64,000 bases of DNA, from the NCBI GenBank assembly GCA_028818695.1, contig JAPPNK010000004.1:124001-188000 (forward strand), read 5' to 3'. Under the pieces are notes generated by a model. The model made no database searches. It was not told where the DNA came from and was given only the letters and a program-made list of their open reading frames with translations. The stretch is from Candidatus Poribacteria bacterium. GTDB taxonomy: Bacteria > Poribacteria > WGA-4E > GCA-2687025. Positions 1 to 64,000 of this stretch are shown piece after piece (the stretch's first letter is position 1; the number at the start of each line of letters is the position of its first letter). The translations under genes and the position numbers were made by a program.

Positions 1-45
1 TCAAAATCGTCGCCTATAGAGACTGCCGCCTGTAGGCGCATCGAA
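1..45. repeat. 3' end of an interspersed intergenic repeat
   Basis: The first bases (GTCGCCTATAG followed by ACTGCCG) match the distal end of the repeat copies near 60014-60033 and, less well, 42198-42219. The window therefore opens inside the tail of a repeat copy lying just upstream of the HEPN-UDG gene. The match was made by eye and is short. Confidence 0.4.
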
Positions 46-103
46 CGGACGGTGCATCTGTGTTAGAATGGGCGAAGGCGCCTCGACGGTCTTGGAGAGA
101 GCC

Positions 104-1231
104 ATGCCGCAAACGCCCAACATCGCCGTTCTGCATGACGCCCTTGCTGTGTACCGAAACGAAATGCGCGTCTTTATCCCAAAAGCGCTCAAGCGGGTCA
201 AGGGGCGCGGCAACCTGCAAACGCTCGTCAGCGATGCGATGCATCGAGACCGCGTGAGCCAATTCAACCGAGAGCTGCTTCAAAACGGCGGAAATGTCGG
301 CGCCGCGCTTGACATCGGCGATTTTCCCGACATTATTCGAACCTACTGGCGCGATGCGTTTGAGAACGACTTCGGCTCCGACCGCATGTTCCAAAGCTTG
401 ACCTATCTCATCCGCTCGGCGCGAAACGCCGCCGCCCACCCAGGCGACAGCGATATGGACAAAGAGCGGTCGCGGTCGCATTTAACATTGATCGCGCAAG
501 CCTTGGGCATGATCGGCGTGGAGAACGCTCGGCGCGAAGTGGAGTCGATCCGAAACCGCTCCTTTCCGCTGCGCGACTCTCCGTACACTCTCGGCGCCGA
601 GATTCCGTTCGCGGGCATGGACCTGTCCGATCTGGCTGAAGAGGCAAGCGGCTGCCGGCGCTGCCGGCTTCATTTTGACCGAAAGCATGTCGTTTTTGGC
701 GAAGGTCCCCCCGACGCCGACCTCATGCTGATCGGGCTGGCGCCTGAAGAAGCGGAGGACCGAAAAGGCAAGCCGTATCAGATGCCGGAGCCGAAAACGC
801 GCTTGGAGAGCCTGATCGCAGCGGCGGACCTGCGCCGAGAGGATGTGTATGTCGCTTATCTGTTGAAATGCCGCTTGTCGGCAGACGGGCGCGCGTTTTG
901 GCGGGAGACGGAGCGGTGCCGTCCGTATCTGCTTCGGCAGATTGAGCGCATTCAGCCGCGGGTGATTGTCGCGCTGGGCGAGGAGGCTGCGTCGGCGCTG
1001 ATAGAGGCGGAGTTTGCTCTCGGCGCTTTTTCGGATGTCGACGGCATCCGCGTCATGCCGACGCATCCGCTGGAAGGTCCGCCGTCCAGCGCGTTTCAAC
1101 GGCGCGTCACAGCGGCAGACGGGAGCCAGCTCATGATGGATCTGGACGCGCCAATCAACGCCCGAGCGCGCATGGACAGAGAGGGAAAAACGCATATGGC
1201 GCTTGTCAAAACGGAACTGGAACGCGCCTGA
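104..1231 (+). CDS. HEPN domain fused to family-4 uracil-DNA glycosylase-like domain
   Basis: The N-terminal half (about residues 15-125) looks like a HEPN domain of the Swt1 type and carries the R-x4-H signature (Arg107, Asn108, His112), the RNase motif of this superfamily. The C-terminal half (about 175-340) follows the family-4 UDG layout. Four iron-sulfur cysteines are present (C184, C187, C256, C272), with GLAP..ED at 211-219 and a terminal THP at 320-322. Compared with the usual GEAPG motif and the Asn before the third Cys, this protein has Leu and Tyr, so glycosylase activity is uncertain. I chose ATG 104 because GGAGAG sits just upstream. An in-frame ATG at 68 would add 12 residues. 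The stop abuts the priA start. The domain calls come from motifs; the nucleic-acid damage or defence role is inference. Confidence 0.7.
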   Translation: MPQTPNIAVLHDALAVYRNEMRVFIPKALKRVKGRGNLQTLVSDAMHRDRVSQFNRELLQNGGNVGAALDIGDFPDIIRTYWRDAFENDFGSDRMFQSLTYLIRSARNAAAHPGDSDMDKERSRSHLTLIAQALGMIGVENARREVESIRNRSFPLRDSPYTLGAEIPFAGMDLSDLAEEASGCRRCRLHFDRKHVVFGEGPPDADLMLIGLAPEEAEDRKGKPYQMPEPKTRLESLIAAADLRREDVYVAYLLKCRLSADGRAFWRETERCRPYLLRQIERIQPRVIVALGEEAASALIEAEFALGAFSDVDGIRVMPTHPLEGPPSSAFQRRVTAADGSQLMMDLDAPINARARMDREGKTHMALVKTELERA

Positions 1232-3457
1232 ATGTCGGAACTTTACGCCGCTGTCGCGTTTCCGACGCCTGTGGACAAGCTGTTTTCCTACCGCGTTCCG
1301 GAGGAGCTGGTCGGCGCGGTTCAGCCTGGATGCCGCGTGACCGCTTCGCTGCGCGGCAGGCGTTTGGAGGGGGTCGCGGCGGAATTGCGGACGGAGGCGG
1401 GCGTGGAGGCTCCGCGCGTGCTGCCGTTGTTGAGCTGTCTGGACGAGTCGCCCTTTTTCTCGCGGGAGATGCTGGAACTGTGCCGCTGGGTCGGCGACTA
1501 CTATCTCTGTTCATGGGGGGAGGCGCTTGCCGCGGCGTCCCCGTCGAGCGCGCGGCGCAAACCGAGGCGCCCCCTCGGCATACGGCTCGCCGTTTCATCT
1601 GAACAGGCGCTGGAGCAGGCGGAACTCAAACAAAAAAAAGCGCCGAAGCAAGCCGCGCTGCTGGAGTACCTATGCAGGCAGTTTGAGCCGATTCCCGCCG
1701 CGTCTGCGGTTCAGGCGGCGAATGCGTCCTATGCGACGGCGCGCGCTCTGCAGGCGCAGGGGCTGGCAATTGTGGAGCCTTTGCCGGAAGAAAGCGCCCT
1801 TCCGCCAGAGCAGAGCGCGTCGTTTGAATTGAGCGACTCCCCGCTTCAGCTGAACCCGGAGCAGGCTGCCGCGTATAAAGCGCTGCGCGCCGCTGTCCTG
1901 TCGGAGACGGCGTCCCGCTTCCTGCTCTACGGGGTAACGGGCAGCGGCAAAACGGAGGTGTATATGCAGGCGATGCAGGAGGCGGTCGCGCGGGGGCGTT
2001 CCGCTCTCGTCCTTGTGCCGGAGATCGCCCTGACGCCGCAAACCTCGCGCCGTTTGAGAGCGCGTTTCGGCGACCGAGTCGCCGTTCTGCATAGCGGACT
2101 GTCCGGCGCGAAGCGGCGCGCCGAATGGATGCGCATACGGCGCGGAGAGGCGGACATCGTCGTCGGTCCGCGCTCGGCGGTGTTTGCGCCGCTTTCAAAT
2201 CTCGGCATACTCATCATCGACGAGGAGCATGCGGAAAGCTACAAGCAGCAGGAGCCGGCGCCGCGTTACCATGCCCGCGAAACGGCGCGGCGGCGGGCTG
2301 AGCAGGCGAACGCCTGTTTGATCTTAGGCTCCGCGACGCCGTCGCTGGAAAGCATGCGCCGCGCGATAGAGGGAGATGACCAGATGCTGCGCCTCAAAAA
2401 GCGCGTTCTGGACATACCGCTTCCGCCCGTGCGCGTCATTGATATGCGCGAGGAACTGAAAGCCGGCAACCGAACGCCGTTTTCAAGAGAGCTGCGGTCG
2501 GCGATCGAGAAACGGCTGAAACGGCGCGAGCAGACGCTGCTGCTGCTGAACCGCCGCGGGCATTCCACCTACGTGTTCTGCCGAGACTGCGGACAGCCCG
2601 AAATCTGCAAAAACTGCCACATCACCCTGACCTACCATGACTGGCGCCGGCTGCTGATGTGCCATCACTGCAGCCATACGCGCAGGATGCCTGAACGGTG
2701 CGGCAGATGCGGCAGCGCGCGAATCCGCCAACTCGGCCTCGGAACGCAGCAGATTGAGCAGATGACGCAGGAGGCGTTTCCGACGGCGCGCGTTCAACGG
2801 ATGGACGCCGACTCCACTTCAGGGCGCGATTCGCATGCGCGCATCTTGTCCGCGTTTCGTTCAGGGGAGATCGACATACTGGTCGGAACGCAGATGATTG
2901 CGAAGGGGCTGGACTTTCCGCGCGTGACGCTGGTCGGGGTTATTCTGGCGGAGACGGCGCTGCATCTGCCCGATTTTCGCGCGAGCGAGCGTACGTTCAA
3001 TCTGTTGACGCAGGCGGCGGGCAGATCAGGGCGCGGCGAGCTGGGAGGGGAGGCGATCTTTCAATCCTATCAGCCGGGGCATTGCAGCATCGAAGCGGCA
3101 AGCCGCCACGATTACGAAGCGTTTCAGCGGGAGGAAATGGAGGCGCGGAGCGAATACAGGTTTCCGCCGTTCACGCATGCGCTGCGTTTCTTGATTATGG
3201 ATGAGATCGAAGAGAAGACAAAGGAGACCGCTTACAAGCTCGGCGACGCGCTGAAGGCGCATGCGGAGGAGACGGGCGTTGTCGTCAAGGGGCCGGCGCC
3301 GGCGCGTTTTTCGAAGCTGCGCAATCAGTTTCGCTGGCATCTTTTTTTATGCCATGAAGACGCGCGCGCTCTTCGGCAAGCGGCGCGCGCGGCGCTTCAA
3401 ACGGCGAAAGGACCCGCGTCGATTGTGGTCGACATGGACCCAATCAGCGCGCTGTGA
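1232..3457 (+). CDS. priA: Primosomal protein N' (replication restart helicase PriA)
   Basis: This 741-residue protein has PriA architecture. An N-terminal 3'-DNA-binding domain (1-105) precedes a superfamily 2 helicase core with Walker A GVTGSGKT (234-241) and Walker B DEEH (330-333). A zinc region at about 450-495 contains four CxxC-type cysteine pairs, and a helicase C-terminal part follows. PriA recognises stalled forks and D-loops and reloads the replicative helicase. The start codon directly follows the upstream stop, so the gene is probably co-transcribed with the HEPN-UDG gene. Length and motifs are normal for the family. Confidence 0.95.
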   Translation: MSELYAAVAFPTPVDKLFSYRVPEELVGAVQPGCRVTASLRGRRLEGVAAELRTEAGVEAPRVLPLLSCLDESPFFSREMLELCRWVGDYYLCSWGEALAAASPSSARRKPRRPLGIRLAVSSEQALEQAELKQKKAPKQAALLEYLCRQFEPIPAASAVQAANASYATARALQAQGLAIVEPLPEESALPPEQSASFELSDSPLQLNPEQAAAYKALRAAVLSETASRFLLYGVTGSGKTEVYMQAMQEAVARGRSALVLVPEIALTPQTSRRLRARFGDRVAVLHSGLSGAKRRAEWMRIRRGEADIVVGPRSAVFAPLSNLGILIIDEEHAESYKQQEPAPRYHARETARRRAEQANACLILGSATPSLESMRRAIEGDDQMLRLKKRVLDIPLPPVRVIDMREELKAGNRTPFSRELRSAIEKRLKRREQTLLLLNRRGHSTYVFCRDCGQPEICKNCHITLTYHDWRRLLMCHHCSHTRRMPERCGRCGSARIRQLGLGTQQIEQMTQEAFPTARVQRMDADSTSGRDSHARILSAFRSGEIDILVGTQMIAKGLDFPRVTLVGVILAETALHLPDFRASERTFNLLTQAAGRSGRGELGGEAIFQSYQPGHCSIEAASRHDYEAFQREEMEARSEYRFPPFTHALRFLIMDEIEEKTKETAYKLGDALKAHAEETGVVVKGPAPARFSKLRNQFRWHLFLCHEDARALRQAARAALQTAKGPASIVVDMDPISAL

Positions 3458-3482
3458 AACGGGCGTTTCGAGAGAAAGTTGA

Positions 3483-4337
3483 ATGAAGGCAGCCGAAAAG
3501 ACGAGACGGTTTAAAGCGGCGGCGCTCGACTTAGACGGCACGCTGCTGACGACCGAGAAGCGGCTCTCCGAGCGTACCCTGCGCGTCTTGAACCGCCTGA
3601 CCGACCGCGGCGTACAGCTGCTCATTGCGACGGGGCGCAACCTGACAGCGGCGCGCCGCGCGATGTCCGCCTTCAAAGGACCCTATGCGCTCATTGCGCA
3701 CAACGGGGCCACCGCCGCCGACGGACAGACGGGCAGAATTCTGTTCATGAAGCCGCTGCCGACCGGCGCGTTGGAGACGCTGCGGGACGCTTTCGCCGCC
3801 TGGGACTGCGACCCGTTCGCATACGGGGTTTCAAACGGAACTGCGGAGCTGCGCTGGCGCGGCGTTTCTCCAAACGATGTATTCTCGCGCTATTTGAGCG
3901 CGAACGCGGAGGAGGCGCGCGCGGACAAGGAGCCGTTGTCGGAGCGGGCGGGCTGGATTCCGCTTCAAGCGGTCGCCATTGAGCCGAGAGAAAAGGTGGA
4001 GGCGGCGCTCGCGTCTGGGTTTCGCCTTCCCGGCGCGCGGCTGATGACCTCCGGCGGACTCTACGACGGCTCCCACTGGTTTTTAGAAGCGCTCCATGCG
4101 GACGCCTCCAAAGCGCTCGCGGCGCAGACATATGCGGCGTCCAACGGCTTCACGCTAAAAGAGGCGGCGGCGGTCGGCGACAACCTGAACGACATAGAGC
4201 TCCTGCGCGCATGCGGATGCGGCGTCGCCATGGGAAACGCCCCAGAAAAAGTGCGCCGCGCCGCCGACTTTGTCGCGGGCGGAAACGACGAGGACGGAGC
4301 CGCCCTAGCCCTAGAGCGGCTCTTCAATTTAACCTAA
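3483..4337 (+). CDS. Cof-type HAD-IIB family phosphatase
   Basis: The 284-residue product shows the haloacid dehalogenase motif I DLDGT (residues 16-20, with both Asp). Motif II is in LIATGRN, and the late VGDNLNDIELL motif supplies the Mg-binding Asp pair. The cap between motifs II and III is of the type IIB (Cof/YbhA-like) class. These enzymes dephosphorylate small sugar phosphates, flavin or pyridoxal phosphates; the substrate cannot be told from sequence. The gene follows priA by 25 bp on the same strand and is probably in the same transcript. Confidence 0.88.
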   Translation: MKAAEKTRRFKAAALDLDGTLLTTEKRLSERTLRVLNRLTDRGVQLLIATGRNLTAARRAMSAFKGPYALIAHNGATAADGQTGRILFMKPLPTGALETLRDAFAAWDCDPFAYGVSNGTAELRWRGVSPNDVFSRYLSANAEEARADKEPLSERAGWIPLQAVAIEPREKVEAALASGFRLPGARLMTSGGLYDGSHWFLEALHADASKALAAQTYAASNGFTLKEAAAVGDNLNDIELLRACGCGVAMGNAPEKVRRAADFVAGGNDEDGAALALERLFNLT

Positions 4338-4459
4338 ACGCGGACAGCGCATGCGGCTGGCGTCCGTTATGCCAGAGATGCGGCAGCGCGCCAAGGACGC
4401 GCAGCAGAGCCAACGCTATGCGCAACTGAACGACCCGACAGCGTTTCATGGCTCTTTTT

Positions 4460-5215
4460 CTATCTTGATCGCTCTACGACAGCGTTCAACCGTTCCAGCG
4501 CCTTATCTGTTTTCTCATTTAAAAAAGCGTAGGCGCCAGAGTATGCCGTCTTGAGAGGCTCTAAACGCGGGATGATCACTTGCTCTGCGTATTCACTCAA
4601 TTCGTCAGGGTGCGCCTCCACAATGCGCGCTAGCGGGATGGCTGGACGAATGTTCTTTCCTTTAAGATATGAGACCAGCAGCGGGACAGAGGCGACGCCA
4701 AAACTCACCGCCGCATTTTCGATACCAAGCCCCCCAATCTTTCCAGTGCAAGCATATTTGACAATGATCGGAGCGGCGCGCGGATCCCCCAGCGCAACGA
4801 GCCGCTCAATCAGATCAATCGCCGCGTCCAGCTCAGCCTCTCCGCACATCGGCTCCCAATCATAAACCTCCTCCAGTTTTTCAATGAGGGGGGTCGCCTC
4901 CGCCTTATAATTGTTCGCGTAGAGCGCGTCCACCATGGCGTTCAACCGCTCAACTGGATCAAGGGGAAGATCGGCGTCAAGACGCTTGTTCGGCGGCGTA
5001 TCTTGAGAGGAAGATTCGCTCGGCGTCTCGGCTTCGGCATGCCGGCCGCTGTCTTCAACAAGCTTGATCTGCTCCGGGGGCGGTTCAACAACAGGCGTCT
5101 GGGGCACTTCGTCGGGCGGCTTCGCCGTTTCATGCGCCTTGCGGGAGTCATGCCAGAGATATACAAAGACAGCGAGAATGCACGCCCCGGCGACCGCCCA
5201 TCTGCGGGTTGTCAT
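4460..5215 (-). CDS. Membrane-anchored hypothetical protein, paralog of the frameshifted upstream gene
   Basis: The predicted protein starts MTTRRW, then has one membrane segment (about residues 5-20), a Pro/Glu-rich linker (PPDEVPQTP..PPPEQ) and a soluble C-terminal domain containing ALGDPRAAPIIVKYA and HEAT-like helices. The C-terminal domain aligns with the downstream half of the frameshifted gene at 5218-5969 (LGDPRAAPIIVKY against LNDPRSAKLLVWY). I chose ATG 5215 because both paralogs then begin MTTR. GTG 5221 in frame would overlap the upstream stop. The gene lies downstream of the sigma-fusion gene on the same strand. Function is unknown; the protein is probably anchored in the inner membrane facing the periplasm. 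Confidence 0.6.
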   Translation of the reverse strand: MTTRRWAVAGACILAVFVYLWHDSRKAHETAKPPDEVPQTPVVEPPPEQIKLVEDSGRHAEAETPSESSSQDTPPNKRLDADLPLDPVERLNAMVDALYANNYKAEATPLIEKLEEVYDWEPMCGEAELDAAIDLIERLVALGDPRAAPIIVKYACTGKIGGLGIENAAVSFGVASVPLLVSYLKGKNIRPAIPLARIVEAHPDELSEYAEQVIIPRLEPLKTAYSGAYAFLNEKTDKALERLNAVVERSR

Positions 5216-5217
5216 GA

Positions 5218-5969
5218 TCACAGCAGCCCAATCTCCTTGGTTTTCTGGATCCAGCGCTTGTGCTTTTCAAACAGCGGCTCAAGGATATAGGTCACGATGT
5301 CGGGGTCCAGATTGGGGTGGCGGTTGACGATCCTTTTCAAATCTACAGCTACATGTTTCTTCTTTAATTCGTCATCCGCATAATCCAATAAGAACGGGAT
5401 GCTTGGCGCGCCCAAGTCAGTGAGAGCATTTCCCCACGAGACGCTAACTGCGCCAAACTCGTAGATATACCACACAAGCAGCTTGGCTGATCGCGGATCG
5501 TTCAACGGGATCAGTTGATCAAACAGGTCAAATACCAGATCATGCCCCTTCTCGTCATGAATGAATTCGCCGCCTCGGTAACTCCTGTCTTTGGGTTCAA
5601 AAACTTATCGGGCGGAGGCATCAACTGCGCGATAATCGCGTCGGCGTCCGGGTGAAAGGTACCGTAGAGATGCAGGTTGTTGCGGATATGCTCCACCTTC
5701 TCCCAGGCAGTCGCGTCAGAGTCCAACGGCGCATCTGGCGCGTCGGCGTTTTCTTTGGGATCAACCGACGGTTTGACCTCTTCCAAAGGCGCGGGCACAG
5801 ACGCTTGCGGCTCCGCCGGCTTAGGGGCGGGGGGCTGCGCCTTCGGCGTTTGAACGATCTCAGGCACCGGCTCCTGTTTGCCTCCGGATTTGAGCGCCGC
5901 ATATCCAAGCGCCAACAAAACGCAGACCCCTGCCGCTAACATGATTTTTGCGAGCGCGCGGGTCGTCAT
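5218..5969 (-). pseudogene. Frameshifted paralog of the 4460-5215 membrane-anchored protein
   Basis: Two open frames together make one protein of the same plan. Frame A (5969 down to about 5600) encodes MTTRALAK, a membrane segment, a Pro-rich linker and the first part of the soluble domain. Frame B (about 5604 down to 5218) encodes the rest, ending ..EPLFEKHKRWIQ. The break falls at a run of five A on the + strand (5599-5603, five T in the coding strand). Adding one T restores an uninterrupted reading frame whose product aligns along its length with the neighbour. A recent mutation or a homopolymer sequencing error are both possible. The sequence around the run is not a canonical -1 slippery heptamer. 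Confidence 0.6.
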
Positions 5970-6144
5970 TTCTAAGGCATCCAATCCGCATGGACATGGC
6001 TGGCGTTGCCGTATATTTTGTGTAGCCGCCGCGCCCTAAGAGCACTTCTTCAATTTAACATAAACGCGGGCGGCGGTCTAACGATATTGCCGCGATTCCG
6101 CGTCTTGCTTGCCGAGCTTCGCCGCAGCGGCATTCTTCGACGCG

Positions 6145-7611
6145 CTATTCGGGGCGCCAGCTCCCTCGCATAATATTGACTATTCCCGCTGAAAAGCCTG
6201 AGAGGTCCGGCGGCGGGCCGGCGACCCATCTCTTCACCCGCCCGTTTGCAAGCTTTGCTTGGCGCATGAGAGAGCCGTCGCTGCGCCGCCTGTAGTATTC
6301 AAGACGCGTTCCGTCCTCCAGCGTTGTCCCAATCATCGACGAGATGCGGCCGGAGCCGTCTCTCGCGATTGTGGTCGCACTGCGGCTTTCAATCGCTCGG
6401 TCTTCTTTTTTCAACGCGGCGAAGGCGGGCAGCTCTTCCTGGGCAACGTAGCGCGTTTCCTTGCCGTCTTCAGACGTCCACTGTTCGAAACCGTCCTTTG
6501 GCGTCAATGAAACAATGCCGCGCGTCTCCATACCGAGCAGCTCGTTCTGTATTGTCTCCCGCCGCTTGCGGTCCTCCTCGGATCGGTATTCCACCCTTTG
6601 ATGTTCATTGTATACATAGACGCCGACGCGCGCCACATCGGTTGTTGAATCCCAGAACGAATAATCGGTTTTGGTCATTTGCTCTTCCTCTCCATTGCGT
6701 ATGTTTGCGCCTTCCATGTCTTGCGCGTCAAGTCGGTCTGCGGCAGTCGCCTGCGTGTCAAGTCGGTTTGCGGCAGCCGCCTGTGTGTCATGTCGGTCTG
6801 CGGCAGTCGCCTGCGTCTGCGTTTCTCGCTTCTTCGGCGCGTCGGACGCCTCGGTCTGCCTCAAGCGCGGGGACTGCCCCGTCTCGTCCAGGGGTATGGA
6901 CATGCCGCCGCCGTCTCCCGCCCGCTCTGCCGTTGACCCGTCGATGGATTCATTGGCGCCGCTTTGGATCTGCTTCGCCGTCCAGACGCCCGAAACCAGC
7001 GCGATGAGCGCCGCCGCCGCAGCGACAAGCGCCACCTTGGTCGATTTCGTCATGATAAGTACTCCTCCGTGCGCGTTTTGTTTCATGCTGGAGAGCGTCC
7101 ATGCGAGCGCGATCTTCATAGCGGTCAGCAGCTTTTTGAGCCGCTGCCGCGCTTTGAAGAGTCGAAACCCAACCGCCGAATAGGAGAGACCGTGCCGCTT
7201 TTGCAGCTCCTCGTAGGTCGCCTCTTCCATATACCGCGCCAGCAGCAGCTCTCGGTCGACAGGCTTGAGCATGCCGAGCGCTTGATGGACGCGCTCATTC
7301 CGCTCCGCCCGTTCCAGATCGTCATGCGGGCTTCGCTCGTCCGCCGGTATGGCGTCCACATCCGCAATCGGCAGCTCGCGCTTTTGTCGGTTCCATTCAA
7401 GAGCCGTGTTGCGCGCGACGCCGGCGATCCACTGCTTCAGCTTGGCGGGGTCGCGCAGCTGCGCCCTGTTGGAATATACCCGTAAGACGGTCTCTTGGAC
7501 GAAATCGTCCAGCTCGCTGCGGTCGCGCAGCAGCCGCCTTCCGATAGCGCGTATATGCCCGATCTGGCGCAGGACAGCCGCATCGAATGAGTTCATCTGC
7601 CGCTCTTTCAT
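6145..7611 (-). CDS. ECF-type sigma-70 factor fused to a membrane-anchored C-terminal domain
   Basis: Residues 1-165 form an extracytoplasmic-function sigma factor. Region 2 contains LDDFVQETVLRVYSN (about 34-48) and region 4 contains YEELQKRHGLSYSAVGFRL (133-151, helix-turn-helix). A transmembrane helix follows at about 192-212, then a low-complexity linker with three 10-residue repeats, and a soluble domain of about 170 residues with no family I recognise. The start at 7611 has GGGAG about 8 nt upstream. Met187 (ATG at 7053) has its own strong GGAGG ribosome-binding site, so the membrane part may also be made separately. This looks like two adjacent genes joined by loss of a stop. Two related membrane-anchored genes lie downstream on the same strand. 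Confidence 0.75.
   Translation of the reverse strand: MKERQMNSFDAAVLRQIGHIRAIGRRLLRDRSELDDFVQETVLRVYSNRAQLRDPAKLKQWIAGVARNTALEWNRQKRELPIADVDAIPADERSPHDDLERAERNERVHQALGMLKPVDRELLLARYMEEATYEELQKRHGLSYSAVGFRLFKARQRLKKLLTAMKIALAWTLSSMKQNAHGGVLIMTKSTKVALVAAAAALIALVSGVWTAKQIQSGANESIDGSTAERAGDGGGMSIPLDETGQSPRLRQTEASDAPKKRETQTQATAADRHDTQAAAANRLDTQATAADRLDAQDMEGANIRNGEEEQMTKTDYSFWDSTTDVARVGVYVYNEHQRVEYRSEEDRKRRETIQNELLGMETRGIVSLTPKDGFEQWTSEDGKETRYVAQEELPAFAALKKEDRAIESRSATTIARDGSGRISSMIGTTLEDGTRLEYYRRRSDGSLMRQAKLANGRVKRWVAGPPPDLSGFSAGIVNIMRGSWRPE
6721..6810 (-). repeat. Three 30-bp tandem repeats inside the sigma-fusion gene
   Basis: Three contiguous 30-bp units (6721-6750, 6751-6780, 6781-6810) share the core GTCGGT.TGCGGCAG.CGC and encode 10-residue units of the type ADRLDTQATA. 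The repeat lies in the linker between the membrane helix and the C-terminal domain and keeps the frame, so length changes would alter the linker without breaking the protein. Confidence 0.85.
7053..7070 (-). promoter_or_regulatory. Strong internal ribosome-binding site and start inside the sigma-fusion gene
   Basis: On the minus strand ACGGAGGAGTACTTATC directly precedes ATG 7053 (Met187 of the fusion). The spacing is normal, and the resulting protein would start MTKSTK followed by a membrane helix. That is the same N-terminal plan (MT, Lys/Arg, helix) as the genes at 4460-5215, 5218-5969 and 37035-37997. Such a site is expected at a real gene start and is unusual inside one. Confidence 0.55.
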
Positions 7612-7720
7612 TGCGCATCTCCCTTGTCGTTGAAGTATTGTGCGGTTGCGCTGCTCTGTATTAGCGCTTTTTCAAAAAATTTTAGCGCATTCTGTGGATT
7701 TCCGCTCCCCGTTCCCCGTT

Positions 7721-7765
7721 TTCACGGGGACATGCTTCACGGGGACATGCTTCATGAGGACATGC
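7721..7765. repeat. Three 15-bp tandem repeats
   Basis: The units TTCACGGGGACATGC (7721-7735), the same sequence (7736-7750) and TTCATGAGGACATGC (7751-7765) lie between the sigma-fusion gene and the GGGP synthase gene, about 100 bp before the latter. Related CGGGGACATG text occurs at about 36994-37004. No function is evident. It could be slippage-derived or a set of protein-binding sites. Confidence 0.7.
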
Positions 7766-7862
7766 TGATCTTGCGGCATTCCGCCTTTTGGGCAGCCTCT
7801 TCTTGAAGCGGGCGCGCAGATTAGGTACACTTACGGCGTCCAACCAACGCCTTGAGGAACCT

Positions 7863-8696
7863 ATGGCAGCATCGATTCGCGCGCTCGACTTTTTGAACGG
7901 CATCGTCCAGACGCGCGGGGCAGGCTACTTTGCCCTCGCCGACCCTGACGCGCTCTCCGACACACAGGTCTGCCAGATCGCCGAAAAGGCGCAGGAGGCA
8001 GGGGTAGACGCCTTTCTTGTCGGCGGCAGCCTGCTCATGCGCGACCGCCTTGACCAGGTTGTGCTTCAACTCAAACAGCGCTCCGAGCTGCCGGTCATCC
8101 TTTTTCCCGGCGGCTCCAACCAGCTCTCGCCGCATGCGGACGCCATTCTGTTCTTGAGCCTCATCAGCGGGCGCAACCCCGACCTGCTCATCGGCGAACA
8201 TGTGCGCGCCGCGCCGATTATCCGCCAATACGGACTGGACCCTGTGGCGACCGGCTATGTTGTTGTTGAGAGCGGCTCGTACTCTTCTGTTCAGTTCATG
8301 AGCGGGTCGTTTCCGATACCGCGCAACAAGCATGACATCGCTGTCGCGCATGCGCTCGCCGCGCAGTATCTCGGCATGCATACGCTTTACCTTGAAGGCG
8401 GAAGCGGGGCGGAGCTGCCCGTGCCGGACAAGATGATACAGGCTGTCCGCGCGCATATTGAGCTGCCGATCATCGTCGGCGGGGGGATTCATAAACCTGA
8501 AACGGCCGCCGCGAAGGTGCGGGCGGGCGCCAACTTTATCGTCACCGGAACGGCTTTAGAAAAAAATGCGCGGGCGACGCTGCTGAAAGAGATCGCTGAC
8601 GCAATACGGCAATCCGCAACCCCTAAAGAAAAGGAGAATGGACGCGATGGGCGTCTTAATTCTATTAAGGCACGGCGAATCGCAGTGGAATCTTGA
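7863..8696 (+). CDS. Geranylgeranylglyceryl phosphate synthase family protein
   Basis: The protein is a TIM-barrel prenyltransferase of the GGGPS/PcrB family. It has the family blocks [46 protein letters not shown] and [16 protein letters not shown] joins a prenyl diphosphate to sn-glycerol-1-phosphate, the first ether-lipid step in archaea; bacterial homologues occur in Firmicutes, Bacteroidetes and several candidate phyla. I chose ATG 7863, preceded by GAGGAACCT. Upstream in-frame sequence does not look coding. The 3' end overlaps the next gene by 50 bp, and the last 25 residues are basic and poorly conserved in appearance. Substrate chain length cannot be told. Confidence 0.88.
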
Positions 8697-9258
8697 AAAT
8701 CGGTTCACGGGGTGGGTCGATGTCGACCTTTCCCCAAAAGGAGAGCAGGAAGCGAAAGAGGCGGGTGAAAAACTGAAACCGTATGCGTTCGACCGCGTCT
8801 ATACCTCTGTATTGAAGCGCGCCGTGCGGACGATGGAGATCGCGCTGAAAACGGCTGGGATTGAAGGCGTTCCCGTCGTCCAAAACGAAGCGCTGAACGA
8901 ACGGCATTACGGCGACCTGCAGGGTCTCAACAAGGCGGAGACGGCTCAAAAATTCGGCGACGAGCAGGTGCATATCTGGCGGAGAAGCTTCGATGTGCCT
9001 CCGCCGAACGGGGAGAGCCTGAAAGACACGGCGGCGCGCGTTCTGCCGTACTGGGAGAGCGATATTTCGCCGGACATACAGACAGGCAAAAGCGTCCTTG
9101 TCGCGGCGCATGGCAATTCGCTCCGCTCCCTTGTGATGCGCATCGACAGCATTTCGGCGGAGGAGATACCGAACCTGAACATTCCCACAGGCGTTCCGCT
9201 GCTGTATGCGTACGACGCGGACGCGGATCGGCTCATCAACAAGGGGTATATTGAATGA
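8647..9258 (+). CDS. gpmA: 2,3-bisphosphoglycerate-dependent phosphoglycerate mutase
   Basis: The N-terminus contains [18 protein letters not shown], with the catalytic His of the RHG motif. Later come [11 protein letters not shown] with the second His, and [15 protein letters not shown], all typical of dPGM. The enzyme interconverts 3- and 2-phosphoglycerate in glycolysis. ATG 8647 is preferred over ATG 8638 because AAGGAG (8631-8636) is only one base from the latter but 10 bases from the former. At about 203 residues it is shorter than the roughly 250-residue E. coli type but matches short bacterial forms. The gene overlaps the GGGPS gene, so translation is likely coupled. Confidence 0.9.
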
Positions 9259-9506
9259 CGGGCTGAGCGGGCGGGTCTCTTGCGTGAAACGGACGTCGCA
9301 TTGAATAACGCCAGCTTGACGACGCGTCTCCATGGAGGCAACATATTGGGAGAGATTGTTGCGGAGCAACAACGGATGACAAGCGCTCATTTTAGACGCC
9401 ATTGGATGGCAATGCCCAGCGGCATGCGCATGAACGACCCGCGCATGCCGCGTCACCGGAACTGAAACCTGTATCGACAGACCGCATCCAACAGGAGCCA
9501 TCCAAC
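9259..9506 (+). promoter_or_regulatory. Structured 248-nt leader upstream of threonine synthase
   Basis: No gene is seen here, but there are two perfect hairpins. One has a 7-bp stem (9356-9362 with 9366-9372) and a 3-nt loop. The other has an 11-bp stem (9419-9429, GCGGCATGCGC, with 9441-9451) and an 11-nt loop, ending 55 nt before the thrC start. Neither is followed by a T-run. It could be an attenuator, a processing site or a transcription end for gpmA. No T-box or other riboswitch consensus was recognised. Confidence 0.4.
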
Positions 9507-10736
9507 ATGGGACATGTCAACGGACTCAAATGCCGCGAATGCGGCGAGCAATACCCGATTGAACCTCTGCATGTCTGCGAGCTTTGCTTCGGACCGCTTG
9601 AGGCAAGTTACGATTACGAGACGATCGCCGAGAAGGCGTCGCGCGATTCCATCGAAGCGGGACCGCGCAACATGTGGCGTTACGCCGACCTGCTGCCCTT
9701 AGACGGCGAGCCGACCGACGGAATGGATACCGGCTATACGCCGCTTCTGCGCGCTCGGAACCTTGCGAAGCGGCTCGGCGTTCAGGAGCTGTACATCAAG
9801 AACGATTCGGTCTGCGCGCCGACGCTCTCCTTTAAAGACAGGGTCGTCTCGGTCGCGTTGTCTAAAGCGAAAGAGTTCGGCTTTGAAACGGTCGCATGCG
9901 CCTCGACCGGCAATCTAGCGAACTCGGTCGCTGCGCATGCGGCGCGGGCGGGGCTTCAAGCGTTCATCTTCATTCCCGCTGATCTGGAAATCGGCAAGGT
10001 GCTTGGGACATCCATCTACAACCCGCGCGTCGTCGGCATCAAAGGCTCCTATGACGAGGTGAACAGGCTTTGCAGCGAGATCGCCGGGCTTTACAAATGG
10101 GCGTTTGCGAACATCAACATCCGCCCCTTCTACGCCGAAGGTTCTAAAACGTTCGGGTTTGAGATAATTGAGCAGCTGGGCTGGTGCTCCCCCGACCATA
10201 TCGTTGTGCCGTGCGCGGGCGGTTCGCTCATCAACAAGGTGCGCAAGGCGCTGGACGAATTTCATCGGCTGAACCTGATCGAGAAGCCGCGGACGAAGAT
10301 ACATGCCGCGCAGGCGGAAGGGTGCGGTCCGATTGTGACAACGATCAAGGAGGGGGGCGACTTTGTCAAGCCGGTGCGCGCGAACACGCTGGCGAAGTCG
10401 CTTGCCATCGGAAACCCGGCGGACGGCATCTACGCTGTCGAAACGACGCGGCTCACCGGCGGGTACGGCGCGCACGCCTCGGACGATGAGATCGTTCAGG
10501 CGATGCAGATGCTGGCGGGCGAGGAGGGCGTCTTCACCGAAACAGCCGGCGGGGTGACGCTCGCGGCAACGATCCAGCTGATCGAAAGCGGGCTTATTCA
10601 GCCAAACGAGTCGGTTGTCGTCTCGATCACCGGCAACGGCCTTAAGACGCTGGAGGCGGTTCAAGACCGTCTCCCGGAACCAAATATCATTCTTCCGAGG
10701 CTGAACGCTTTTGAGGAGCTGATGAAGACTCTTTGA
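9507..10736 (+). CDS. thrC: Threonine synthase
   Basis: This is a PLP-dependent enzyme of fold type II. An N-terminal zinc-ribbon-like segment (CRECGEQYP..HVCELCFGP, four Cys) is followed by the PLP-lysine motif LSFKDRVVSVAL, the substrate-loop ACASTGNLANSVA and a late SITGNGLKT. It converts O-phosphohomoserine to threonine. ATG 9507 has AGGAG nine bases upstream; further upstream in-frame codons do not look coding. Length (409 residues) fits the class with the N-terminal Cys motif. Together with asd in this window it covers parts of the aspartate-to-threonine pathway, though the genes are not clustered. Confidence 0.92.
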   Translation: MGHVNGLKCRECGEQYPIEPLHVCELCFGPLEASYDYETIAEKASRDSIEAGPRNMWRYADLLPLDGEPTDGMDTGYTPLLRARNLAKRLGVQELYIKNDSVCAPTLSFKDRVVSVALSKAKEFGFETVACASTGNLANSVAAHAARAGLQAFIFIPADLEIGKVLGTSIYNPRVVGIKGSYDEVNRLCSEIAGLYKWAFANINIRPFYAEGSKTFGFEIIEQLGWCSPDHIVVPCAGGSLINKVRKALDEFHRLNLIEKPRTKIHAAQAEGCGPIVTTIKEGGDFVKPVRANTLAKSLAIGNPADGIYAVETTRLTGGYGAHASDDEIVQAMQMLAGEEGVFTETAGGVTLAATIQLIESGLIQPNESVVVSITGNGLKTLEAVQDRLPEPNIILPRLNAFEELMKTL

Positions 10737-10830
10737 GCGCAGACATGACGGGTCTGCGGGCAGCCGCCGTTGCCGCTTCCTCCTGTTCAGGTTAACATGC
10801 GCGCGTTGTTTTGGCGGCGGGGCGGTTCTC

Positions 10831-11787
10831 ATGGGCGGTCTTCTGCGCCGGCCGGCGATCCTGATCGGGGCGGCGCGTTCTGGTACGAAAATGCTGGCGG
10901 AGACGCTCAACCGCCACCCTGAGCTGTTTGTGCTGCGCGAGCCGACTGCGGTATGGAGATACGGGCGCGCCTATAGCCCGACCGATCTGCGCCCGGCAAG
11001 CGACGCGAGGCCCGCTGTTTGCGCCTATATCCGCCGGGCTTTTGAGAAGGAGCTGCGCGCGTCCGGCAAACCGCGCTTCGCCGAAAAAACGCCCAGCAAC
11101 TGCCTGCGAATGCCGTTCATCCATCAAGTGTTTCCGGACGCGCTTTTTCTTCACCTGCTGCGGGACGGGCGGGACGCAACCGCCTCCGCCGTCGACACAT
11201 GGAAGGGCATGCGCGACCGGTCGATACGGACGCCTCGACAAGCCGATACGGAGAAGCGTCCGCGCGGCAGCCTCAAATGGGTCGCGGAATTCATGGGGCG
11301 GGTTTTCAAGCGCAAGATGCATATCGACGACTGGAGAAGCTTGCTTGAAACGCCCGCGTATCTGCCTTGGGCGGTCGGCCTCGCCCGCCGGCATCTTCTC
11401 AACAGCTCCAAGCCGCTCTGGGGTCCGCGCGTCCCAGGTCTGCGCCATATCCGTAAAACCTACCCGCTGCTTGAAACATGCGCGCTTCAGTGGGAGGCGT
11501 GCGTACGCATGGCGGTCGGCGCAGGGCGGCAGATGGAGCCGAATCGGTACCTTGAGATACGGTATGAAGAGCTTGTCAACAACGCCCCCGAGACGACCGC
11601 CCGCGCGCTTCAGTTTCTCGACCTGCCCTACGACGAGCGGCTGCTTGAAGAGATGACGCGGCACATTCGACCGTACCCGCTGCCGAAATGGCCGACGGTG
11701 CTCTCGGAAGAGCAGCTGCGCAGGGTGGAGCGGCTCATTGGAACGGCGCTGGAGCAAACGGGCTACCCGCTGGCGGCGAAGCCATGA
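10831..11787 (+). CDS. Sulfotransferase family protein
   Basis: The N-terminus AILIGAARSGTKMLAETL is the 5'-phosphosulfate-binding loop of PAPS-dependent sulfotransferases, and the later LHLLRDGRDATAS is their 3'-phosphate-binding segment. The C-terminal YLEIRYEELV block is also typical. Such enzymes transfer sulfate from PAPS to carbohydrates or other acceptors. The stop overlaps the ATG of the next gene (ATGA), implying translational coupling with the beta-helix and O-antigen-ligase genes. Modification of a surface polysaccharide is the likely role (inference). The start lacks a clear Shine-Dalgarno sequence. Confidence 0.82.
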   Translation: MGGLLRRPAILIGAARSGTKMLAETLNRHPELFVLREPTAVWRYGRAYSPTDLRPASDARPAVCAYIRRAFEKELRASGKPRFAEKTPSNCLRMPFIHQVFPDALFLHLLRDGRDATASAVDTWKGMRDRSIRTPRQADTEKRPRGSLKWVAEFMGRVFKRKMHIDDWRSLLETPAYLPWAVGLARRHLLNSSKPLWGPRVPGLRHIRKTYPLLETCALQWEACVRMAVGAGRQMEPNRYLEIRYEELVNNAPETTARALQFLDLPYDERLLEEMTRHIRPYPLPKWPTVLSEEQLRRVERLIGTALEQTGYPLAAKP

Positions 11788-13628
11788 GGCGGTCGGTATG
11801 GCTTCTCGCGGCGTTGACGGCGCTTTCGTCCGCTTCCGCTTCTGAATTCGCCGTTGAGCTTCGCCTTAAAAAAGGACTCAACCTTGTCTTTCTGCCTGTG
11901 CATGACGCGAGCGCGGACTCCATCGATGGGCTGCGCGAATTGCTGGGCGGCGACGAGGCGGTTGAGCGTCTGATTGTCATGAATAGGAACGGGCTGTTTG
12001 AGGCGGGGTCGGCTCAAACGCCGTTTGAACCGAGCGCAGGTTTCTTTGCCTTCATGAAAGAGGCGCGGACGGCGCGCATACAAGGCGCAGCGCATCCCGT
12101 TGAGTTGAAACTGCGTCAGGGATGGAACCTGATCGGCGCGCCGCGGCGGAGCTGGCAGACTCGGCTCGCGTCCAACATCGCCGCGCTTTCGGACGCCGTT
12201 CAGAGGGTTGTTTATATGGACGATTCGGGGCGTCTTTCCGCCTATCCGCACATCGACCGGCCGATCTACGGCGGCTCTGGGCTTCTGATTTTTTCTAAGA
12301 GAGAAGCCTCGATTCGCTTTTTGGGCGAGCCGTGGGGGGCGCCTGTGATTCCGCCTCCGCCGTCGAACCGCGCCCCCGCTTTTCCGGAGGCGCAGGGCTG
12401 GGGCGCGCAGACAGCAGGCGGAAGAGGCGGACGCATTCTCTATGTGACAAACCTAGCGGACGACGGACCTGGCTCCTTTAGGCGGGCGGTTGAAACGTCC
12501 GGACCGCGTCTCATCCTGTTTAAAACGGGGGGCGTCATTCGCCTCAAAACGCCGATTCGCATACGGGAGCCGCGCTGCACGATCGCGGGGCAGACCGCCC
12601 CAGGAGACGGCGTCTGCGTTGTCGGCGCTTCCATACGCATTCAAACGCATGATGTCGTCATGCGCGGGATGCGCATCCGACCCGGCGGCGACCTCGACGG
12701 ACCCGACCCGTTCGAACGGGACGCGCTCACAATCGGGCAGGAGAACGACGGACCTGCCCACTTAAAGGTACATGACATCGTCATCGACCGATGCTCATTT
12801 TCATGGGCGGTGGATGAGCTGATCGGAATACGCTCGCCCGCGCGGAGAGTGACGATACAGCGATGCGTCATTGCCGAAGCGCTGAACGAATCGATCCATC
12901 CCTCCGGCCCGCACAGCCGAGGGGTACTCATCAGCTACAACGCCCGCGAGGTGTCGCTTCTCCAGAATCTGATGGTCAGCAACGACAAGCGGAACCCTAT
13001 CGCCGCGGGGGGAGTCTCCGCGGAGATTGTCCAGAACGTCGTCGTCAACTGGGGGCGGTTCGGAACGCGCTTGGCGGATGTATGGCGCTCTCCGCCGATA
13101 CGGGTCAACATCGCGCGGAATCTGTATCTCGCTGGGAGAGACGGGCGCGGACCCGCGTTGTTCGTCTCGCCGGACATTCATCCCGACAGCCGCGTTTATC
13201 TTGAAGGAAACCTGTTTTTTCCCTATGAAAGCAACCCGCTGAAAACGATCGACGCGCCAGAGACGCTGCTTGCGTCCAAGCCGAATCCAACAACGGCGGA
13301 ATGGGCGATGAGCGCGGAAGAGGCGGCGGAGCTTGTTTTTGAAACCGCCGGGGCGCCCTCCAGAGACGCTGTGGACGCGCGCATCGTTCGACAGGCGAGG
13401 CGGCAAACGACGCGCATACTCGACAGCCCCGCCCAGGTCGGCGGCATTCCGACATACAGGCGCGGGAACCCTCCCCCCGACGCCGACGAAGACGGCCTCC
13501 CCGACGAATGGGAGCGGCAAAACAGCCTCAACCCAGACGCATACGACGACCCGAACGGCGACCCCGACCTGAACGGATACACGCGCATCGAAGAGTATCT
13601 CAACAGCCTATTGAACGGCGCGCCATGA
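11784..13628 (+). CDS. Secreted pectate-lyase-like right-handed beta-helix protein
   Basis: A signal peptide (about residues 1-20, MRRSVWLLAALTALSSASAS) is followed by an N-terminal region with paired 'LRLKKGLNLVFLP' and 'LKLRQGWNLIGAP' blocks. A polysaccharide-lyase-1-like beta-helix follows (about 205-500), with repeated strands such as CTIAGQTAPGDGVCVVG and VTIQRCVIAEALNESIH. The C-terminus is rich in Asp/Asn (DADEDGLPDEWE..NPDAYDDPNGD), a calcium-binding dockerin or thrombospondin-3-like tail. It probably acts on or binds an acidic polysaccharide outside the cell. ATGA overlaps couple it to both neighbours. Substrate and catalysis are not established from sequence. Confidence 0.78.
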   Translation: MRRSVWLLAALTALSSASASEFAVELRLKKGLNLVFLPVHDASADSIDGLRELLGGDEAVERLIVMNRNGLFEAGSAQTPFEPSAGFFAFMKEARTARIQGAAHPVELKLRQGWNLIGAPRRSWQTRLASNIAALSDAVQRVVYMDDSGRLSAYPHIDRPIYGGSGLLIFSKREASIRFLGEPWGAPVIPPPPSNRAPAFPEAQGWGAQTAGGRGGRILYVTNLADDGPGSFRRAVETSGPRLILFKTGGVIRLKTPIRIREPRCTIAGQTAPGDGVCVVGASIRIQTHDVVMRGMRIRPGGDLDGPDPFERDALTIGQENDGPAHLKVHDIVIDRCSFSWAVDELIGIRSPARRVTIQRCVIAEALNESIHPSGPHSRGVLISYNAREVSLLQNLMVSNDKRNPIAAGGVSAEIVQNVVVNWGRFGTRLADVWRSPPIRVNIARNLYLAGRDGRGPALFVSPDIHPDSRVYLEGNLFFPYESNPLKTIDAPETLLASKPNPTTAEWAMSAEEAAELVFETAGAPSRDAVDARIVRQARRQTTRILDSPAQVGGIPTYRRGNPPPDADEDGLPDEWERQNSLNPDAYDDPNGDPDLNGYTRIEEYLNSLLNGAP

Positions 13629-14908
13629 AAAGAAGCCTGCGGGAATGCGCCGTTCTGCTGCTTTCGGCGGGGATGACGATCTCCACCATCGTGCAGATTC
13701 GGCCGTTCTCCTTTAACTTAACCTACGCAGACATGCTGTATCTGCTGGGAGCGTTGTTGTGGCTGTTTCATTTGGCGCGGTCGCCGCGGGCTTTGGTTCA
13801 ATTTATTCAGCAGAACCGCGCCTATATGCTCTGCGCGCTGCTGCTGATGCTGGGGGCGTCCGCGTCGCTTGTGAACGCCTACCGGCCTGTTGACGCGCTC
13901 CTATCGATGGCGCAGTACGGGTTCGTTTTCGGCGTATTGACGCCGCTGTTCAGCATGGTTTTTCAGAACGCTCAAGAGAAGCGGCGTCTGCTCATCTGTT
14001 TCGCCGCGTCTGGACATATCGCCGCCGGGCTGGCGGCGGCGGACTTTATCGGGCTGATGCCGTTTCAAATCCCCGGCATTGCGCTTCGAAGCGGGCGGTA
14101 TATGTCGACGCTCAACAACGCGAACGCCTTTGCGCTCGTCATGGCGATGGGGCTGCCCGTTTCGCTTGCGTTTGTCGCCGCGCCTGGACGAAGAGCGGTT
14201 CGATGGTATTTCGCGTTTGGAACGGCGCTGAACGCTTACGGACTGGCGCTGTCGGCGTCGCTCGGCGGTTTCTTAGGAGGAGCGTTTGGGCTGGGGGCGT
14301 TTGCGGTTTTGATCGTTTCAGCGCAGAAAGGACGCGCCCGCCGGCGGACGGTTCTGGCGCTCGCCGCCTCGGTTGCGGTCATCGCCGGCGGCGCGGTATA
14401 CGGATTCTCCGCCGCTGAACGGCTGCCGATACCGACGCGCTTTCTGGAACGGGTCGCCGCGCTAGGCTCCATTCAAGAGGCGGAAAACTACGGAACGCGC
14501 GCCGAACTGACCGCGCATGGGTTCAAGACGCTCTCAAAACATTTCATCGTCGGCGTCGGACAGGAGCAGCATAAGGAGATCACGCCCACCGGACACTCCG
14601 TCCATGTGAACTACCTGCTCGTGTTTGTGGAAAACGGGCTGATCGGATTCGTCGGGTATATCGGGATGATTGTCGCTCTGCTGCTGAAAGCGTTTCGGCT
14701 CGTCCGCGCCTCGCCGCCGGAGGAACGCCCCCTCGCCATCGGATTGACAGCGTCGTTTTTGGCGCTGCTCGCCATCCTGTGCGTACATACGAATGTGCAT
14801 ATGCGCTACGCATGGGCGCCCGCGTTTGTCATTGCGGCGTACGGGGGCGTTCTACGGCGGGGCGGAGATGAGGATCACTCCATGCTTGTGTCGGGGAGAA
14901 GGTCGTAG
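13625..14908 (+). CDS. O-antigen ligase / Wzy-type polymerase family membrane protein
   Basis: The 427-residue protein is mostly hydrophobic, with about ten membrane segments. A periplasmic loop in the C-terminal half (about 275-340) contains NYGTRAELTAHGFK and the FIVGVGQEQH..HSVHVNYLLVFVENGLIGF region typical of the Wzy_C/WaaL family. These proteins polymerise or ligate O-antigen or exopolysaccharide units in the inner membrane. ATG 13625 overlaps the preceding stop (ATGA), so it is coupled to the beta-helix and sulfotransferase genes. Its 3' end overlaps the opposing lipoprotein gene by 34 bp. Confidence 0.82.
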   Translation: MKRSLRECAVLLLSAGMTISTIVQIRPFSFNLTYADMLYLLGALLWLFHLARSPRALVQFIQQNRAYMLCALLLMLGASASLVNAYRPVDALLSMAQYGFVFGVLTPLFSMVFQNAQEKRRLLICFAASGHIAAGLAAADFIGLMPFQIPGIALRSGRYMSTLNNANAFALVMAMGLPVSLAFVAAPGRRAVRWYFAFGTALNAYGLALSASLGGFLGGAFGLGAFAVLIVSAQKGRARRRTVLALAASVAVIAGGAVYGFSAAERLPIPTRFLERVAALGSIQEAENYGTRAELTAHGFKTLSKHFIVGVGQEQHKEITPTGHSVHVNYLLVFVENGLIGFVGYIGMIVALLLKAFRLVRASPPEERPLAIGLTASFLALLAILCVHTNVHMRYAWAPAFVIAAYGGVLRRGGDEDHSMLVSGRRS

Positions 14909-15840
14909 TCGATCAGCTGGACGCGCCGTTCTTCGGTCTGTTCGCCGCGCGTTTGGGTCTGCTCTATGCGGATGATTCCGACATCCGGCGCAAGCCATTT
15001 TCGGCTGACGGTGTGGTCAATCTCGAAGCCGCCCAGCGTCCATTTAAAATCCTCCTCCACCAAAATCGCATGCTGAAACGCCCCTGCCGGCGTTTCGATC
15101 TCCGCCTCTTCGATGACGCGGTAGCTCGCCGTCCCTGAGCCGACGGGGATGCCGTCCGGCAGATAGGCGGTGAATTTCTGCGACCACTCCTTGCCCGGTA
15201 TCAGCGGAAAGCGGTATAACGGCAGCCACGGGTCGAACAGCAGCGTGTCGGACGAACCGAAGATAACATTCAGCCCATGCTGCTCAATGCCGTCCTCGAC
15301 GCGGCCGACATAGGCGTAATTCGAGACGTTCTCCTCCACATTCGGATCGGTTGTGCGCGTCTCCATGACATAGGAGAACCTGTCCGCGTTCTCGACCTCG
15401 ATTTTGTCGATGATCTCGATCGTCACTTCGTTTCCGTCCTGGTCTAGGTATGTCCATAGATTGCCGACAGCGAGCGGGTAGAAGTTGCCTTTTCGCGGCT
15501 CCCAGACCAGCACATCGATGGATTTTGTCACGGAGGAGACGCCGTCCGACGCCGTCAGCGCGATCTGATGCCAGCCCTCTTCAGGAGTTTGCCAAATGGC
15601 TTCAAGCTCCTCGCCGAAGACGATCTTGCCGGCGGAGGCTGACCAGCTCAGACGAATCGGGTCGCCGTCCACATCCAGCGCGCTGTAGGTCAAATTGGCG
15701 AGGCTGTACGGCTCTGGATTTTCAGGGGTTACGTATAACACCGTCACATTTGGGGGATGGTTTTTGTCGACGCCGCCGCCGTCCCCGCAACCGACCGCCA
15801 ACGCCGCCAACGCCGCCAAACATACCGCGCGTACGCTCAT
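14875..15840 (-). CDS. Lipoprotein with a PKD/Ig-like domain
   Basis: The signal peptide ends in the lipobox LAVGC with Cys18. A linker and a PKD- or Ig-like domain follow (about 25-110, containing NLTYSALDVDGDPIRLSW and WHQIALTASDGVSSVTKSIDV), then a beta-rich domain starting FYPLAVGNLWTYLD. It is probably attached to the outer or inner membrane. AGGAG-like GGAGAAACG precedes the ATG. The 3' end runs 34 bp into the opposing O-antigen-ligase-like gene. Function is unknown. Confidence 0.75.
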   Translation of the reverse strand: MSVRAVCLAALAALAVGCGDGGGVDKNHPPNVTVLYVTPENPEPYSLANLTYSALDVDGDPIRLSWSASAGKIVFGEELEAIWQTPEEGWHQIALTASDGVSSVTKSIDVLVWEPRKGNFYPLAVGNLWTYLDQDGNEVTIEIIDKIEVENADRFSYVMETRTTDPNVEENVSNYAYVGRVEDGIEQHGLNVIFGSSDTLLFDPWLPLYRFPLIPGKEWSQKFTAYLPDGIPVGSGTASYRVIEEAEIETPAGAFQHAILVEEDFKWTLGGFEIDHTVSRKWLAPDVGIIRIEQTQTRGEQTEERRVQLIDYDLLPDTSME

Positions 15841-15935
15841 CGTTTCTCCAATCGCCGCCTTATACGCCTTTTATAACGAACGCGCGGCTAAACGGATGAC
15901 GCCATTTTCCGTTTCCGCTCCCGCTCCTTCGTCTG

Positions 15936-16523
15936 TCATTGGGCGCGGTTTTTACGATAGACGCTGATCTCGATGGCGTCCCGCTTCACCCATGGCAGGT
16001 TCAGCTCAAACCAGACCGTTTTGGACTCATATGCGCCGCGGACGCGCTCCAAATAGTCGCGCATGCCGTTGGCGCCGATGCCCGCGTTGTCCGCCGCGAC
16101 GATGGCGCCGTCCGCCAAACGCGGCTCGATTGCCTCAAAGCAGGGGGCATAATTGCCGTAATCGTTGTCCAAATGTAAAAATGCGACATCGTCTTTAATC
16201 GCCTTCAGCAGCTCGCGCGCGTCCCCAAGCCGCGCCTCAACAACCTCCGCAAGCCCCGCCGACTCGATGTTGGCGCGGGCGCGCGCGTGGCGGGACGGAT
16301 TGATCTCTAGGGTGATGAGCCGCCCGCCCGTCTTCAACAGTTCGCGCCCAAACCAGAGCGCCGAATAACCGACCGCCGTCCCGCACTCCACCGCCAGCGG
16401 CGGGGACGCCTCGGCGACCAGATCCGCCAGATGCCGCGCCTTCTCCGGACCCAGCATCGGGATGCGTTCCTCGCGGCATTCGCGCTCCACGCGCTGAATG
16501 ACCGCCTCTATTTGCGTTGACAC
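15936..16523 (-). CDS. Class I SAM-dependent O-methyltransferase
   Basis: The Rossmann-fold methyltransferase motif I is LAVECGTAVGYSALW (about 43-57). Acidic residues follow in LITLEINPSRH and a metal-type DNDYGNY motif lies near 120, as in the O-methyltransferase family 3 (COMT-like) class. Start is GTG 16523 with AAGGAG upstream. The N-terminal IPMLGPEKARHLADLV helix is also usual for the family. The acceptor is unknown. The gene stands alone, divergent from rpsU. Confidence 0.82.
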   Translation of the reverse strand: MSTQIEAVIQRVERECREERIPMLGPEKARHLADLVAEASPPLAVECGTAVGYSALWFGRELLKTGGRLITLEINPSRHARARANIESAGLAEVVEARLGDARELLKAIKDDVAFLHLDNDYGNYAPCFEAIEPRLADGAIVAADNAGIGANGMRDYLERVRGAYESKTVWFELNLPWVKRDAIEISVYRKNRAQ

Positions 16524-16600
16524 GTTTGCTCCTTTCCGATCATTCGTATGCGCAATTGTATCGCGTCAGAGGCGTACGGCAACCCGCGCTTCTGAATGGC

Positions 16601-16636
16601 GTCCCAACTTTATGCATGAGGTCAGGCGCTTGAGTT
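16601..16636 (-). repeat. Short module of the interspersed repeat family, inverted
   Basis: On the minus strand this reads CCTGACCTCATGCATAAAG followed by TTGGGAC. It resembles the head of the longer copies at 32701 and 42071 and the text at 23161-23188. It lies just upstream of the rpsU promoter. By-eye match only. Confidence 0.4.
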
Positions 16637-16663
16637 GCATCGTCCGCGCCGCTGCGTTATACT
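16635..16663 (+). promoter_or_regulatory. Sigma70-type promoter of the rpsU operon
   Basis: A -35 TTGCAT (16635-16640), a 17-bp spacer and a -10 TATACT (16658-16663) lie about 60 bp before the rpsU start, close to consensus in both boxes and in spacing. It would drive rpsU, the aldo/keto reductase and probably the following genes. Confidence 0.7.
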
Positions 16664-16722
16664 CTATACAAGGGCGCATTGTATCAAAAGGGCGTCCGTC
16701 AACCAAACAACGGAGGTATCTT

Positions 16723-16938
16723 TTGCCAAAAGTGAATGTGAGCAGCGACGATTCCATCGATCGCGTGCTGAACCGATTCAAAAAACTGTGCGAACGCGAA
16801 GGACTCCGGCGCGAAATGAAACGCCGGATGGCGTACGAAAAACCGAGCGAAAAACGGCGCCGAAAACTGATGCGCCGACAGCGCCAACTGCTGCGCGCCC
16901 AAGCGAAAAACAACGACGTCACGCCGAAATACTACTGA
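16723..16938 (+). CDS. rpsU: 30S ribosomal protein S21 (TTG start)
   Basis: From TTG 16723 the protein begins MPKVNVSSDDSIDRVLNRFK and continues with the S21 hallmark YEKPSEKRRRKLMRR, 71 residues in all, normal for the family. GGAGG lies six bases upstream of the TTG. Longer in-frame upstream sequence would run through the promoter, so the TTG is the best start. S21 helps 30S subunits pair with the Shine-Dalgarno region. The TGA overlaps the ATG of the next gene (TGATG), an unusual coupling of S21 to an aldo/keto reductase. Confidence 0.92.
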   Translation: MPKVNVSSDDSIDRVLNRFKKLCEREGLRREMKRRMAYEKPSEKRRRKLMRRQRQLLRAQAKNNDVTPKYY

Positions 16939-17882
16939 TGGAGACGCGGCCCCTAGGACGCACAGGCTTTCAGGTCTCGGCGATGAGCGCAGGAGCCGCC
17001 GCCATGGGCGGAGAATACGGAGAACGAACCCAGCGCGAGGTGAACGAAACGGTCGACCGCGCCATCGAACTTGGCGTCAACTACTTCGACACCTCCCCCT
17101 ACTACGGACGAACGCGCTCCGAAGAGGCTCTGGGACAGGCGCTCAACGGCAAACGCGGCAAGGTCTTCCTCTCCACCAAAACGGGGCGGTTCGACTTCGA
17201 CGCGTTCGATTTCACCGAGAAGCGGCTGCGCGCCGAGGTCGACAACAGCCTGCGCCGACTGCAGACCGACCATGTCGACCTGCTCATCGCGCATGACATT
17301 GAGTTTGCCGACCCGGCGCTCGTCTTAAACGAGGGGCTGCCGACGCTTCAGGCGCTCAAAGAAGCGGGCAAGACGCGCTTTATCGGCGTGTCGGGGCTGC
17401 CGCTGCATGTCCTGCAGACGGCGCATGAGCAGTTTCCGCATCTGGACGCAATCTTGTCCTACTGCCGCTACTGCTTGAACGACACGGCGATGATCCCGTA
17501 TGCGGAGCGGTGGCGCGCGGACGGACTCGGCGTCATCAACGCAAGCCCGCTCTCGATGGGTTTATTGACGCATGGCGGGCCGCAGGAATGGCACCCGGCG
17601 CCGAAGGATTTGAAAGCGAAGGCGAACGAAGCGGCTGAATGGTGCGCCGAACGCGGAGCCAACCTCGCGTTTCTAGCGATGCAGTTTGCGTTCCAATGTC
17701 CAGCCGTCGACACAACGATGACCGGCACGGCGCGGCGGCGGCATCTGGAATCGAACATAGAGGCGCTGAACGCGCCGATAGACGAAGAGATACTGAACGG
17801 GGTTTTGGACATACTGCGCCCCGTTCAGAATTTGAGCTGGCCAAGCGGAATTGAGAGCGCTTGGCGCAAATATCAGGGCTAG
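16938..17882 (+). CDS. Aldo/keto reductase
   Basis: A (beta/alpha)8 NADPH-dependent oxidoreductase with the catalytic tetrad visible: Asp51 and Tyr56 in FDTSPYYG, Lys81 in STKTGR, His119 in LIAHDIEF. The family N-terminus LGRTGFQVS is present. It reduces carbonyls or oxidises sugars; close relatives include L-galactose or fucose dehydrogenase-like enzymes, but substrate assignment is not supported here. The ATG overlaps the rpsU stop. 314 residues, normal length. Confidence 0.88.
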   Translation: METRPLGRTGFQVSAMSAGAAAMGGEYGERTQREVNETVDRAIELGVNYFDTSPYYGRTRSEEALGQALNGKRGKVFLSTKTGRFDFDAFDFTEKRLRAEVDNSLRRLQTDHVDLLIAHDIEFADPALVLNEGLPTLQALKEAGKTRFIGVSGLPLHVLQTAHEQFPHLDAILSYCRYCLNDTAMIPYAERWRADGLGVINASPLSMGLLTHGGPQEWHPAPKDLKAKANEAAEWCAERGANLAFLAMQFAFQCPAVDTTMTGTARRRHLESNIEALNAPIDEEILNGVLDILRPVQNLSWPSGIESAWRKYQG

Positions 17883-17886
17883 AGCG

Positions 17887-18618
17887 ATGTACGATAAGTG
17901 GCCGAGGCCGTTGTCGGAACGGTCGAAGCGGATACGCAAGGGCTTTCGCGGGCGGGACAAGGTCACCGGCATGGCGGACGCAAAACGCAACTGCCCCGCC
18001 TACGGAGGTCTCATCTCGGCGACCACCTGCCGGGAGAGCCGCGGCGTCGTGAAAGGCTGCGACGCGCGGTGTCCGTATTTTGCGCCGATGCTGACGCGCA
18101 ACCGCTCCCTGCCCAACAAGAACTACCCGCTCCACAAGTGCTACTTCCGCTACATCCCTGAAAGCGGCTGCGGCTCGATACTAGTCTCCCGGCATAACCC
18201 GGACGGAACGCTGCGGGTCATGTCGCTGCTGCTGGACCTGTGGAAGCGCGGGATTCAGGACTGCTTTATGGATGTGTCGATCGAGGAGGCGGCGCTGGAG
18301 AAGCATATCCAGTCGTTTGAAGAGCCGCCGTACGAAGAGAAGGAGCTGCTGGAGTGTCAGCGGTATATCAAATGGGCGGAGAAGATCTCGCAGGAGGTGG
18401 GGCATGAGATCCCTTGGGAGTACCGCCGATGGAAAGAGACGCTCGGCAACATGAACGAAGTGCCGGCGATGGAAGGCTCGCTCTACCGGTGCGCGAAGTG
18501 CATGGCAGATCTGCCGCGTCAGGCGGTGGAGCTGATGAAGCAGTACGCGCTTCGGGACGACGTACAGTTTTACCTGGCATGCCGAAAATGCGGCGGAGAA
18601 TTTGACGAGGAGTGGTGA
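17887..18618 (+). CDS. Cysteine-rich protein of unknown function, possible metal binder
   Basis: From ATG 17887 the protein has a basic N-terminus and a cluster of cysteines between about residues 35 and 85 (NCPAYGG, TTCRESRG, GCDARCPYF, HKCYFR, SGCGS). A helical middle includes SLLLDLWKRGIQDCF. A C-terminal pair of CxxC motifs (RCAKCMAD and ACRKCGGEFDEEW) is typical of zinc ribbons. The LLLDLWKRGIQDCF stretch resembles segments found in SEC-C-associated proteins, a weak similarity from memory. It lies between the aldo/keto reductase and a large membrane protein, overlapping the latter by one base. Confidence 0.6.
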   Translation: MYDKWPRPLSERSKRIRKGFRGRDKVTGMADAKRNCPAYGGLISATTCRESRGVVKGCDARCPYFAPMLTRNRSLPNKNYPLHKCYFRYIPESGCGSILVSRHNPDGTLRVMSLLLDLWKRGIQDCFMDVSIEEAALEKHIQSFEEPPYEEKELLECQRYIKWAEKISQEVGHEIPWEYRRWKETLGNMNEVPAMEGSLYRCAKCMADLPRQAVELMKQYALRDDVQFYLACRKCGGEFDEEW

Positions 18619-21059
18619 TGAAACGGATTTGTTGGATTTCAGCTTTGGCGTTGTTTGGATCGCTGACGTTCGCGGCTTTTGCGCAGGACACTCCGGCCGA
18701 GGCGGCAGATTCCGGCTTTCTCAGGTTCTTTAGGGAAGATGCAGTAAATCCGCTCTGGGCGACGATCATCGTCAGCATCGTCATCACCGTCATCAAGACG
18801 ATTCATTCGGCAGTGCGCCGAGACAAGATTTTGAAACGGCATCTCGGCAAGTATCTGCAGTTCAGGCATAAGGGCGGCGCGCCGAAATCGGGCATCTTCA
18901 AAATGATTTTGAAAGATGTGGAGATCGCCTCGGAGAAGACCGACGTTCAGGGCAAAGACAGCGGGCGCCTCTTCAGCCATAAAGAATTCCACGATAAGTT
19001 CGAAGCGCTCGTCCGTTACCATGACGAGATGACGCAGGCGGACACGGATGAACGGAAAGGGTATATTCAGCGCTCCATCCACCCGACCATCTTCAACCGT
19101 TTTCGCAAACGTCTCCTGTCGTTCTTCCGGCTGCTGGGCGATCAAGTGAAGGTCATATGGGACCAAGCGATCGGAACCCATCTCAATAAATTGCGAGGGC
19201 TTACTGCAGGGTACATAGGCGCGCCGCAGATTCAAAAAATGGCAGAAACGCAGGTCGAAGAGATCACCGGCATCAGCAAAGAGGGAGGGTACAATCTCGA
19301 AGACACTGAAGGCGGCACCTCCTACCGTATGCTCATCGACCGGCTTCTCGGAACGAAGGTGTTGGCGCATGTCATGGGCAAAGACCGAGAATGCATCCTT
19401 GCCGACTACACCTTGGGCGGCTACTACCATCTGCTGGATGTAAAGCTGGATGAAAGTTTCGAGCTGAACATTGAGTGGGGAAAGCAGGCTGGCAAGTGGG
19501 TCGGCGGCGGCGGATACGACCGAATCGTGCGCGCGACGCGCAAGGGCAACGAGATTACCATCGAGAGCCGCGCGCAGTTCCCGCTTCAGCTCACGCGCCT
19601 AGAAATGCATGGCGGCCGCAAGATCGCCGATAAGCCTGTCGGAAATAAGTCATACGACAAGGGTCATAAGCACAACCACGAAAAGATCAACATACGGATT
19701 GAACCGTACGGCAAGATCAAGTGGAAAAAGATGCATCACGAACGGCGCAAGGTGGCTCAAAGTACGTTCAAGGAGATCATCGGTCCTGGCTACGACCTCG
19801 GCCTGAACGATTATGGACATGTGAAGCTGAGGTTTAACACCAGCCGCATGGCGGATTGCGTCATCAAATACCAAAACAACGCCATCAAATACCGCGCCGA
19901 GAAGGTGGACGCGCAGGATGTTCAGCTCGACTCTCTGGCGGAAGCGCTGTGGCGCACCTCCTCGCGCCTTGAGATCACCGACGAGAAGGGCAACCGCATA
20001 CGCGGGATGCATCTCAACAGCGGATATGTCACGAACCTCAGCAAAGACCTTGTCAACATTCCGGAGGTGCGCGGACATTACTCGAAGCGGTGGGATAACG
20101 AACGTTCGTTTGATCGGTTTGAGCGGAAATCGCGCCCGCTGCGCTGGTCGTTTTCGGGTCGTCTCGGCGCGTTAACCGGCAGGGCGAAGAAGGCGGCGGC
20201 GCAGGTCGCGCTCATGCAGCTGATTTCGCGCGAGAAGCAGCTCGCGTCGCCCGACAGCTGGGCTTTGCAGTTCCCGATTGCCCGCCGGCGGCGCGATTTG
20301 AAAACGCCCGCGCCTCCGCACAAACTGCCGATGCGCATTGGCGTTCTGACGCAAGCGCGGCATGATGAGGAGATCAGCGCCCTGAACGCCATCAAATCTG
20401 CCGCAGACCATCGCATGCTTTTCCGCCGAGAATCGAACCCGTCGCTGCCGTGCCTTGACAAGATGGACATCTTGTATCTCGGCATGGGCGCCAATCTGCA
20501 AAACCTGCGCGGATTCAACCGGCAAAGCGAGGAACGCATACGCCGCTTCGCCGCGCAGGGGGGGATTATCATCGCGTTTCCGCCGAACACCAAACCGCGG
20601 CGCGGCGGACGCCTCGGATGGATACCCGATCCGCTGGTGGAAACCGAAGACCGCATCGCCTCAAACGTCAAACTGACCCGCGGTCCGCGCATTCATGAGC
20701 CTGGGGGAGGCCTCATCAAGTTTGAGGTGATCTCCGCCATCGCCGCGGCAAGGGTGTCGCGCATCTTCTTGGAGCCGAACGAGCTGGAGCTGGAAGAGAT
20801 ACCGGCGGCGGTGGGCTGGTCTGTCTGGAGCGACCGGTTCACGGAAATCGCCTCGGTCGACACGGAGGGACCGTATGAGGGCGAGAAGGCGGCGGTCGCG
20901 TTGACCCTGCCGTATGGGCGCGGGCTTTACATGGCGTTCGGATTTGGACCGCGCCGCCCCGCAGATTTTGAGTGGAGCGTTCCGCTGGTCGAAAACATTC
21001 TGACATACGCGGCGTTATGGAAAGACAGGCTGGAAAAGCAAAAACGGCGAGCCGCCTAG
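18618..21059 (+). CDS. Large exported/membrane protein with a GATase-like C-terminal domain, unknown function
   Basis: The protein has a signal peptide (residues 1 to about 23), a membrane helix (about 43-61, WATIIVSIVITVIK) and a long soluble region without a recognised family. The C-terminal part (about 570-800) contains RIGVLTQARHDEEISALN, KMDILYLGMGANLQNL and RRFAAQGGIIIAFPPN, a pattern like class I glutamine-amidotransferase-fold domains of the ThuA/DUF4350 kind. No catalytic Cys-His-Glu triad is evident. ATG 18618 overlaps the preceding TGA, suggesting coupling with the Cys-rich protein. 814 residues. Confidence 0.6.
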   Translation: MKRICWISALALFGSLTFAAFAQDTPAEAADSGFLRFFREDAVNPLWATIIVSIVITVIKTIHSAVRRDKILKRHLGKYLQFRHKGGAPKSGIFKMILKDVEIASEKTDVQGKDSGRLFSHKEFHDKFEALVRYHDEMTQADTDERKGYIQRSIHPTIFNRFRKRLLSFFRLLGDQVKVIWDQAIGTHLNKLRGLTAGYIGAPQIQKMAETQVEEITGISKEGGYNLEDTEGGTSYRMLIDRLLGTKVLAHVMGKDRECILADYTLGGYYHLLDVKLDESFELNIEWGKQAGKWVGGGGYDRIVRATRKGNEITIESRAQFPLQLTRLEMHGGRKIADKPVGNKSYDKGHKHNHEKINIRIEPYGKIKWKKMHHERRKVAQSTFKEIIGPGYDLGLNDYGHVKLRFNTSRMADCVIKYQNNAIKYRAEKVDAQDVQLDSLAEALWRTSSRLEITDEKGNRIRGMHLNSGYVTNLSKDLVNIPEVRGHYSKRWDNERSFDRFERKSRPLRWSFSGRLGALTGRAKKAAAQVALMQLISREKQLASPDSWALQFPIARRRRDLKTPAPPHKLPMRIGVLTQARHDEEISALNAIKSAADHRMLFRRESNPSLPCLDKMDILYLGMGANLQNLRGFNRQSEERIRRFAAQGGIIIAFPPNTKPRRGGRLGWIPDPLVETEDRIASNVKLTRGPRIHEPGGGLIKFEVISAIAAARVSRIFLEPNELELEEIPAAVGWSVWSDRFTEIASVDTEGPYEGEKAAVALTLPYGRGLYMAFGFGPRRPADFEWSVPLVENILTYAALWKDRLEKQKRRAA

Positions 21060-21391
21060 TCGCGGTGTACGACGCCGAATGCGGATGGTGCCGCCGCGCG
21101 GCGGCGCGCTGGGCTTCTCTCGACCTGGAGGGCGCCGTCCATTTCACGCCGCTTCAAGACGAGGCGGCGCTGGCGCAGCTCAGCCTGTCGGCTGAAGAGG
21201 CGCGCCGCGCGATTCATGCGGTGGAGTTTGGAAAAACGTATCGAGGCGCGGAGGCGGCGGCGCGCATCATGGGGCGTCTGCCGAGTCGGCGCTGGCTCGC
21301 CCGATTGCTTCGGCTGCCGATTGCCGCGCCGCTTGCCGAAGCTGTTTACCGCGTCATCGCAAGGATCAGACCGCGCAAAGGCTGCTGTTGA
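21017..21391 (+). CDS. DCC-family (DUF393) thiol-disulfide oxidoreductase-like protein
   Basis: The motif VYDAECGWCRRAA carries the DxxCxxC signature (Asp19, Cys22, Cys25) of DCC proteins. These are thioredoxin-like and predicted to be redox-active, though their substrates are mostly unknown. The total length of 124 residues fits. ATG 21017 lies inside the end of the preceding gene (43-bp overlap), so it is probably translationally coupled. The C-terminus ends in GCC. Confidence 0.8.
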   Translation: MERQAGKAKTASRLVAVYDAECGWCRRAAARWASLDLEGAVHFTPLQDEAALAQLSLSAEEARRAIHAVEFGKTYRGAEAAARIMGRLPSRRWLARLLRLPIAAPLAEAVYRVIARIRPRKGCC

Positions 21392-21428
21392 GCCTCCCCC
21401 GCGCGGCCTGTTCCCGCGTTCAACGGGA

Positions 21429-22226
21429 TCACTCAGCCGATTTCAAACTGCCCCAAAGAGAAGCGGATTTGCCGATCGGATCGACCGATGTGGTCGGGAA
21501 AGCGTCCGGTAGCCAGTTGTTGAACAGCTCCGTGACGACCGCCCCGCGCGGCAGGTTGTCGTTGGCGACCTGCATGACGATGCCGACCATGCCCATGTAG
21601 TCCGCATGCTGGATGATCGCCGGGTCTTCGCCGAGAGGACCCTCCGCAAAGACGACAGCGTAATCCCAGTTCTCGTCCGCCTCAACCTGCTCCTTTCTGA
21701 AGGAGCGGTTCGACTGGAAACCTTCCAGGCTGGGCAGATATTTGCTTCCATCGGCGGTCGGAGCGACATTGTTGCCGTCCGTCCACATATCGAAGGCGCT
21801 GTCGGTGACGTTCTGGAGTCCGCCCACCTCGTTCGCTCCTCCGCCGAGGGTCACATAAAAAATGTAGTCGGCGGTGTTGAGGTAGAGGTTCCCGTCTTCG
21901 ATATACTTTTCGATGATGGAGTCGTCCGGCTCGGCGTTGCCGGGCGCATAGACGGTTTCAGGCAGGTACCCGAAGGTGAAGAAGACGTCAACGTCTCCGT
22001 CGCCGGTGCTGTCGGCAAGGAAGCTGGCGGATTCGTCCAGATTGACCGCCATGATGTCGGTGGATGTTGTGTTGCTGAGGATTTCATCAGCGGCGGCGTT
22101 GGCGGCGTCTTGCCCGATCCAGCCCACCTTTTCGTGGAAGACGGCGATCTGCCCAAGCGACTGGGCGGCGGCCGTTCCGCACACGAGAATCATTGCTGCG
22201 ATGACAGCGTTCATTACATTGCGCAT
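21429..22226 (-). CDS. Exported protein, paralog of the next gene, with C-terminal SVDPxGK tag
   Basis: The signal peptide MRNVMNAVIAAMILVCGTAAAQ starts at ATG 22226, which has AAGGAG upstream. The mature part includes GDGDVDVFFTFGYLPETVYA, an Asp-rich segment, and YIEDGNLYLNTADYIFYV. This resembles the adjacent paralog at 22259-23077 over its whole length. The C-terminus is TTSVDPIGKSASLWGSLKSAE. The same SVDPxGKxAxxWxxLK ending is found on that paralog and on the LamG protein at 35360. Some strands look GATase/ThuA-like (low certainty). Probably secreted or periplasmic; function unknown. Confidence 0.65.
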   Translation of the reverse strand: MRNVMNAVIAAMILVCGTAAAQSLGQIAVFHEKVGWIGQDAANAAADEILSNTTSTDIMAVNLDESASFLADSTGDGDVDVFFTFGYLPETVYAPGNAEPDDSIIEKYIEDGNLYLNTADYIFYVTLGGGANEVGGLQNVTDSAFDMWTDGNNVAPTADGSKYLPSLEGFQSNRSFRKEQVEADENWDYAVVFAEGPLGEDPAIIQHADYMGMVGIVMQVANDNLPRGAVVTELFNNWLPDAFPTTSVDPIGKSASLWGSLKSAE

Positions 22227-22258
22227 GGCGCGTTCTCCTTGTTTGTTGTTGCGCGCGT

Positions 22259-23077
22259 TTATCTTGCGGCGCGCTGACGCTTCAGATTGCCCCACAACGC
22301 AGCCGCTTTGCCGATCGGATCGACCGACTGCGGCTGTATCGATTCGGGAACCCAGTTGTTGAAGATTTCGAGCGCGACCTCGGCGCGGTTGAGGCCGTCA
22401 TTGACGACCTGCATCCAGATGCCGACGCGCCCGCCCGTTGCGGCATTGTAGATGATGACGGGGTCGTATCCAAGAGGCCCGCTTCCAAAGACAACCTCTG
22501 CCTCCCATGCCGGGTCCGCCTCGATCTGACCAGGTTTGAAGGAGCGGTTGGAGGTGAAGTTGCCGAGGCTTGGGGCGTATTTTTTTCCGTCGGCAGTCGG
22601 CGCAATGGCGTTGCCGTCCGTCCACAGATCGAAGGTTGTGTCGGTGATGTTCTGGAGTCCAGGCGCCTCGTTCGCCCCACCTCCCAGAGTCACATAGAAG
22701 ATGTAGTCGGCGGTGTTCATGACGAAGTTGCCGTCGTCGATAAACTCTTCAACCAGGGAGCCTTCAGGCTCGCCGTTTCCCGGCGCGTAGATGGTCTGGG
22801 GCGTGTACCCGAACAGCACAAGGCAGTCGACGTCGCCGTCCCCCGTGTTCTGTTCAACCCATTCGGCGACGCCGTCCAGGTTGTACGCTTTCGGGTTTTG
22901 GAACGATTTGACGCCTGCGATGATCGCGTCTCCGATCTCTTTCGCTTTGCCGACTGCGATCCATCCCACATTGTCGTAAAAGACAGCCATCTCTCCGGCG
23001 TTCGCTTGCGCTTTTTGTTCGCCGCATGTTGCCGCAAGCAGGAGCGCGGCGCAGACGCTGTAGATGATTTTGCGCAT
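22259..23077 (-). CDS. Exported protein, paralog of the preceding gene, with C-terminal SVDPxGK tag
   Basis: ATG 23077 follows GGAGGAT and opens a signal peptide (MRKIIYSVCAALLLAATCG). The mature domain shares GDGDVD, FGYTPQTIYAPGN, NTADYIFYVTLGGGANE and WTDGN..APTADG with its neighbour, so the two are tandem duplicates that have diverged. The end QSVDPIGKAAALWGNLKRQ carries the common C-terminal tag. A good promoter lies 44-72 bp upstream. The pair is probably one transcript with a 32-bp gap. Confidence 0.65.
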   Translation of the reverse strand: MRKIIYSVCAALLLAATCGEQKAQANAGEMAVFYDNVGWIAVGKAKEIGDAIIAGVKSFQNPKAYNLDGVAEWVEQNTGDGDVDCLVLFGYTPQTIYAPGNGEPEGSLVEEFIDDGNFVMNTADYIFYVTLGGGANEAPGLQNITDTTFDLWTDGNAIAPTADGKKYAPSLGNFTSNRSFKPGQIEADPAWEAEVVFGSGPLGYDPVIIYNAATGGRVGIWMQVVNDGLNRAEVALEIFNNWVPESIQPQSVDPIGKAAALWGNLKRQRAAR

Positions 23078-23120
23078 TCTATCCTCCGTTGCATGTAGGC
23101 TCGCTATTTTAGTTAAATCG

Positions 23121-23149
23121 ACTATAGTATAAGCCGCCAAAAATTTCAA
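23121..23149 (-). promoter_or_regulatory. Sigma70-type promoter of the exported paralog pair
   Basis: On the minus strand, -35 TTGAAA (23149-23144), a 17-bp spacer and -10 TATAGT (23126-23121) precede the 23077 start by about 45 bp. Both boxes are close to consensus. Confidence 0.65.
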
Positions 23150-23433
23150 ACCCCTGCCTCTAACCTCATGCGTAAAGTTGGGACATCATGACAAAAGAAC
23201 CGCGGCGATCAGCGGAAAAGCCGCCGCCCCGACCGTCGCAAGCGGAAATGACGAGATGAGCGCGCGGGAACGGCGCCTGCTTTACAATCGAGGCGAAATG
23301 CGAAGCAGATTGCCGTTTTAAAGAGCGTCCGCTGAGGCGCCAGGTTGCGCAGCGGAAACCGATGGAGTATAGTAAGCGCGCTTTGAAGGCAAGACTCGCG
23401 GAAAGGAGGAAGGCAGCCTCTGCCGCCTAAACC
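23150..23433. other. Intergenic stretch between divergent genes, with a short repeat module
   Basis: About 280 bp without a convincing gene. At 23161-23188 there is text (CCTCATGCGTAAAGTTGGG) related to the interspersed repeat head. AAAGGAGG at 23401-23408 lies about 26 bp before the ATG of the Hfq-like gene, too far for an ordinary ribosome-binding site. Confidence 0.4.
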
Positions 23434-24186
23434 ATGAACGACCGACCAAAACGATACCGCTCCACGACCCGCGTTTGGACGCCTGACAGATCGTCCACTT
23501 CACGCTCCCGCGCTGCCGGCGCGGAATCCTCATACCAATCCTCTTCCCGCCCGACCCGCTCCGCAAACGCGCGCCGATCCCCGCGCGGAAAACGCGCGCC
23601 CTATTCCGCCAAGGAGCGCCGAAAAAAACGCGAGGGGTTTGGACGACTCTATGTTGACAAGCAGATTCATCTTCAAACGCCGATGGTCTTCGAAACATAC
23701 GACGGACCTGTCGAAGCGGTCATTGCGCGAAGACTCTGCTACGACCTAGACCTGGAAACGAACGGCGAAATCGAACGGCTCAACAAACTGCCCATTAAGT
23801 ACATGTATAAAAAGGCGGATGAAACAGCCGTCAAACGCGGCGCGCGGTATAACGAACGAGTGCGCGCCGAGCGTCTGAAACCGATCAAGGCGCGCGCCCA
23901 GCGCTTTCGCATCGACACGCGCCAGCTCGCCTTTGCCCGAAAAAAAGAACGGCTCATTCGCGTCACAATGCGCGGCGGAGAGGTGTTTGAGGGCTGGATC
24001 GACTGGTACAGCTATTTTGAGATCAAGATGCGTCTCGGCAAAAAATCGCCCTCCGTCGTCCTGTTTCGACATGCGGCGTACGCGTTTGAGATGGAAGGCG
24101 GAATGCCCTCCCGAAACAACCAACCGCGGCACAACCGAAGCGCCGCTTCCGACTACCGACCGCGAACCTACTACGGGCAGCGTTGA
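23434..24186 (+). CDS. Tandem Sm/Hfq-like RNA-binding protein with a basic disordered N-terminus
   Basis: 250 residues. The first 68 are Arg/Ser/Pro-rich and probably disordered. Residues 83-130 (MVFETYDGPVEAVIARR..YDLDL..IKYMYKKAD) and 172-222 (LIRVTMRGGEVFEGWIDW..FEIKMRLG..VVLFRHAAYAFE) each fit the Sm fold. In each, a beta1-beta2-beta3 unit with a central G.V or G.I step is followed by a short Sm2 motif. The second matches the Hfq pattern best, its LFRHA corresponding to the Hfq YKHA. A basic linker joins them and the tail is also basic. A role as an RNA chaperone or RNA-binding regulator is inference. It is followed 11 bp later by the sulfatase-fold gene. Confidence 0.65.
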   Translation: MNDRPKRYRSTTRVWTPDRSSTSRSRAAGAESSYQSSSRPTRSANARRSPRGKRAPYSAKERRKKREGFGRLYVDKQIHLQTPMVFETYDGPVEAVIARRLCYDLDLETNGEIERLNKLPIKYMYKKADETAVKRGARYNERVRAERLKPIKARAQRFRIDTRQLAFARKKERLIRVTMRGGEVFEGWIDWYSYFEIKMRLGKKSPSVVLFRHAAYAFEMEGGMPSRNNQPRHNRSAASDYRPRTYYGQR

Positions 24187-24197
24187 AAGGAACCGAC

Positions 24198-25613
24198 ATG
24201 AGCGCAGACAAGCAAGAAACGAAGCGGCATTGGAACATCGTCGTTGTGGTGGCGGACACCTTCCGCTCCGGCTACATCGGAGCGTACGGCAACGACTGGG
24301 TGCGAACGCCCAACCTAGACAAATTCGCCCGGCAAGGCGTCCGGTTCACGCGCGCCCATCCCGAATGCCTGCCGACCATCCCGACTCGGCGCACGCTCCA
24401 CAGCGGACGCCGCGCCTTTCCGTTCAACGACTACAAGCCCGTTCCATGGGACAACGTCTACCTTCCCGGCTGGCAGCCGATGTCGCCCGACGAAACAACC
24501 GTCGCCGAGACGCTTGTCCGAAAGGGGTACCATACCGGCTTTTTTGGCGACGTTCCCCACTACTTTGTGCCGGGGATGAACTTCACGCGCGGCTTTCGTC
24601 AGTGGGAGTATGTGCGCGGGCAGGCGGAAGACCGGTACCGCGCCCCCGCCCATGCAGACGCGTCGCTGCTCTCCCGATACGAGGGCGGCGAGGGGCGCAT
24701 CCGAGCGCATCTGGTGAATGTTCAACCTGAGCAGCCCGAAGAGACCTGGCCCACGGCGCGCACCTTCCGAAGCGCGATACGATTCATTGAGCAGAACGCT
24801 GTCAACACGCCGTTTTATCTTTACGTCGACAGCTTCACCCCGCATGAGACCTGGGAAGCGCCGATCCATTACTACGATCTTTACGGAACGCGCGAGCAGC
24901 GGGAGCCGATCTGCATCACGGTTCCATACGGGAGCGTCAAAGAAGGTTCCGTCATTGAACGGCAGCTGCCGAGCATACGCGCCAACTACGCGGGCCTCTG
25001 CTCCTTGGTGGACGCATGGTTCGGGAAGCTGCTGGACGCGCTGGACCGCCTCGCCCTTGCCGATTCGACGCTTGTGTATTTTTTGAGCGACCACGGGACG
25101 AACTTTGCCGACAACGCCGACAGAGTGACGGGCAAACCGGCAAGCTACATGAACCGCGGGACGATGGACATTCCGCTCATCGCGCGCCATCCAGACGGCT
25201 GCGGCGCGGGAGAGACGGTCGATGAGCTGGTCTATACGGTCGATGTCCCGGCGACAACCTTTGATGCAACGGGATTGACCCCCGGCGGGGAAGTTCACGG
25301 ACAGAGCCTGCTTCCGCTCATGGAGGGAAAGAGCGGCTTTGAGGCGCGGGAGTATCTCACCTGCCGATACGGCAATTTTGTCTGGCACCGCGACGCCAAA
25401 ACCTGGTATTTCAGCTCCGCAGACTTTTCAAATCCGCGCGTATACGACCTGGAAGCGGACGCCGGGCTGGAGCGCAACATCGCCGAGTCGGCGCCCGATC
25501 GAGTCAAGCTGGCGCAGGAGCGCATCTTGAAGGACGCCGGCGGGCGGATTCCGATCTATGCGCGCAAAGGCGGCACAGACGCCATCGGACGCCCCCAGTT
25601 TGTCGAGAGTTGA
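24198..25613 (+). CDS. Sulfatase/alkaline-phosphatase-superfamily hydrolase with Thr at the nucleophile position
   Basis: The 471-residue protein has the sulfatase-family fold. The N-terminus NIVVVVADTFRSGYIG gives a metal-site Asp20, and late FLSDHGTNFAD supplies the second metal pair. The nucleophile segment reads PECLPTIPTRRTLHSG. The family pattern C/S-x-P-x-R aligns with T60-I-P-T-R64, so the Cys or Ser that becomes formylglycine is replaced by Thr (a Cys lies three residues earlier, at 57). Thr nucleophiles occur in phosphodiesterases and phosphonoacetate hydrolases of the same superfamily. The activity is therefore doubtful as a sulfatase and may be phosphatase-like. ATG 24198 follows AAAGGA. 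Confidence 0.75.
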   Translation: MSADKQETKRHWNIVVVVADTFRSGYIGAYGNDWVRTPNLDKFARQGVRFTRAHPECLPTIPTRRTLHSGRRAFPFNDYKPVPWDNVYLPGWQPMSPDETTVAETLVRKGYHTGFFGDVPHYFVPGMNFTRGFRQWEYVRGQAEDRYRAPAHADASLLSRYEGGEGRIRAHLVNVQPEQPEETWPTARTFRSAIRFIEQNAVNTPFYLYVDSFTPHETWEAPIHYYDLYGTREQREPICITVPYGSVKEGSVIERQLPSIRANYAGLCSLVDAWFGKLLDALDRLALADSTLVYFLSDHGTNFADNADRVTGKPASYMNRGTMDIPLIARHPDGCGAGETVDELVYTVDVPATTFDATGLTPGGEVHGQSLLPLMEGKSGFEAREYLTCRYGNFVWHRDAKTWYFSSADFSNPRVYDLEADAGLERNIAESAPDRVKLAQERILKDAGGRIPIYARKGGTDAIGRPQFVES

Positions 25614-26185
25614 GCCTGCCGGTCTTTTCGCGGGAGGCTCTTCGGCGGGTGGACGCGGCGGATTACCCCCGTCTGTTTTCAGAGGCGGACTGGGGAGTCG
25701 CGCGCGTCCGTTTTCAGCTCGGTTTAAAAGGCGTTCCGCGCAAGTTGATCGGATGCGTCAACGTCGCGGCGCAGATCGACGGGCGGTGGGTCGCCGTTCA
25801 ATTTCAGGACGGGCGGTGGACAATGCCGGGCGGAACGAGGGAGCTGGGAGAGTCGTTGACAGCGGCGGCGCGGCGCGAGCTGATGGAAGAGGCGGGCTGC
25901 CGTCTCCGTCTGCCGCGTTTCTTTGGCGCATGGCGGTGCGAGTCGACGATGTCTCGTCCGCATCAGGCGCATGTGCCGCATCCAATGTTTTATCGGGCGG
26001 TTGCGTTGGCGGAGGGGCGGCTTCTCAGCCCGCCGACCAATCCGCCGGGGGCTGAACAGATTGCGCAGGTTCAAGCTTTCCCGCTTTCCAAGGCGGAGGC
26101 GGCTTTTCGCGGCGCGGGAAGAGGCGATCTGGCGGACCTTTACAGGCTCGCCGCATTTTTAGCGTCCGACGCCGACTCTGGTTAA
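25610..26185 (+). CDS. NUDIX hydrolase
   Basis: The Nudix box G-x5-E-x7-REL-x-EE-x-G is intact (GTRELGESL..ARRELMEEAGC, about residues 74-97). It coordinates Mg for hydrolysis of nucleoside-diphosphate-linked substrates. TTG 25610 overlaps the preceding TGA, so it is coupled to the sulfatase-fold gene. The stop is 4 bp from the convergent polA stop. The substrate is not predictable; the N-terminal 45 residues are outside the core domain. Confidence 0.83.
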   Translation: MSLPVFSREALRRVDAADYPRLFSEADWGVARVRFQLGLKGVPRKLIGCVNVAAQIDGRWVAVQFQDGRWTMPGGTRELGESLTAAARRELMEEAGCRLRLPRFFGAWRCESTMSRPHQAHVPHPMFYRAVALAEGRLLSPPTNPPGAEQIAQVQAFPLSKAEAAFRGAGRGDLADLYRLAAFLASDADSG

Positions 26186-26189
26186 GCCG

Positions 26190-28931
26190 TCAATGCGCCT
26201 CTAGCCAGTTGTCCCCGACGCCCATCTCAACGACGATCGGGACGCTCACCGGGAGCGCTTCTGCCATTGCCTTCTCGATGAGCGGCTTCACAATCTCCTC
26301 CTCGCCGAGGCGCATATCGAACACCAGTTCGTCATGCACCTGCAGAAGCATGCGCGTTTCGAGACCGCGTTCGCTCATCTCGCGGTGTATTCGGCTCATG
26401 GCGATCTTGATCATGTCGGCGGCGGAGCCTTGTATTCGGCTGTTGATGGCGTTGCGTTCCGCCGCGCCGCGCTGCGTCGCGTTGGCGGAGTTGATGTCGC
26501 GCAGATACCGCCGCCGCCCCTTGATCGTTTCCACATACCCATGCTCTTTGGCGAATTCCACCGTCTCGTCCATATACCGCCGAATGCCCGGAAACTGCGC
26601 AAAGTAGTTGTCGATCAGCTCGCCCGCCTCTTTTTTCGGAGCGTTCAACCGCTGCGACAACCCAAACGCCGAGATGCCGTAGAGTATGCCGAAGTTGACC
26701 ATTTTCGCCTTGTCGCGCATCTCGCGCGTGACGCCGTCCAGATCGGTCGAATAGATGCGCGCGGCGGTCGAGGAGTGGATGTCCTCGCCGTTTTGAAACG
26801 CCGCAAGCATCGCTTCGTCCTGACTCAGCTCCGCCGCAAGCCGCAGCTCAATCTGCGAATAGTCCGCCGACAACAGCGCAAAATCGGGGGATCGCGGCAC
26901 AAACGCCTTCCGTATCTCCTGACCTAACGGCGTTCGAACCGGTATGTTTTGAAGATTCGGACCGCTTGACTGCATGCGCCCCGTCGCCGTGACCGCCTGC
27001 TCATAATGCGTGTGAACTCGACCTGTGTTCTTGTCCACCGTGTGCGGCAGCGTGTCGACATAAACCGACTTCAGCTTCAGCGCCTCCCGATACTCCAGTA
27101 TCTGCCGGACAATCTCATGCTGCGGCGCAAGGCGCGAGAGGATCCGCTCGCTTGTCTGGTATTGACCCGTGCGGGTGCGCTTGGCGTTCTCGACGATCTT
27201 CATTTTTCCAAAAAGAACCTCGCCGACCTGTTTGGGCGAGTTCATGTTGAAATTTTCCCCCGCCAGATCGTAGATGCGCGCCTCCGATTCCCTAATCTGA
27301 ACCCCAAGCTTCTCCGACAGCCGCTCCAAAACGGAGGCGTCCAGCCGTATTCCTTCCTTCTCCATCGACGCGAGAACGGCGACAAGCGGGCATTCCACCT
27401 CATAAAACACCTGCTCCTGCTTCATCTCTTTCAGGCGCGGCTCCAGCGCACCGCGCAGCTGAAGCGCGATGTCCGCGTCCTCAACGGCATACTCTTTCAC
27501 CTGCTCAACAGGCACCTCGCGCATCGATTTCTGCTTAGAGCCGCGCTCTCCGATGAGAGTTGAGATGGAAACAGGCTTATACCCCAGCAGCGCCTCCGAC
27601 AGATAATCCATGCTTCGCCGCAACTCCGGCGTCGCCAGATGAGCCGCCAGCATCGTGTCGAACACAGGACCGCGCACCTCCATGCCATGCCACGCCAGGA
27701 CGCTCATGTCGTATTTCAGGTTATGCCCGATCTTTTGTATCCGATCGCTTTGAAAAAACGGGCGCAGCTGCTCTAAGATTGGCACGTATTCGTCTCGTTC
27801 ATGCGGAAACGGCATATACGCGCCCGTTTTCGGCTCCATCGAAAAGGCGGCTCCGACGATGTCGCAGCGGCGCGCGTTCAGCCCCGTCGTTTCCAGGTCG
27901 AAGCAGACGGCGTCCGCTTTCATGATGCGTTCGATGAGCGCCGCGCGTTTTTCCTCCGTGTCCGCGAGCTCGTACGCATGCTCAACCTCGTCGATCGTTT
28001 TAGTGGGCGGAGCCTCTTCTTCAACTGCGGCTTCAAAATCGTCCCCAAACATGCGCTTGCCGAGCGTCCGAAACTCCACTTCCACAAACAGCTGCTTGAG
28101 CCGCTCCTTGTCGATCTCCCGCCGCTCCAGCGCCTTTAGGCTGGTCTCGACAGGCGCCTCCCGGTCGATTGTGACAAGCGTTTTGGAGAGCCGCGCTTTT
28201 TCGGCGTGTGTCTCGACATTCTCTTTCTGCTTGCCTTTCAGCTGGTCGACATTCTCCAGCAGCCCTTCAACAGAGCCGTAGAGGCCAATCAGTTTCTGCG
28301 CTGTCTTGATGCCGATGCCGGGGACGCCGGGGACGTTGTCGCTGGAGTCGCCCATGAGCGCCAGCATGTCGCGCACCTGATCGGAGCGTTCGATTGCCCA
28401 TTTCTCGCGCACCTCCGCTTTGCCGACGATGTCGTATCCGCCGCCGCCCCATCTCGGTTTATAAACAAAAACGCGGTCGGAGACCATCTGCTCAAAATCT
28501 TTGTCGGGGGTGACCATGTAGGTCTCAAAGTTCTCTTTTTCAGCTCTCGCGGCAAGCGTCCCGATCACATCGTCCGCCTCATAGCCCGGCATCTTCAAAA
28601 TCGGTATGCGGTAACTTTCAAACAGGCGGTCAATATACGGCAGCTCCATCTCCAGATTTTCCGGCATATTCTCCCTGTGCGCCTTATACTCTTCATACAT
28701 CTCATGCCGATGGGTCGGCTCCGGCGTGTCCATGGCGACAGCGATATGCGTCGGATTCTCCTTGTCAAGAATATGCTGAATCGTGTTGGCGCAGACGAAC
28801 AGGGCGGAGGTGTACAAGCCGGTGGAGGCGCGGCGCTCCCTGTTTTTCATCGCATGAAATCCGCGGTAGATCAACGCCATCCCGTCGATCAAAAAGAGAC
28901 GCCCGGCGGAAGAATGTTCGGATTCGCTCAT
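26190..28931 (-). CDS. polA: DNA polymerase I
   Basis: 913 residues with all three domains. The 5'-3' exonuclease (1 to about 290) has FLIDGMALIYRGFHA and DSSDNVPGVPGIG. The 3'-5' exonuclease motifs (DLETTG, HNLKYD, YAVEDAD) keep the catalytic acids, so proofreading is probably active. The family-A polymerase has motif A DYSQIELRLAA, motif B RDKAKMVNFGILYG and motif C QVHDELVFD. It fills gaps after primer removal and repair. ATG 28931 is the start; no nearby partner gene is evident. Confidence 0.97.
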   Translation of the reverse strand: MSESEHSSAGRLFLIDGMALIYRGFHAMKNRERRASTGLYTSALFVCANTIQHILDKENPTHIAVAMDTPEPTHRHEMYEEYKAHRENMPENLEMELPYIDRLFESYRIPILKMPGYEADDVIGTLAARAEKENFETYMVTPDKDFEQMVSDRVFVYKPRWGGGGYDIVGKAEVREKWAIERSDQVRDMLALMGDSSDNVPGVPGIGIKTAQKLIGLYGSVEGLLENVDQLKGKQKENVETHAEKARLSKTLVTIDREAPVETSLKALERREIDKERLKQLFVEVEFRTLGKRMFGDDFEAAVEEEAPPTKTIDEVEHAYELADTEEKRAALIERIMKADAVCFDLETTGLNARRCDIVGAAFSMEPKTGAYMPFPHERDEYVPILEQLRPFFQSDRIQKIGHNLKYDMSVLAWHGMEVRGPVFDTMLAAHLATPELRRSMDYLSEALLGYKPVSISTLIGERGSKQKSMREVPVEQVKEYAVEDADIALQLRGALEPRLKEMKQEQVFYEVECPLVAVLASMEKEGIRLDASVLERLSEKLGVQIRESEARIYDLAGENFNMNSPKQVGEVLFGKMKIVENAKRTRTGQYQTSERILSRLAPQHEIVRQILEYREALKLKSVYVDTLPHTVDKNTGRVHTHYEQAVTATGRMQSSGPNLQNIPVRTPLGQEIRKAFVPRSPDFALLSADYSQIELRLAAELSQDEAMLAAFQNGEDIHSSTAARIYSTDLDGVTREMRDKAKMVNFGILYGISAFGLSQRLNAPKKEAGELIDNYFAQFPGIRRYMDETVEFAKEHGYVETIKGRRRYLRDINSANATQRGAAERNAINSRIQGSAADMIKIAMSRIHREMSERGLETRMLLQVHDELVFDMRLGEEEIVKPLIEKAMAEALPVSVPIVVEMGVGDNWLEAH

Positions 28932-29019
28932 AGTTCGCTTTCTGAGTCATGTTCTGGACAGAGATTTGCAACGCGCAATATGTATAGAAACGAAGCCGAA
29001 GGCGGCGTTGTTTCAGCGC

Positions 29020-29790
29020 TTACTGATACGGGAAGGGCTGCCAGACCAGCTCCGCCGGCGCATTCAGCGATTCGACATAGCGCGCCGTTTCAGCTGTCGG
29101 GGCAATTTCGTTCAACGAATGCGCGTCCGTTCCAAAGGCGATCATCGTTCCGCGCTCTATGCAGAGGCGGTAGAACCGGTCCAGGCTGCCGCCCGCCGTC
29201 TCCAAAGCCCCCGCGTTCAGCTCAACCGCCACCTCCCGCTCGCGCATGCGGTCAAGCGTCTCGGCGAGCCGCTTCTGGTCTAACGCCTCCATCATGTCGT
29301 TGGAAAGCTGGGCGAGTCGGTCCGGCTCCATTCGATACACGCGCGGAGAGAGGCGGAACGGATGCGCGACGACATCGGTCGCCGGGTTGTTGGCGGCGGA
29401 TTCAAACATATACAGCTCATGGTCTGCCAGCAGGCGCGGCTCTAAGCTGATGGGGCGGTCAACCCCTCGGATATGGTAATGGTTCGGCGCCATGAGAACA
29501 TACTCAAAGAGTCCCGCAACATTGGCGTGTATGGAGGCGCTGCGGTGGCTCAGCAGGTACGCTTCGACGCCAAGGCATGCCTGTATAGAGCGCTCGAGGG
29601 CGGCTTGCGCCAGCTCCTCCCGCAGGCTCTTGATGCGCAGGCTGTTCAGTTCGAAGCTGTAGCAATGGTCGGAGACGCCGATACGGGTCAGCCCCGCCTC
29701 TTCGGCGGCGTTCAAAACCGCCTCGAAGGTCATATTGCGGTCGGCGCATGGGGAGTAGCGGGTGTGTATATGGTAGTTGGCGGTTAGCAT
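29020..29790 (-). CDS. PHP-domain phosphoesterase (histidinol-phosphatase-like)
   Basis: The N-terminal HIHTRYSPCAD gives the first PHP motif (HxH...), then IGVSDHCYSF. DVVAHPFRLSPR and later FGTDAHSLNEI complete the metal-binding motifs of the PHP family. The 256-residue size matches HisK-like or general PHP phosphatases. Without his-gene neighbours the substrate cannot be named. It lies between polA and an S4-domain gene on the same strand, 26 bp from the latter. Confidence 0.8.
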   Translation of the reverse strand: MLTANYHIHTRYSPCADRNMTFEAVLNAAEEAGLTRIGVSDHCYSFELNSLRIKSLREELAQAALERSIQACLGVEAYLLSHRSASIHANVAGLFEYVLMAPNHYHIRGVDRPISLEPRLLADHELYMFESAANNPATDVVAHPFRLSPRVYRMEPDRLAQLSNDMMEALDQKRLAETLDRMREREVAVELNAGALETAGGSLDRFYRLCIERGTMIAFGTDAHSLNEIAPTAETARYVESLNAPAELVWQPFPYQ

Positions 29791-29816
29791 ATCCGTCTCG
29801 CGCGCATGTTCCTAGT

Positions 29817-30119
29817 TTACCGGCGTTTTGCGTTGTCTGCAGTTGTCTGGTTCGGGTTGCCGTTCGTTTTTTTAGAAAGGATGCGGCATAGGGTTTCCGC
29901 CTCCTCTTTTCGGATGCCTCGGTTCGGGATGCGGGCGATCTCGCACAGGATCGACTCGCCGCGTCCGAAAGAAAGGGCGAGCTGATCTCCGACGGCGACC
30001 TTCCTGCCGGGTTTGGCGGGCTGCCCGTTGAGCCGTACGCGTCCGGCGCTGCATAGCTTGGCGGCGATCGCTCTGCGTTTCACCAGCCTGCTTGTTTGTA
30101 GGAATTTATCGAGTCTCAT
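29817..30119 (-). CDS. S4-domain RNA-binding protein (RqcP/HslR-like)
   Basis: From ATG 30119 the sequence MRLDKFLQTSRLVKRRAIAAKL..GRVRLNGQPAKPGRKVAVGDQL is a compact S4 RNA-binding domain, as in Hsp15/RqcP proteins that act on stalled 50S subunits. The tail is basic and Asn-rich. The upstream in-frame residues (from 30152) include Cys-rich text unlike the family, so the internal ATG is preferred. At 100 residues it is of normal size. Confidence 0.82.
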   Translation of the reverse strand: MRLDKFLQTSRLVKRRAIAAKLCSAGRVRLNGQPAKPGRKVAVGDQLALSFGRGESILCEIARIPNRGIRKEEAETLCRILSKKTNGNPNQTTADNAKRR

Positions 30120-30273
30120 TGTCCGCGCGCCGAATCCACAACACCAGTCCAAATAGGAGGCTGCCAGGCAGTCTTTAACCTATGATGCGGGCCTAGAACG
30201 CAAAGCGTTCCGCCCAGCCGCCCCGCATATAATATACACGTTCCCGCGCATGTTTACAATAGAAAACATCTGA

Positions 30274-30311
30274 TCTTAAGGCTTTAGTTGGCGCATGTCG
30301 GCATGCGAGCT
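30274..30311. repeat. Partial copy of the interspersed repeat (head module)
   Basis: CTTAAGGCTTTAGTTGG followed by CATGTCGGCATGCGA matches the head of the copies at 32701 and 42071. The copy then stops, just before the stop codon of the TPR gene. Confidence 0.6.
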
Positions 30312-30316
30312 CAGAA

Positions 30317-31570
30317 TTATTCCCCGTCCCCGCTCGGCGCAATCTGCGCGAGACGCTCCTCAAACGCCTCCGCCGCCTCCTTGAAAAGCGAGGCGCCGCT
30401 CAAGCTGTCAAAGTCGCCGCTTCGCATCTCCCGCTCAAAATAGTCGACCGACATTTCGGGCTGAAGATGGTCCGCCGCTTGACGCAGCGCCTCCGCCGCG
30501 CCATGCGCCTCGCGTATGCGGGCGAAACCGCGCGCCGCCGCAACAGACGCAAACGGGTCGCCGCGCGCCGAATCCAGCGCGTCCCAATACGCCTCCCGCG
30601 CCGCGTCTGTCCGATCAAGCCGTTCATACGCCGCGCCCGTCCCAAGCAAGGCGCCCGTATGGTCGGGGCGCAGACGCAGCATTTCGCCGTACGCCTCCAG
30701 CGACTCCTCCGTTTTATCGGCGCGAAGCAGCGCGGCGGCGCGCAGCTCAAGTAGATCCAGGTCGTTTGGAAAACGCTCTGCTGCCGCGTCCGCCGCTTGA
30801 AGGGCGCGCTCCTCTTCCCCTTGGCTCAGCAGCGCTGCGACAAGCCTCATACGCACATGTACGCCCGCGTCGTCTTCCTGCGCCGCCGTTTCCAGCGCCG
30901 CGATTTTCGCCTCAACCAAGCGGGCGCGCGCCTCTTGAAGAATCGGCTCGTTCCGCGCGGCGTCGAAGGTCGGGTCGCTTTCAAAGGTTTCCAGAACGCC
31001 TGTCATGGAGAGCGCCTCGCCATGCGCCTGCTCCGCGCCCGACGCTTTGAGGAGCCATTCGGCGGCCGCTTGCGGCTTGTTTTCGGCGGCGTAGAGGCGG
31101 GCTTTGCCGTACGCAGCCGGCGCCGAGCCGTCCGTTTCGCCGGCGTGTATCTGTTCATACGCCGAATGCGCCTCGTTGAACATTCCCGCCGCTTCGTAGA
31201 TCTCCGCCGCCAGCGCCGCCGCGCCTTTCTCTTCGCTTGCGTTTAGAGCTTCCGCCGCGAACCGATACAGCGCCTCAAACGCCGGCGCGCTCCGCAGGTC
31301 GTCGTAGAGCGCGTTCTGGAGCTGCGCCGCCTCCCGCGCATTTTTCTCGATGAGCGACTTGAGCCGCCGCGCCGTCTCGTCAGCCTCGTTCATCTCGGCG
31401 GACAGCTCAGCCGACTTGCGCAGCGTCTCCATGTCGTCTGGGAACAGCTGGAGAACAGCGTCCATCTCGGCGCGCGCCAGGTCCAGCTTCCCTTCTAAAG
31501 TCAGCTCCTCGGCTCTGCGGAGCCGCTTGGCGCGTTCGCCCTGCTTTTTCCAGCGTTGAAACAGTTTCAC
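30317..31570 (-). CDS. TPR-repeat protein
   Basis: 417 residues, almost wholly helical, Ala/Glu/Arg-rich, with several tetratricopeptide-like units (for example EGKLDLARAEMDAVLQLFP, EEERALQAADAAAERFP, TEESLEAYGEMLRLRP). It has no signal peptide or membrane helix. GTG 31570 overlaps the stop of the preceding TPR/HEAT gene by 4 bp (GTGA), so the two are coupled. Such proteins are interaction scaffolds; a partner is not evident. Confidence 0.75.
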   Translation of the reverse strand: MKLFQRWKKQGERAKRLRRAEELTLEGKLDLARAEMDAVLQLFPDDMETLRKSAELSAEMNEADETARRLKSLIEKNAREAAQLQNALYDDLRSAPAFEALYRFAAEALNASEEKGAAALAAEIYEAAGMFNEAHSAYEQIHAGETDGSAPAAYGKARLYAAENKPQAAAEWLLKASGAEQAHGEALSMTGVLETFESDPTFDAARNEPILQEARARLVEAKIAALETAAQEDDAGVHVRMRLVAALLSQGEEERALQAADAAAERFPNDLDLLELRAAALLRADKTEESLEAYGEMLRLRPDHTGALLGTGAAYERLDRTDAAREAYWDALDSARGDPFASVAAARGFARIREAHGAAEALRQAADHLQPEMSVDYFEREMRSGDFDSLSGASLFKEAAEAFEERLAQIAPSGDGE

Positions 31571-32550
31571 GTCGACTGCTCATCCTGGTTCGACTCGGAA
31601 AGCACGAAGGTGTCGCCGAGATTCAGCTGCGCGGCGGCGTAGTCGGGGTTCAGTTCCAGCGCCTGTTTGAAACGCCGCGCCGCCTGCTCCAGCTCCCCGA
31701 CGCTTCGGTACGCAAGGCCGAGGTTGTTGAGCGCGATGTAATGGTCAGGATGCATCTCAAGGCACCGCTCGTATGCGTCGATGGCGGCGCCGTATTCGCC
31801 CATTCGGTTGAAGCAGAAGCCCAGCCCAAAATAGCATTCGGGGCGTCCGCCGGTCAGTTCGTTTGCGCGTTCGTAACACAGAGCGGCTTGTTCGTAGTCG
31901 CCTCCGAGGCGGCGCGTTTCGCCCAGTTCGTAATGGGGCATCGGCTGTTCAGGATCGCAGTATACGGCGCATTCGTAATAGCGGACAGCGGCGTCTTGGT
32001 CGCTCGCCTCGGCGAAGAGACGCCCCGTCAGCAGATACGGGTAGAAATGGTCGGGATGAAGCTCGATGGCATGGTATGCAGTTTCGATGGCGGCGTCGTT
32101 GTCGCCTCGGTCTCGGAACGCCATGCTGAGGTTGCAGAGGGCGTACACATTCTGCGGATCGCGCTTGACGACGCTGCGCCAGGCTCTCACCCGTTCGCCG
32201 CTTTCAACGGGCGGGTTCAGATTTTCTAAGGCAAAGGCGGCTCTGAAACGCGCCAGCCGGCTCTCATCGTCGACCGCCTGAATGAGATGCGGGGCGGCGT
32301 CTGTATGTCCGATGGCGCCGAGAGCGTCGGCCGCGGAAGCGCGCACCTGGGCGACAGGGTCTTTGAGCAAGAGTATCAGCTCTTTGAGCGGGGGCTGCGA
32401 GCCGTTCCAGTTCACGCCGGCGATCTGGCGCGCCGCTTCTTCTCGGACGCGCGGTTTCGGATGCCGCAACTGCTCCACAAAGAGCTGGGCGGCATTGCGT
32501 CCGCCTTGAGCTTGGTAATTGTCTTTGGAGAAACCGCTCACATAAGCCAC
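31567..32550 (-). CDS. HEAT- and TPR-repeat protein
   Basis: An N-terminal HEAT-like region (FVEQLRHPKPRVREEAARQIAG, LILLLKDPVAQVRASAADAL) is followed by at least five TPR units (for example AIETAYHAIELHPDHFYPYLL, AIDAYERCLEMHPDHYIAL, AARRFKQALELNPDYAAAQ). I chose GTG 32550 because the upstream in-frame 45 residues (possible start 32685) look non-conserved and reach into repeat DNA. This choice is uncertain. It is coupled to the next TPR gene by a 4-bp overlap. Probably a cytoplasmic scaffold. Confidence 0.7.
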   Translation of the reverse strand: MAYVSGFSKDNYQAQGGRNAAQLFVEQLRHPKPRVREEAARQIAGVNWNGSQPPLKELILLLKDPVAQVRASAADALGAIGHTDAAPHLIQAVDDESRLARFRAAFALENLNPPVESGERVRAWRSVVKRDPQNVYALCNLSMAFRDRGDNDAAIETAYHAIELHPDHFYPYLLTGRLFAEASDQDAAVRYYECAVYCDPEQPMPHYELGETRRLGGDYEQAALCYERANELTGGRPECYFGLGFCFNRMGEYGAAIDAYERCLEMHPDHYIALNNLGLAYRSVGELEQAARRFKQALELNPDYAAAQLNLGDTFVLSESNQDEQST

Positions 32551-32698
32551 GTCCGATTCGCCTTTCTGTTGGAATCTGCGCCAGGGAATCAACGCCCGCC
32601 GCTGCAATGATTTACGAAAGAAAAGGCGGTTTGGCGACAGCTTTTTCATGGGGGAAGGCGAAAAATCCTTAGCCCCGTTTATCAAGATGAAACGGAAA

Positions 32699-32790
32699 GT
32701 CCTGACCTTAAGGCTTTAGTTGGGACATGTCGGCATGCAAACGCAGACGTCGTTTGTCGGACTCTGGATTCCCGCTTTCGCGGGAATGGC
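32699..32790. repeat. Copy of the interspersed repeat family with REP-like hairpin
   Basis: It runs from CCTGACCTTAAGGCTTTAG to the palindrome ATTCCCGC-TTTC-GCGGGAAT (32769-32788). It closely matches the copy at 42071 for about 90 bp and the copy at 59895 in its second half. The element may act as a terminator or a RNA-processing hairpin. Confidence 0.8.
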
Positions 32791-32958
32791 GATCTGGTTG
32801 GCGAAGCCCTTTTTCCATCGATATTTGTTCGCTCAAATGTCTCTACTTGAGGCAGAAGGTCAAGGAAAGCCCCCCTGACAAGGGGGGTTGGGGGGTTAAA
32901 ACGCATAGAGCGGGCGGCTTTATGGATTTCCGCCCTCCGCCTGCGCGGGCGCGCGCCG
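32791..32958. other. Intergenic stretch with a CCCCCTGACAAGGGGGG module
   Basis: No gene seen. At 32871-32898 lies GCCCCCCTGACAAGGGGGG followed by TTGGGGGGTT, the same motif that opens the composite repeats at 52928 and 56585. Confidence 0.6.
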
Positions 32959-33930
32959 TCAGGGAAGGCGCGCGCCCGCCGCTTTTAACGTCTGAATCGC
33001 GATGAGCGCAAAGCAGCTTGTTTGGATATTCTGTTTCGGCTCCGCGAGCTCTACCGGCAGGGCGCTGATGAAGCTGCCGTTTTTCTGCTGTATATAAATG
33101 AGGTAGTTGAGAGCGTACTGCTGGTCAATCATCGGCCAATCCTGAAGGCTTAGCGCCGCCGCCGCCGCAGATGTGATCTCCGGGTCGCTCATAACGCCTT
33201 TGCGGAGGCCGAATCCGCCGTCCACATTCTGGGCGCATCGCAGCCATTCCATCTGCGTCGGTATCTCTACGACGCGGTAGAGAGCCTGCGCAGCCCATGC
33301 GGTCGCAAAATTGTCGGACAGGTTGCCGGGCTGTACCGCCCAGCCGCCGTCGCCCGCCGGGCGGTCTAAAACCCACTTCGCGCCGCGGGCAATGGGCGGA
33401 TACTCCTTTTCATATCCGATTTTTTGAAGCCCGGACAGGACCGCCGAGGTATAGATCAGGGTTCCCTCTCCGCCTGGTTCTCGGGACCAGCTTCCGTCCC
33501 CGTTCTGCGCCGATTCAAGCCATTTCACCGCGTTGGAGCGCGGTTCGCTTTCGCTTTTGTCGACAGCGCTCAGCGCAATGAGCGTGAAGACGGTGTGCGC
33601 CGTGTTGCCGTTCCAGCTGCCGTCTTCGCGCTGCCCCGCTTTCAGGTACGCCTCCCCGCTTTGGACCGCGGCGGCTTGAGAACCGTCTCCTTCGCCTTCA
33701 GCTAAAGCCCAGACGGCAAACGCGGTCGTCTCCGCGTCGCTCTCTTCTCCCGGCAGGAGAGGCCAGCCGCCGTCCGCATTCTGGCTGTCGGCAATATACG
33801 CCTTCGCCTTCTGGACAGCGGCGTCAACAACGGGCGTATCGGACTGATCGGTCGTGTCCGCGTCGTCCTGTCGGCATCCGACCAGCAGAGCCGCGCAAAC
33901 GAGCGCCCATATCCAAAACCGCCGTTTCAT
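32959..33930 (-). CDS. Lipoprotein with prenyltransferase/squalene-oxidase-type repeats
   Basis: A lipobox signal (LLVGC, Cys19) is followed by about 300 residues with QW-like repeats of an alpha6/alpha6 toroid (NADGGWPLLPG, REDGSWNGNTAH, NGDGSWSREPG, AGDGGWAVQPG, NVDGGFGLRKG). This fold is shared by terpene cyclases and protein prenyltransferase beta subunits, but also by secreted binding domains. No DxDD or QxxDxDD cyclase acid motif is evident, so a binding or structural role is more likely than catalysis. GGAG lies upstream of ATG 33930. Confidence 0.75.
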   Translation of the reverse strand: MKRRFWIWALVCAALLVGCRQDDADTTDQSDTPVVDAAVQKAKAYIADSQNADGGWPLLPGEESDAETTAFAVWALAEGEGDGSQAAAVQSGEAYLKAGQREDGSWNGNTAHTVFTLIALSAVDKSESEPRSNAVKWLESAQNGDGSWSREPGGEGTLIYTSAVLSGLQKIGYEKEYPPIARGAKWVLDRPAGDGGWAVQPGNLSDNFATAWAAQALYRVVEIPTQMEWLRCAQNVDGGFGLRKGVMSDPEITSAAAAALSLQDWPMIDQQYALNYLIYIQQKNGSFISALPVELAEPKQNIQTSCFALIAIQTLKAAGARLP

Positions 33931-33967
33931 TGACCTCTCCTTTCACATTCCGCGGCGTCTCAACGCC

Positions 33968-35323
33968 TTATCCTTGCGCCGGGTCCCAGCGCGTCGCTTC
34001 CAGATAATGCACCAGCGCTTCGGTCGCTTCCGGCGTTCCAATCTGGCGCAGCGCCTGAACCGAAAAGCCGCGCACATAATAGTGCGGGTCGCTCAGCGCT
34101 TCGCTCAGCGCCGGCACAGACGGCGCCGCCGTTTCGCCCATACGCGCCAGCGACAGAGCCGCGCTGCGCCGAACGATGTCGTTTTCATCCTTCAGCGCGT
34201 TTGCGATCGGCTCAACCGCTTCGGGGCAATCCTGCGCAGCCGTCCCAAGCGCTTCCACCGCATGCCGGCGCAGCTGATGCGATTCATCGCCCAGCGCGTC
34301 GATCATGACTTCCATGCCGGCGCGTCCATTCTGACCCAAATCGCCGAGAGCGTCAATAGCGCGGGCGCGAACCCCGGCGTCCTCGCTGCGCGCCGCTTCG
34401 GTGAGCGGCTCCGCGGCCGCTTCGCCGGCGGAGCTGAGACCGTAACCGGCGTCCCGCCGCCGCGCGCCCGACTCGTCCGACAGCGCCTCGATCAGCGTTT
34501 GAACGCCTTCCTCTCCGCTCAAAGCCAGCTCATACGCCGCGTTGACGCTCGCCGTCTCGCTCTCGCCGCCGAGGTCCGCCGACAGCTCTGCAACCGACTT
34601 GGACGGCTGCGGACGACGGCCGTTCGGACCGCCATGCCATTCCCACACATGATGCCAGATGCGCTCCTGCGGGTCGTCGGACGGCTCCCAGCGGTCGCCG
34701 CCCGTCCAGCTTGGTTCGCTCGGCTCGCTCATGCGGGTGAAGAGAAACTTCACCATGTGCCGCACCTTGTCGGTCTTGTTCGGCATGGCGCGGTGCAGAA
34801 CGTCGTAATGAACAATGGTGACGGTTCCCGCTTCGCCGCTGAGCGGCAGTTCGGGCGCGTCTTCGAACCGCTCTCGCGTGTTCAGATACTGCGACTGCGG
34901 CATCGCGGCGGTCGGCCCCATTTCAACGGGGGTGTCCTGCGGATAGTAGAACGCCATCGCCCAGCGCGTGTGGTGGTGCCGCCGGTTGTCGTCGACAGCG
35001 AAGCGGCTGTTGTTGAGGCTGTCTTTATGCATGCCCTGCCCCTTGCTGCCGGGCATATTGCTATGGACATGCCGGTGCAGGTGGAGGTAGTAGTCGTCGC
35101 CGAGGATGCTGCTGAGCGCGCCGTGAACGCGCGGATGGTCGAACACATGCTGTATTTCCGGTATGCGCGGCAGCAGGTTGTTGCGCGGGTTGCCCCACTT
35201 TTCCAGCATCTGGTCCGTTTTGCGCCGGATCGCTTCATGGAGCTCCGGCGGATAGTCCGGCCGAAACTTGATGTAGCCGTTTCGGACGAAGCTTTGCATT
35301 TCAGCGTCGGTGAGTCGTATCAT
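33968..35323 (-). CDS. Phytanoyl-CoA dioxygenase (PhyH) domain fused to HEAT repeats
   Basis: Residues 1-200 are a Fe(II)/2-oxoglutarate dioxygenase of the PhyH family. The metal ligands H99-x-D101 (GMHKDS) and the distal His177 (VHYDVLHRA) are visible. Residues from about 250 to 440 form five or more HEAT repeats (for example AGVRARAIDALGDLGQNGR, DDENDIVRRSAALSLARMG-like units). The combination suggests a scaffolded or partner-bound oxygenase. The substrate is unknown; PhyH enzymes are common in marine bacteria for osmolytes and small molecules. AAGGAG lies upstream of ATG 35323. Confidence 0.82.
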   Translation of the reverse strand: MIRLTDAEMQSFVRNGYIKFRPDYPPELHEAIRRKTDQMLEKWGNPRNNLLPRIPEIQHVFDHPRVHGALSSILGDDYYLHLHRHVHSNMPGSKGQGMHKDSLNNSRFAVDDNRRHHHTRWAMAFYYPQDTPVEMGPTAAMPQSQYLNTRERFEDAPELPLSGEAGTVTIVHYDVLHRAMPNKTDKVRHMVKFLFTRMSEPSEPSWTGGDRWEPSDDPQERIWHHVWEWHGGPNGRRPQPSKSVAELSADLGGESETASVNAAYELALSGEEGVQTLIEALSDESGARRRDAGYGLSSAGEAAAEPLTEAARSEDAGVRARAIDALGDLGQNGRAGMEVMIDALGDESHQLRRHAVEALGTAAQDCPEAVEPIANALKDENDIVRRSAALSLARMGETAAPSVPALSEALSDPHYYVRGFSVQALRQIGTPEATEALVHYLEATRWDPAQG

Positions 35324-35359
35324 CGTTTCTCCTTGCTGTTGACTCTCAGATCGTTCGCT

Positions 35360-36127
35360 TTACCGTTTCAGTTCCGCCCATGCGGACGCCATTTTTCCGC
35401 GCGGGTCGACGGAGAGGCGGTTCGATTTGGCTTCGAAGTTCGTCATCACCTCGTCCGCCTCCAGAACGCGGTTGTAGATGCGCATCTCGTCGATGGCGCC
35501 GTTCAGAAATCTGCCGTCATGTTCGCTGGCAATGCGCCGTTCGTTCATGTTTTCGAGCGCGCCGTCGCCGTCCTCGTCGCGCGCCTCCTCATTGCCGTTG
35601 ACATAGAGGATCAGCACATTGCCCGGCGCGTCGGTGGTGTAAACGATGTGGTACCAGGTCTCCGCTTCGGCGTTGTACCGTATCTTGCCGACGCCGTTTT
35701 TGTCGACCTGTATCTGGTTTTCTTGAAACTTGAAATGGACCTTCCCGGAAACCCATTGCCATGTCGAGACGATGCCTTGAATGCCGGCGAAGGCGTCTTC
35801 GCGCGCCCACACTTCAACAGAGACCGCTTCCCAGTCGCCCATCGCCGGTATTTCAACATAGACGTTGGGGGATCCGTCGAACTTAAACGCTTCTCCGATA
35901 ACGCCTTCAATCGATTCAGGGTCGCCGTGGATGATTCCGTCTTGAGATTCGCCGTCGTCCGTCGCGGCGTCAATCAGTTTGTCCCCGTCCACCATGTCGT
36001 TGTCGAAGGTGTACATGACGACGAGACCTTCTGTGGCAAAATCCTGCGCGACGGCGCTTGCGGCAATGCCTCCCATCAGCAGCGCAGCCGCCGCTGTCCA
36101 TATTATGTTTCGCATCTGTATGTTCAT
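35360..36127 (-). CDS. Exported LamG-domain protein with C-terminal SVDPxGK tag
   Basis: A signal peptide (MNIQMRNIIWTAAAALLMGG, cleaved near AVAQD) precedes a concanavalin/LamG-type domain. Typical strands are GLVVMYTFDNDM, YVEIPAMGDWEAVSVEVW, GAIDEMRIYNRVLEADEV. These domains bind carbohydrates or act as spacers. The last residues NRLSVDPRGKMASAWAELKR carry the tag shared with the two exported proteins at 21429-23077. ATG 36127 follows GGAGCG. It is separated from the PhyH-HEAT gene by 36 bp on the same strand and may be co-transcribed. Confidence 0.8.
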   Translation of the reverse strand: MNIQMRNIIWTAAAALLMGGIAASAVAQDFATEGLVVMYTFDNDMVDGDKLIDAATDDGESQDGIIHGDPESIEGVIGEAFKFDGSPNVYVEIPAMGDWEAVSVEVWAREDAFAGIQGIVSTWQWVSGKVHFKFQENQIQVDKNGVGKIRYNAEAETWYHIVYTTDAPGNVLILYVNGNEEARDEDGDGALENMNERRIASEHDGRFLNGAIDEMRIYNRVLEADEVMTNFEAKSNRLSVDPRGKMASAWAELKR

Positions 36128-36221
36128 GGCTCGCTCCAATTCATATTGACGCGCTCCGCTCTGTAGCGCGTGTTGAGATTGTATAACATGAGCGCGCCGG
36201 CGTGTCAACCTCATCACCTTG

Positions 36222-36300
36222 ACCTGTCCTTTAAATTTGGACATTTGGCCGCCTGCTGAATCGTCATTTCTGCGGCGCGGGAATCCACAAACGCCGCATT
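36222..36300. repeat. Short degenerate copy of the repeat module
   Basis: CCTGTCCTTTAAATTTGGAC at 36226-36245 resembles the head module, and TCATTTCTGCGGCGCGGGAAT at 36260-36280 resembles a degenerate hairpin part. It lies between the LamG gene and the tRNA promoter. By-eye match. Confidence 0.35.
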
Positions 36301-36343
36301 CAGAAATGTCTCGACTCAATCGGTTAAGGTCAAAAGACTTGTA

Positions 36344-36372
36344 TAGACATCCCAGACGACTTTAGGTATGAT
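36344..36372 (+). promoter_or_regulatory. Promoter of tRNA-Pro
   Basis: -35 TAGACA (36344-36349), 17-bp spacer, -10 TATGAT (36367-36372). The predicted start falls at or just before the tRNA 5' end, so little 5' processing would be needed. Confidence 0.6.
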
Positions 36373-36380
36373 CATGTTGT

Positions 36381-36457
36381 CGGGGCGTAGCGCAGCCCGG
36401 TAGCGCATCTGCTTTGGGAGCAGAGGGTCGGTGGTTCAAATCCACTCGCCCCGACCA
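36381..36457 (+). tRNA. tRNA-Pro (UGG anticodon)
   Basis: A 77-nt cloverleaf is visible. The acceptor stem CGGGGCG pairs with CGCCCCG, and the D arm contains AGCGCAGCCCGGTAGCGC. The anticodon stem CTGC/GCAG encloses the loop TTTGGGA (anticodon TGG), the T arm contains GGTTCAAATCC, and the encoded CCA end is present. It reads CCN proline codons with wobble. Confidence 0.95.
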
Positions 36458-36481
36458 AGTTCAACGAACAGGAGGATCGAA

Positions 36482-36790
36482 ATGACACGTTTTGCAGCAA
36501 TCATGTTTGCATTGTGCGCTGCTGCGCTGTTTATCAGCTGCGGCGGCGGCGACAGCCACGACCACAAAGACGACAACGACAAAGAGGCTCAAGCAGAAAA
36601 CAACGGCGATCAAAACGCCGAAAGCGAAAACGGAGCCGAAGGCAGCGGCAGCGAAAACGCCGAAGGGACCAACGGCGACAGCGGCGACGGCTCTGAAAAC
36701 GGCGACGGCGACAGCGGCGACGGCTCTGAAAACGGCGACGGCGACGAAGGCGGGGATGACGCCATGGGCGATGAAGGCGACGGCAACTAA
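36482..36790 (+). CDS. Small acidic Gly/Asp/Asn/Glu-repeat lipoprotein
   Basis: 102 residues. A signal peptide with lipobox LFISC (Cys20) is followed by an almost entirely low-complexity chain of Asp, Glu, Gly, Asn and Ser with an 11-residue repeat (GDGDSGDGSEN twice). It is very acidic and probably disordered. AGGAGG lies upstream of ATG 36482. It starts 24 bp after the tRNA-Pro CCA end, so one transcript may carry both. It may bind calcium or act as a surface tether; no function is established. Confidence 0.65.
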   Translation: MTRFAAIMFALCAAALFISCGGGDSHDHKDDNDKEAQAENNGDQNAESENGAEGSGSENAEGTNGDSGDGSENGDGDSGDGSENGDGDEGGDDAMGDEGDGN

Positions 36791-37034
36791 AGAGGGGCGG
36801 CAAGAGCGCGCTCTTCGCCGACACCCAGCGGTCTGAGCAGCTCATTGGGGCAAGGTCCGGTTGACGAAAATGCCGTTGATTCGGATATTGCCCCTTGAGC
36901 TCGGACCAGTCAGATGGACGCCTTACTGCAAGGGGCGGGTGCCGTCTGTCGGGTTCTGGCTTTCACGGGGCATGTCCTCGCGTAAGCGGGGAGCGGGGAC
37001 ATGTTGCGCGGAATGACAAAGCCTGTCCTTGAGG
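36791..37034. other. Intergenic stretch with degenerate repeat text
   Basis: No gene is seen in these 244 bp. GGGTTCTGGCTTTCACGGGG (36951-36970) and CGGGGACATG (36993-37002) resemble parts of the repeats at 7721-7765 and the family hairpin, but the copies are poor. Confidence 0.4.
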
Positions 37035-37997
37035 CTATTTTGCGCTCATATCCTCTTCGATGACGCCAAGGTCGAAGACCGCTTCTTCATAAGAGTCCAC
37101 GTCTGACGGGTCTCCCATCCCTTGGGCATATCTCCACTCTTGCTCTATGTATCGTTGAGATTTTGGCGGATTCTTAAGCAGCGCCTGAACGGCTAGAAGG
37201 GCGTGTTGTAAGAGGTCAGATTCGGTTTCGGATACGGCGCCCGATGCGAGACGGGACAGTATTTCAGTCTCGCCTTTCTTGAGATTCTCTATCTGCTGCT
37301 GCGGTTCAATCCAGAAGGGGTTCGGCGTGCGGAATCTGATGACGACCCTCTTATTGGTCATCGTAGTCAAATCGAGCGTCTGACCGTTCGGCAGTATGAT
37401 TTCGTCGCGCAGCGCAGCCGACGGCCACCTGCCCGCGCGAACCATCAGATGCGGCGGACTCCAATCTTCCGGCTTCCAGTCATTGATGTGCGGGATTAGC
37501 GCCTGCGCCAGCTCTGAATCGATGCCGTTCTCAAAAATCTGGTTAAGGACAATTCCTGCTGCGACGCCGCCGTACCAGGCGTCCTCCCATGACACATGCG
37601 TGTCGTCATAGATCGCCTCGCCGTCTTTGTTTTTTCCGGGCGGCGGATTGATTGTACTGTCTTCCTTCATCTGGTCGGCCAATTTGGCGACCAGCTCGGC
37701 GTAGAAGTTCAGCGCGTCGTCAGAAGATTTGAAGTTGTACTTCGTTGAAGCGGAAGCCTCAATTGGAGCGTCATCGGTTGCTTCGGACGGTTGCGTTTCC
37801 GATGCGTCAGGCTCTGTTTCCGCCGGCGGAACATAAACGGGCGTTTGCATGTCAGGCGTCAAGCCCTCTTCCTGCGCAGTCTGCCCGTCTATCAACTCGG
37901 AGACGCTTGAATCGCCGTTTTCCCAAAACAGCAGGACAAGCGCGACAGCAATTAGAACGATGACCGCTGATGCGGGAAGCCAACGCTTTCGGGTCAT
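37035..37997 (-). CDS. Membrane-anchored hypothetical protein with N-terminal MTRK-helix
   Basis: ATG 37997 follows AAGGAGGATC. The protein opens MTRKRWLPAS, has one membrane helix (about 8-25), a Pro/Glu/Ser/Thr-rich linker (PETQPSEATDD-like) and a soluble domain of about 230 residues (SSDDALNFYAELVAKLADQM..NGQTLDLTTMTNKRVVIRF). The N-terminal plan matches the membrane parts encoded at 4460, 5218 and 7053. The soluble domain belongs to no family I recognise. No sigma-factor gene is adjacent. Confidence 0.6.
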   Translation of the reverse strand: MTRKRWLPASAVIVLIAVALVLLFWENGDSSVSELIDGQTAQEEGLTPDMQTPVYVPPAETEPDASETQPSEATDDAPIEASASTKYNFKSSDDALNFYAELVAKLADQMKEDSTINPPPGKNKDGEAIYDDTHVSWEDAWYGGVAAGIVLNQIFENGIDSELAQALIPHINDWKPEDWSPPHLMVRAGRWPSAALRDEIILPNGQTLDLTTMTNKRVVIRFRTPNPFWIEPQQQIENLKKGETEILSRLASGAVSETESDLLQHALLAVQALLKNPPKSQRYIEQEWRYAQGMGDPSDVDSYEEAVFDLGVIEEDMSAK

Positions 37998-38086
37998 GAC
38001 GGATCCTCCTTGCCGCATGAAGCGCAACAATGCTTATGTGTAACGTGTATAACGGATTTCGCGCGGGGACGCAATGTTTCGGTTCG

Positions 38087-38140
38087 ACCTTGCCGCGTTA
38101 GTTGGGACATTCCGCTTGCGCAGAAATGACGGAATGAAGG
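38087..38140. repeat. Short degenerate repeat module before the acyltransferase gene
   Basis: CCTTGCCGCGTTAGTTGGGAC followed by text like CGCTTGCGCAGAAATGACGG resembles the repeat head plus a worn hairpin. By-eye match. Confidence 0.35.
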
Positions 38141-38182
38141 AAGGCGCAGCCGGCGCGTCGGCATGCATGGTAGAATGGAGCG

Positions 38183-39076
38183 ATGTCTCAAAAACGTTCG
38201 TTTCGAAAGCGCGCTCAATACGCTGTTCTGGCGCGCGCCGCGTTTGCCCTTGCGTTCACGGCGCGCCGATTGCCGCATGGAGCCGCGCTCTCTTTAGGCG
38301 CCCGCATCGGCGGTCTGATGCATGCGGCGCTCGGCTCAAGGCGGCGGACTGCGCAGCAAAACGTGGACGCGGCGTTCCCCGAAAAAACGGCGCAGGAACG
38401 TCAAAACATCGTTCGCGACCATTTTCGGCATCTGGGGCAAAACATCGTGGAGCTGCTGCTCTTTCCGCAGTGGGAGCGGCGGTTTCAGACGCGCGTTCAG
38501 ATCGTGGGACGCGCGGAAGCGGAAAAAGCGGCGGAACAAGGGCGCGGCGTCATCCTCTTCATACCGCACACGGGCAACTGGGAGATACTCGCGCCGCTTA
38601 GCCCGCAATTTTTGCCGAAACCGATGGCGATTGCGCAGCCGCTGCCGCATCCGTCGCTGGACGCGCTCGCCGTCCAATGTAGATCAAGTGCCGGCCTTGA
38701 GCTGACGCCGAGAGAAGGCGCGCTCAAAAAAGTTGTGCGCGGTCTCAGAGAAGGGCGCGCAGCCGGCTTTCTCGCCGACCAGGACGCCGGTCCAAGCGGA
38801 ATCCCGACGCTCTTTTTCGGGCGGTACGCCTCGGCGGAGCGCAGCCCGGCGGCGCTGTCGCGCAAACTCGGATGCCCGCTGCTGTTGTGCGCCCCCTTTA
38901 GAAACGGCGGCGGAAAACACACCGTCTTCATTGAACCGATACCGCAGGGCGGCTCCGACCGCGAGACGCTCCAAAACATTTACGCAAGGCTCGAACAGCT
39001 CATCCGCGAGCGCCCCTCGCAATGGTTATGGACGCACAGGCGATGGAAAACAGAGTTCCCGTCATCCTCGCCCTGA
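38183..39076 (+). CDS. LpxL/HtrB-type lysophospholipid or lipid A acyltransferase
   Basis: 298 residues with the acyltransferase motif HTGNWE (H-x4-E, near residue 132). ALGSRRRTAQQNVDAAFP and later DQDAGPSGIPTLFFGR blocks are also present, as in lipid A lauroyl/myristoyl transferases. An N-terminal hydrophobic helix would anchor it to the inner membrane. It would add a secondary acyl chain to lipid A or a similar lipid, supporting a Gram-negative envelope. It overlaps the next gene (ELM1-like) and is likely co-transcribed with it and the PorV-like gene. Confidence 0.82.
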   Translation: MSQKRSFRKRAQYAVLARAAFALAFTARRLPHGAALSLGARIGGLMHAALGSRRRTAQQNVDAAFPEKTAQERQNIVRDHFRHLGQNIVELLLFPQWERRFQTRVQIVGRAEAEKAAEQGRGVILFIPHTGNWEILAPLSPQFLPKPMAIAQPLPHPSLDALAVQCRSSAGLELTPREGALKKVVRGLREGRAAGFLADQDAGPSGIPTLFFGRYASAERSPAALSRKLGCPLLLCAPFRNGGGKHTVFIEPIPQGGSDRETLQNIYARLEQLIRERPSQWLWTHRRWKTEFPSSSP

Positions 39077-40077
39077 TGGACGGCAAGCCAGGGCATGAAA
39101 GCCAAACGGAAGGCGTCTTGCGCTGCCTTCCCGACTTTGAAGCCGAGCGAGTCCGCATACGCTGGCGGTCCAAACAGCATGACAACGCGCTGCGAGCCGC
39201 CGTTCTGCTTCGGCGCGCCGTCGGGTTAAAGCGGCTCGCCGCGGCGCTGCGGCATGCGCTTCAACCTGAATCGTATGCGGAGCTGGCGTCCGTCTCCCAT
39301 GCCGACATCGCGCTGTCGACCGGCTCCTCCGTCGCGGCGCCGAACCTGATTGCGTCGCGCCTCTTGGGGGCGAAAAGCGTTGTCTGTATGCGCCCGTCGC
39401 CGCTGGGCGTCCGCCCGTTTGACGCCGCGGCGCTGCCGTTCCATGAACGCGGAAGCGGGCGCGTCATCCGCACCTTGGGCGCGCCGAACCGAATCAGCCC
39501 TGAAATCGTGGACGAAATGAGCGCGCGGATCGATGACCCGATCTGCGTCGGGCTGCTTTTTGGCGGAAACGACCGGCGGTATGTGTGGTCGGCGCAGGCG
39601 GCGGAGCGGACGGCGCAGGCAGTCGTCCATTCGGCGCGTCAAAACGGGATGCGCGCCGCCGCGGCAACCTCCAGACGAACGCCCCCAGAAGCAGAGGCGG
39701 CGATACGGCGCGTCCTAGACGAAAGCGGACTCTGCGTCTACGCTGCCTACGCCGGCGACCCTGAACCGAAACCGATGGCGGCGCTGAACGTCCTCGCCCG
39801 CAGCGCATGGACAGCCGTTACGGTCGACTCCTTTTCGATGGTGTGCGAAGCGGCGTCCAGCGGGCGTCCTGCGGTTGTCGTGGAAATTCCGTCCCGCCGG
39901 CGAGACCGTTACGCCCCGACCTACGCCGCCGTCGCCGAGAAGACCGGCATGGGGCGCGTTTCCATCGACGCGCTGGCGGATTGGACTCCCCCTGCGCAAA
40001 CGACCGCTCTGAGAGACGCCGAAACGGCGGCGGAAGGCGTCCGGCGACTTCTCCAGACAGGCGACGCGGCATGCTGA
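39043..40077 (+). CDS. ELM1/DUF1022-like protein
   Basis: The protein starts near ALMDGKPGHESQTEGVL and continues with RRAVGLKRLAAALRHAL, LIASRLLGAKSVVCMRPSP and NGRRYVWSAQ-like text (GGNDRRYVWSAQAAERT). It matches the bacterial family related to mitochondrial fission ELM1, a glycosyltransferase-like fold. In bacteria these genes sit near lipid A or nucleotide-sugar genes; here the neighbours are an LpxL-type acyltransferase and an outer-membrane barrel. Start choice among ATG 39022, 39028 and 39043 is uncertain. The stop overlaps the next ATG. Confidence 0.72.
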   Translation: MENRVPVILALMDGKPGHESQTEGVLRCLPDFEAERVRIRWRSKQHDNALRAAVLLRRAVGLKRLAAALRHALQPESYAELASVSHADIALSTGSSVAAPNLIASRLLGAKSVVCMRPSPLGVRPFDAAALPFHERGSGRVIRTLGAPNRISPEIVDEMSARIDDPICVGLLFGGNDRRYVWSAQAAERTAQAVVHSARQNGMRAAAATSRRTPPEAEAAIRRVLDESGLCVYAAYAGDPEPKPMAALNVLARSAWTAVTVDSFSMVCEAASSGRPAVVVEIPSRRRDRYAPTYAAVAEKTGMGRVSIDALADWTPPAQTTALRDAETAAEGVRRLLQTGDAAC

Positions 40078-40871
40078 ATCTGCCCCGTCTGCTGCTCTGC
40101 GCGGCGCTCTCGGCTTGCATAACGGCGCCCGCTTCGGCGGAGGATGCTGAAATACGGCTGCCGTTGCCGGGACCTGTGGACGCGCGCGCCGCCGCGATGG
40201 GAGGCGCAGGAGCGGCGCTTCTGGACGGGGGAGTCGGTTTTTTTCACAACCCCGCCCATCTCGGCTTCGGACAGGGCGCCGTCTTTTTTGGACAAACGAA
40301 CCTGACAGGACGCTCCGACATTTCCTTCGATCCGAAAGGCGCCTCCTACCGCTGGCGCGGATGGGGTCTCGCATGGGGCAACCGCATCGGGCAGACAGAC
40401 GGCGTCTTTGACCACACCTACTTGAGCGCGGCTCGGCGGATTGGGCGTCATGCGTCGGCGGGCGTCAGCGGAAAGTTCTGGCGGAAGCATCCGTCGGAGC
40501 GGTTTCAATTTTTGGGTCATGCGCCCGTATTGGATGTCGGGGCTTTGCTGCTGCCGTCGGAGCGGTGGACGGTCGGGGGGCGGCTGAGTCAAACGGAGCG
40601 CGGCGCCGGCTTTGAGCGTTATGCGGTCGGATCGTCGCTGCGTCTAGGGCGTTTTCTTTTTTTGGTTGAATGGGACGGCGGGGGGCGTTTCGGCGCGGAA
40701 TGGAACCTGCCAATGCGCCTTCAGCTGCGCATCGGCTACGGCGCAGGGGAGCCGCGCGTCGGCCTCTCCACGCGGACAGGACCGCTGGAGGCGCGGATCG
40801 CATGGATGCGTCTGGAAGGCGCCCATGCGCTTTTCATACAGGGCAACTTCGCGCTCATCGAGACGCCCTAA
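40071..40871 (+). CDS. PorV/UPF0164-like outer-membrane barrel protein
   Basis: A signal peptide (MLNLPRLLLCAALSACITAPASA) precedes ARAAAMGGAGAALLDGG..FFHNPAHLGFG, the hallmark N-terminus of PorV/TraF/UPF0164 proteins. Alternating hydrophobic strands of a beta-barrel (WGLAWGNRIG, RLSQTERGAGFERYAVGSS, LQLRIGYGAG) follow. It probably sits in the outer membrane, perhaps as a porin or secretion accessory. ATG 40071 overlaps the end of the ELM1-like gene, so the three genes form one envelope cluster. Confidence 0.75.
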   Translation: MLNLPRLLLCAALSACITAPASAEDAEIRLPLPGPVDARAAAMGGAGAALLDGGVGFFHNPAHLGFGQGAVFFGQTNLTGRSDISFDPKGASYRWRGWGLAWGNRIGQTDGVFDHTYLSAARRIGRHASAGVSGKFWRKHPSERFQFLGHAPVLDVGALLLPSERWTVGGRLSQTERGAGFERYAVGSSLRLGRFLFLVEWDGGGRFGAEWNLPMRLQLRIGYGAGEPRVGLSTRTGPLEARIAWMRLEGAHALFIQGNFALIETP

Positions 40872-40911
40872 CCTGTATGGCGGGCAGAGGGGGGCGGAAC
40901 GATGTTTTAAT

Positions 40912-41643
40912 TTACATCTCAACTGAAGGGGCGGGATCGTCCATGCGGATCGTGTAGCGCAGAAACAGGTCGTCTCCTGCGATGCGCACAGAGGCGAGCT
41001 TCAACGGAACGAGCTTCTCAAGCGGCAGCCCCTGTCCGCCGACGAGCGTCGGCAGCCCCTGTCCGCCGATGAGGCATGGCGACACGGTCAGCAGAACTTC
41101 GTCCACGCAGCCCGCCTCCAAAAACGCGCTGTTCACCTGCCCCCCGCCTTCCAACAAAATGCGCTCCGCCCCGTATTCGCGCCGCAGAATCTCCACAACG
41201 CGCCGCGGATTGACGGAACGCTCCCCCGCCCGACGAACCTGCGCGACCTCCTTCAAAGCGCGCTCCCGTTCAGGATCAACGATGTCCGCGCAGAAGACGA
41301 CGGCGGGCGATTCATGCCCAAAAAAAAGGCGCGCGTTGGGCGGAATATTTCCCCGTCCGCTGACGACCGCCCGCAGCGGCGTCGCCCATCGACCGGCGCT
41401 CCGCCGTTTTTCTTTCAGGCTGCTGGGCGTCCAGAACGCCGGGTTGTCGTTCGCAACCGTGCCGGCGCCGATGACGACCGCGTCCGCGTCGCCGCGCATT
41501 TGGCGCAGGAACGCCTTGTCGTTGGCGGAAGCGAAGCGCGGGCCGGCGTTGTCGGCGGTTGTGATCTTGCCGTCGACGCTCGCAACGGCGATCAGAACAA
41601 CCCGCGCGGGCGCGGAGGAGGAGCCGGTTCGTTCCATACGCAT
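40912..41643 (-). CDS. RibD C-terminal/dihydrofolate-reductase-fold reductase
   Basis: The start at ATG 41643 (MRMERTG) is followed by VVLIAVASVDGKITTADN, then ADAVVIGAGTVANDNPAFW and ILLEGGGQVNSAFLEAGCVDEVLLTVSPCLIGGQGLPT, the standard blocks of the RibD reductase domain that uses NADPH. It lacks the deaminase half and is not next to riboflavin genes, so the substrate is uncertain. A 27-bp tandem duplication (GGQGLP twice, at about 41010-41070) lies in the C-terminal part. The N-terminal start is not certain. Confidence 0.78.
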   Translation of the reverse strand: MRMERTGSSSAPARVVLIAVASVDGKITTADNAGPRFASANDKAFLRQMRGDADAVVIGAGTVANDNPAFWTPSSLKEKRRSAGRWATPLRAVVSGRGNIPPNARLFFGHESPAVVFCADIVDPERERALKEVAQVRRAGERSVNPRRVVEILRREYGAERILLEGGGQVNSAFLEAGCVDEVLLTVSPCLIGGQGLPTLVGGQGLPLEKLVPLKLASVRIAGDDLFLRYTIRMDDPAPSVEM

Positions 41644-42035
41644 CTCAGCTGGTCGTTTTGAGCGATCATGGCGCGCATGCGGGCGCGCGGCTTGTCGGCG
41701 CCGTTCCAATAAACAAGTATGTCTTCGCCGGCGGGTTCTAGGAGCTGCCGTTTGGCGAGCGTCTCCAGCTCGTCCAGCGAGGCGATGCGGCGTCGGTGCG
41801 CGTTCCGCCGTTCGCTGTCGATCCAGATGTAGCGCAGCCCGCCTTTTGCGTCGGGGCGTATTTCAAGGCGCATCCAGAGCCGCCCGTCGATCTCCCAGCG
41901 CATGTCGACCCGCCCCGCCGCCCCGTCTCCGAGCCATGCGCGGAAGCGGCTGTCCATTTCAACCAGTCCGTCTGTCGGGGGGCGCGTTGAGAACATCGGT
42001 CGTTTCCGTGTGTGCGGCGGCGCGTTGGCATTCAT
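41592..42035 (-). CDS. Hypothetical protein, 147 residues
   Basis: No family recognised. The middle contains WLGDGAAGRVDMRWEIDGRLW and an alternating beta-like stretch LRYIWIDSERRNAHR, with a C-terminal region ending in Pro/Arg. Its 3' end overlaps the start of the RibD-like gene by about 50 bp on the same strand, so the two may be translationally coupled. No signal peptide or membrane helix. Confidence 0.5.
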   Translation of the reverse strand: MNANAPPHTRKRPMFSTRPPTDGLVEMDSRFRAWLGDGAAGRVDMRWEIDGRLWMRLEIRPDAKGGLRYIWIDSERRNAHRRRIASLDELETLAKRQLLEPAGEDILVYWNGADKPRARMRAMIAQNDQLRCVWNEPAPPPRPRGLF

Positions 42036-42070
42036 GATAATGCGGTTTGGGCGGCGTGTCGAGTTTTCAA

Positions 42071-42230
42071 CCTGACCTTAAGGCTTTAGTTGGAACATGT
42101 CGGTATGCGAACGCGGACGTTGTCTGTTGGACTCTGGATTCCCGCTTTCGCGGGAATGACGGCATGGGTCGACTGCCTTAGCGTAAAAATGAACGCTGTT
42201 GCCTATTAGGTACTGCCGTTTCTGGGCAGC
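42071..42230. repeat. Full copy of the interspersed repeat family
   Basis: The copy has a head (CCTGACCTTAAGGCTTTAG..), a middle (TATGCGAACGCGGACG..GACTCTGGATTCCCG), the hairpin ATTCCCGC-TTTC-GCGGGAAT (42139-42158), GACGGCATGGGTCG and a tail (GTAAAAATGAACGCTGTTGCCTA). The tail matches the copies at 59895-60040 and 1-45. It lies between the hypothetical protein gene and the DAO gene. Confidence 0.8.
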
Positions 42231-42296
42231 CCTTGCATGAAAAGCCCTAGCGAGTGTACACTTCTTCATGCAAACGGCGAAGGAGTCGTCAAACGA

Positions 42297-43547
42297 ATGA
42301 AAGCGTCCATTCGCGTTGTTGTCATCGGCGGAGGCGTCATCGGCGCCGCGGCGGCGTTGGAGCTGGCGCGCGGCGGGCGGTTTGAGGTCTCGGTCATTGA
42401 GCGGCTGCCGCAGATTGCCGCAGGCTCCACCGCCGCTTCGACTGCCGTGATACGCCAATTCTACCGCAGCGGCGAATCGATCAAGCTGGCGCGGTCGGGG
42501 CTGCATGTCTGGCGCGATTGGCGCGGATGGCTTGGACGCTTTGCCCCCGCCCCTCCGCTCGCCGAGTTTTGCGGCGCGGGCGCGCTCTGGATCTTCCCCG
42601 AAACAAGCCGCGCCAAAGAAATGCCGCACATTCAAGAATGCATGCGCCTCGGCGTCCAGCTGGAGCTTCTGACGCAGGAGCGGATGCGGGAGCGTTTCCC
42701 CGCCTTTCATTTTTTAGACGAACCGCGCGTCTTCGGCATTTTGGAAACGGAAGCGGGTTATGTGGACATGCCCTCGCTTGCGGCGCGAAACATGATGGGA
42801 GCGGCGCTGGCGACCGGGAACGCGCGTCTTTATCTGAACGCGCAGGCGGTTGATTTTCCGGACAACGGCGTCGTCATCGACCAGAATGGGGAGCGGAAGA
42901 CGATCCAAGCGGACGCTGTCTTGAATGCGGCGGGTCCGCATTCGTATCTTGTGAACGCGCTGGCGGGATGCCCGCTCCCGCTGACGACCGCGCCGAACCG
43001 TCAGCAGTTCATCGACGCGCGCGAGACGGCCGCCCTCGCGCGCCATCCAGACACGCCGCTCTGCGTCGACCTTCTGAACGGCTTTTACATGAAGCCCGAC
43101 TCTCGGCGGTTTCGCGTCGGGGCGATTCTTCCTAAAGACGAGCGCGATTTTGCGCCCGATCCCGACCGGTTCGACGCGCGCCTTTCGGACGCATTTGCGG
43201 AGGAAAAAACGCGCGCGCTGCGTCGGCGCATGCCTGAGGCGCGGCTGGAAGAGGCAGGCGGAGGAGCCGCTTTATACGACGTAACGGTCGCCGACTGGAA
43301 GCCTGTCATCGACAAAATGGATAGAGAAGGTTATTTTGCGGCGGTCGGGACGAGCGGCGCTTGGTTCAAGGGCGCGCCTGTGATTGGACGGCTGACGGAG
43401 CGGCTCATGAGCGCCAACCTGCTTGGCGGGATCGATACGGACGCGGCGCCGTTGACGGTTCCGCTGCCTTACACGGGACAGGAGCTGGACATGCGCGCCT
43501 TTTCGCGCCGCCGCTCCCCTGGTCCCGAAGGCGGAGTCATCGGATGA
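42297..43547 (+). CDS. FAD-dependent oxidoreductase of the DAO family
   Basis: The N-terminal FAD-binding motif VVVIGGGVIGAAAALELA (GxGxxG) is followed by a D-amino-acid/sarcosine-oxidase-like body with VNALAGCPLPLTTAPNRQQF and a C-terminal AVGTSGAWFKGAPVIGR. The family oxidises amines such as glycine, sarcosine or D-amino acids. ATG 42297 has AAGGAG about 11 bases upstream. The stop overlaps the ATG of queG (ATGA). The substrate is not assigned. Confidence 0.8.
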   Translation: MKASIRVVVIGGGVIGAAAALELARGGRFEVSVIERLPQIAAGSTAASTAVIRQFYRSGESIKLARSGLHVWRDWRGWLGRFAPAPPLAEFCGAGALWIFPETSRAKEMPHIQECMRLGVQLELLTQERMRERFPAFHFLDEPRVFGILETEAGYVDMPSLAARNMMGAALATGNARLYLNAQAVDFPDNGVVIDQNGERKTIQADAVLNAAGPHSYLVNALAGCPLPLTTAPNRQQFIDARETAALARHPDTPLCVDLLNGFYMKPDSRRFRVGAILPKDERDFAPDPDRFDARLSDAFAEEKTRALRRRMPEARLEEAGGGAALYDVTVADWKPVIDKMDREGYFAAVGTSGAWFKGAPVIGRLTERLMSANLLGGIDTDAAPLTVPLPYTGQELDMRAFSRRRSPGPEGGVIG

Positions 43548-44719
43548 AGCGGCGCCCGATACCGTTGGAGCAGCTGGTTGAGGCGGCGCGCGGCTTCGGT
43601 TTTGACGCGGCGGGGGCGGCGCCGGCCGTTCCGTATCCGCGCGCCGACTTTCTGGACGAGTGGCTGCGCCAAAAACGGCACGGCTCCATGGAATATCTAG
43701 CCCGAACCCCAGAGCGCCGCAAAGACCCGCGCCAGATTGTTCCAAACGCCAGGTCGGTCGTCTGCGTCGCCAAGCGTTACCGCCCCGACCTTCCCCCGCA
43801 GGAGAAAAGCGCCGAAACGGACGCCGATCTGCGCGGAACCGTCGCCTCCTACGCCTGGGGCGGCGACTACCATGACGCCATGCGCAAGCCGCTTCTGCGC
43901 CTCCAAGAGTGGATCCATGAACGCGCCGGCGCCGATGTTGAAAGCCGTCCGTATATTGACACGGGACCGATTCTGGAGCGTCCGGCGGCGTCTTTGGCGG
44001 GGCTTGGATGGGTCGGCAAGAACACGCTTCTGTTGAACCGCTCGCTCGGCTCCTACTTCTTTTTAGGCGAAATTATCACGACCGCCGAGATCGAAACGGG
44101 CGCGCCGACTGCCGACCATTGCGGCTCATGCGTCCGCTGCCTTGAAGCATGCCCGACCGGCGCCTTCCCAGAGCCGTATGTGATGGACGCCTCCAGATGC
44201 GTCTCCTATCTCACCATTGAGCGGCGCGGACCGATGCCGCTGGAGCTGCGGGACGGCGTCGGCGATATGGTCTTCGGATGCGACATCTGCCAAGAGGTGT
44301 GTCCGTGGAACCGTCCGTCCAACCGCGAGGCTCCCGACGACGCCGACGAGTACGTCCCGCGCAACGACATTTTGCCGCATTGGCCGAATCCGAAGCTGGA
44401 CGATCTGATGCTTCTAGACGACGAAAGCTTCCGCGAGCGGTTTCGCGGAAGCCCCGTCAAACGAACGAAGCGGCGCGGGCTGCTTCGAAACGCCGCGGTC
44501 GCCCTCGGCAACGCGCGCGACCCCCGCGCCGTCCCCGCCTTGACGGTCGGGTTGAGCGACGAGGAGCCGCTTGTGCGCAGCCACTCCGCCTGGGCGCTTG
44601 GAAAAATCGGCGGAGAGGCTGCCGTCAACGCCCTGAAAGAGCGCGCCGCGCTTGAAACGGACGCCGACGTTCAGAGCGAGATCGAACGCGCGCTCACTTC
44701 GGCGACAGCGCCGCGCTAA
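43544..44719 (+). CDS. queG: Epoxyqueuosine reductase with C-terminal HEAT repeats
   Basis: 391 residues. The cobalamin/iron-sulfur enzyme signature is clear: catalytic Asp139 in YIDTGPILER, first cluster C193-G-S-C196..C199..C203 (HCGSCVRCLEACPTGAF), second cluster C246, C249, C253 with CDICQEVCPWN. The C-terminal 80 residues are two HEAT-like units (RDPRAVPALTVGLSDEEPLV), as in full-length QueG. It reduces epoxyqueuosine to queuosine in tRNA. It is translationally coupled to the DAO gene. Its 3' end overlaps an opposing lipoprotein gene by 26 bp. Confidence 0.95.
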   Translation: MKRRPIPLEQLVEAARGFGFDAAGAAPAVPYPRADFLDEWLRQKRHGSMEYLARTPERRKDPRQIVPNARSVVCVAKRYRPDLPPQEKSAETDADLRGTVASYAWGGDYHDAMRKPLLRLQEWIHERAGADVESRPYIDTGPILERPAASLAGLGWVGKNTLLLNRSLGSYFFLGEIITTAEIETGAPTADHCGSCVRCLEACPTGAFPEPYVMDASRCVSYLTIERRGPMPLELRDGVGDMVFGCDICQEVCPWNRPSNREAPDDADEYVPRNDILPHWPNPKLDDLMLLDDESFRERFRGSPVKRTKRRGLLRNAAVALGNARDPRAVPALTVGLSDEEPLVRSHSAWALGKIGGEAAVNALKERAALETDADVQSEIERALTSATAPR

Positions 44720-45650
44720 TGGAGTCCCTTATCGTTACCTTGTTCGAAGGAAGATCGATATCTTCGTCATCAATCAGCTCAAATTCCGCCGCCAAAACCA
44801 TCCCGCTCTCATACCGAACCGCCAAACCTGTCGCCGTGTCGACCATGTAATGCCCGTTGAGAGTCCCGGTCGCCACTTCATATGTCGTCTCTCCTTCGTC
44901 GGGCTGGTCTGGCAAGTCGATCTCGACGTCGACTACGGCGCTGAGCTCTCCGCTGAACTCGATTCGCGCCATTTCGTTCTCCACGCTTGCGAGGGTGTAG
45001 GTCATGTCTCCCATGACGCCGGGCGACGCTTCCCGTTTGCCTTTCCATGCGTCGTCGACATACAGCTGGCTCGGCGGAGTCGGCGCATAGAGGGCGCTGA
45101 ACGTCAGCTTCCATTGCTTCGCCACCTCAGTACCAAGAAACGGATCGGCGGGGTCGAGCTCCTCGCCGAACAGATCTTCCGCTTTTGCCCTCATCGCCTC
45201 AAACATCTCGTCAATGCCGCTCCACTCTCCAGGCTGCCCGTTCTCATTTATCGGAGCGCTGAAAACCTTGCCGACCAGCTCCTGATAGATCAGGTTGATG
45301 AAGGGCGTCGGCGGCCCGGGAGATCCATCCGGGAGATATAGGACAGGCGCCATCGACGCTTCCTTGACCGTGTAAAATGCGGCGGCTCCTCCGCCCTCGC
45401 CAACGATAAAGTCCACATCCAATTTCATCTCAATCTCATGATCATATGCAAGGGGCGCGTCGAAGAAGTCGACCCGAACATTTGTGTCAATGCGGAGGTT
45501 CATCTCGTAGCTGGTTCCCAGTACCTGCGCCGGGTCGAAGAGATAGCTTATCGGACCGATTCGGTCTCCTCCGTTGTCGTCCTCTCCGCATCCGAAGGCG
45601 AGAACAAGCAGACAAGCGAAAGCCGCGGACATCAGCGAGCGAAGGTTCAT
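44694..45650 (-). CDS. Exported lipoprotein of unknown function
   Basis: The signal peptide ends in the lipobox LAFGC (Cys21) and is followed by an acidic linker GEDDNGGD and a beta-rich domain of about 280 residues (FIVGEGGGAAAFYTV, LYAPTPPSQLYVDDAW, MARIEFSGELSAVVDVEIDLP). The domain has no family I can name, though DUF6263-like proteins look similar. AAGGAG precedes ATG 45650. The 3' end overlaps queG by 26 bp on the opposite strand. Confidence 0.7.
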   Translation of the reverse strand: MNLRSLMSAAFACLLVLAFGCGEDDNGGDRIGPISYLFDPAQVLGTSYEMNLRIDTNVRVDFFDAPLAYDHEIEMKLDVDFIVGEGGGAAAFYTVKEASMAPVLYLPDGSPGPPTPFINLIYQELVGKVFSAPINENGQPGEWSGIDEMFEAMRAKAEDLFGEELDPADPFLGTEVAKQWKLTFSALYAPTPPSQLYVDDAWKGKREASPGVMGDMTYTLASVENEMARIEFSGELSAVVDVEIDLPDQPDEGETTYEVATGTLNGHYMVDTATGLAVRYESGMVLAAEFELIDDEDIDLPSNKVTIRDSISAALSPK

Positions 45651-45737
45651 GATACAGCTCCTTTCAAGAGCTCCTGAACGATTTTCTGTCGCCTTGCAAT
45701 GCTAACTAACGAAGACGGCGCCATCTCGGTTTACCCT

Positions 45738-45780
45738 CTGACCATGCCTCTTAAGTTGGGACATTCGCCTTAGCCCAAAA
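45738..45780. repeat. Short degenerate repeat module
   Basis: CTGACCATGCCTCTTAAG followed by TTGGGACATTCGCC is a worn head module of the interspersed family, 90 bp before the alcohol-dehydrogenase gene. Confidence 0.35.
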
Positions 45781-45864
45781 GCGCGCCGCCAACGCATGAC
45801 GCTCGGAGCGCTTTGCGCTACCATGCCTATAGGCGGCGCTTAATCTTAATGATGAGAGAAGCCG

Positions 45865-46854
45865 ATGATCGCTGTCCGCGTCATGGGAAATCGACAGATT
45901 GAAATCGTAGAGGCGCAGGAGCCGAATCCTAACCCCGGCAGGCTCGCCATCGATGTGAAGGCGTCCGGCATCTGCGGAAGCGAAATGCCCGCCTACCGCG
46001 GAACGCAGCCGCGCCCCTCCAACAACGGACACGAGATTGCCGGCGTCGTCGTCCATAACGGCGGCTCCGTCCGCTTTCAGGTCGGCGCGCGCGTCGGCGT
46101 CCACGCCGTCTGGGGATGCGGCGAATGCGCCGAATGCGAACAGGGAAGATACACCCGATGCCCGCGCCTGCGCCACAGCGGCGGCGGACATTCCGAGCGC
46201 GTCTCTGTCCCCGAACATGTTTGCCTGCCGATGCCGGACGACATGAGTTTTGAAGAGGGCGTACTCTATACGGGGGACGGGCTGGGCGTTCCCTACCGCG
46301 TTTCTCAGCGGCTTGGAGAGACGCGCGGCGAATGGGTCTGCGTCACAGGCGCGGGACCGATCGGGCTTGGAAACACGCTCGTTCAGACCTTTCTAGGCGC
46401 GCGCGTCGTTGTGTTGGATATGAACCCGCGCCGGCTGGAATTCGCCCGTCGACTCGGCGCCGAAGCGACTCTCAACCTGAACGAGATCGACCGCCCAGAC
46501 GAAGCGGTCATTGAAACGGCGGGCGGATTGCCGCGCTACTGCATCGAGGCGTCCGGAAAGCCGCAGGCGCTCCGCTTTCTATTGGACATCGCGCGGAAGG
46601 GCGGAACCGTCATGGCGGTCGGCGAGCAGGGAGAGCTGCCCGTCTCGCCCAGCCGAGACCTGATCCACAAAGACCTGACGCTCATGGGCAGTCTGTACTA
46701 CCATTTTTCGGACTACCCCGACATGCTCGCCATGCGGCAGATGGGGCTGCGGGCGGAACGGCTCATCGGCAGGCGGTATCCGCTTCAGGAGGCGGCTGCC
46801 GCGTTTCAAGCGTTTGACGAGGGCGCGCCGGGCAAGCTTATTTTGAACCCGTAA
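45865..46854 (+). CDS. Zinc-binding medium-chain alcohol dehydrogenase
   Basis: 330 residues. Catalytic zinc region ICGSEMPAYRG..NNGHEIAG, structural zinc cysteines CGECAECEQGRYTRC, and the nucleotide-binding GAGPIGLGNTLVQTFLGARVVV. It oxidises an alcohol or polyol with NAD(P). The 3' end overlaps the opposing asd gene by 17 bp. The substrate cannot be told; sorbitol or threonine dehydrogenase-like members are similar in these motifs. Confidence 0.85.
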   Translation: MIAVRVMGNRQIEIVEAQEPNPNPGRLAIDVKASGICGSEMPAYRGTQPRPSNNGHEIAGVVVHNGGSVRFQVGARVGVHAVWGCGECAECEQGRYTRCPRLRHSGGGHSERVSVPEHVCLPMPDDMSFEEGVLYTGDGLGVPYRVSQRLGETRGEWVCVTGAGPIGLGNTLVQTFLGARVVVLDMNPRRLEFARRLGAEATLNLNEIDRPDEAVIETAGGLPRYCIEASGKPQALRFLLDIARKGGTVMAVGEQGELPVSPSRDLIHKDLTLMGSLYYHFSDYPDMLAMRQMGLRAERLIGRRYPLQEAAAAFQAFDEGAPGKLILNP

Positions 46855-47875
46855 ACAGCAGCTCGGCAATCTGAACGGCGTTCAGCGCGGCGCCCTTGCG
46901 CAAATTGTCCGCAACGACCCACATATTGAGGCAGTTGTCGGCGGACGCGTCCTCGCGGATGCGCCCGACAAAGACGTCGTCCCTGCCCGCCGCGTCTATA
47001 GCGGTCGGATAGCGGTTTTTCGCCGGATCGTCCATGACCGTGACGCCGGGGGCGCGTTCCAGCAGCTCCCTCGCCTGCTCCGCCGTGAGCGGCTTCTCCG
47101 TCTCTACGTTGATCGATTCGGAATGCCCGACGAGAACAGGAACGCGCACCGTCGTCGCCGTCACCTTGACATTCTCATCTTCCATGATCTTCACCGTCTC
47201 GCGCGTCATCTTTGTCTCTTCGTCTGTGTAACCGTCCAGCCCGAACGGGTTGGAGCCGACGCTGTGCGAAATTTGCGGAATGCAGTTGAAGGCGATGGGG
47301 CGGACGAATTTGCCGCGCAGGGAAGGTTCCTTCCCGTCCAGCGCCTCGCGGATCTGCTCCTTCGCTTCTTCAGAGGCTTGCGTTCCGGCGCCGGAGACGC
47401 CCTGGAAGGTGGAGACGACAACCCGTTTCACGCGCGCGGCGTCATGGAGCGGCTTGAGCGCGGCGACCATCTGTATCGTCGAGCAGTTCGGATTTGCGAC
47501 GATTCCTTTATGGTTGAAGGCGGCATGCGGGTTCACCTCAGGAACGACAAGCGGAACCTGGTCGTCCATGCGGAAGGCGGAGGTGTTGTCGATGCAGACG
47601 GCGCCAGCCTTCACCGCGGCGGGAAGGAAACGCTTGCTGATCGATCCGCCGGCGGAGGAGAGAACAAGATCAATCCCCTCAAAGGAGTCTTCGGTCAACT
47701 CTTCAACGGCATGCGGTTCGCCTTTGAAGGCGATCGTTTTGCCGGCGGAACGCGACGAAGCAAGCAGTTTCAGCGACGCGATCGGAAAATCGCGCTCTTC
47801 CAGTATCTGGAGCATGACGCCGCCTACTGCGCCGGTCGCTCCCATCACCGCAACGTTCAGTGGATCGCTTGGCAT
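46838..47875 (-). CDS. asd: Aspartate-semialdehyde dehydrogenase
   Basis: The N-terminal GATGAVGGVMLQIL binds NADP. The catalytic Cys is in NPNCSTIQMVAAL, SGAGTQASEEAKEQ and the substrate-binding GHSESINVE follow, all typical of the bacterial enzyme. It makes aspartate semialdehyde for lysine, threonine and methionine. 345 residues, ATG 47875. thrC of the same pathway is elsewhere in the window, so the pathway genes are scattered. Confidence 0.95.
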   Translation of the reverse strand: MPSDPLNVAVMGATGAVGGVMLQILEERDFPIASLKLLASSRSAGKTIAFKGEPHAVEELTEDSFEGIDLVLSSAGGSISKRFLPAAVKAGAVCIDNTSAFRMDDQVPLVVPEVNPHAAFNHKGIVANPNCSTIQMVAALKPLHDAARVKRVVVSTFQGVSGAGTQASEEAKEQIREALDGKEPSLRGKFVRPIAFNCIPQISHSVGSNPFGLDGYTDEETKMTRETVKIMEDENVKVTATTVRVPVLVGHSESINVETEKPLTAEQARELLERAPGVTVMDDPAKNRYPTAIDAAGRDDVFVGRIREDASADNCLNMWVVADNLRKGAALNAVQIAELLFTGSK

Positions 47876-47959
47876 CGAACATCAACCTTTTCTGTCAAAA
47901 CGCACTGTATAATTTCATCTGAAATCATAGCGGGGGAGAATGCCGTCGGCAAACCGTTT

Positions 47960-48000
47960 TTTAACCTGTCCTCTTGAGCTGGGACATTTGAATGGATAAG
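47960..48000. repeat. Short degenerate repeat module
   Basis: ACCTGTCCTCTTGAGCTGGG followed by ACATTTGAATG is a worn head of the interspersed family, between asd and apt. Confidence 0.35.
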
Positions 48001-48119
48001 GCATTTCTATCGGGAGAAAGGGCGCGGCATACTATGCGGAGGTTGACAGAGCCGAGATACAGGGTACATTTAACAAGAGTTTCGTTTGCAGCGCTTAAGC
48101 GATTCATCAGAAGAGGGCT

Positions 48120-48635
48120 ATGAACAATTACGCAGACCTGATACGCGCCGTCCCCGACTTTCCAAAGCCGGGCATTCAATTCAAAGACATCACGCCTCTG
48201 CTTCAACATCCGCAGGGGTTTCAAGCGGCGGTGAACGACCTCATCGCCAAGGTGGACGGGGTAGAGTTCGACACGATTGCGGCTGTTGACGCGCGCGGGT
48301 TTCTCTTCGGAGGCGCCCTCGCCTATCAGATGGGCAAGCCGCTTGCGCTCATCCGAAAGCGGGGCAAGCTGCCGTATGAGACCGTTGAAGCGGAGTATGC
48401 GCTGGAGTACGGAACCGCCGCTGTCGCTCTCCATGTGGACGCGCTGAGCGCGGGACCGCGGACGCTTCTCGTTGACGACGTCATAGCGACGGGCGGGACG
48501 CTCCGAGCGTCGGCGGAGCTGATCAAAATTCTCGGCGGGGAGATTGCCGCCATCGCCGCGCTCATTGAGCTGACCTTTTTGAATGGGCGGGCGTTGTTTG
48601 AAAACGAACGGGTGATTTCGCTCATCTCATACTGA
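48120..48635 (+). CDS. apt: Adenine phosphoribosyltransferase
   Basis: 171 residues. PRPP-binding motif LLVDDVIATGGTLRAS, preceded by FDTIAAVDARGFLFGGALAY and the hood segment PKPGIQFKDITPLL. It salvages adenine to AMP. AGAGGG lies just before ATG 48120. Monocistronic by spacing. Family length is normal. Confidence 0.95.
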   Translation: MNNYADLIRAVPDFPKPGIQFKDITPLLQHPQGFQAAVNDLIAKVDGVEFDTIAAVDARGFLFGGALAYQMGKPLALIRKRGKLPYETVEAEYALEYGTAAVALHVDALSAGPRTLLVDDVIATGGTLRASAELIKILGGEIAAIAALIELTFLNGRALFENERVISLISY

Positions 48636-48758
48636 TCAAACCTCATTCGGGCTGGATTTCTGCAACGGCGGGGTACGCTCATGACGAGCGCGGGACGCTT
48701 GACCCTGCGCCGCTGAAGCGCTACGCTCAAAATCAAACAACACCGCGACGGGAGAACG

Positions 48759-50096
48759 ATGAGCCGACCCAATATCCTTTTTATGATCGCCGACGACCAT
48801 CGAAGAGACGCTATCGGAGCGATGGGCGACCCGACCGTCCAGACCCCGACAATGGACAAACTCGCCGAGGACGGAACCGTCTTCAACAACGCCTACATCA
48901 TGGGCGGAATGAGCGGCGCCGTCTGCGTGCCGAGCCGCGCATGCGTCCATACAGGCGTCAACATCTTCGGCACCTCCATGACGCGCGAACCCGGCACAGG
49001 CGGCCTCGGAACGCTGCGCCCCGAACTGGCGACGCTTGCAGGAACCTTCCGAGACGCCGGCTACGACACCTTCGCCACAGGCAAATGGCACAACGACAAA
49101 ACCAGCTTCCACAAAGGCTTCTCGCATGGCGCGAACATCTTCTTCGGCGGGATGAGCAACCATCTCAAAGTTCCAATTCAGCAGTACGACCCGACAGGCG
49201 AATACGCCAACAACAGGCGCGTCATCGGCGACGGCTTCTCAACCGATCTGTTTTCAGACGCCGCCATCGAGTTTTTGGACAACCATGACGGCGGCAACCC
49301 GTTCTTTCTCTACCTGTCCTTCACCTCGCCGCATGACCCGCGCATGGCGCCTGCGCCGTACGACGCGATGTATCCGCCGGAGGAGATCCCCGTCCCGCCC
49401 AATTTCATGCCGATGCATTCGTTCGATAACGGCGAGATGCGCATCAGGGACGAAAACCTGGCGCCGTTCCCAAGGACGCCCGAAATCGTTCAACAGCACA
49501 TCAGCGACTACTACGCGATGATAACGCATCAGGACGCCCATATGGCGCGCGTGTTGGAGGCGCTGGAGCGGTCGGGGCAGGCGGAGAACACGATCGTTGT
49601 GTACACCGCCGACCATGGACTGGGCGTCGGGCAGCACGGCCTCCTCGGCAAGCAGAACCTGTACGATCACAGCGTCTGCGTTCCATGTTTCCTGCGCGGG
49701 CCGGGCGTCCCCGCAGGACAGCGCATCGACTCGCTTGTGTACTCCTACGATCTGTTTCCGACGCTGTGCGACCTGACCGAGATTGCGATTCCCAATACGG
49801 TTGAGAGCTCCAGCCTCGCGCCGTTGATCGCCGGCGAAAAAACCCCCGTCCGAAACTCGGTGTACTCCGCCTACAGGCACATACAGCGCATGGTGAGAGC
49901 GGGCGACTGGAAACTGATACGCTACCCGGAGGCGGGACAAACGCAGCTGTTTAACGTCGAAGAGGACCCGTGGGAGACGCGCAACCTGGCGGACGACCCG
50001 CAATTCGCCGCGATTCGCCGTTCGCTGAACCACGAACTGCATGGCTGGATGCAGCAGATTGACGACCCGATCAAAGACCTGCCGGCGCTCCAATAG
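48759..50096 (+). CDS. Sulfatase (formylglycine-type motif C-V-P-S-R)
   Basis: The N-terminus has metal-site DD (MIADDHRRD, residues 12-13). The nucleophile motif C56-V-P-S-R60 is intact, with ACVHTG after it, and later YTADHGLGVGQHGLLGK. It is a standard formylglycine sulfatase, likely active on sulfated carbohydrates. No signal peptide is obvious (MSRPNILFMIADD), which suggests a cytoplasmic or differently targeted enzyme. Sulfatase maturation needs an activating enzyme not seen in this window. A GT4 glycosyltransferase follows within 3 bp. Confidence 0.88.
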   Translation: MSRPNILFMIADDHRRDAIGAMGDPTVQTPTMDKLAEDGTVFNNAYIMGGMSGAVCVPSRACVHTGVNIFGTSMTREPGTGGLGTLRPELATLAGTFRDAGYDTFATGKWHNDKTSFHKGFSHGANIFFGGMSNHLKVPIQQYDPTGEYANNRRVIGDGFSTDLFSDAAIEFLDNHDGGNPFFLYLSFTSPHDPRMAPAPYDAMYPPEEIPVPPNFMPMHSFDNGEMRIRDENLAPFPRTPEIVQQHISDYYAMITHQDAHMARVLEALERSGQAENTIVVYTADHGLGVGQHGLLGKQNLYDHSVCVPCFLRGPGVPAGQRIDSLVYSYDLFPTLCDLTEIAIPNTVESSSLAPLIAGEKTPVRNSVYSAYRHIQRMVRAGDWKLIRYPEAGQTQLFNVEEDPWETRNLADDPQFAAIRRSLNHELHGWMQQIDDPIKDLPALQ

Positions 50097-50098
50097 CC

Positions 50099-51253
50099 GT
50101 GCCTCTGCGCGTTCTCGCCATTTCGCATCCGGCGGTCGCGGCGGCGTATCGGCGCAAGTTTGAGCTGATTGCGCGGGAGCCTGGCGTTCAACTTCGGCTG
50201 ATCGTCCCTGAAGCATGGCGCGAAGGAACGCGCCTGGAGCGGTTTGAGGCAAAAAACGGCTGCGAATGGACGGTCGCTCTGCCGGTCGTGTGGCAGGACT
50301 ATTACGCGCGGCATATGTATCGGCGCGGCTTTGCCCGGCAGTTCGACTCCTTCCAGCCGCATATTGTGCATATGGAGGAGGAGCCGTTCAGTTTGTGCGC
50401 GGGGCAGACGTTGTGGACGCTTCGGCGGCGCGCCCCGAACGCGCGTCTCATCTTTCGCACTTCGGTCGGGATGCGCATACGGCTCAAGCCGATCGCGGCG
50501 CCGCTGCTTCGAGCGGTTGAGCGGGCGGTCTACCGGCGCGCCTCCGCCGCGTTTGCGTTGAGCGAAACGGCGGCGCGCTTTCTGCGCGAGAACGGGTTTC
50601 AGGGGGAGGCGCGCGTCTTTCCGAACGGCGTCGACACGCGCATCTTCCGTCCGCTGCCCGCTCCTGAACGGAAACGTCTGCGCCTCTCCTTTGGCGCGCC
50701 TCCCGACGCCTTCATCGTCGGCTATGCGGGTCAGCTGATCCCTGAAAAGGGGGTCGATCTGCTCCTGCATGCGCTGGCGCAGACGCCCAACGCCTACGGG
50801 CTGATTGTCGGCGCAGGGCGGGAGGAGGCGGAAATGAAAGCGCTGGCGGCAAGGCTGAATCTGGCGGAGCGCGTCCGATTCACAGGCTCCTTGAAACCGC
50901 AGCGCGTCGCCGAGGCGATGAACGCGATGGACGCTCTCGCGCTTCCGTCGCGCACAACGCCCCATTGGGTGGAGTTTTTTGGACGCGCTCTCATTGAGGC
51001 GATGGCATGCGGCGCGCCGGTCGTCGGCTCCGATTCGGGCGAAATCGCGCGCGTCGTCGACAACGCGGGCTTGATTGTCCCAGAGGGAGACGCAGCCGCT
51101 CTCGCCGACGCGATACAGCGGCTCCAGAACGATCCGCAGCTCGCCGCCCGCCTGCGCGAAAACGGACAGCGGCGCGTCCAAGAAAACTACGCATGGGAAA
51201 AAATCGCCGCCGACACAGCCGAAGCTTACCGCGCCGCGCTGGACGCCCCCTAA
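50099..51253 (+). CDS. Glycosyltransferase family 4 protein
   Basis: 384 residues starting at GTG 50099, 3 bp after the sulfatase stop. The C-terminal half shows the GT4 pattern GYAGQLIPEKGVDLLLHAL, FTGSLKPQRVAEAM and the E-x7-E motif in EFFGRALIEAMACGAPVVGSDSG. It transfers a sugar to a surface glycan or lipid (inference). Coupling to a sulfatase suggests a polysaccharide-related pair. The stop overlaps the opposing ThyX gene stop by 4 bp (CTAA shared). Confidence 0.85.
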   Translation: MPLRVLAISHPAVAAAYRRKFELIAREPGVQLRLIVPEAWREGTRLERFEAKNGCEWTVALPVVWQDYYARHMYRRGFARQFDSFQPHIVHMEEEPFSLCAGQTLWTLRRRAPNARLIFRTSVGMRIRLKPIAAPLLRAVERAVYRRASAAFALSETAARFLRENGFQGEARVFPNGVDTRIFRPLPAPERKRLRLSFGAPPDAFIVGYAGQLIPEKGVDLLLHALAQTPNAYGLIVGAGREEAEMKALAARLNLAERVRFTGSLKPQRVAEAMNAMDALALPSRTTPHWVEFFGRALIEAMACGAPVVGSDSGEIARVVDNAGLIVPEGDAAALADAIQRLQNDPQLAARLRENGQRRVQENYAWEKIAADTAEAYRAALDAP

Positions 51254-52812
51254 AGCGACCGATCAAACTGCTGAACGGACAGCTTCCAGACAGGTATGCC
51301 GCAGAACCGGTCGCCCTCCGGGCAGAAAGGCGCGCAGTCCGAACGCTGACGGTACCAGCACGGCGCATGCAGATGCCGCCCGATGGTCGGGTGCGCCTCC
51401 TGAACCTGAAGAACCTCGTCCACCGAAGCGTGGAAGATCTCCTCCTGCGCCGTGTAGCAGAGCCGCGTCCGCCACTTATGCGTGAAGTCCATGAGCGACC
51501 CCGATTCAATAAGCCGCACCGCATGCCCGTTCGGCAGCAGGTAAAACGCGAACTCGTCCGGTACGCCCATCTCCAAGAGCCGATTGACGCTCTCATAGGC
51601 GTCCGCGTTCGCGCGGTCGTAGATCTCCTGCGCCGGCGGACATTTGGAAAACAGCCTGGGCGGCACGGCGTCCGGCTCGCCCGTATAATGCGCGCTCAAA
51701 ACGGGGCGGGAGCCGGGCGTCATGCGGTGCCGCTGGTTCTGCGAATCTGCCGTATGGCTCAACTTCTTCGCAAAGGTGTAGTGGGTGTGATTCATGGCGC
51801 GGGACAGCTTGGAGAGCGTGTGAACATTCATCGTCTCTTCATAATAACGGTTGCGCGACGGGTCTAGCAGCAGGCGCAGCGCTTCCTCGTCGGGCAGCTG
51901 TTCAGGCGCCGCGCCGAGAATGCCGCGCGCCGCCTCCGCGACGACCGCCTCCCCGTTCGAAGCCCAGCTCAACAGAGCGGAGGCGCGCCCGTTGAGCCGC
52001 TTGTCAAAGCGGCGCGTGAACTGCGCTGGATCGCCGGGCGCCGCAGACCGTTCCGACAAAAAAGCGTGTTCAGGAGTCGATTCCAGCGGTATCGGATCGT
52101 CCAGCTCGCGCTCAAAGAGCGGGTCGATCTCCATCACCGCCTCCGTCATTTTGCGCACCAGCTCCCGCTGCTCGGTCGGCGCGTCAAAATGCTCGCACAA
52201 CCGCGCATATCGAATGAGCGTCAACGCGCTGATCGTATGGTAAAGGTAGGTGTGCGCGGCGACAGGGAGAACATACCGCGCCGTTTCATACGCTTTTCGG
52301 CGGAGCGTCCGCTCCCAGCGTTCAGGGCGTTTTTTCCGCGCGGGGAAAACGGCGTGAAACTCGCGTTCAATCGCCGGCGCGAGCGCGTCAATGAGCGCAA
52401 GATACGCCTCCTGCTGCCGCTGGATCGCCGCGTTGTAAATCTCAAGCGCGGCGGGCTTCATTTTCGGAACGGCAAAATGCCCCGTCTTCACCTCCACATA
52501 CCGCTGGCTCACCTGCTCCGAATTGTAAAACGGATGGCTATGCAGAAACGACCAGACGGCGGCGCGCGAAAGGTTGCTCACTGCGAAGACGAAGGTCGCA
52601 TGCTGCCGCGTCGTGAGATGACCGGCAAGCAGCGTGCTGGAGGCAATGCGGTCGCGTACGGCGCGCGCTTTTTTCGTTTTAGAAACCTCGTCGGGATACA
52701 CAACGCCTTTAGAGGAGTAGCATGTCCGCGCCGCTCCAACCGCCGTTTCGTAGGGTTGGCAGATCGCGTCGATCAGTTTCACCTCAATCGGCGCCGATGC
52801 GAAATGCGTCAT
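51250..52812 (-). CDS. Double-length (tandem) ThyX-like flavin-dependent thymidylate synthase
   Basis: 520 residues, about twice ThyX size. The N-terminal half is ThyX-like, with QHATFVFAVSNLSRAAVWSFL and SEQVSQRYVE, but the RHR of the dUMP/FAD motif reads H91-S-H. It continues with RRKAYETARYVLP and TISALTLIRY. The second half (from about 245) has an intact RHR (R361-H-R363) in SQNQRHRMTPGSR, then a Cys-rich C-terminus (CWYRQRSDCAPFC, DRFCG) that looks metal-binding. ThyX makes dTMP with FAD. This asymmetric duplication may be a known long form. ATG 52812; overlaps the GT4 stop. Confidence 0.75.
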   Translation of the reverse strand: MTHFASAPIEVKLIDAICQPYETAVGAARTCYSSKGVVYPDEVSKTKKARAVRDRIASSTLLAGHLTTRQHATFVFAVSNLSRAAVWSFLHSHPFYNSEQVSQRYVEVKTGHFAVPKMKPAALEIYNAAIQRQQEAYLALIDALAPAIEREFHAVFPARKKRPERWERTLRRKAYETARYVLPVAAHTYLYHTISALTLIRYARLCEHFDAPTEQRELVRKMTEAVMEIDPLFERELDDPIPLESTPEHAFLSERSAAPGDPAQFTRRFDKRLNGRASALLSWASNGEAVVAEAARGILGAAPEQLPDEEALRLLLDPSRNRYYEETMNVHTLSKLSRAMNHTHYTFAKKLSHTADSQNQRHRMTPGSRPVLSAHYTGEPDAVPPRLFSKCPPAQEIYDRANADAYESVNRLLEMGVPDEFAFYLLPNGHAVRLIESGSLMDFTHKWRTRLCYTAQEEIFHASVDEVLQVQEAHPTIGRHLHAPCWYRQRSDCAPFCPEGDRFCGIPVWKLSVQQFDRSL

Positions 52813-52927
52813 GACAGCTCCACGCCCCTTCGCTCCGCAGTATAGCAACGTACATTGAAACGAACACGTATGCGCGTCAAGTTACATCGCGCGCCCTTCC
52901 GAATAGGCGCCGCATATCAGCGCGTCG

Positions 52928-53276
52928 CTCCCCCCTTGACAAGGGGGGATGGGGGGTTAGGCGCGGCGGGCGCGTTGCGTTTGGGTTTTGAACTAAGATT
53001 TTCAGGATTGATAGGATTACAGGATTTTGGGGCGCAGCATTTCGGGCGCCGAGTGTCGGTTTTCGGCGCTCCTCTTGTCAATCCTTTAATCCTTCAATCC
53101 TAGTTCAGACCGTTGAAAGAATGCGGGAGCCTGAATGACGGGAGGAGCGCGACGGGCGTGTTGCGTTTGGGTTTTGAACTAGGATTTTCAGGATTGATAA
53201 GATTACAGGATTTTGGGGCGCGGCATTTCGGGCGCCGAGTGTCGGTTTTCGTCAATCCTTTAATCCTAGTTCAGAC
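52928..53276. repeat. Composite intergenic repeat, two tandem units
   Basis: Unit 1 (52928-53110) opens with CTCCCCCCTTGACAAGGGGG, then GCGCGGCGGGCG. A terminal-inverted-repeat element follows that begins TTTTGAACTAAGATTTTCAGG and ends AATCCTAGTTCAGAC. Unit 2 (53149-53276) repeats the second element without the C-rich module. The ends of the inner element are inverted (GAACTAGGATT against AATCCTAGTTC). No coding capacity is seen. A matching composite lies at 56585-56747 on the other side of the restriction-modification gene. Confidence 0.85.
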
Positions 53277-53385
53277 TACGGCTAAGATTCCCGCGCGCCT
53301 TACCCCAAAGGCAGGCATGATGGAAAGGAGGGGGGAATGACAGCGGACGGTATGGACGCTTCAGGTGAACGCGGTCGGTTTCGGG

Positions 53386-53422
53386 TTCGCCTCTGGATTC
53401 CCGCTTTCGCGGGAATGACGAT
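53386..53422. repeat. REP-like hairpin copy
   Basis: CTCTGGATTCCCGCTTTCGC and the following GGGAATGACG match the hairpin module of the interspersed family (ATTCCCGC-TTTC-GCGGGAAT). It ends about 10 bp before the restriction-modification gene stop, so it may act as a terminator for that gene. Confidence 0.8.
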
Positions 53423-53431
53423 CCGGGGAAA

Positions 53432-56400
53432 CTAAGCTGTCTCTAGCGGAGGGAGCGCCTTGACGATCTCAACCGTCCGAAGGCTCACCGAAACGACGCG
53501 TCGAAGCAAGTTCACGATATACTGCGGATCGCCGCTTCGGTTCGGGTCGTTCACGATGCCGCTTCGCTTGTCCGTCTTCACCTGATACTGATTCACGACC
53601 CACTCCAGAGCCGACCGATTCCCCAGACGATACTCCAGCGCCGCCGATGGAATGCCCGACAGCGTCAAAAAGTCGTTATACAGAATCGAGCGCTTGTCTT
53701 TGGAGAAGCGCATCTTCTCCGCCCGCCAATCCACCGCAGCCCCCTCCGCCTCCAACATCTCCAGCGCATACGGCGGAGCCGATTCGTAGTTCACATGCAA
53801 ATCCGCCAGCTCCGCCCCCGCCGACGCAAACGCCCGAAACGCAGGCGCAAACGGAATATGCGGCAGATCCCGCTTCAGATTCTTCTCATACCGCTCCCGA
53901 TAGTCGGGATGATGCAGCAGCCCGTAGACGTAATGGAAAATGTTCCATCTGGAAATGGACGGATGGCCGTAATGCGAACGGAACGCGGACAACGCCCAAT
54001 CAGTGATGTTCTCGCGCCGGTTAGAGCCGTCCTCGTCGTAGGTGTAGAACGGGAAGCATTGATTGCTGTCAATTGAAATGAAGGACAAATTCGGAATTAC
54101 ATTTGTTATACTGCACCAGTAATCAGCGCGGCCGCCTAACCCTGGAACAATTATGACTCGGTTTTCTGCTTCAGTTTCCGGCATCGGGAAGATGGACGGG
54201 AAGACGTACCTTAAATCGTTTAGAGTTCTATCAAAGAATATGCCTGTTTTAGTGAAGGGTCGATAAAGCGAAGTTCGCAACTTCTCTTCATCGAATTCAG
54301 CAAACACTCCTCGCTTCAATTTCGCCTTTAAATCGCGACTCCAGCTGATTTTTGTATCATCGTACCTCACAAAAGCATCCACATTTGCGTTATCGTCTCT
54401 GCGCCGTTTCCACCTGTCCACTTCGGCATTGTAGAATTCGATCGTCCGCTGAACGTTGGCGACAAGCGCATTTCGGTTGAAATTGTAAACCCAGGCGTCG
54501 CGGTTCGTTTTAACGCCGTTGCTATAGATTTTGAAAACCGCGCCTTTTGCCGCGCCTTTTGCCGCTTTCGCTTTCTTCGTTCCTATCGGGATAAAGGTCT
54601 CAAACTCTGGCTGCAGACCATCCAATATCCATGTATGGCGTTTGTCAGGCGTTATCTGCTTCCATTCGATTTTTTGATAATGTTGATGCGAATTGAGAAA
54701 ATCGTATTTTTCCTCCTTTCGCCAGGACTCATCTACGCCAGCGTAAAAAATGCTTGGGCTATTCTTTTCCTCGTCCGGCTCTTTTTTCTTAATGAAGAGA
54801 TTGACGCTAACGCCAACCTGAATGCCAAAGACGTTGTACATTGTGCCTGACAGCTTTTGATTTTTTCGAACGTTCCCCTCTAGATTCAAGACATAGATTT
54901 TATCGAAATCGTCCGCCAGATGCTTCCGCATGCCGTCAAGCGCGATGCCGTCCAGAAAGCCGTTGTTCGTCACAAACGCGACAACGCCCTCATCTTTAAT
55001 GCGGTCGGACGCCCAGCGGATCGCTTTCACATAGGGATCCGAAAGCGCATTTTTATTTGTCGCCTTTGAATCGGCGGCGTATGTACTGCGCACGCGCGTG
55101 TCTATAGTTTCATCACCCTTCTTTTTCGGTTCGTATGTGCGGTTCTTGTTGTTGTCGCTATCATTCACCTGCCACGCGTTATACGGCGGATTCCCGATGA
55201 CGACAAACATATCCGCCTCTTTCTGCTTCTTGACGCGCTCCGTATTCTCTTCCGTGAACAGCTGCTTCTGCAGCGGCTCCATCAGCTCAAAGGTGTCGGC
55301 GAGAACGACGCCCTCAAACGGCTCATACTCCTGCATCCGCTGCCAGTACTCCCGCTCGATGTTCAGGCTGGCGATGTAGTACGGCAGCAGCATGACCTCG
55401 TTGCAGTGCAGCTCATGCTTGTATTTGCGCTCCAGCGCCGTCCCGTCGATCTCCCGCATGAGCCGGACGATGAAGTTGCCCGTCCCGACGAACGGGTCGA
55501 TGATATGGACGCCTTCGCTGGAGAGGCTGCGGTTGAACTCGGTTTCCAGGATCTGCTGGACGCTGTTGACCATGAAGTTGACGATCGGCTGCGGCGTATA
55601 GACGATGCCGTGCGTGTCGGCGACGTCTTCCGAAAAGCTCTGAAAAAAGGTTTCATAGAAAGCGTTCAGGAGATGCTGTTTTTGGGAAAATTCCCTGCAG
55701 AACGCCGCCGCCTGCTCGACGGCGTTGTAGTACCGGTCGAGCGGTTTCAGATACGCTTCTCGGCTGATCGCTTTGGCGGTGAGGGCGTCCACGACCTGTT
55801 CGATTTCGCGGGCGATGATGTTTCGGCGCGTGAAGTCGGAGTTGTTGAAGACGGTTCGGAAGATGCGCTCCGTCAAGATATGCTGAATGAGCATCTCTTC
55901 GACCGCCTCCGCCGACAGGTCGGGGTTGACGGCGTCTCTGCATAGGTTGTAGAACCTGTCGAACGCTTGGGCGAATTTGTTGTCGCCGCTCCGCCTTCCC
56001 TGTATCTTCTCCTTGAGGTCGGCGGCGATGTCGGGGACATGCTCTCGGAACTCCGCCGCCGCGGCTTCCCAGTTGCCGAATTCGGGCCGTTCATACTCAA
56101 ACAGGAGCCTCAGCATTTTGACGAGGTCTGCCGATTTGGAGATGTCGGCGTTCAGCGTTTCCCGCTCGTTTTGGAACAGGATCGCGCGTTCGGGCGTCTG
56201 AAAGAGGATGTTGTCGAACGGGTATCCCGCCTCCCGTTTCTGCTGCACGGCTTTGGCGAGGTCGTCATGGATGTCCTTCGCTTCCCAGTAGGCGAACGGC
56301 AGCCCCAGTTCATGGAGGACGGCTCCGTCGATGGAGATGTTGCCGCGGCTGCCTTTCATTCGGTATTCGCGTTGGAACGTGGCGTTCACCTTTTTTGCGC

Positions 56401-56578
56401 AGTGCTGCATGAGCGCGTAGAACGGTCCGCTGACGGCTCCTTCTTGGTCGGCTCCGTGGGCGTCTAGGTCTTTCATGGCGGCGTAGTAATCCTTGACCGC
56501 CTTATGCGTCGGTTTCAGGTTCAGCAATGGCATGGGAGGTTTTATAGCGCATTCGGCGGAGAAGGTCAAGCGGCGCAT
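53432..56578 (-). CDS. Single-chain restriction-modification enzyme (nuclease, N6-adenine methylase, specificity domain)
   Basis: 1048 residues. An N-terminal PD-(D/E)xK-type nuclease region shows D84 (SIDGAV) and E99-A-K101 (YWEAKD). An N6-adenine methylase follows, with motif I DPFVGTGNFIVRL (361-373) and motif IV NPPYNAW (463-469). The C-terminal part resembles the type ISP specificity domain. There is no helicase domain, so the plan fits type IIG/L rather than type ISP. Start is ATG 56578, with GGGGAG supplied by the adjoining repeat; ATG 56533 is an alternative without a ribosome-binding site. The central part is AT-richer than its neighbours. It is flanked by composite direct repeats, a sign of horizontal acquisition. 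Confidence 0.8.
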   Translation of the reverse strand: MRRLTFSAECAIKPPMPLLNLKPTHKAVKDYYAAMKDLDAHGADQEGAVSGPFYALMQHCAKKVNATFQREYRMKGSRGNISIDGAVLHELGLPFAYWEAKDIHDDLAKAVQQKREAGYPFDNILFQTPERAILFQNERETLNADISKSADLVKMLRLLFEYERPEFGNWEAAAAEFREHVPDIAADLKEKIQGRRSGDNKFAQAFDRFYNLCRDAVNPDLSAEAVEEMLIQHILTERIFRTVFNNSDFTRRNIIAREIEQVVDALTAKAISREAYLKPLDRYYNAVEQAAAFCREFSQKQHLLNAFYETFFQSFSEDVADTHGIVYTPQPIVNFMVNSVQQILETEFNRSLSSEGVHIIDPFVGTGNFIVRLMREIDGTALERKYKHELHCNEVMLLPYYIASLNIEREYWQRMQEYEPFEGVVLADTFELMEPLQKQLFTEENTERVKKQKEADMFVVIGNPPYNAWQVNDSDNNKNRTYEPKKKGDETIDTRVRSTYAADSKATNKNALSDPYVKAIRWASDRIKDEGVVAFVTNNGFLDGIALDGMRKHLADDFDKIYVLNLEGNVRKNQKLSGTMYNVFGIQVGVSVNLFIKKKEPDEEKNSPSIFYAGVDESWRKEEKYDFLNSHQHYQKIEWKQITPDKRHTWILDGLQPEFETFIPIGTKKAKAAKGAAKGAVFKIYSNGVKTNRDAWVYNFNRNALVANVQRTIEFYNAEVDRWKRRRDDNANVDAFVRYDDTKISWSRDLKAKLKRGVFAEFDEEKLRTSLYRPFTKTGIFFDRTLNDLRYVFPSIFPMPETEAENRVIIVPGLGGRADYWCSITNVIPNLSFISIDSNQCFPFYTYDEDGSNRRENITDWALSAFRSHYGHPSISRWNIFHYVYGLLHHPDYRERYEKNLKRDLPHIPFAPAFRAFASAGAELADLHVNYESAPPYALEMLEAEGAAVDWRAEKMRFSKDKRSILYNDFLTLSGIPSAALEYRLGNRSALEWVVNQYQVKTDKRSGIVNDPNRSGDPQYIVNLLRRVVSVSLRTVEIVKALPPLETA

Positions 56579-56584
56579 GACCAG

Positions 56585-56747
56585 ACTCCCCCCTTGACAA
56601 GGGGGGATGGGGGGGTTTGGGCGCGGCGGGCGTTTGGTTTTTGAACTAGGATTTTCAGGATTTATAGGATTACAGGATTGGGGGGCGGCGCGTCGGTTTT
56701 CGGGATCCTCCTGTCCATCTTTTCAATCCTATCATCCTAGTTCAGAC
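56585..56747. repeat. Composite intergenic repeat, third copy
   Basis: The same plan and orientation as 52928-53110: CTCCCCCCTTGACAAGGGGG, GCGCGGCGGGCG, then TTTTTGAACTAGGATTTTCA..., ending ATCCTAGTTCAGAC. It lies just upstream of the restriction-modification gene and supplies its Shine-Dalgarno-like GGGGAG. Confidence 0.85.
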
Positions 56748-56827
56748 ATTTGAAAGAGCGGCGGAAAGCTGGAATGGCGGAAGGGCGCGGCGCGCCTTCC
56801 AGAAGACAAGCCGCCGTGAAAGGAGCG

Positions 56828-57136
56828 TCAGACGGCATATAAACCGAATGCGCGTTTGGTCATCCTCGTTTGTTTATCGTGTGCTAGGTCATTATTCCTG
56901 TTTTCCAGTCGCCTTTCAATTTCCCATACATTGCTAATGTGTCTGTTGGCTCTCATACGCCAGCGATTTTCTTCTTTATTAACTTCGCGCAAGCTGAATC
57001 CTTTAATGGCTTTTATCTCATGTATGTTGTATGTTTTTAGGCAAGCTTTCAATTTTTCAATGCTGTTATCGACGTCTTTTCGGTCGTTAGGGTGTAATTT
57101 ACGGTAGTCTTTTTCAAAGTCATTGGCGCGCCGCAT
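56828..57136 (-). CDS. Possible RelE/ParE-type toxin, orphan
   Basis: 102 residues, AT-rich, strongly basic. Its layout (ANDFEKDYRKLHPNDRKDVDNSIEKL, then GFSLREVNKEENRWRMRANRHISNVWEIE, then a basic C-terminus with TRMTKRAFGLY) resembles the RelE/ParE fold of mRNase or gyrase toxins, with the WRMRANRHISNVWEI strands matching best. No antitoxin gene is adjacent; the upstream gene encodes a TPR protein. Low certainty. Confidence 0.4.
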   Translation of the reverse strand: MRRANDFEKDYRKLHPNDRKDVDNSIEKLKACLKTYNIHEIKAIKGFSLREVNKEENRWRMRANRHISNVWEIERRLENRNNDLAHDKQTRMTKRAFGLYAV

Positions 57137-57171
57137 TTACATTGGCATTTTAGTTTCGGATGCCGACGCGC

Positions 57172-57939
57172 TTAGATTTTTGCTTCGCGCTTTTGGAGCG
57201 TTGCTTCAAATTCGGGTCGTCGCTCCATATCGTCCCAGTATGCCTCTGCCTCGCGCTCGGCTTGCATGATCGGTTCAAATTTTTCTTCGTAAAGGTCGGG
57301 GTCGAGCGTAACCGCCCAGTAGATGTCGTCGTGCGCAAGATCGGTCTCCCCCCTTTCTTGATGATAAAGACCTTTTAAGTAGTAGGCAAGCGCGTAGGCG
57401 GGGTCTATGTTGATGGCGTCTTCGCAAGACGCTATTGCGTCTTTTTGCCTGTCTAAAGTCCAGTATGCAAGAGCCAAAATTATGCGATACAAAGGTCGTG
57501 CGGGATCTAGTTTTGTAGCTCTTTCAAAATCTGAGACGGCTTGTTTCATGGGACGTTTGGAATCAATTCTACTTAAAACCAGCTCCGAAAATCCTCGACC
57601 GATATGGAAGCGCGCCATTTCCTTACTTTGCATCCTCCCGCCTGCCTCGGACAGTTGGAATGCAAAATCAACATGTCGGGCTGCTTCCAGAACATCTGCC
57701 TCGATCTTTTGAGGATTTGCGCCAGCCTCCAAACGATCAACTGCGTCCTTAAGAAGCAGAAGTCCCTTTTTGAGCGCCCCGAGAGCCGCGTTCTTGCAGG
57801 CGAAGTGAAGAACATCATTCGCCGACATCTTCGGAGCCTGAATGTCGGGTACCACGTTCAGGTCTGGCATATCTGAAGACATCAGCGAATTCCACACGCC
57901 CGACACGACGGAAATGTTTATTTCTCTAGTCAAGGGCAT
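57172..57939 (-). CDS. TPR-repeat protein, AT-richer accessory gene
   Basis: From ATG 57939 the product (MPLTREINISVVSGVW) has a helical body with at least three TPR-like units (MKQAVSDFERATKLDPARPLYRIIL, DAIASCEDAINIDPAYALAYYL, TDLAHDDIYWAVTLDPDL). Upstream in-frame residues exist but lack a good ribosome-binding site. It lies 35 bp upstream of the possible toxin. Function is unknown. The region differs in base composition from the neighbouring GC-rich genes. Confidence 0.6.
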   Translation of the reverse strand: MPLTREINISVVSGVWNSLMSSDMPDLNVVPDIQAPKMSANDVLHFACKNAALGALKKGLLLLKDAVDRLEAGANPQKIEADVLEAARHVDFAFQLSEAGGRMQSKEMARFHIGRGFSELVLSRIDSKRPMKQAVSDFERATKLDPARPLYRIILALAYWTLDRQKDAIASCEDAINIDPAYALAYYLKGLYHQERGETDLAHDDIYWAVTLDPDLYEEKFEPIMQAEREAEAYWDDMERRPEFEATLQKREAKI

Positions 57940-58158
57940 TGCTCTCAGATTCTCCACCTCTTCAGCATGCGTCCAACGACATCTCCATACCAGTTTACCA
58001 TCAGAATGTCCCCATAGCAACCGGAGCCTCGTGAGACTGCAGTAAATTTTAGGGGCGCCTACATTAATGCGGAGTTATGGGCGGCGAAGGCTTGACAACG
58101 CCTGCGGGTTCGATGTAAAAAAGGGCGTCTAAACGAGCGAATGAAAGGCGGACATAAC

Positions 58159-58404
58159 GTGAAGATCGCCGTTCGGTTCTTCGCCAGCTGCAGAGAAGCG
58201 GTTCAACAAAACGAAGCGGAGCTGGAGCTGCCTGAAGGCTCCCGCGTTGTCGACCTTCAACGCGAACTGGCGCGCCGTTTTCCGCCGCTTGCCGGGCGCG
58301 TGGAACAGGTCCGGTACGCCGTCAACGGAACCTACGCGCAGCCCGACGACCCGCTCAACGACGGCGACGAAGCGGCGGTGATACCTCCTGTGGCGGGCGG
58401 CTGA
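58159..58404 (+). CDS. moaD: Molybdopterin synthase small subunit (MoaD)
   Basis: A ubiquitin-like protein starting MKIAVRFFASCREAV and ending in the C-terminal VAGG, the site of AMP and thiocarboxylate formation. Start GTG 58159 is preferred because MoaD proteins begin there. ATG 58141 in frame would add six residues. The gene is 3 bp before moaE. It donates sulfur for molybdopterin. Confidence 0.9.
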   Translation: MKIAVRFFASCREAVQQNEAELELPEGSRVVDLQRELARRFPPLAGRVEQVRYAVNGTYAQPDDPLNDGDEAAVIPPVAGG

Positions 58405-58407
58405 AAC

Positions 58408-58854
58408 ATGGTGAAATGCTGGATAACCGATCAGCCGCTGCGCGAATCGGAGACGCTTGCCCTTGTGAAGACGCCGAGAGCGGGAGCCGCCGTTCTCTTT
58501 ATCGGAACGGCGCGCAACCATGCCGAAGGGCGCCCCGTCGCCGCGCTGGAATATGAAGCGTACGCCGACATGGCTGAAGCCGAAATGCGCGCCATCGCCG
58601 AAGAGGCTCTCCGGCGATGGGGGGCGGAGAAGATCGCCGTCGTTCACCGCACCGGGCGGCTCGACATCGGCGAAGCGGCGGTGATGGCGGCCGTCTCCTC
58701 CGCCCATCGAAAAGAGGCGTTTGAAGCGTGCGCCTTCCTGATGGACGCGCTCAAGGAACGAGTCCCGATCTGGAAAAAAGAACACTGGGCGGACGGCGGC
58801 GCCCGATGGGTCAATGATGACCAACAGGACGACCAACAGAACGAGGAGGCATGA
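58408..58854 (+). CDS. moaE: Molybdopterin synthase catalytic subunit (MoaE)
   Basis: 148 residues. GTARNHAEGRPVAALEYEAY, VHRTGRLDIGEAAVM and the catalytic-lysine segment VPIWKKEHWADGGARWV are diagnostic. With MoaD it converts cPMP to molybdopterin. The other moa genes are not in the window. The C-terminal tail NDDQQDDQQNEEA is an unusual acidic extension. Confidence 0.95.
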   Translation: MVKCWITDQPLRESETLALVKTPRAGAAVLFIGTARNHAEGRPVAALEYEAYADMAEAEMRAIAEEALRRWGAEKIAVVHRTGRLDIGEAAVMAAVSSAHRKEAFEACAFLMDALKERVPIWKKEHWADGGARWVNDDQQDDQQNEEA

Positions 58855-58855
58855 G

Positions 58856-59206
58856 ATGCCGATCATTGCCTGGGAGGACGCGCCGTCTCGTCCGCGCGCG
58901 AACGATCCCGACGGATTTTTCAAGCCGTTTGTGAACAAGGAGACGGGAGCGGCGCGCCTACAGATGCATGTCTCATGCGTCGGCGCAGGCAAGCGGGCGC
59001 ATCCGCCCCACAAGCATGCCGAGGAGGAGATCATCTATGTCCTGGACGGGCGCGGGATCGTCCAGCTGGACGATGAGCGAACGGAGGTTGAGCCGAACGC
59101 CGCCGTCTTCATACCGTCCTGGGTCTTCCACGGCATTGAAAGCGCGGGGGACGGTCCGCTGCGGTATATGGTGATCTTGGAGCCGAAGCGGGAGGAGAGC
59201 GGCTAA
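58856..59206 (+). CDS. Cupin-domain protein
   Basis: 116 residues from ATG 58856 (GGAGG upstream). The cupin motif 1 is PPHKHAEEEIIYVLDGRG (two His and Glu for metal binding), and motif 2 includes PSWVFHGIES. It is a small beta-barrel that may isomerise or bind a sugar or dioxygenase substrate. It follows moaE by one base and may be in the same transcript. Its stop shares CTAA with the convergent gene. Confidence 0.85.
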   Translation: MPIIAWEDAPSRPRANDPDGFFKPFVNKETGAARLQMHVSCVGAGKRAHPPHKHAEEEIIYVLDGRGIVQLDDERTEVEPNAAVFIPSWVFHGIESAGDGPLRYMVILEPKREESG

Positions 59207-59790
59207 AACTCCGGCATGACGCCTGTCCGTTCGCCGTCCGCGCCGTAAACGCGCACGAAGCCTGCGTCGTCGGGCGAGACGCTGACGGAGGCTCTGCGTT
59301 CGCCGTCGGATCCGAGAAGCGACAATTCCGCCCCGACCGGCAGCGCGAGCCAGGCGCCTCGAAGCGTTTCGTCCGCGGAGTAGAGCGAGACGCCGCCGCC
59401 GTCCGCGGTCGCTTCAACTGCCGCCTGCTTGGAACCGTCCGCGCCGAGGAGCCAGAGAGCGCCGCCGTCCTCAATGCGGAGGGCGCCTCGGCTGCCGTCT
59501 TTCGGCGAGCGCACGATGACGGTTCCGCCCCGTTCGTCCGCCCCGACGACCGCTGCCAGAGCGCCGCTCTTGTCCCAAATCGCCGCGAATCCGCCATGGT
59601 CGGTCGAGAAGAAGCTCAGCTGGCGCCTCCCTTCGGCGTCCAGAACCTCCAGCGAATTGCATGTGAGCTGGTTAAAATGGGTCGCTTTCTCCTCCTGTCC
59701 GACAGCGTTTGTCCAAAGCAGCGGAGCCAGCAGCTGCCCTAAAAGGATCAGCCCCGCCCCGACAATCATATACGCAACGCGCGTTTTCAT
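59203..59790 (-). CDS. Membrane-anchored or exported beta-repeat protein
   Basis: One N-terminal hydrophobic helix (about 5-26) is followed by 160 residues with short repeats of the type LD.EGRR.LSF, L..DGS.AA.E, GSDGERRASVSV. Strands end in Gly/Ala and DG turns recur about every 20-25 residues, like a beta-solenoid or beta-propeller blade array. No family is recognised. It may be a periplasmic structural protein. Its 3' end overlaps the cupin stop. Confidence 0.55.
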   Translation of the reverse strand: MKTRVAYMIVGAGLILLGQLLAPLLWTNAVGQEEKATHFNQLTCNSLEVLDAEGRRQLSFFSTDHGGFAAIWDKSGALAAVVGADERGGTVIVRSPKDGSRGALRIEDGGALWLLGADGSKQAAVEATADGGGVSLYSADETLRGAWLALPVGAELSLLGSDGERRASVSVSPDDAGFVRVYGADGERTGVMPEF

Positions 59791-59894
59791 TCACATCCCT
59801 TTCCTGCGGTCAAGTGTCGTCTCCTTGCCATGATCGTTCAGCTGGCGCATTTTCGCATGTCGAAGCGTTTCAAGCGCTGATGTCTGACCATACT

Positions 59895-60045
59895 GAAATT
59901 GGCTTTAAGTTGGAAATGTCGATATGCGAACGCGGAAGGTTTCGAGCGGACTCTGGATTCCCGCTTTCGCGGGAATGACGGCATGGGTCGGCGAGCCGTC
60001 GTGTAAAAATGAATGTCGTCGCCTATAGGCGCTGCCGAGATGACA
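59895..60045. repeat. Full copy of the interspersed repeat family
   Basis: A head (GAAATTGGCTTTAAGTTGG..), a middle (TATGCGAACGCGGAAGGTTT), the hairpin ATTCCCGC-TTTC-GCGGGAAT (59957-59976), GACGGCATGGGTCGGC and a tail GTGTAAAAATGAATGTCGTC ending CCTATAGGCGCTGCC. It matches the copy at 42071 over most of its length and the window's first 45 bases at its end. Confidence 0.8.
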
Positions 60046-60066
60046 GCATGGCGCGGGCGGAACCCG

Positions 60067-61128
60067 TCAGGGAGCGCCGGCGAGGATCGTTTCAAACGGG
60101 TTTTCTTTGTTCTCAAGCGGAAGCTGGACGATGCGCCTTATACGCGACGACTCATACGCCGCCATGAGGATCTCCAGCGCCGCCCGCGCGTTTTCGCCGT
60201 TCAACGGATGCGTCTCGCCGCTTTCCAGACAGTCCAGCAGATGTACCTGCGGCGAAACGCCGCCCCGCCAGCCGCGCTCTATCGGCACAACCTCTCTCTC
60301 GGCGCCGCGCGCAATCTGCAGCGGCGGCTGACCCTCCAGCGTCCGATCGCCGTATACGTCAATCCGCCCCGCCTCGCCATGAAGCGCGATGTGATGGTAA
60401 TTGCCGACAAGAGCCGAACCGAGAGGGCATTTCTCGGACGCGAACCCGCCGCCCGATGTCAAGCGCGCCTGAACGCCCGTCTCAAAACCGACGCGGTAGA
60501 GCGCCGCATCCTCCACCGCATGCCCCCATGCATGCCGCCCCGTGTGCGTGTCGATCTGTCCAAAAACCCACAGCGCCGCAGGGTCGCCCGCAAAATAACG
60601 CACAAGGTCGACCGTGTGCGTTCCGTCCGCCATGAGGTGCGAACGCGGATGTCCAGACGCCGCGATCTCGCGCAGCTCCCCGATCTCCCCCGCCAGAAGC
60701 CGATCCCGCGCCGCCGCGTACAGCTCCTGATACCGCCTCTGATGCCCGACGATGAGCCGAAGCCCCCTTTCTCGGCAGGCGTCCAGCATCGCGTCCGCCT
60801 CGCGCAGACACATCGCCATCGGCTTTTCACAGACGACGGCGCTGGAGACATGGGACGCCGCCAAGACGGCCATTTCGGCGTGGAGCGTCTCGTTTGTGCA
60901 GACGACAGCGATGTCCAAACCTTCTTGCTGGAGCATCGTCTCAAAGTCGGCGTACTGGGCGGCGGGCGGAATGCTGAACTGGGCGCCGAAGCTGATCAAC
61001 GCCTCCTGAACTATGTCGCAGCAGGCAACGAGACGGACGCGCGGATCCTGGGCGAATTCGCGGGCGTGGTAATACGCAATGCGCATTCCGCCCACGCCCA
61101 CAAATCCGACGCGCAAGGGGGCGGACAT
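60067..61128 (-). CDS. Gfo/Idh/MocA-family oxidoreductase
   Basis: 353 residues from ATG 61128 (GAGGGG upstream). The N-terminal VGFVGVGGMRIAYYHAREF is the NAD(P)-binding motif. CEKPMAMCLREADAMLDAC and GHQRRYQELYAAARD carry the family EKP motif and active-site residues. The substrate is unknown; relatives act on sugars, inositols or glycan parts. It is 10 bp from a second member of the family on the same strand. Confidence 0.88.
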   Translation of the reverse strand: MSAPLRVGFVGVGGMRIAYYHAREFAQDPRVRLVACCDIVQEALISFGAQFSIPPAAQYADFETMLQQEGLDIAVVCTNETLHAEMAVLAASHVSSAVVCEKPMAMCLREADAMLDACRERGLRLIVGHQRRYQELYAAARDRLLAGEIGELREIAASGHPRSHLMADGTHTVDLVRYFAGDPAALWVFGQIDTHTGRHAWGHAVEDAALYRVGFETGVQARLTSGGGFASEKCPLGSALVGNYHHIALHGEAGRIDVYGDRTLEGQPPLQIARGAEREVVPIERGWRGGVSPQVHLLDCLESGETHPLNGENARAALEILMAAYESSRIRRIVQLPLENKENPFETILAGAP

Positions 61129-61143
61129 CTTCAACCCCTCGGT

Positions 61144-62253
61144 TCAGTCTTCTTCAGGCGGCAGCGGATGCGGAATGACCAGCTCGCCGCCCTTTTCGTG
61201 CGACTCGATCGCCGCGAAGGTGTACTCCAGCGCGGCGAGCGCGTCCCGCCCTGATCCGCGCAGCTGGCTTTTCGGCACGCCGTTCGTCACATCTTCCAAA
61301 AAGGCGTGGATGCGGTTCGGAAAGGTGCTTCCGAAATCGGTTGTGCCGTAATGCGTCTCAGCGGGCGCGCCGTTCTGTCCTTCAGGCACGAGCGCCGGGC
61401 GCCCTGGCCCGCGCGGGTCATGCGCTTTCCAGTAGGTCACTTTTTCAACGCAGTTTTCCACAAAGAAGGTGCCTTTCGTACCGCCGACTTCGATGCTCCA
61501 CCATCCGCCGGGACCGTGCGAAGCGTCGCCGCGCTGGCTCAACAGATAGCCGACCCCCTTGTTCGCAAAACGAACATGGATGCTGACGGTGGAGAGCCCC
61601 GGGTCGCCCGCATCCTCGCGGAAGGTCGGACGGTCAAGGTACGCCTGAACATGCGTGATGTCGCCGCAGAAGTAGCGCATGACGCTGAACGGGTGCGTCA
61701 TGAACGCTTTCATATGAAAATACGGGAAGCCGCCCGTGTTGCCGCCTGCGGCGGGCTTGTAAACGCTTTCGCCGCCCTGGAAGCCCATCTTTGCGACGCA
61801 GAAGACCAGTTCGCCGACCTCGCCGTCGTCGATATACTGTCTGGCGCGTTCGCATGGCTGGGTGAAGAAGTGGTTGACGTTGCATGCGAGGTACACGCCT
61901 TTTTCGGTCGCTTTGGCGACCATCTGCCGTCCTTCTTCGATCTCGTTGGAGAGCGGTTTTTCGACAAGGACATGCTTGCCCGCTTCGAGCGCTTCCATGG
62001 TCGGTTCAAAGTGCCATCCGCCGTTTTCGGGTCCGCCTGTGCATACGTCGACGATGTCCAGGTTCGGTTCGCCGTCCAGCATGTCTTGGACGGAGTAGTA
62101 TGCCTTGACGCCGTGTCGTTGGGCGGCGTCGTCGGCGCGTTCTTTGACGATGTCGCATACGGCTTGGAGGTTCGCCAGCTCGTTGTTGGAGTGCGCGTTG
62201 GCGTGGGAGCCTCCGATGCCCCGCATTCCGACAACGCCTACATTCAATGCCAT
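61144..62253 (-). CDS. Gfo/Idh/MocA-family oxidoreductase
   Basis: 369 residues. NAD(P)-binding VGVVGMRGIGGSHANAH, the EKP motif in HVLVEKPLSNEIEEG and the C-terminal beta-sheet domain (YFCGDITHVQAYL) are visible. ATG 62253 follows AAAGGA. Paired with the next gene downstream, it suggests a small carbohydrate oxidation module. The substrate cannot be told. Confidence 0.88.
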   Translation of the reverse strand: MALNVGVVGMRGIGGSHANAHSNNELANLQAVCDIVKERADDAAQRHGVKAYYSVQDMLDGEPNLDIVDVCTGGPENGGWHFEPTMEALEAGKHVLVEKPLSNEIEEGRQMVAKATEKGVYLACNVNHFFTQPCERARQYIDDGEVGELVFCVAKMGFQGGESVYKPAAGGNTGGFPYFHMKAFMTHPFSVMRYFCGDITHVQAYLDRPTFREDAGDPGLSTVSIHVRFANKGVGYLLSQRGDASHGPGGWWSIEVGGTKGTFFVENCVEKVTYWKAHDPRGPGRPALVPEGQNGAPAETHYGTTDFGSTFPNRIHAFLEDVTNGVPKSQLRGSGRDALAALEYTFAAIESHEKGGELVIPHPLPPEED

Positions 62254-62426
62254 TCGAGTCCTTTCGCGTTTTGATTATTGGGCATATCGTATCGATTTGG
62301 GGGCGGCGCGTCAAGTATAGCGCAGCGCGCGGGAGAACATAAACGGAGCAGACGGCGTTTGCCGAGCGGACCGCCTTCAGTTATGATCATAAGGGCGCTG
62401 CGGCTCGCGACGGTTGGGGACGGACG

Positions 62427-63542
62427 ATGTTGAACAGCTTGAAGATTCAAAATTTCAGAGGCTTCCGTTGTTTAAAAATAAACGATCTGGGGGCGGTGAA
62501 CATCGTCGGCGGGAGAAACAACGCCGGGAAAACGAGCCTGCTGGAAGCGATCGCCTTATTGCTAAGCGGCGGAAATGCCGCCAAGGCGCTCAATCCCCTG
62601 ATACTTCGTCTTCCTTTGCATGTTGCCCAAAATTTCCGTCGATATAGTCGCCCTTATCCGAGCGTATCAAGGGATCGACTTTATGATTTTCGCGTATTAG
62701 AGACGTTTTTAGAGCAGCTGTTTCATGGTCAAAACTTGGAAAACGCTATTGAAATTGGAAGCGCCTTTGCGCGCAGCGAAGAAAAGCAAGAAAGCGCGAC
62801 TTTAAAAATCTTCTTAGACAAGAGGCCGGAAACGGTTGCTTTTCTAGATATGGACGACGCCTGGTCGGAAAGTCAATTTTATAACCATATGATCAAATTT
62901 GAGCTAACCAGTTCGGAAAACGACGCGCCTTACGAGAGCTCTTTATGGCTTGAGGAAAATAAGACAAGAGCAAGAGACAGCGCCAAACCGTTGTTTGCTT
63001 CAACGCTTCTTAAAAGCAGAGGCAGCGGAGACGGGTCAGAATATGCGCAGCAGCTGGCGGATCTGAGAAGCCGTAAGAAGGATCAGGTCGTCTTGGACGC
63101 GCTCAAGATCGTCGAACCAAGGCTAAAAAGCGTCTCGGACATCTCGCTTACCGGCAATCCTTTGATTGTCGGGGACATTGGATTTGACAAATTGATTCCT
63201 CTGGCGGCGATGGGCGACGGCATGAATCAGATTGCGCGCGTCATTCTCAAAATGGTTTATGCGCAGGACGGAGTCGCGCTCATTGACGAGGTGGAGAACG
63301 GGTTTCACTACTCAATTCAGGAGAATGTGTGGAAGGCGATTGATGAGATGGCGCGCCAGTCCAACATACAGGTTTTCGCCGCGACGCACAGCCGAGAATG
63401 CGTCCTAGCGGCTCATAAGGCGATCGAACCTGAACGGCTTCGCTATCATCGGTTGGAGCAGATAGATGGCGAAATCCGTTGCCGAACTTATAGCCCGGAC
63501 ATTCTCAAGTCCGCATTTAAGTTCAATTTTGAGGTGCGTTAA
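62427..63542 (+). CDS. OLD/RecF-like AAA ATPase of a probable defence pair
   Basis: 371 residues. The N-terminus MLNSLKIQNFRGFRCLKI and Walker A GGRNNAGKTS (28-37) are typical of OLD and related ABC-class ATPases. Walker B (GVALIDEVENGFH) and an H-loop ATHSREC complete the ATP site. The body is AT-richer than most of the window. The next gene encodes a TOPRIM-like protein 2 bp downstream, so the two are likely one functional unit similar to OLD-type or ATPase-TOPRIM defence systems. Defence is inference. Confidence 0.8.
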   Translation: MLNSLKIQNFRGFRCLKINDLGAVNIVGGRNNAGKTSLLEAIALLLSGGNAAKALNPLILRLPLHVAQNFRRYSRPYPSVSRDRLYDFRVLETFLEQLFHGQNLENAIEIGSAFARSEEKQESATLKIFLDKRPETVAFLDMDDAWSESQFYNHMIKFELTSSENDAPYESSLWLEENKTRARDSAKPLFASTLLKSRGSGDGSEYAQQLADLRSRKKDQVVLDALKIVEPRLKSVSDISLTGNPLIVGDIGFDKLIPLAAMGDGMNQIARVILKMVYAQDGVALIDEVENGFHYSIQENVWKAIDEMARQSNIQVFAATHSRECVLAAHKAIEPERLRYHRLEQIDGEIRCRTYSPDILKSAFKFNFEVR

Positions 63543-63544
63543 GT

Positions 63545-64000
63545 ATGGCAGATGAACCCAATGGAAGCATTGAGGTCGTTGCGCCAACGCAGATTCTTGT
63601 AGAAGGCAAAGACGACCTCAGCTTTTTTGACGAATTTATCAAACATGCTTTGGACGAGGAGATACGCAACAACATTCAGATTCATAGCTATGGCGGCAAC
63701 ACAGAACTGGAAGAGTATCTGCTGTCGCTCGAGATGGCGCAAGGACCGATCGCGATTCAAAGCGTCGGCATTGTTCGAGACGCGGATGAAAACGAAGCAA
63801 GCGCGTTTCAGAGCCTTCGAGACGCCCTGGAATCGACAGATCTTAATTGGCCGATTCCAGACGAAGTGAACGTCCCCGCTCAAGGGACGCCTTCAGTAAC
63901 GACGATCATACTCCCTGGCGGCGGGCGGCCCGGCGCCCTTGAAACGCTGCTATGCGACACCCTGACAGATGAACTGACTTTTTGCGTTGATGAGTATTTT
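63545..64000 (+). CDS. TOPRIM-like (DUF3226-type) protein, cut by the window end
   Basis: ATG 63545 is 2 bp after the ATPase stop and the frame stays open to the last base. The visible 152 residues contain ILVEGKDDLSFFDEFI, SVGIVRDADENEAS and TIILPGGGRPGALETLL, the EGKxD, DxD and GxxE pattern of TOPRIM-fold DUF3226 proteins found beside ATPases. With the ATPase it would form a nuclease-effector pair (inference). The C-terminal end lies outside the window. Confidence 0.65.
   Translation, partial: MADEPNGSIEVVAPTQILVEGKDDLSFFDEFIKHALDEEIRNNIQIHSYGGNTELEEYLLSLEMAQGPIAIQSVGIVRDADENEASAFQSLRDALESTDLNWPIPDEVNVPAQGTPSVTTIILPGGGRPGALETLLCDTLTDELTFCVDEYF

Follow-up and report, generated by a model that had tools for sequence, protein, structure and literature searches.

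A tandem Sm/Hfq-like protein of Candidatus Poribacteria with two unlike predicted Sm domains in one chain

The tandem Sm gene, its locus and its predicted domains

The window, a 64,000-nucleotide stretch of genomic DNA, carries on its forward strand at 23434-24186 a gene for a 250-amino acid tandem Sm/Hfq-like protein with homologs across Candidatus Poribacteria. The ATG at 23434, with no start codon between it and the preceding in-frame stop, and the stop codon at 24184-24186 delimit the ORF exactly as in a preliminary description of the DNA. A family-alignment scan of named genomes assigned the host to Ca. Poribacteria, a mostly uncultured and poorly known bacterial phylum. Because a protein search found homologs in 49 of 49 high-quality genomes of relatives (54 of 58 when all were counted), the ORF is not a chance reading frame. 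In the leader (23404-23433), an AGGAGG lies 24 nt upstream of the ATG, and a GGCAG-CCT-CTGCC hairpin between the two could bring them closer together. As a whole, the 5′ leader is no more strongly folded than shuffled versions of itself (z 0.53), and an Rfam search around the gene found no RNA element. Searches of IMG/VR and phages with the window protein gave no match, the IMG/VR scans consisting of a few short motifs that distant copies could escape, nor did a plasmid search with a diverged relative, and a viral or plasmid origin of the gene was rejected on these results.

Downstream on the same strand are an ORF with a sulfatase fold (24198-25613; Pfam Sulfatase, 8.7e-36) and a NUDIX ORF that starts at 25610. 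Since the ATG of the sulfatase-fold ORF lies only 11 nt after the tandem Sm stop codon, the two genes are probably co-transcribed. The sulfatase-fold ORF has T-I-P-T-R where sulfatases read C/S-x-P-x-R; its Cys/Ser nucleophile seems to be replaced by Thr, and it may not be a sulfatase. On the reverse strand, 21429-22295 and 22259-23149 encode adjoining, clearly related secreted proteins, which are tandem duplicates with no significant Pfam match. The tandem Sm gene had been described as the first of a small cluster with the sulfatase-fold gene, which agrees with the same-strand run and the short gap, but the cluster is absent from the nearest relatives. Neighboring genes differ in the other two window-family genomes that possess the gene (G005 and G002) and in the other families examined, and the sulfatase-like gene of the G002 locus is several kb from the tandem Sm gene and has 24% identity. 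Because the nearest relatives do not share it, the sulfatase/NUDIX cluster is uninformative about function, and the operon was rejected as a functional clue.

An AlphaFold2 model of the window protein, built with 32 homologs, contains two complete helix-plus-five-strand Hfq/Sm folds predicted with high confidence (block-mean pLDDT 90-98 across residues 71-220). Domain A (residues 67-128; 23632-23817) is composed of a helix at 59-80 and strands at 83-88, 91-100, 104-109, 112-117, and 121-126, and it contains an invariant K118 and an IKYxYK strand (K122, Y123, Y125, K126). A basic helical linker (residues 129-157; 23818-23904; calculated pI 11.3) connects it to domain B (residues 158-222; 23905-24099), with a helix at 162-170 and strands at 175-179, 183-192, 196-200, 207-211, and 215-220. 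The N-terminal helix and five-strand bent barrel that define the Hfq/Sm superfamily are thus present in both predicted halves. Using VIA-align, domain A (64-129) was superposed on Escherichia coli Hfq 4jrk_B with a Z of 7.2 and an rmsd of 2.2 over 65 residues, and domain B (161-222) on Caulobacter Hfq 6gwk_A with a Z of 7.1 and an rmsd of 0.9 over 60 residues; a Z of about 7 is moderate, and is of the size expected for 60-residue domains. In a Foldseek search with the model, every match listed was Hfq, one of them below 0.001. The model therefore bears out the initial suggestion of two Sm-like units joined by a basic linker, which a model without an Sm fold would have contradicted, and the VVLFRHA motif noticed in the second unit is found within S-V-V-L-F-R-H-A-A (S207-A215).

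The two domains are flanked by basic, disordered extensions, and the whole protein has a calculated net charge of about +32. The C-terminal extension (residues 223-250; 24100-24183) was delimited from the model and a charge calculation. The calculated pI of the N-terminal tail (residues 1-66; 23434-23631) is 12.0, and through residue 50, before the helix that starts at 59, its block-mean pLDDT stays under 60. The N terminus was initially described as basic and disordered, which is correct but incomplete: comparison of N termini revealed a T-R-V-W-T-P motif at residues 12-17 (23467-23484), conserved in tail-type homologs from several families, and in a sister paralog the same place is occupied by a cold-shock domain (CSD). 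The closest homolog, from the same family (L031:7635-8636), has a long glycine/arginine-rich C-terminal tail with GRPGGGRPQGG repeats.

Relation of domains A and B to Hfq

Hfq is the textbook example of a ring of six identical one-domain subunits; it binds U-rich RNA on its proximal face and A-rich RNA on its distal face, and promotes sRNA-mRNA pairing. A Pfam search with the window protein alone detected no Hfq or LSm match, the Hfq model TIGR02383 aligned with its C-terminal half at 12.0 bits (E 0.14), below the cut-off of 61.7, and the archaeal Hfq-like protein MJ1435 was matched at an E of 0.05. By curated cut-offs the window protein is therefore outside PF17209 and TIGR02383. The family profile of domain B recovered MJ1435 at an E of 1e-7, Caulobacter Hfq at 1e-5, and many other proteins, and by this profile evidence domain B is a homolog of Hfq and MJ1435. 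The profile of domain A reached Staphylococcus aureus Hfq at an E of only 0.47, and direct profile comparison of A against B gave no significant match; at the level of its own sequence, domain A is too diverged for recognition. A link is provided by a 93-amino acid single-Sm protein from a sister class (L110), which matches the A profile at 28.1 bits and the B profile at 23.8 bits and exceeds the Pfam cut-offs for both Hfq_1 and Hfq. Because this protein matches both profiles alike, and because of the predicted structure, we regard domain A as a relative of Hfq. The early reading of a tandem Sm/Hfq protein is upheld in that the B half is an Hfq homolog by profile and both halves have a predicted Sm fold, although the profile searches proposed for the two halves succeeded for B with the family profile and failed for A alone, and for the window protein with the Pfam Hfq and LSm models.

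The Y/F-K/R-H motif of the proximal site, located before the last strand, is found only in domain B, where HMMER alignments place F211-R212-H213 (24064-24072) at the position of Y-K-H in Hfq and F-K-H in MJ1435; the equivalent in domain A is K118-L119, without the His. In the family alignment, the F and H of this motif are invariant and the R is at least 90% conserved. Invariant residues of the family map to the K/R-H site and to the last strand of domain A, and few parts of that domain are as well conserved as this strand. Distal-face residues of Hfq are not obviously retained: by our reading of the alignment, E183 lies near the position of E. coli Hfq Ile30, as it does in MJ1435.

Compared with Hfq (PF17209, TIGR02383), the window protein shares the helix-plus-five-strand Sm fold in both halves, the F-R-H at the Y-K-H place, and disordered tails, which are common in Hfq. 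It differs in that the model has two unlike domains per chain where the Hfq family has one, in a domain A that lacks the motif His and is unseen by Hfq models, and in a W-motif tail that is long, basic, and at the N terminus, the usual position in Hfq being the C terminus. The closest sequence relatives of domain B, MJ1435 (PDB 2qtx, 4x9c, 5dy9) and Hfq-related cyanobacterial proteins (PF21979, NF047718), have the same L-R-x-G-E and F-[KR]-H motifs but are single-domain proteins of about 70 residues. The “RNA chaperone Hfq” model NF010691/PRK14091, which we take to represent the tandem Hfq chains known in some sphingomonads, is 176 positions long, more than twice one Hfq domain. A search with NF010691 gave no match for the window protein or its closest homolog, and where it matched poribacterial proteins it did so over one model stretch at 18-23 bits (best 22.9) against a cut-off of 270; on these scores the poribacterial tandem Sm proteins are outside the NF010691/PRK14091 family. 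A literature search on tandem Hfq, Poribacteria with Hfq, and CSD-Hfq fusions found nothing relevant among the papers covered. A paper on FlgV describes two prokaryotic Hfq clades and names Poribacteria for FlgV only (PMC11607428).

Distribution, paralogs and fusions in Ca. Poribacteria

The scan of named genomes detected 59 loci, every one in a record named Candidatus Poribacteria or uncultured Poribacteria; because its peptide pattern was specific to domain A, remoter relatives may have escaped it. A phylum-wide search found a family member in 79 of 84 genomes and in all 55 that are of high quality, counting L110 among the 79, and the five genomes without a family match are all less than 90% complete. 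The family is present almost everywhere in the window's class. Two genomes fall outside this class, one without a match and the other (G059) with the single-Sm L110 protein. A Pfam Hfq search of 81 genomes of the class detected no clear one-domain Hfq: the matches lie in reading frames of at least 158 codons, with one exception of 84 codons (G009:C54), in which a stop codon falls inside the Pfam Hfq match. In the window genome, searches with the window protein and the family profile found a single tandem Sm copy, of the tail type, and neither these searches nor the Pfam Hfq model turned up another hfq there, a check that had been proposed earlier. With the Pfam PF00313 model, no cold-shock domain protein was detected in the window genome (G000, 91% complete), while other Poribacteria carry a CSD fused to the tandem Sm unit.

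Two types of paralog are found, one consisting of a CSD, a disordered linker, and the tandem Sm unit, and the other, to which the window protein belongs, of a basic tail and the tandem Sm unit. The cold-shock type accounts for 49 of the 59 named loci. Its CSD is genuine (PF00313, family best E 5e-21), and what sets it apart from cold-shock proteins is the attached tandem Sm unit. A maximum likelihood tree separates a side of mostly CSD proteins from a side of mostly tail proteins, the placement of the long-branched L118 (CSD) and L119 (tail) being unsure. Since both types coexist in families f3 and f6, the split is old. In the CSD type, the basic patch that follows the helix of domain A is gone; an AlphaFold2 model of this paralog had a mean pLDDT of 56 and served only for the order of elements. 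Directly downstream of the CSD/tandem-Sm gene, on the same strand and with a median gap of about 12 nt, a CxxCxxCC-type gene (zinc/iron-chelating type) is a conserved partner at 49 of 49 loci (for example, L047:8471-9037); its Pfam score of 22.4 bits is slightly below the cut-off of 23. A Trp close to the N terminus is shared by 13 of about 16 distinct tail-type proteins from families f1, f3, f4, f6, and f8, an observation on a small set in which some start codons are uncertain. Around this Trp the sequence resembles T/S-x-x-W-[TRQ]-[PSAN]; the window protein reads TRVWTP, and others read RTLVWRA, KTSVWTP, and RTLTWTP. Two further proteins are possible intermediates, one with a CSD and one Sm domain in the incomplete genome G009 (L126:5119-5700, reverse strand) and the other the single-Sm L110 itself (6155-6433, reverse strand).

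Diverged tandem modules reside in large proteins of other Poribacteria, those of the TmtA-like, GmrSD, and UvrD kinds being 800-1340 amino acids long. The module is C-terminal in two TmtA/sacsin-like fusions, L111 (3036-6758) and L112 (6080-9703), and N-terminal in a third, L131. GmrSD fusions comprise L113 (3715-7092), which contains two copies of the module, and L115, L116, L117, L122, and L124, several of them with a CSD. The module is fused to a UvrD helicase in L114 (3063-7076), together with S1, and in L123, and to an RNase H-like protein in L121, and L120 is an S1-S1-tandem-CSD protein. Short stand-alone tandems adjoin either Type ISP restriction enzymes (L105) or DrmD-like SNF2 helicases together with the TmtA-like fusion L131. 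Judged by their PADLOC and Pfam labels, the proteins fused to or beside the diverged modules would have a role in defense. Several diverged tandem relatives pass the curated cut-off of PF17209 and can be aligned with the family over both domains, and a profile made solely of diverged defense-type tandems recovers the window protein (L134 is the window region) over residues 80-219 at an E of 1.5e-16.

Proposed mechanism and alternatives

We favor, with some confidence, a reading in which the window protein is a divergent Hfq-type RNA-binding protein with two unlike Sm domains per chain that stands in for Hfq in Ca. Poribacteria, the three-chain ring, the chaperone role, and the docking of the tail being taken together as one statement. 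Domains A and B would pack side by side like neighboring subunits of a ring, and three chains would close a six-domain ring, A-B-A-B-A-B; this pseudo-hexamer follows from the logic of Sm rings. Domain B, with its F-R-H motif and kept helix, would retain an Hfq-like proximal RNA site, and domain A, with an invariant Lys and no His, would be structural or have an altered site. Non-specific RNA contacts and faster RNA annealing may come from the tail, linker, and C terminus, all strongly basic, and the conserved T-x-x-W-[TR]-P-like motif, placed at the tail's tip, may be a docking peptide for another protein, a cold-shock RNA-binding domain taking the tail's place in the sister paralog. That the window protein binds RNA is suggested by its family, the motif, and the fused domains: the CSD fusion at 49 of the 59 loci, and the S1 or CSD of some diverged relatives, point to the binding of nucleic acid, probably RNA. 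A global RNA-chaperone role is suggested by near-universality in the class. Against an Hfq-like mechanism stand the missing His in domain A, its weak sequence relation to Hfq on its own, and distal-face residues that are not plainly conserved, and we know of no sRNA partner in Ca. Poribacteria.

In an alternative account, the tandem unit is a ring-less RNA-binding adaptor: a chain or dimer would bind short RNA and deliver it, or respond to it, by way of its fused part, be this a W-motif tail, a CSD, a nuclease, or an ATPase. The large fusion proteins, in which a three-chain ring would be bulky, are in keeping with such an adaptor, as are the strong divergence of A from B and the loss of the basic patch in the CSD-type domain A. 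A monomer, however, would leave the edges of strands β4 and β5 exposed, the conservation of the last strand of A is what would be expected of an interface, and to our knowledge every Sm/Hfq protein of solved structure works as a ring; we consider the adaptor unlikely, if a serious alternative. The high positive charge and the lysine/arginine-rich, low-complexity tails would also suit a DNA-compacting, nucleoid-type protein, with tails that bind DNA and an Sm core that is a scaffold for multimerization, and E. coli Hfq binds DNA too, its double-stranded DNA complex 5uk7 being among the structural matches. Replacement of the tail by a CSD in the sister paralog, the invariant or nearly invariant F-R-H motif of the RNA site, and the S1 or CSD fusions of some relatives make this improbable. 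Least probable of all, to the point of being nearly discounted, is that the protein regulates the sulfatase/NUDIX operon locally: the gene heads that same-strand run, but synteny in the two further window-family genomes and in other families largely refutes the idea.

Returning to the Hfq-type reading, we tentatively extend it to the phylum, as a possibility that we hold at less than even strength. Ca. Poribacteria may have replaced Hfq by a phylum-specific A-B Sm module that is now a general RNA-reading part, joined to a CSD for housekeeping tasks on RNA and, in repeated instances, fused or adjacent to anti-phage proteins (TmtA-like, GmrSD, UvrD, Type ISP restriction, DrmD-like helicase) as an RNA-sensing or RNA-guided part. 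We know of no precedent for an Hfq-type module that senses nucleic acid in immunity, a capacity suggested by the fusions to likely defense proteins. In most of the class, the CSD/tandem-Sm protein unites two classic RNA-chaperone folds in each chain. A ring in Poribacteria, if there is one, would consist of two unlike, covalently joined domains, a natural asymmetric Hfq in which a division of labor between subunits would be directly testable.
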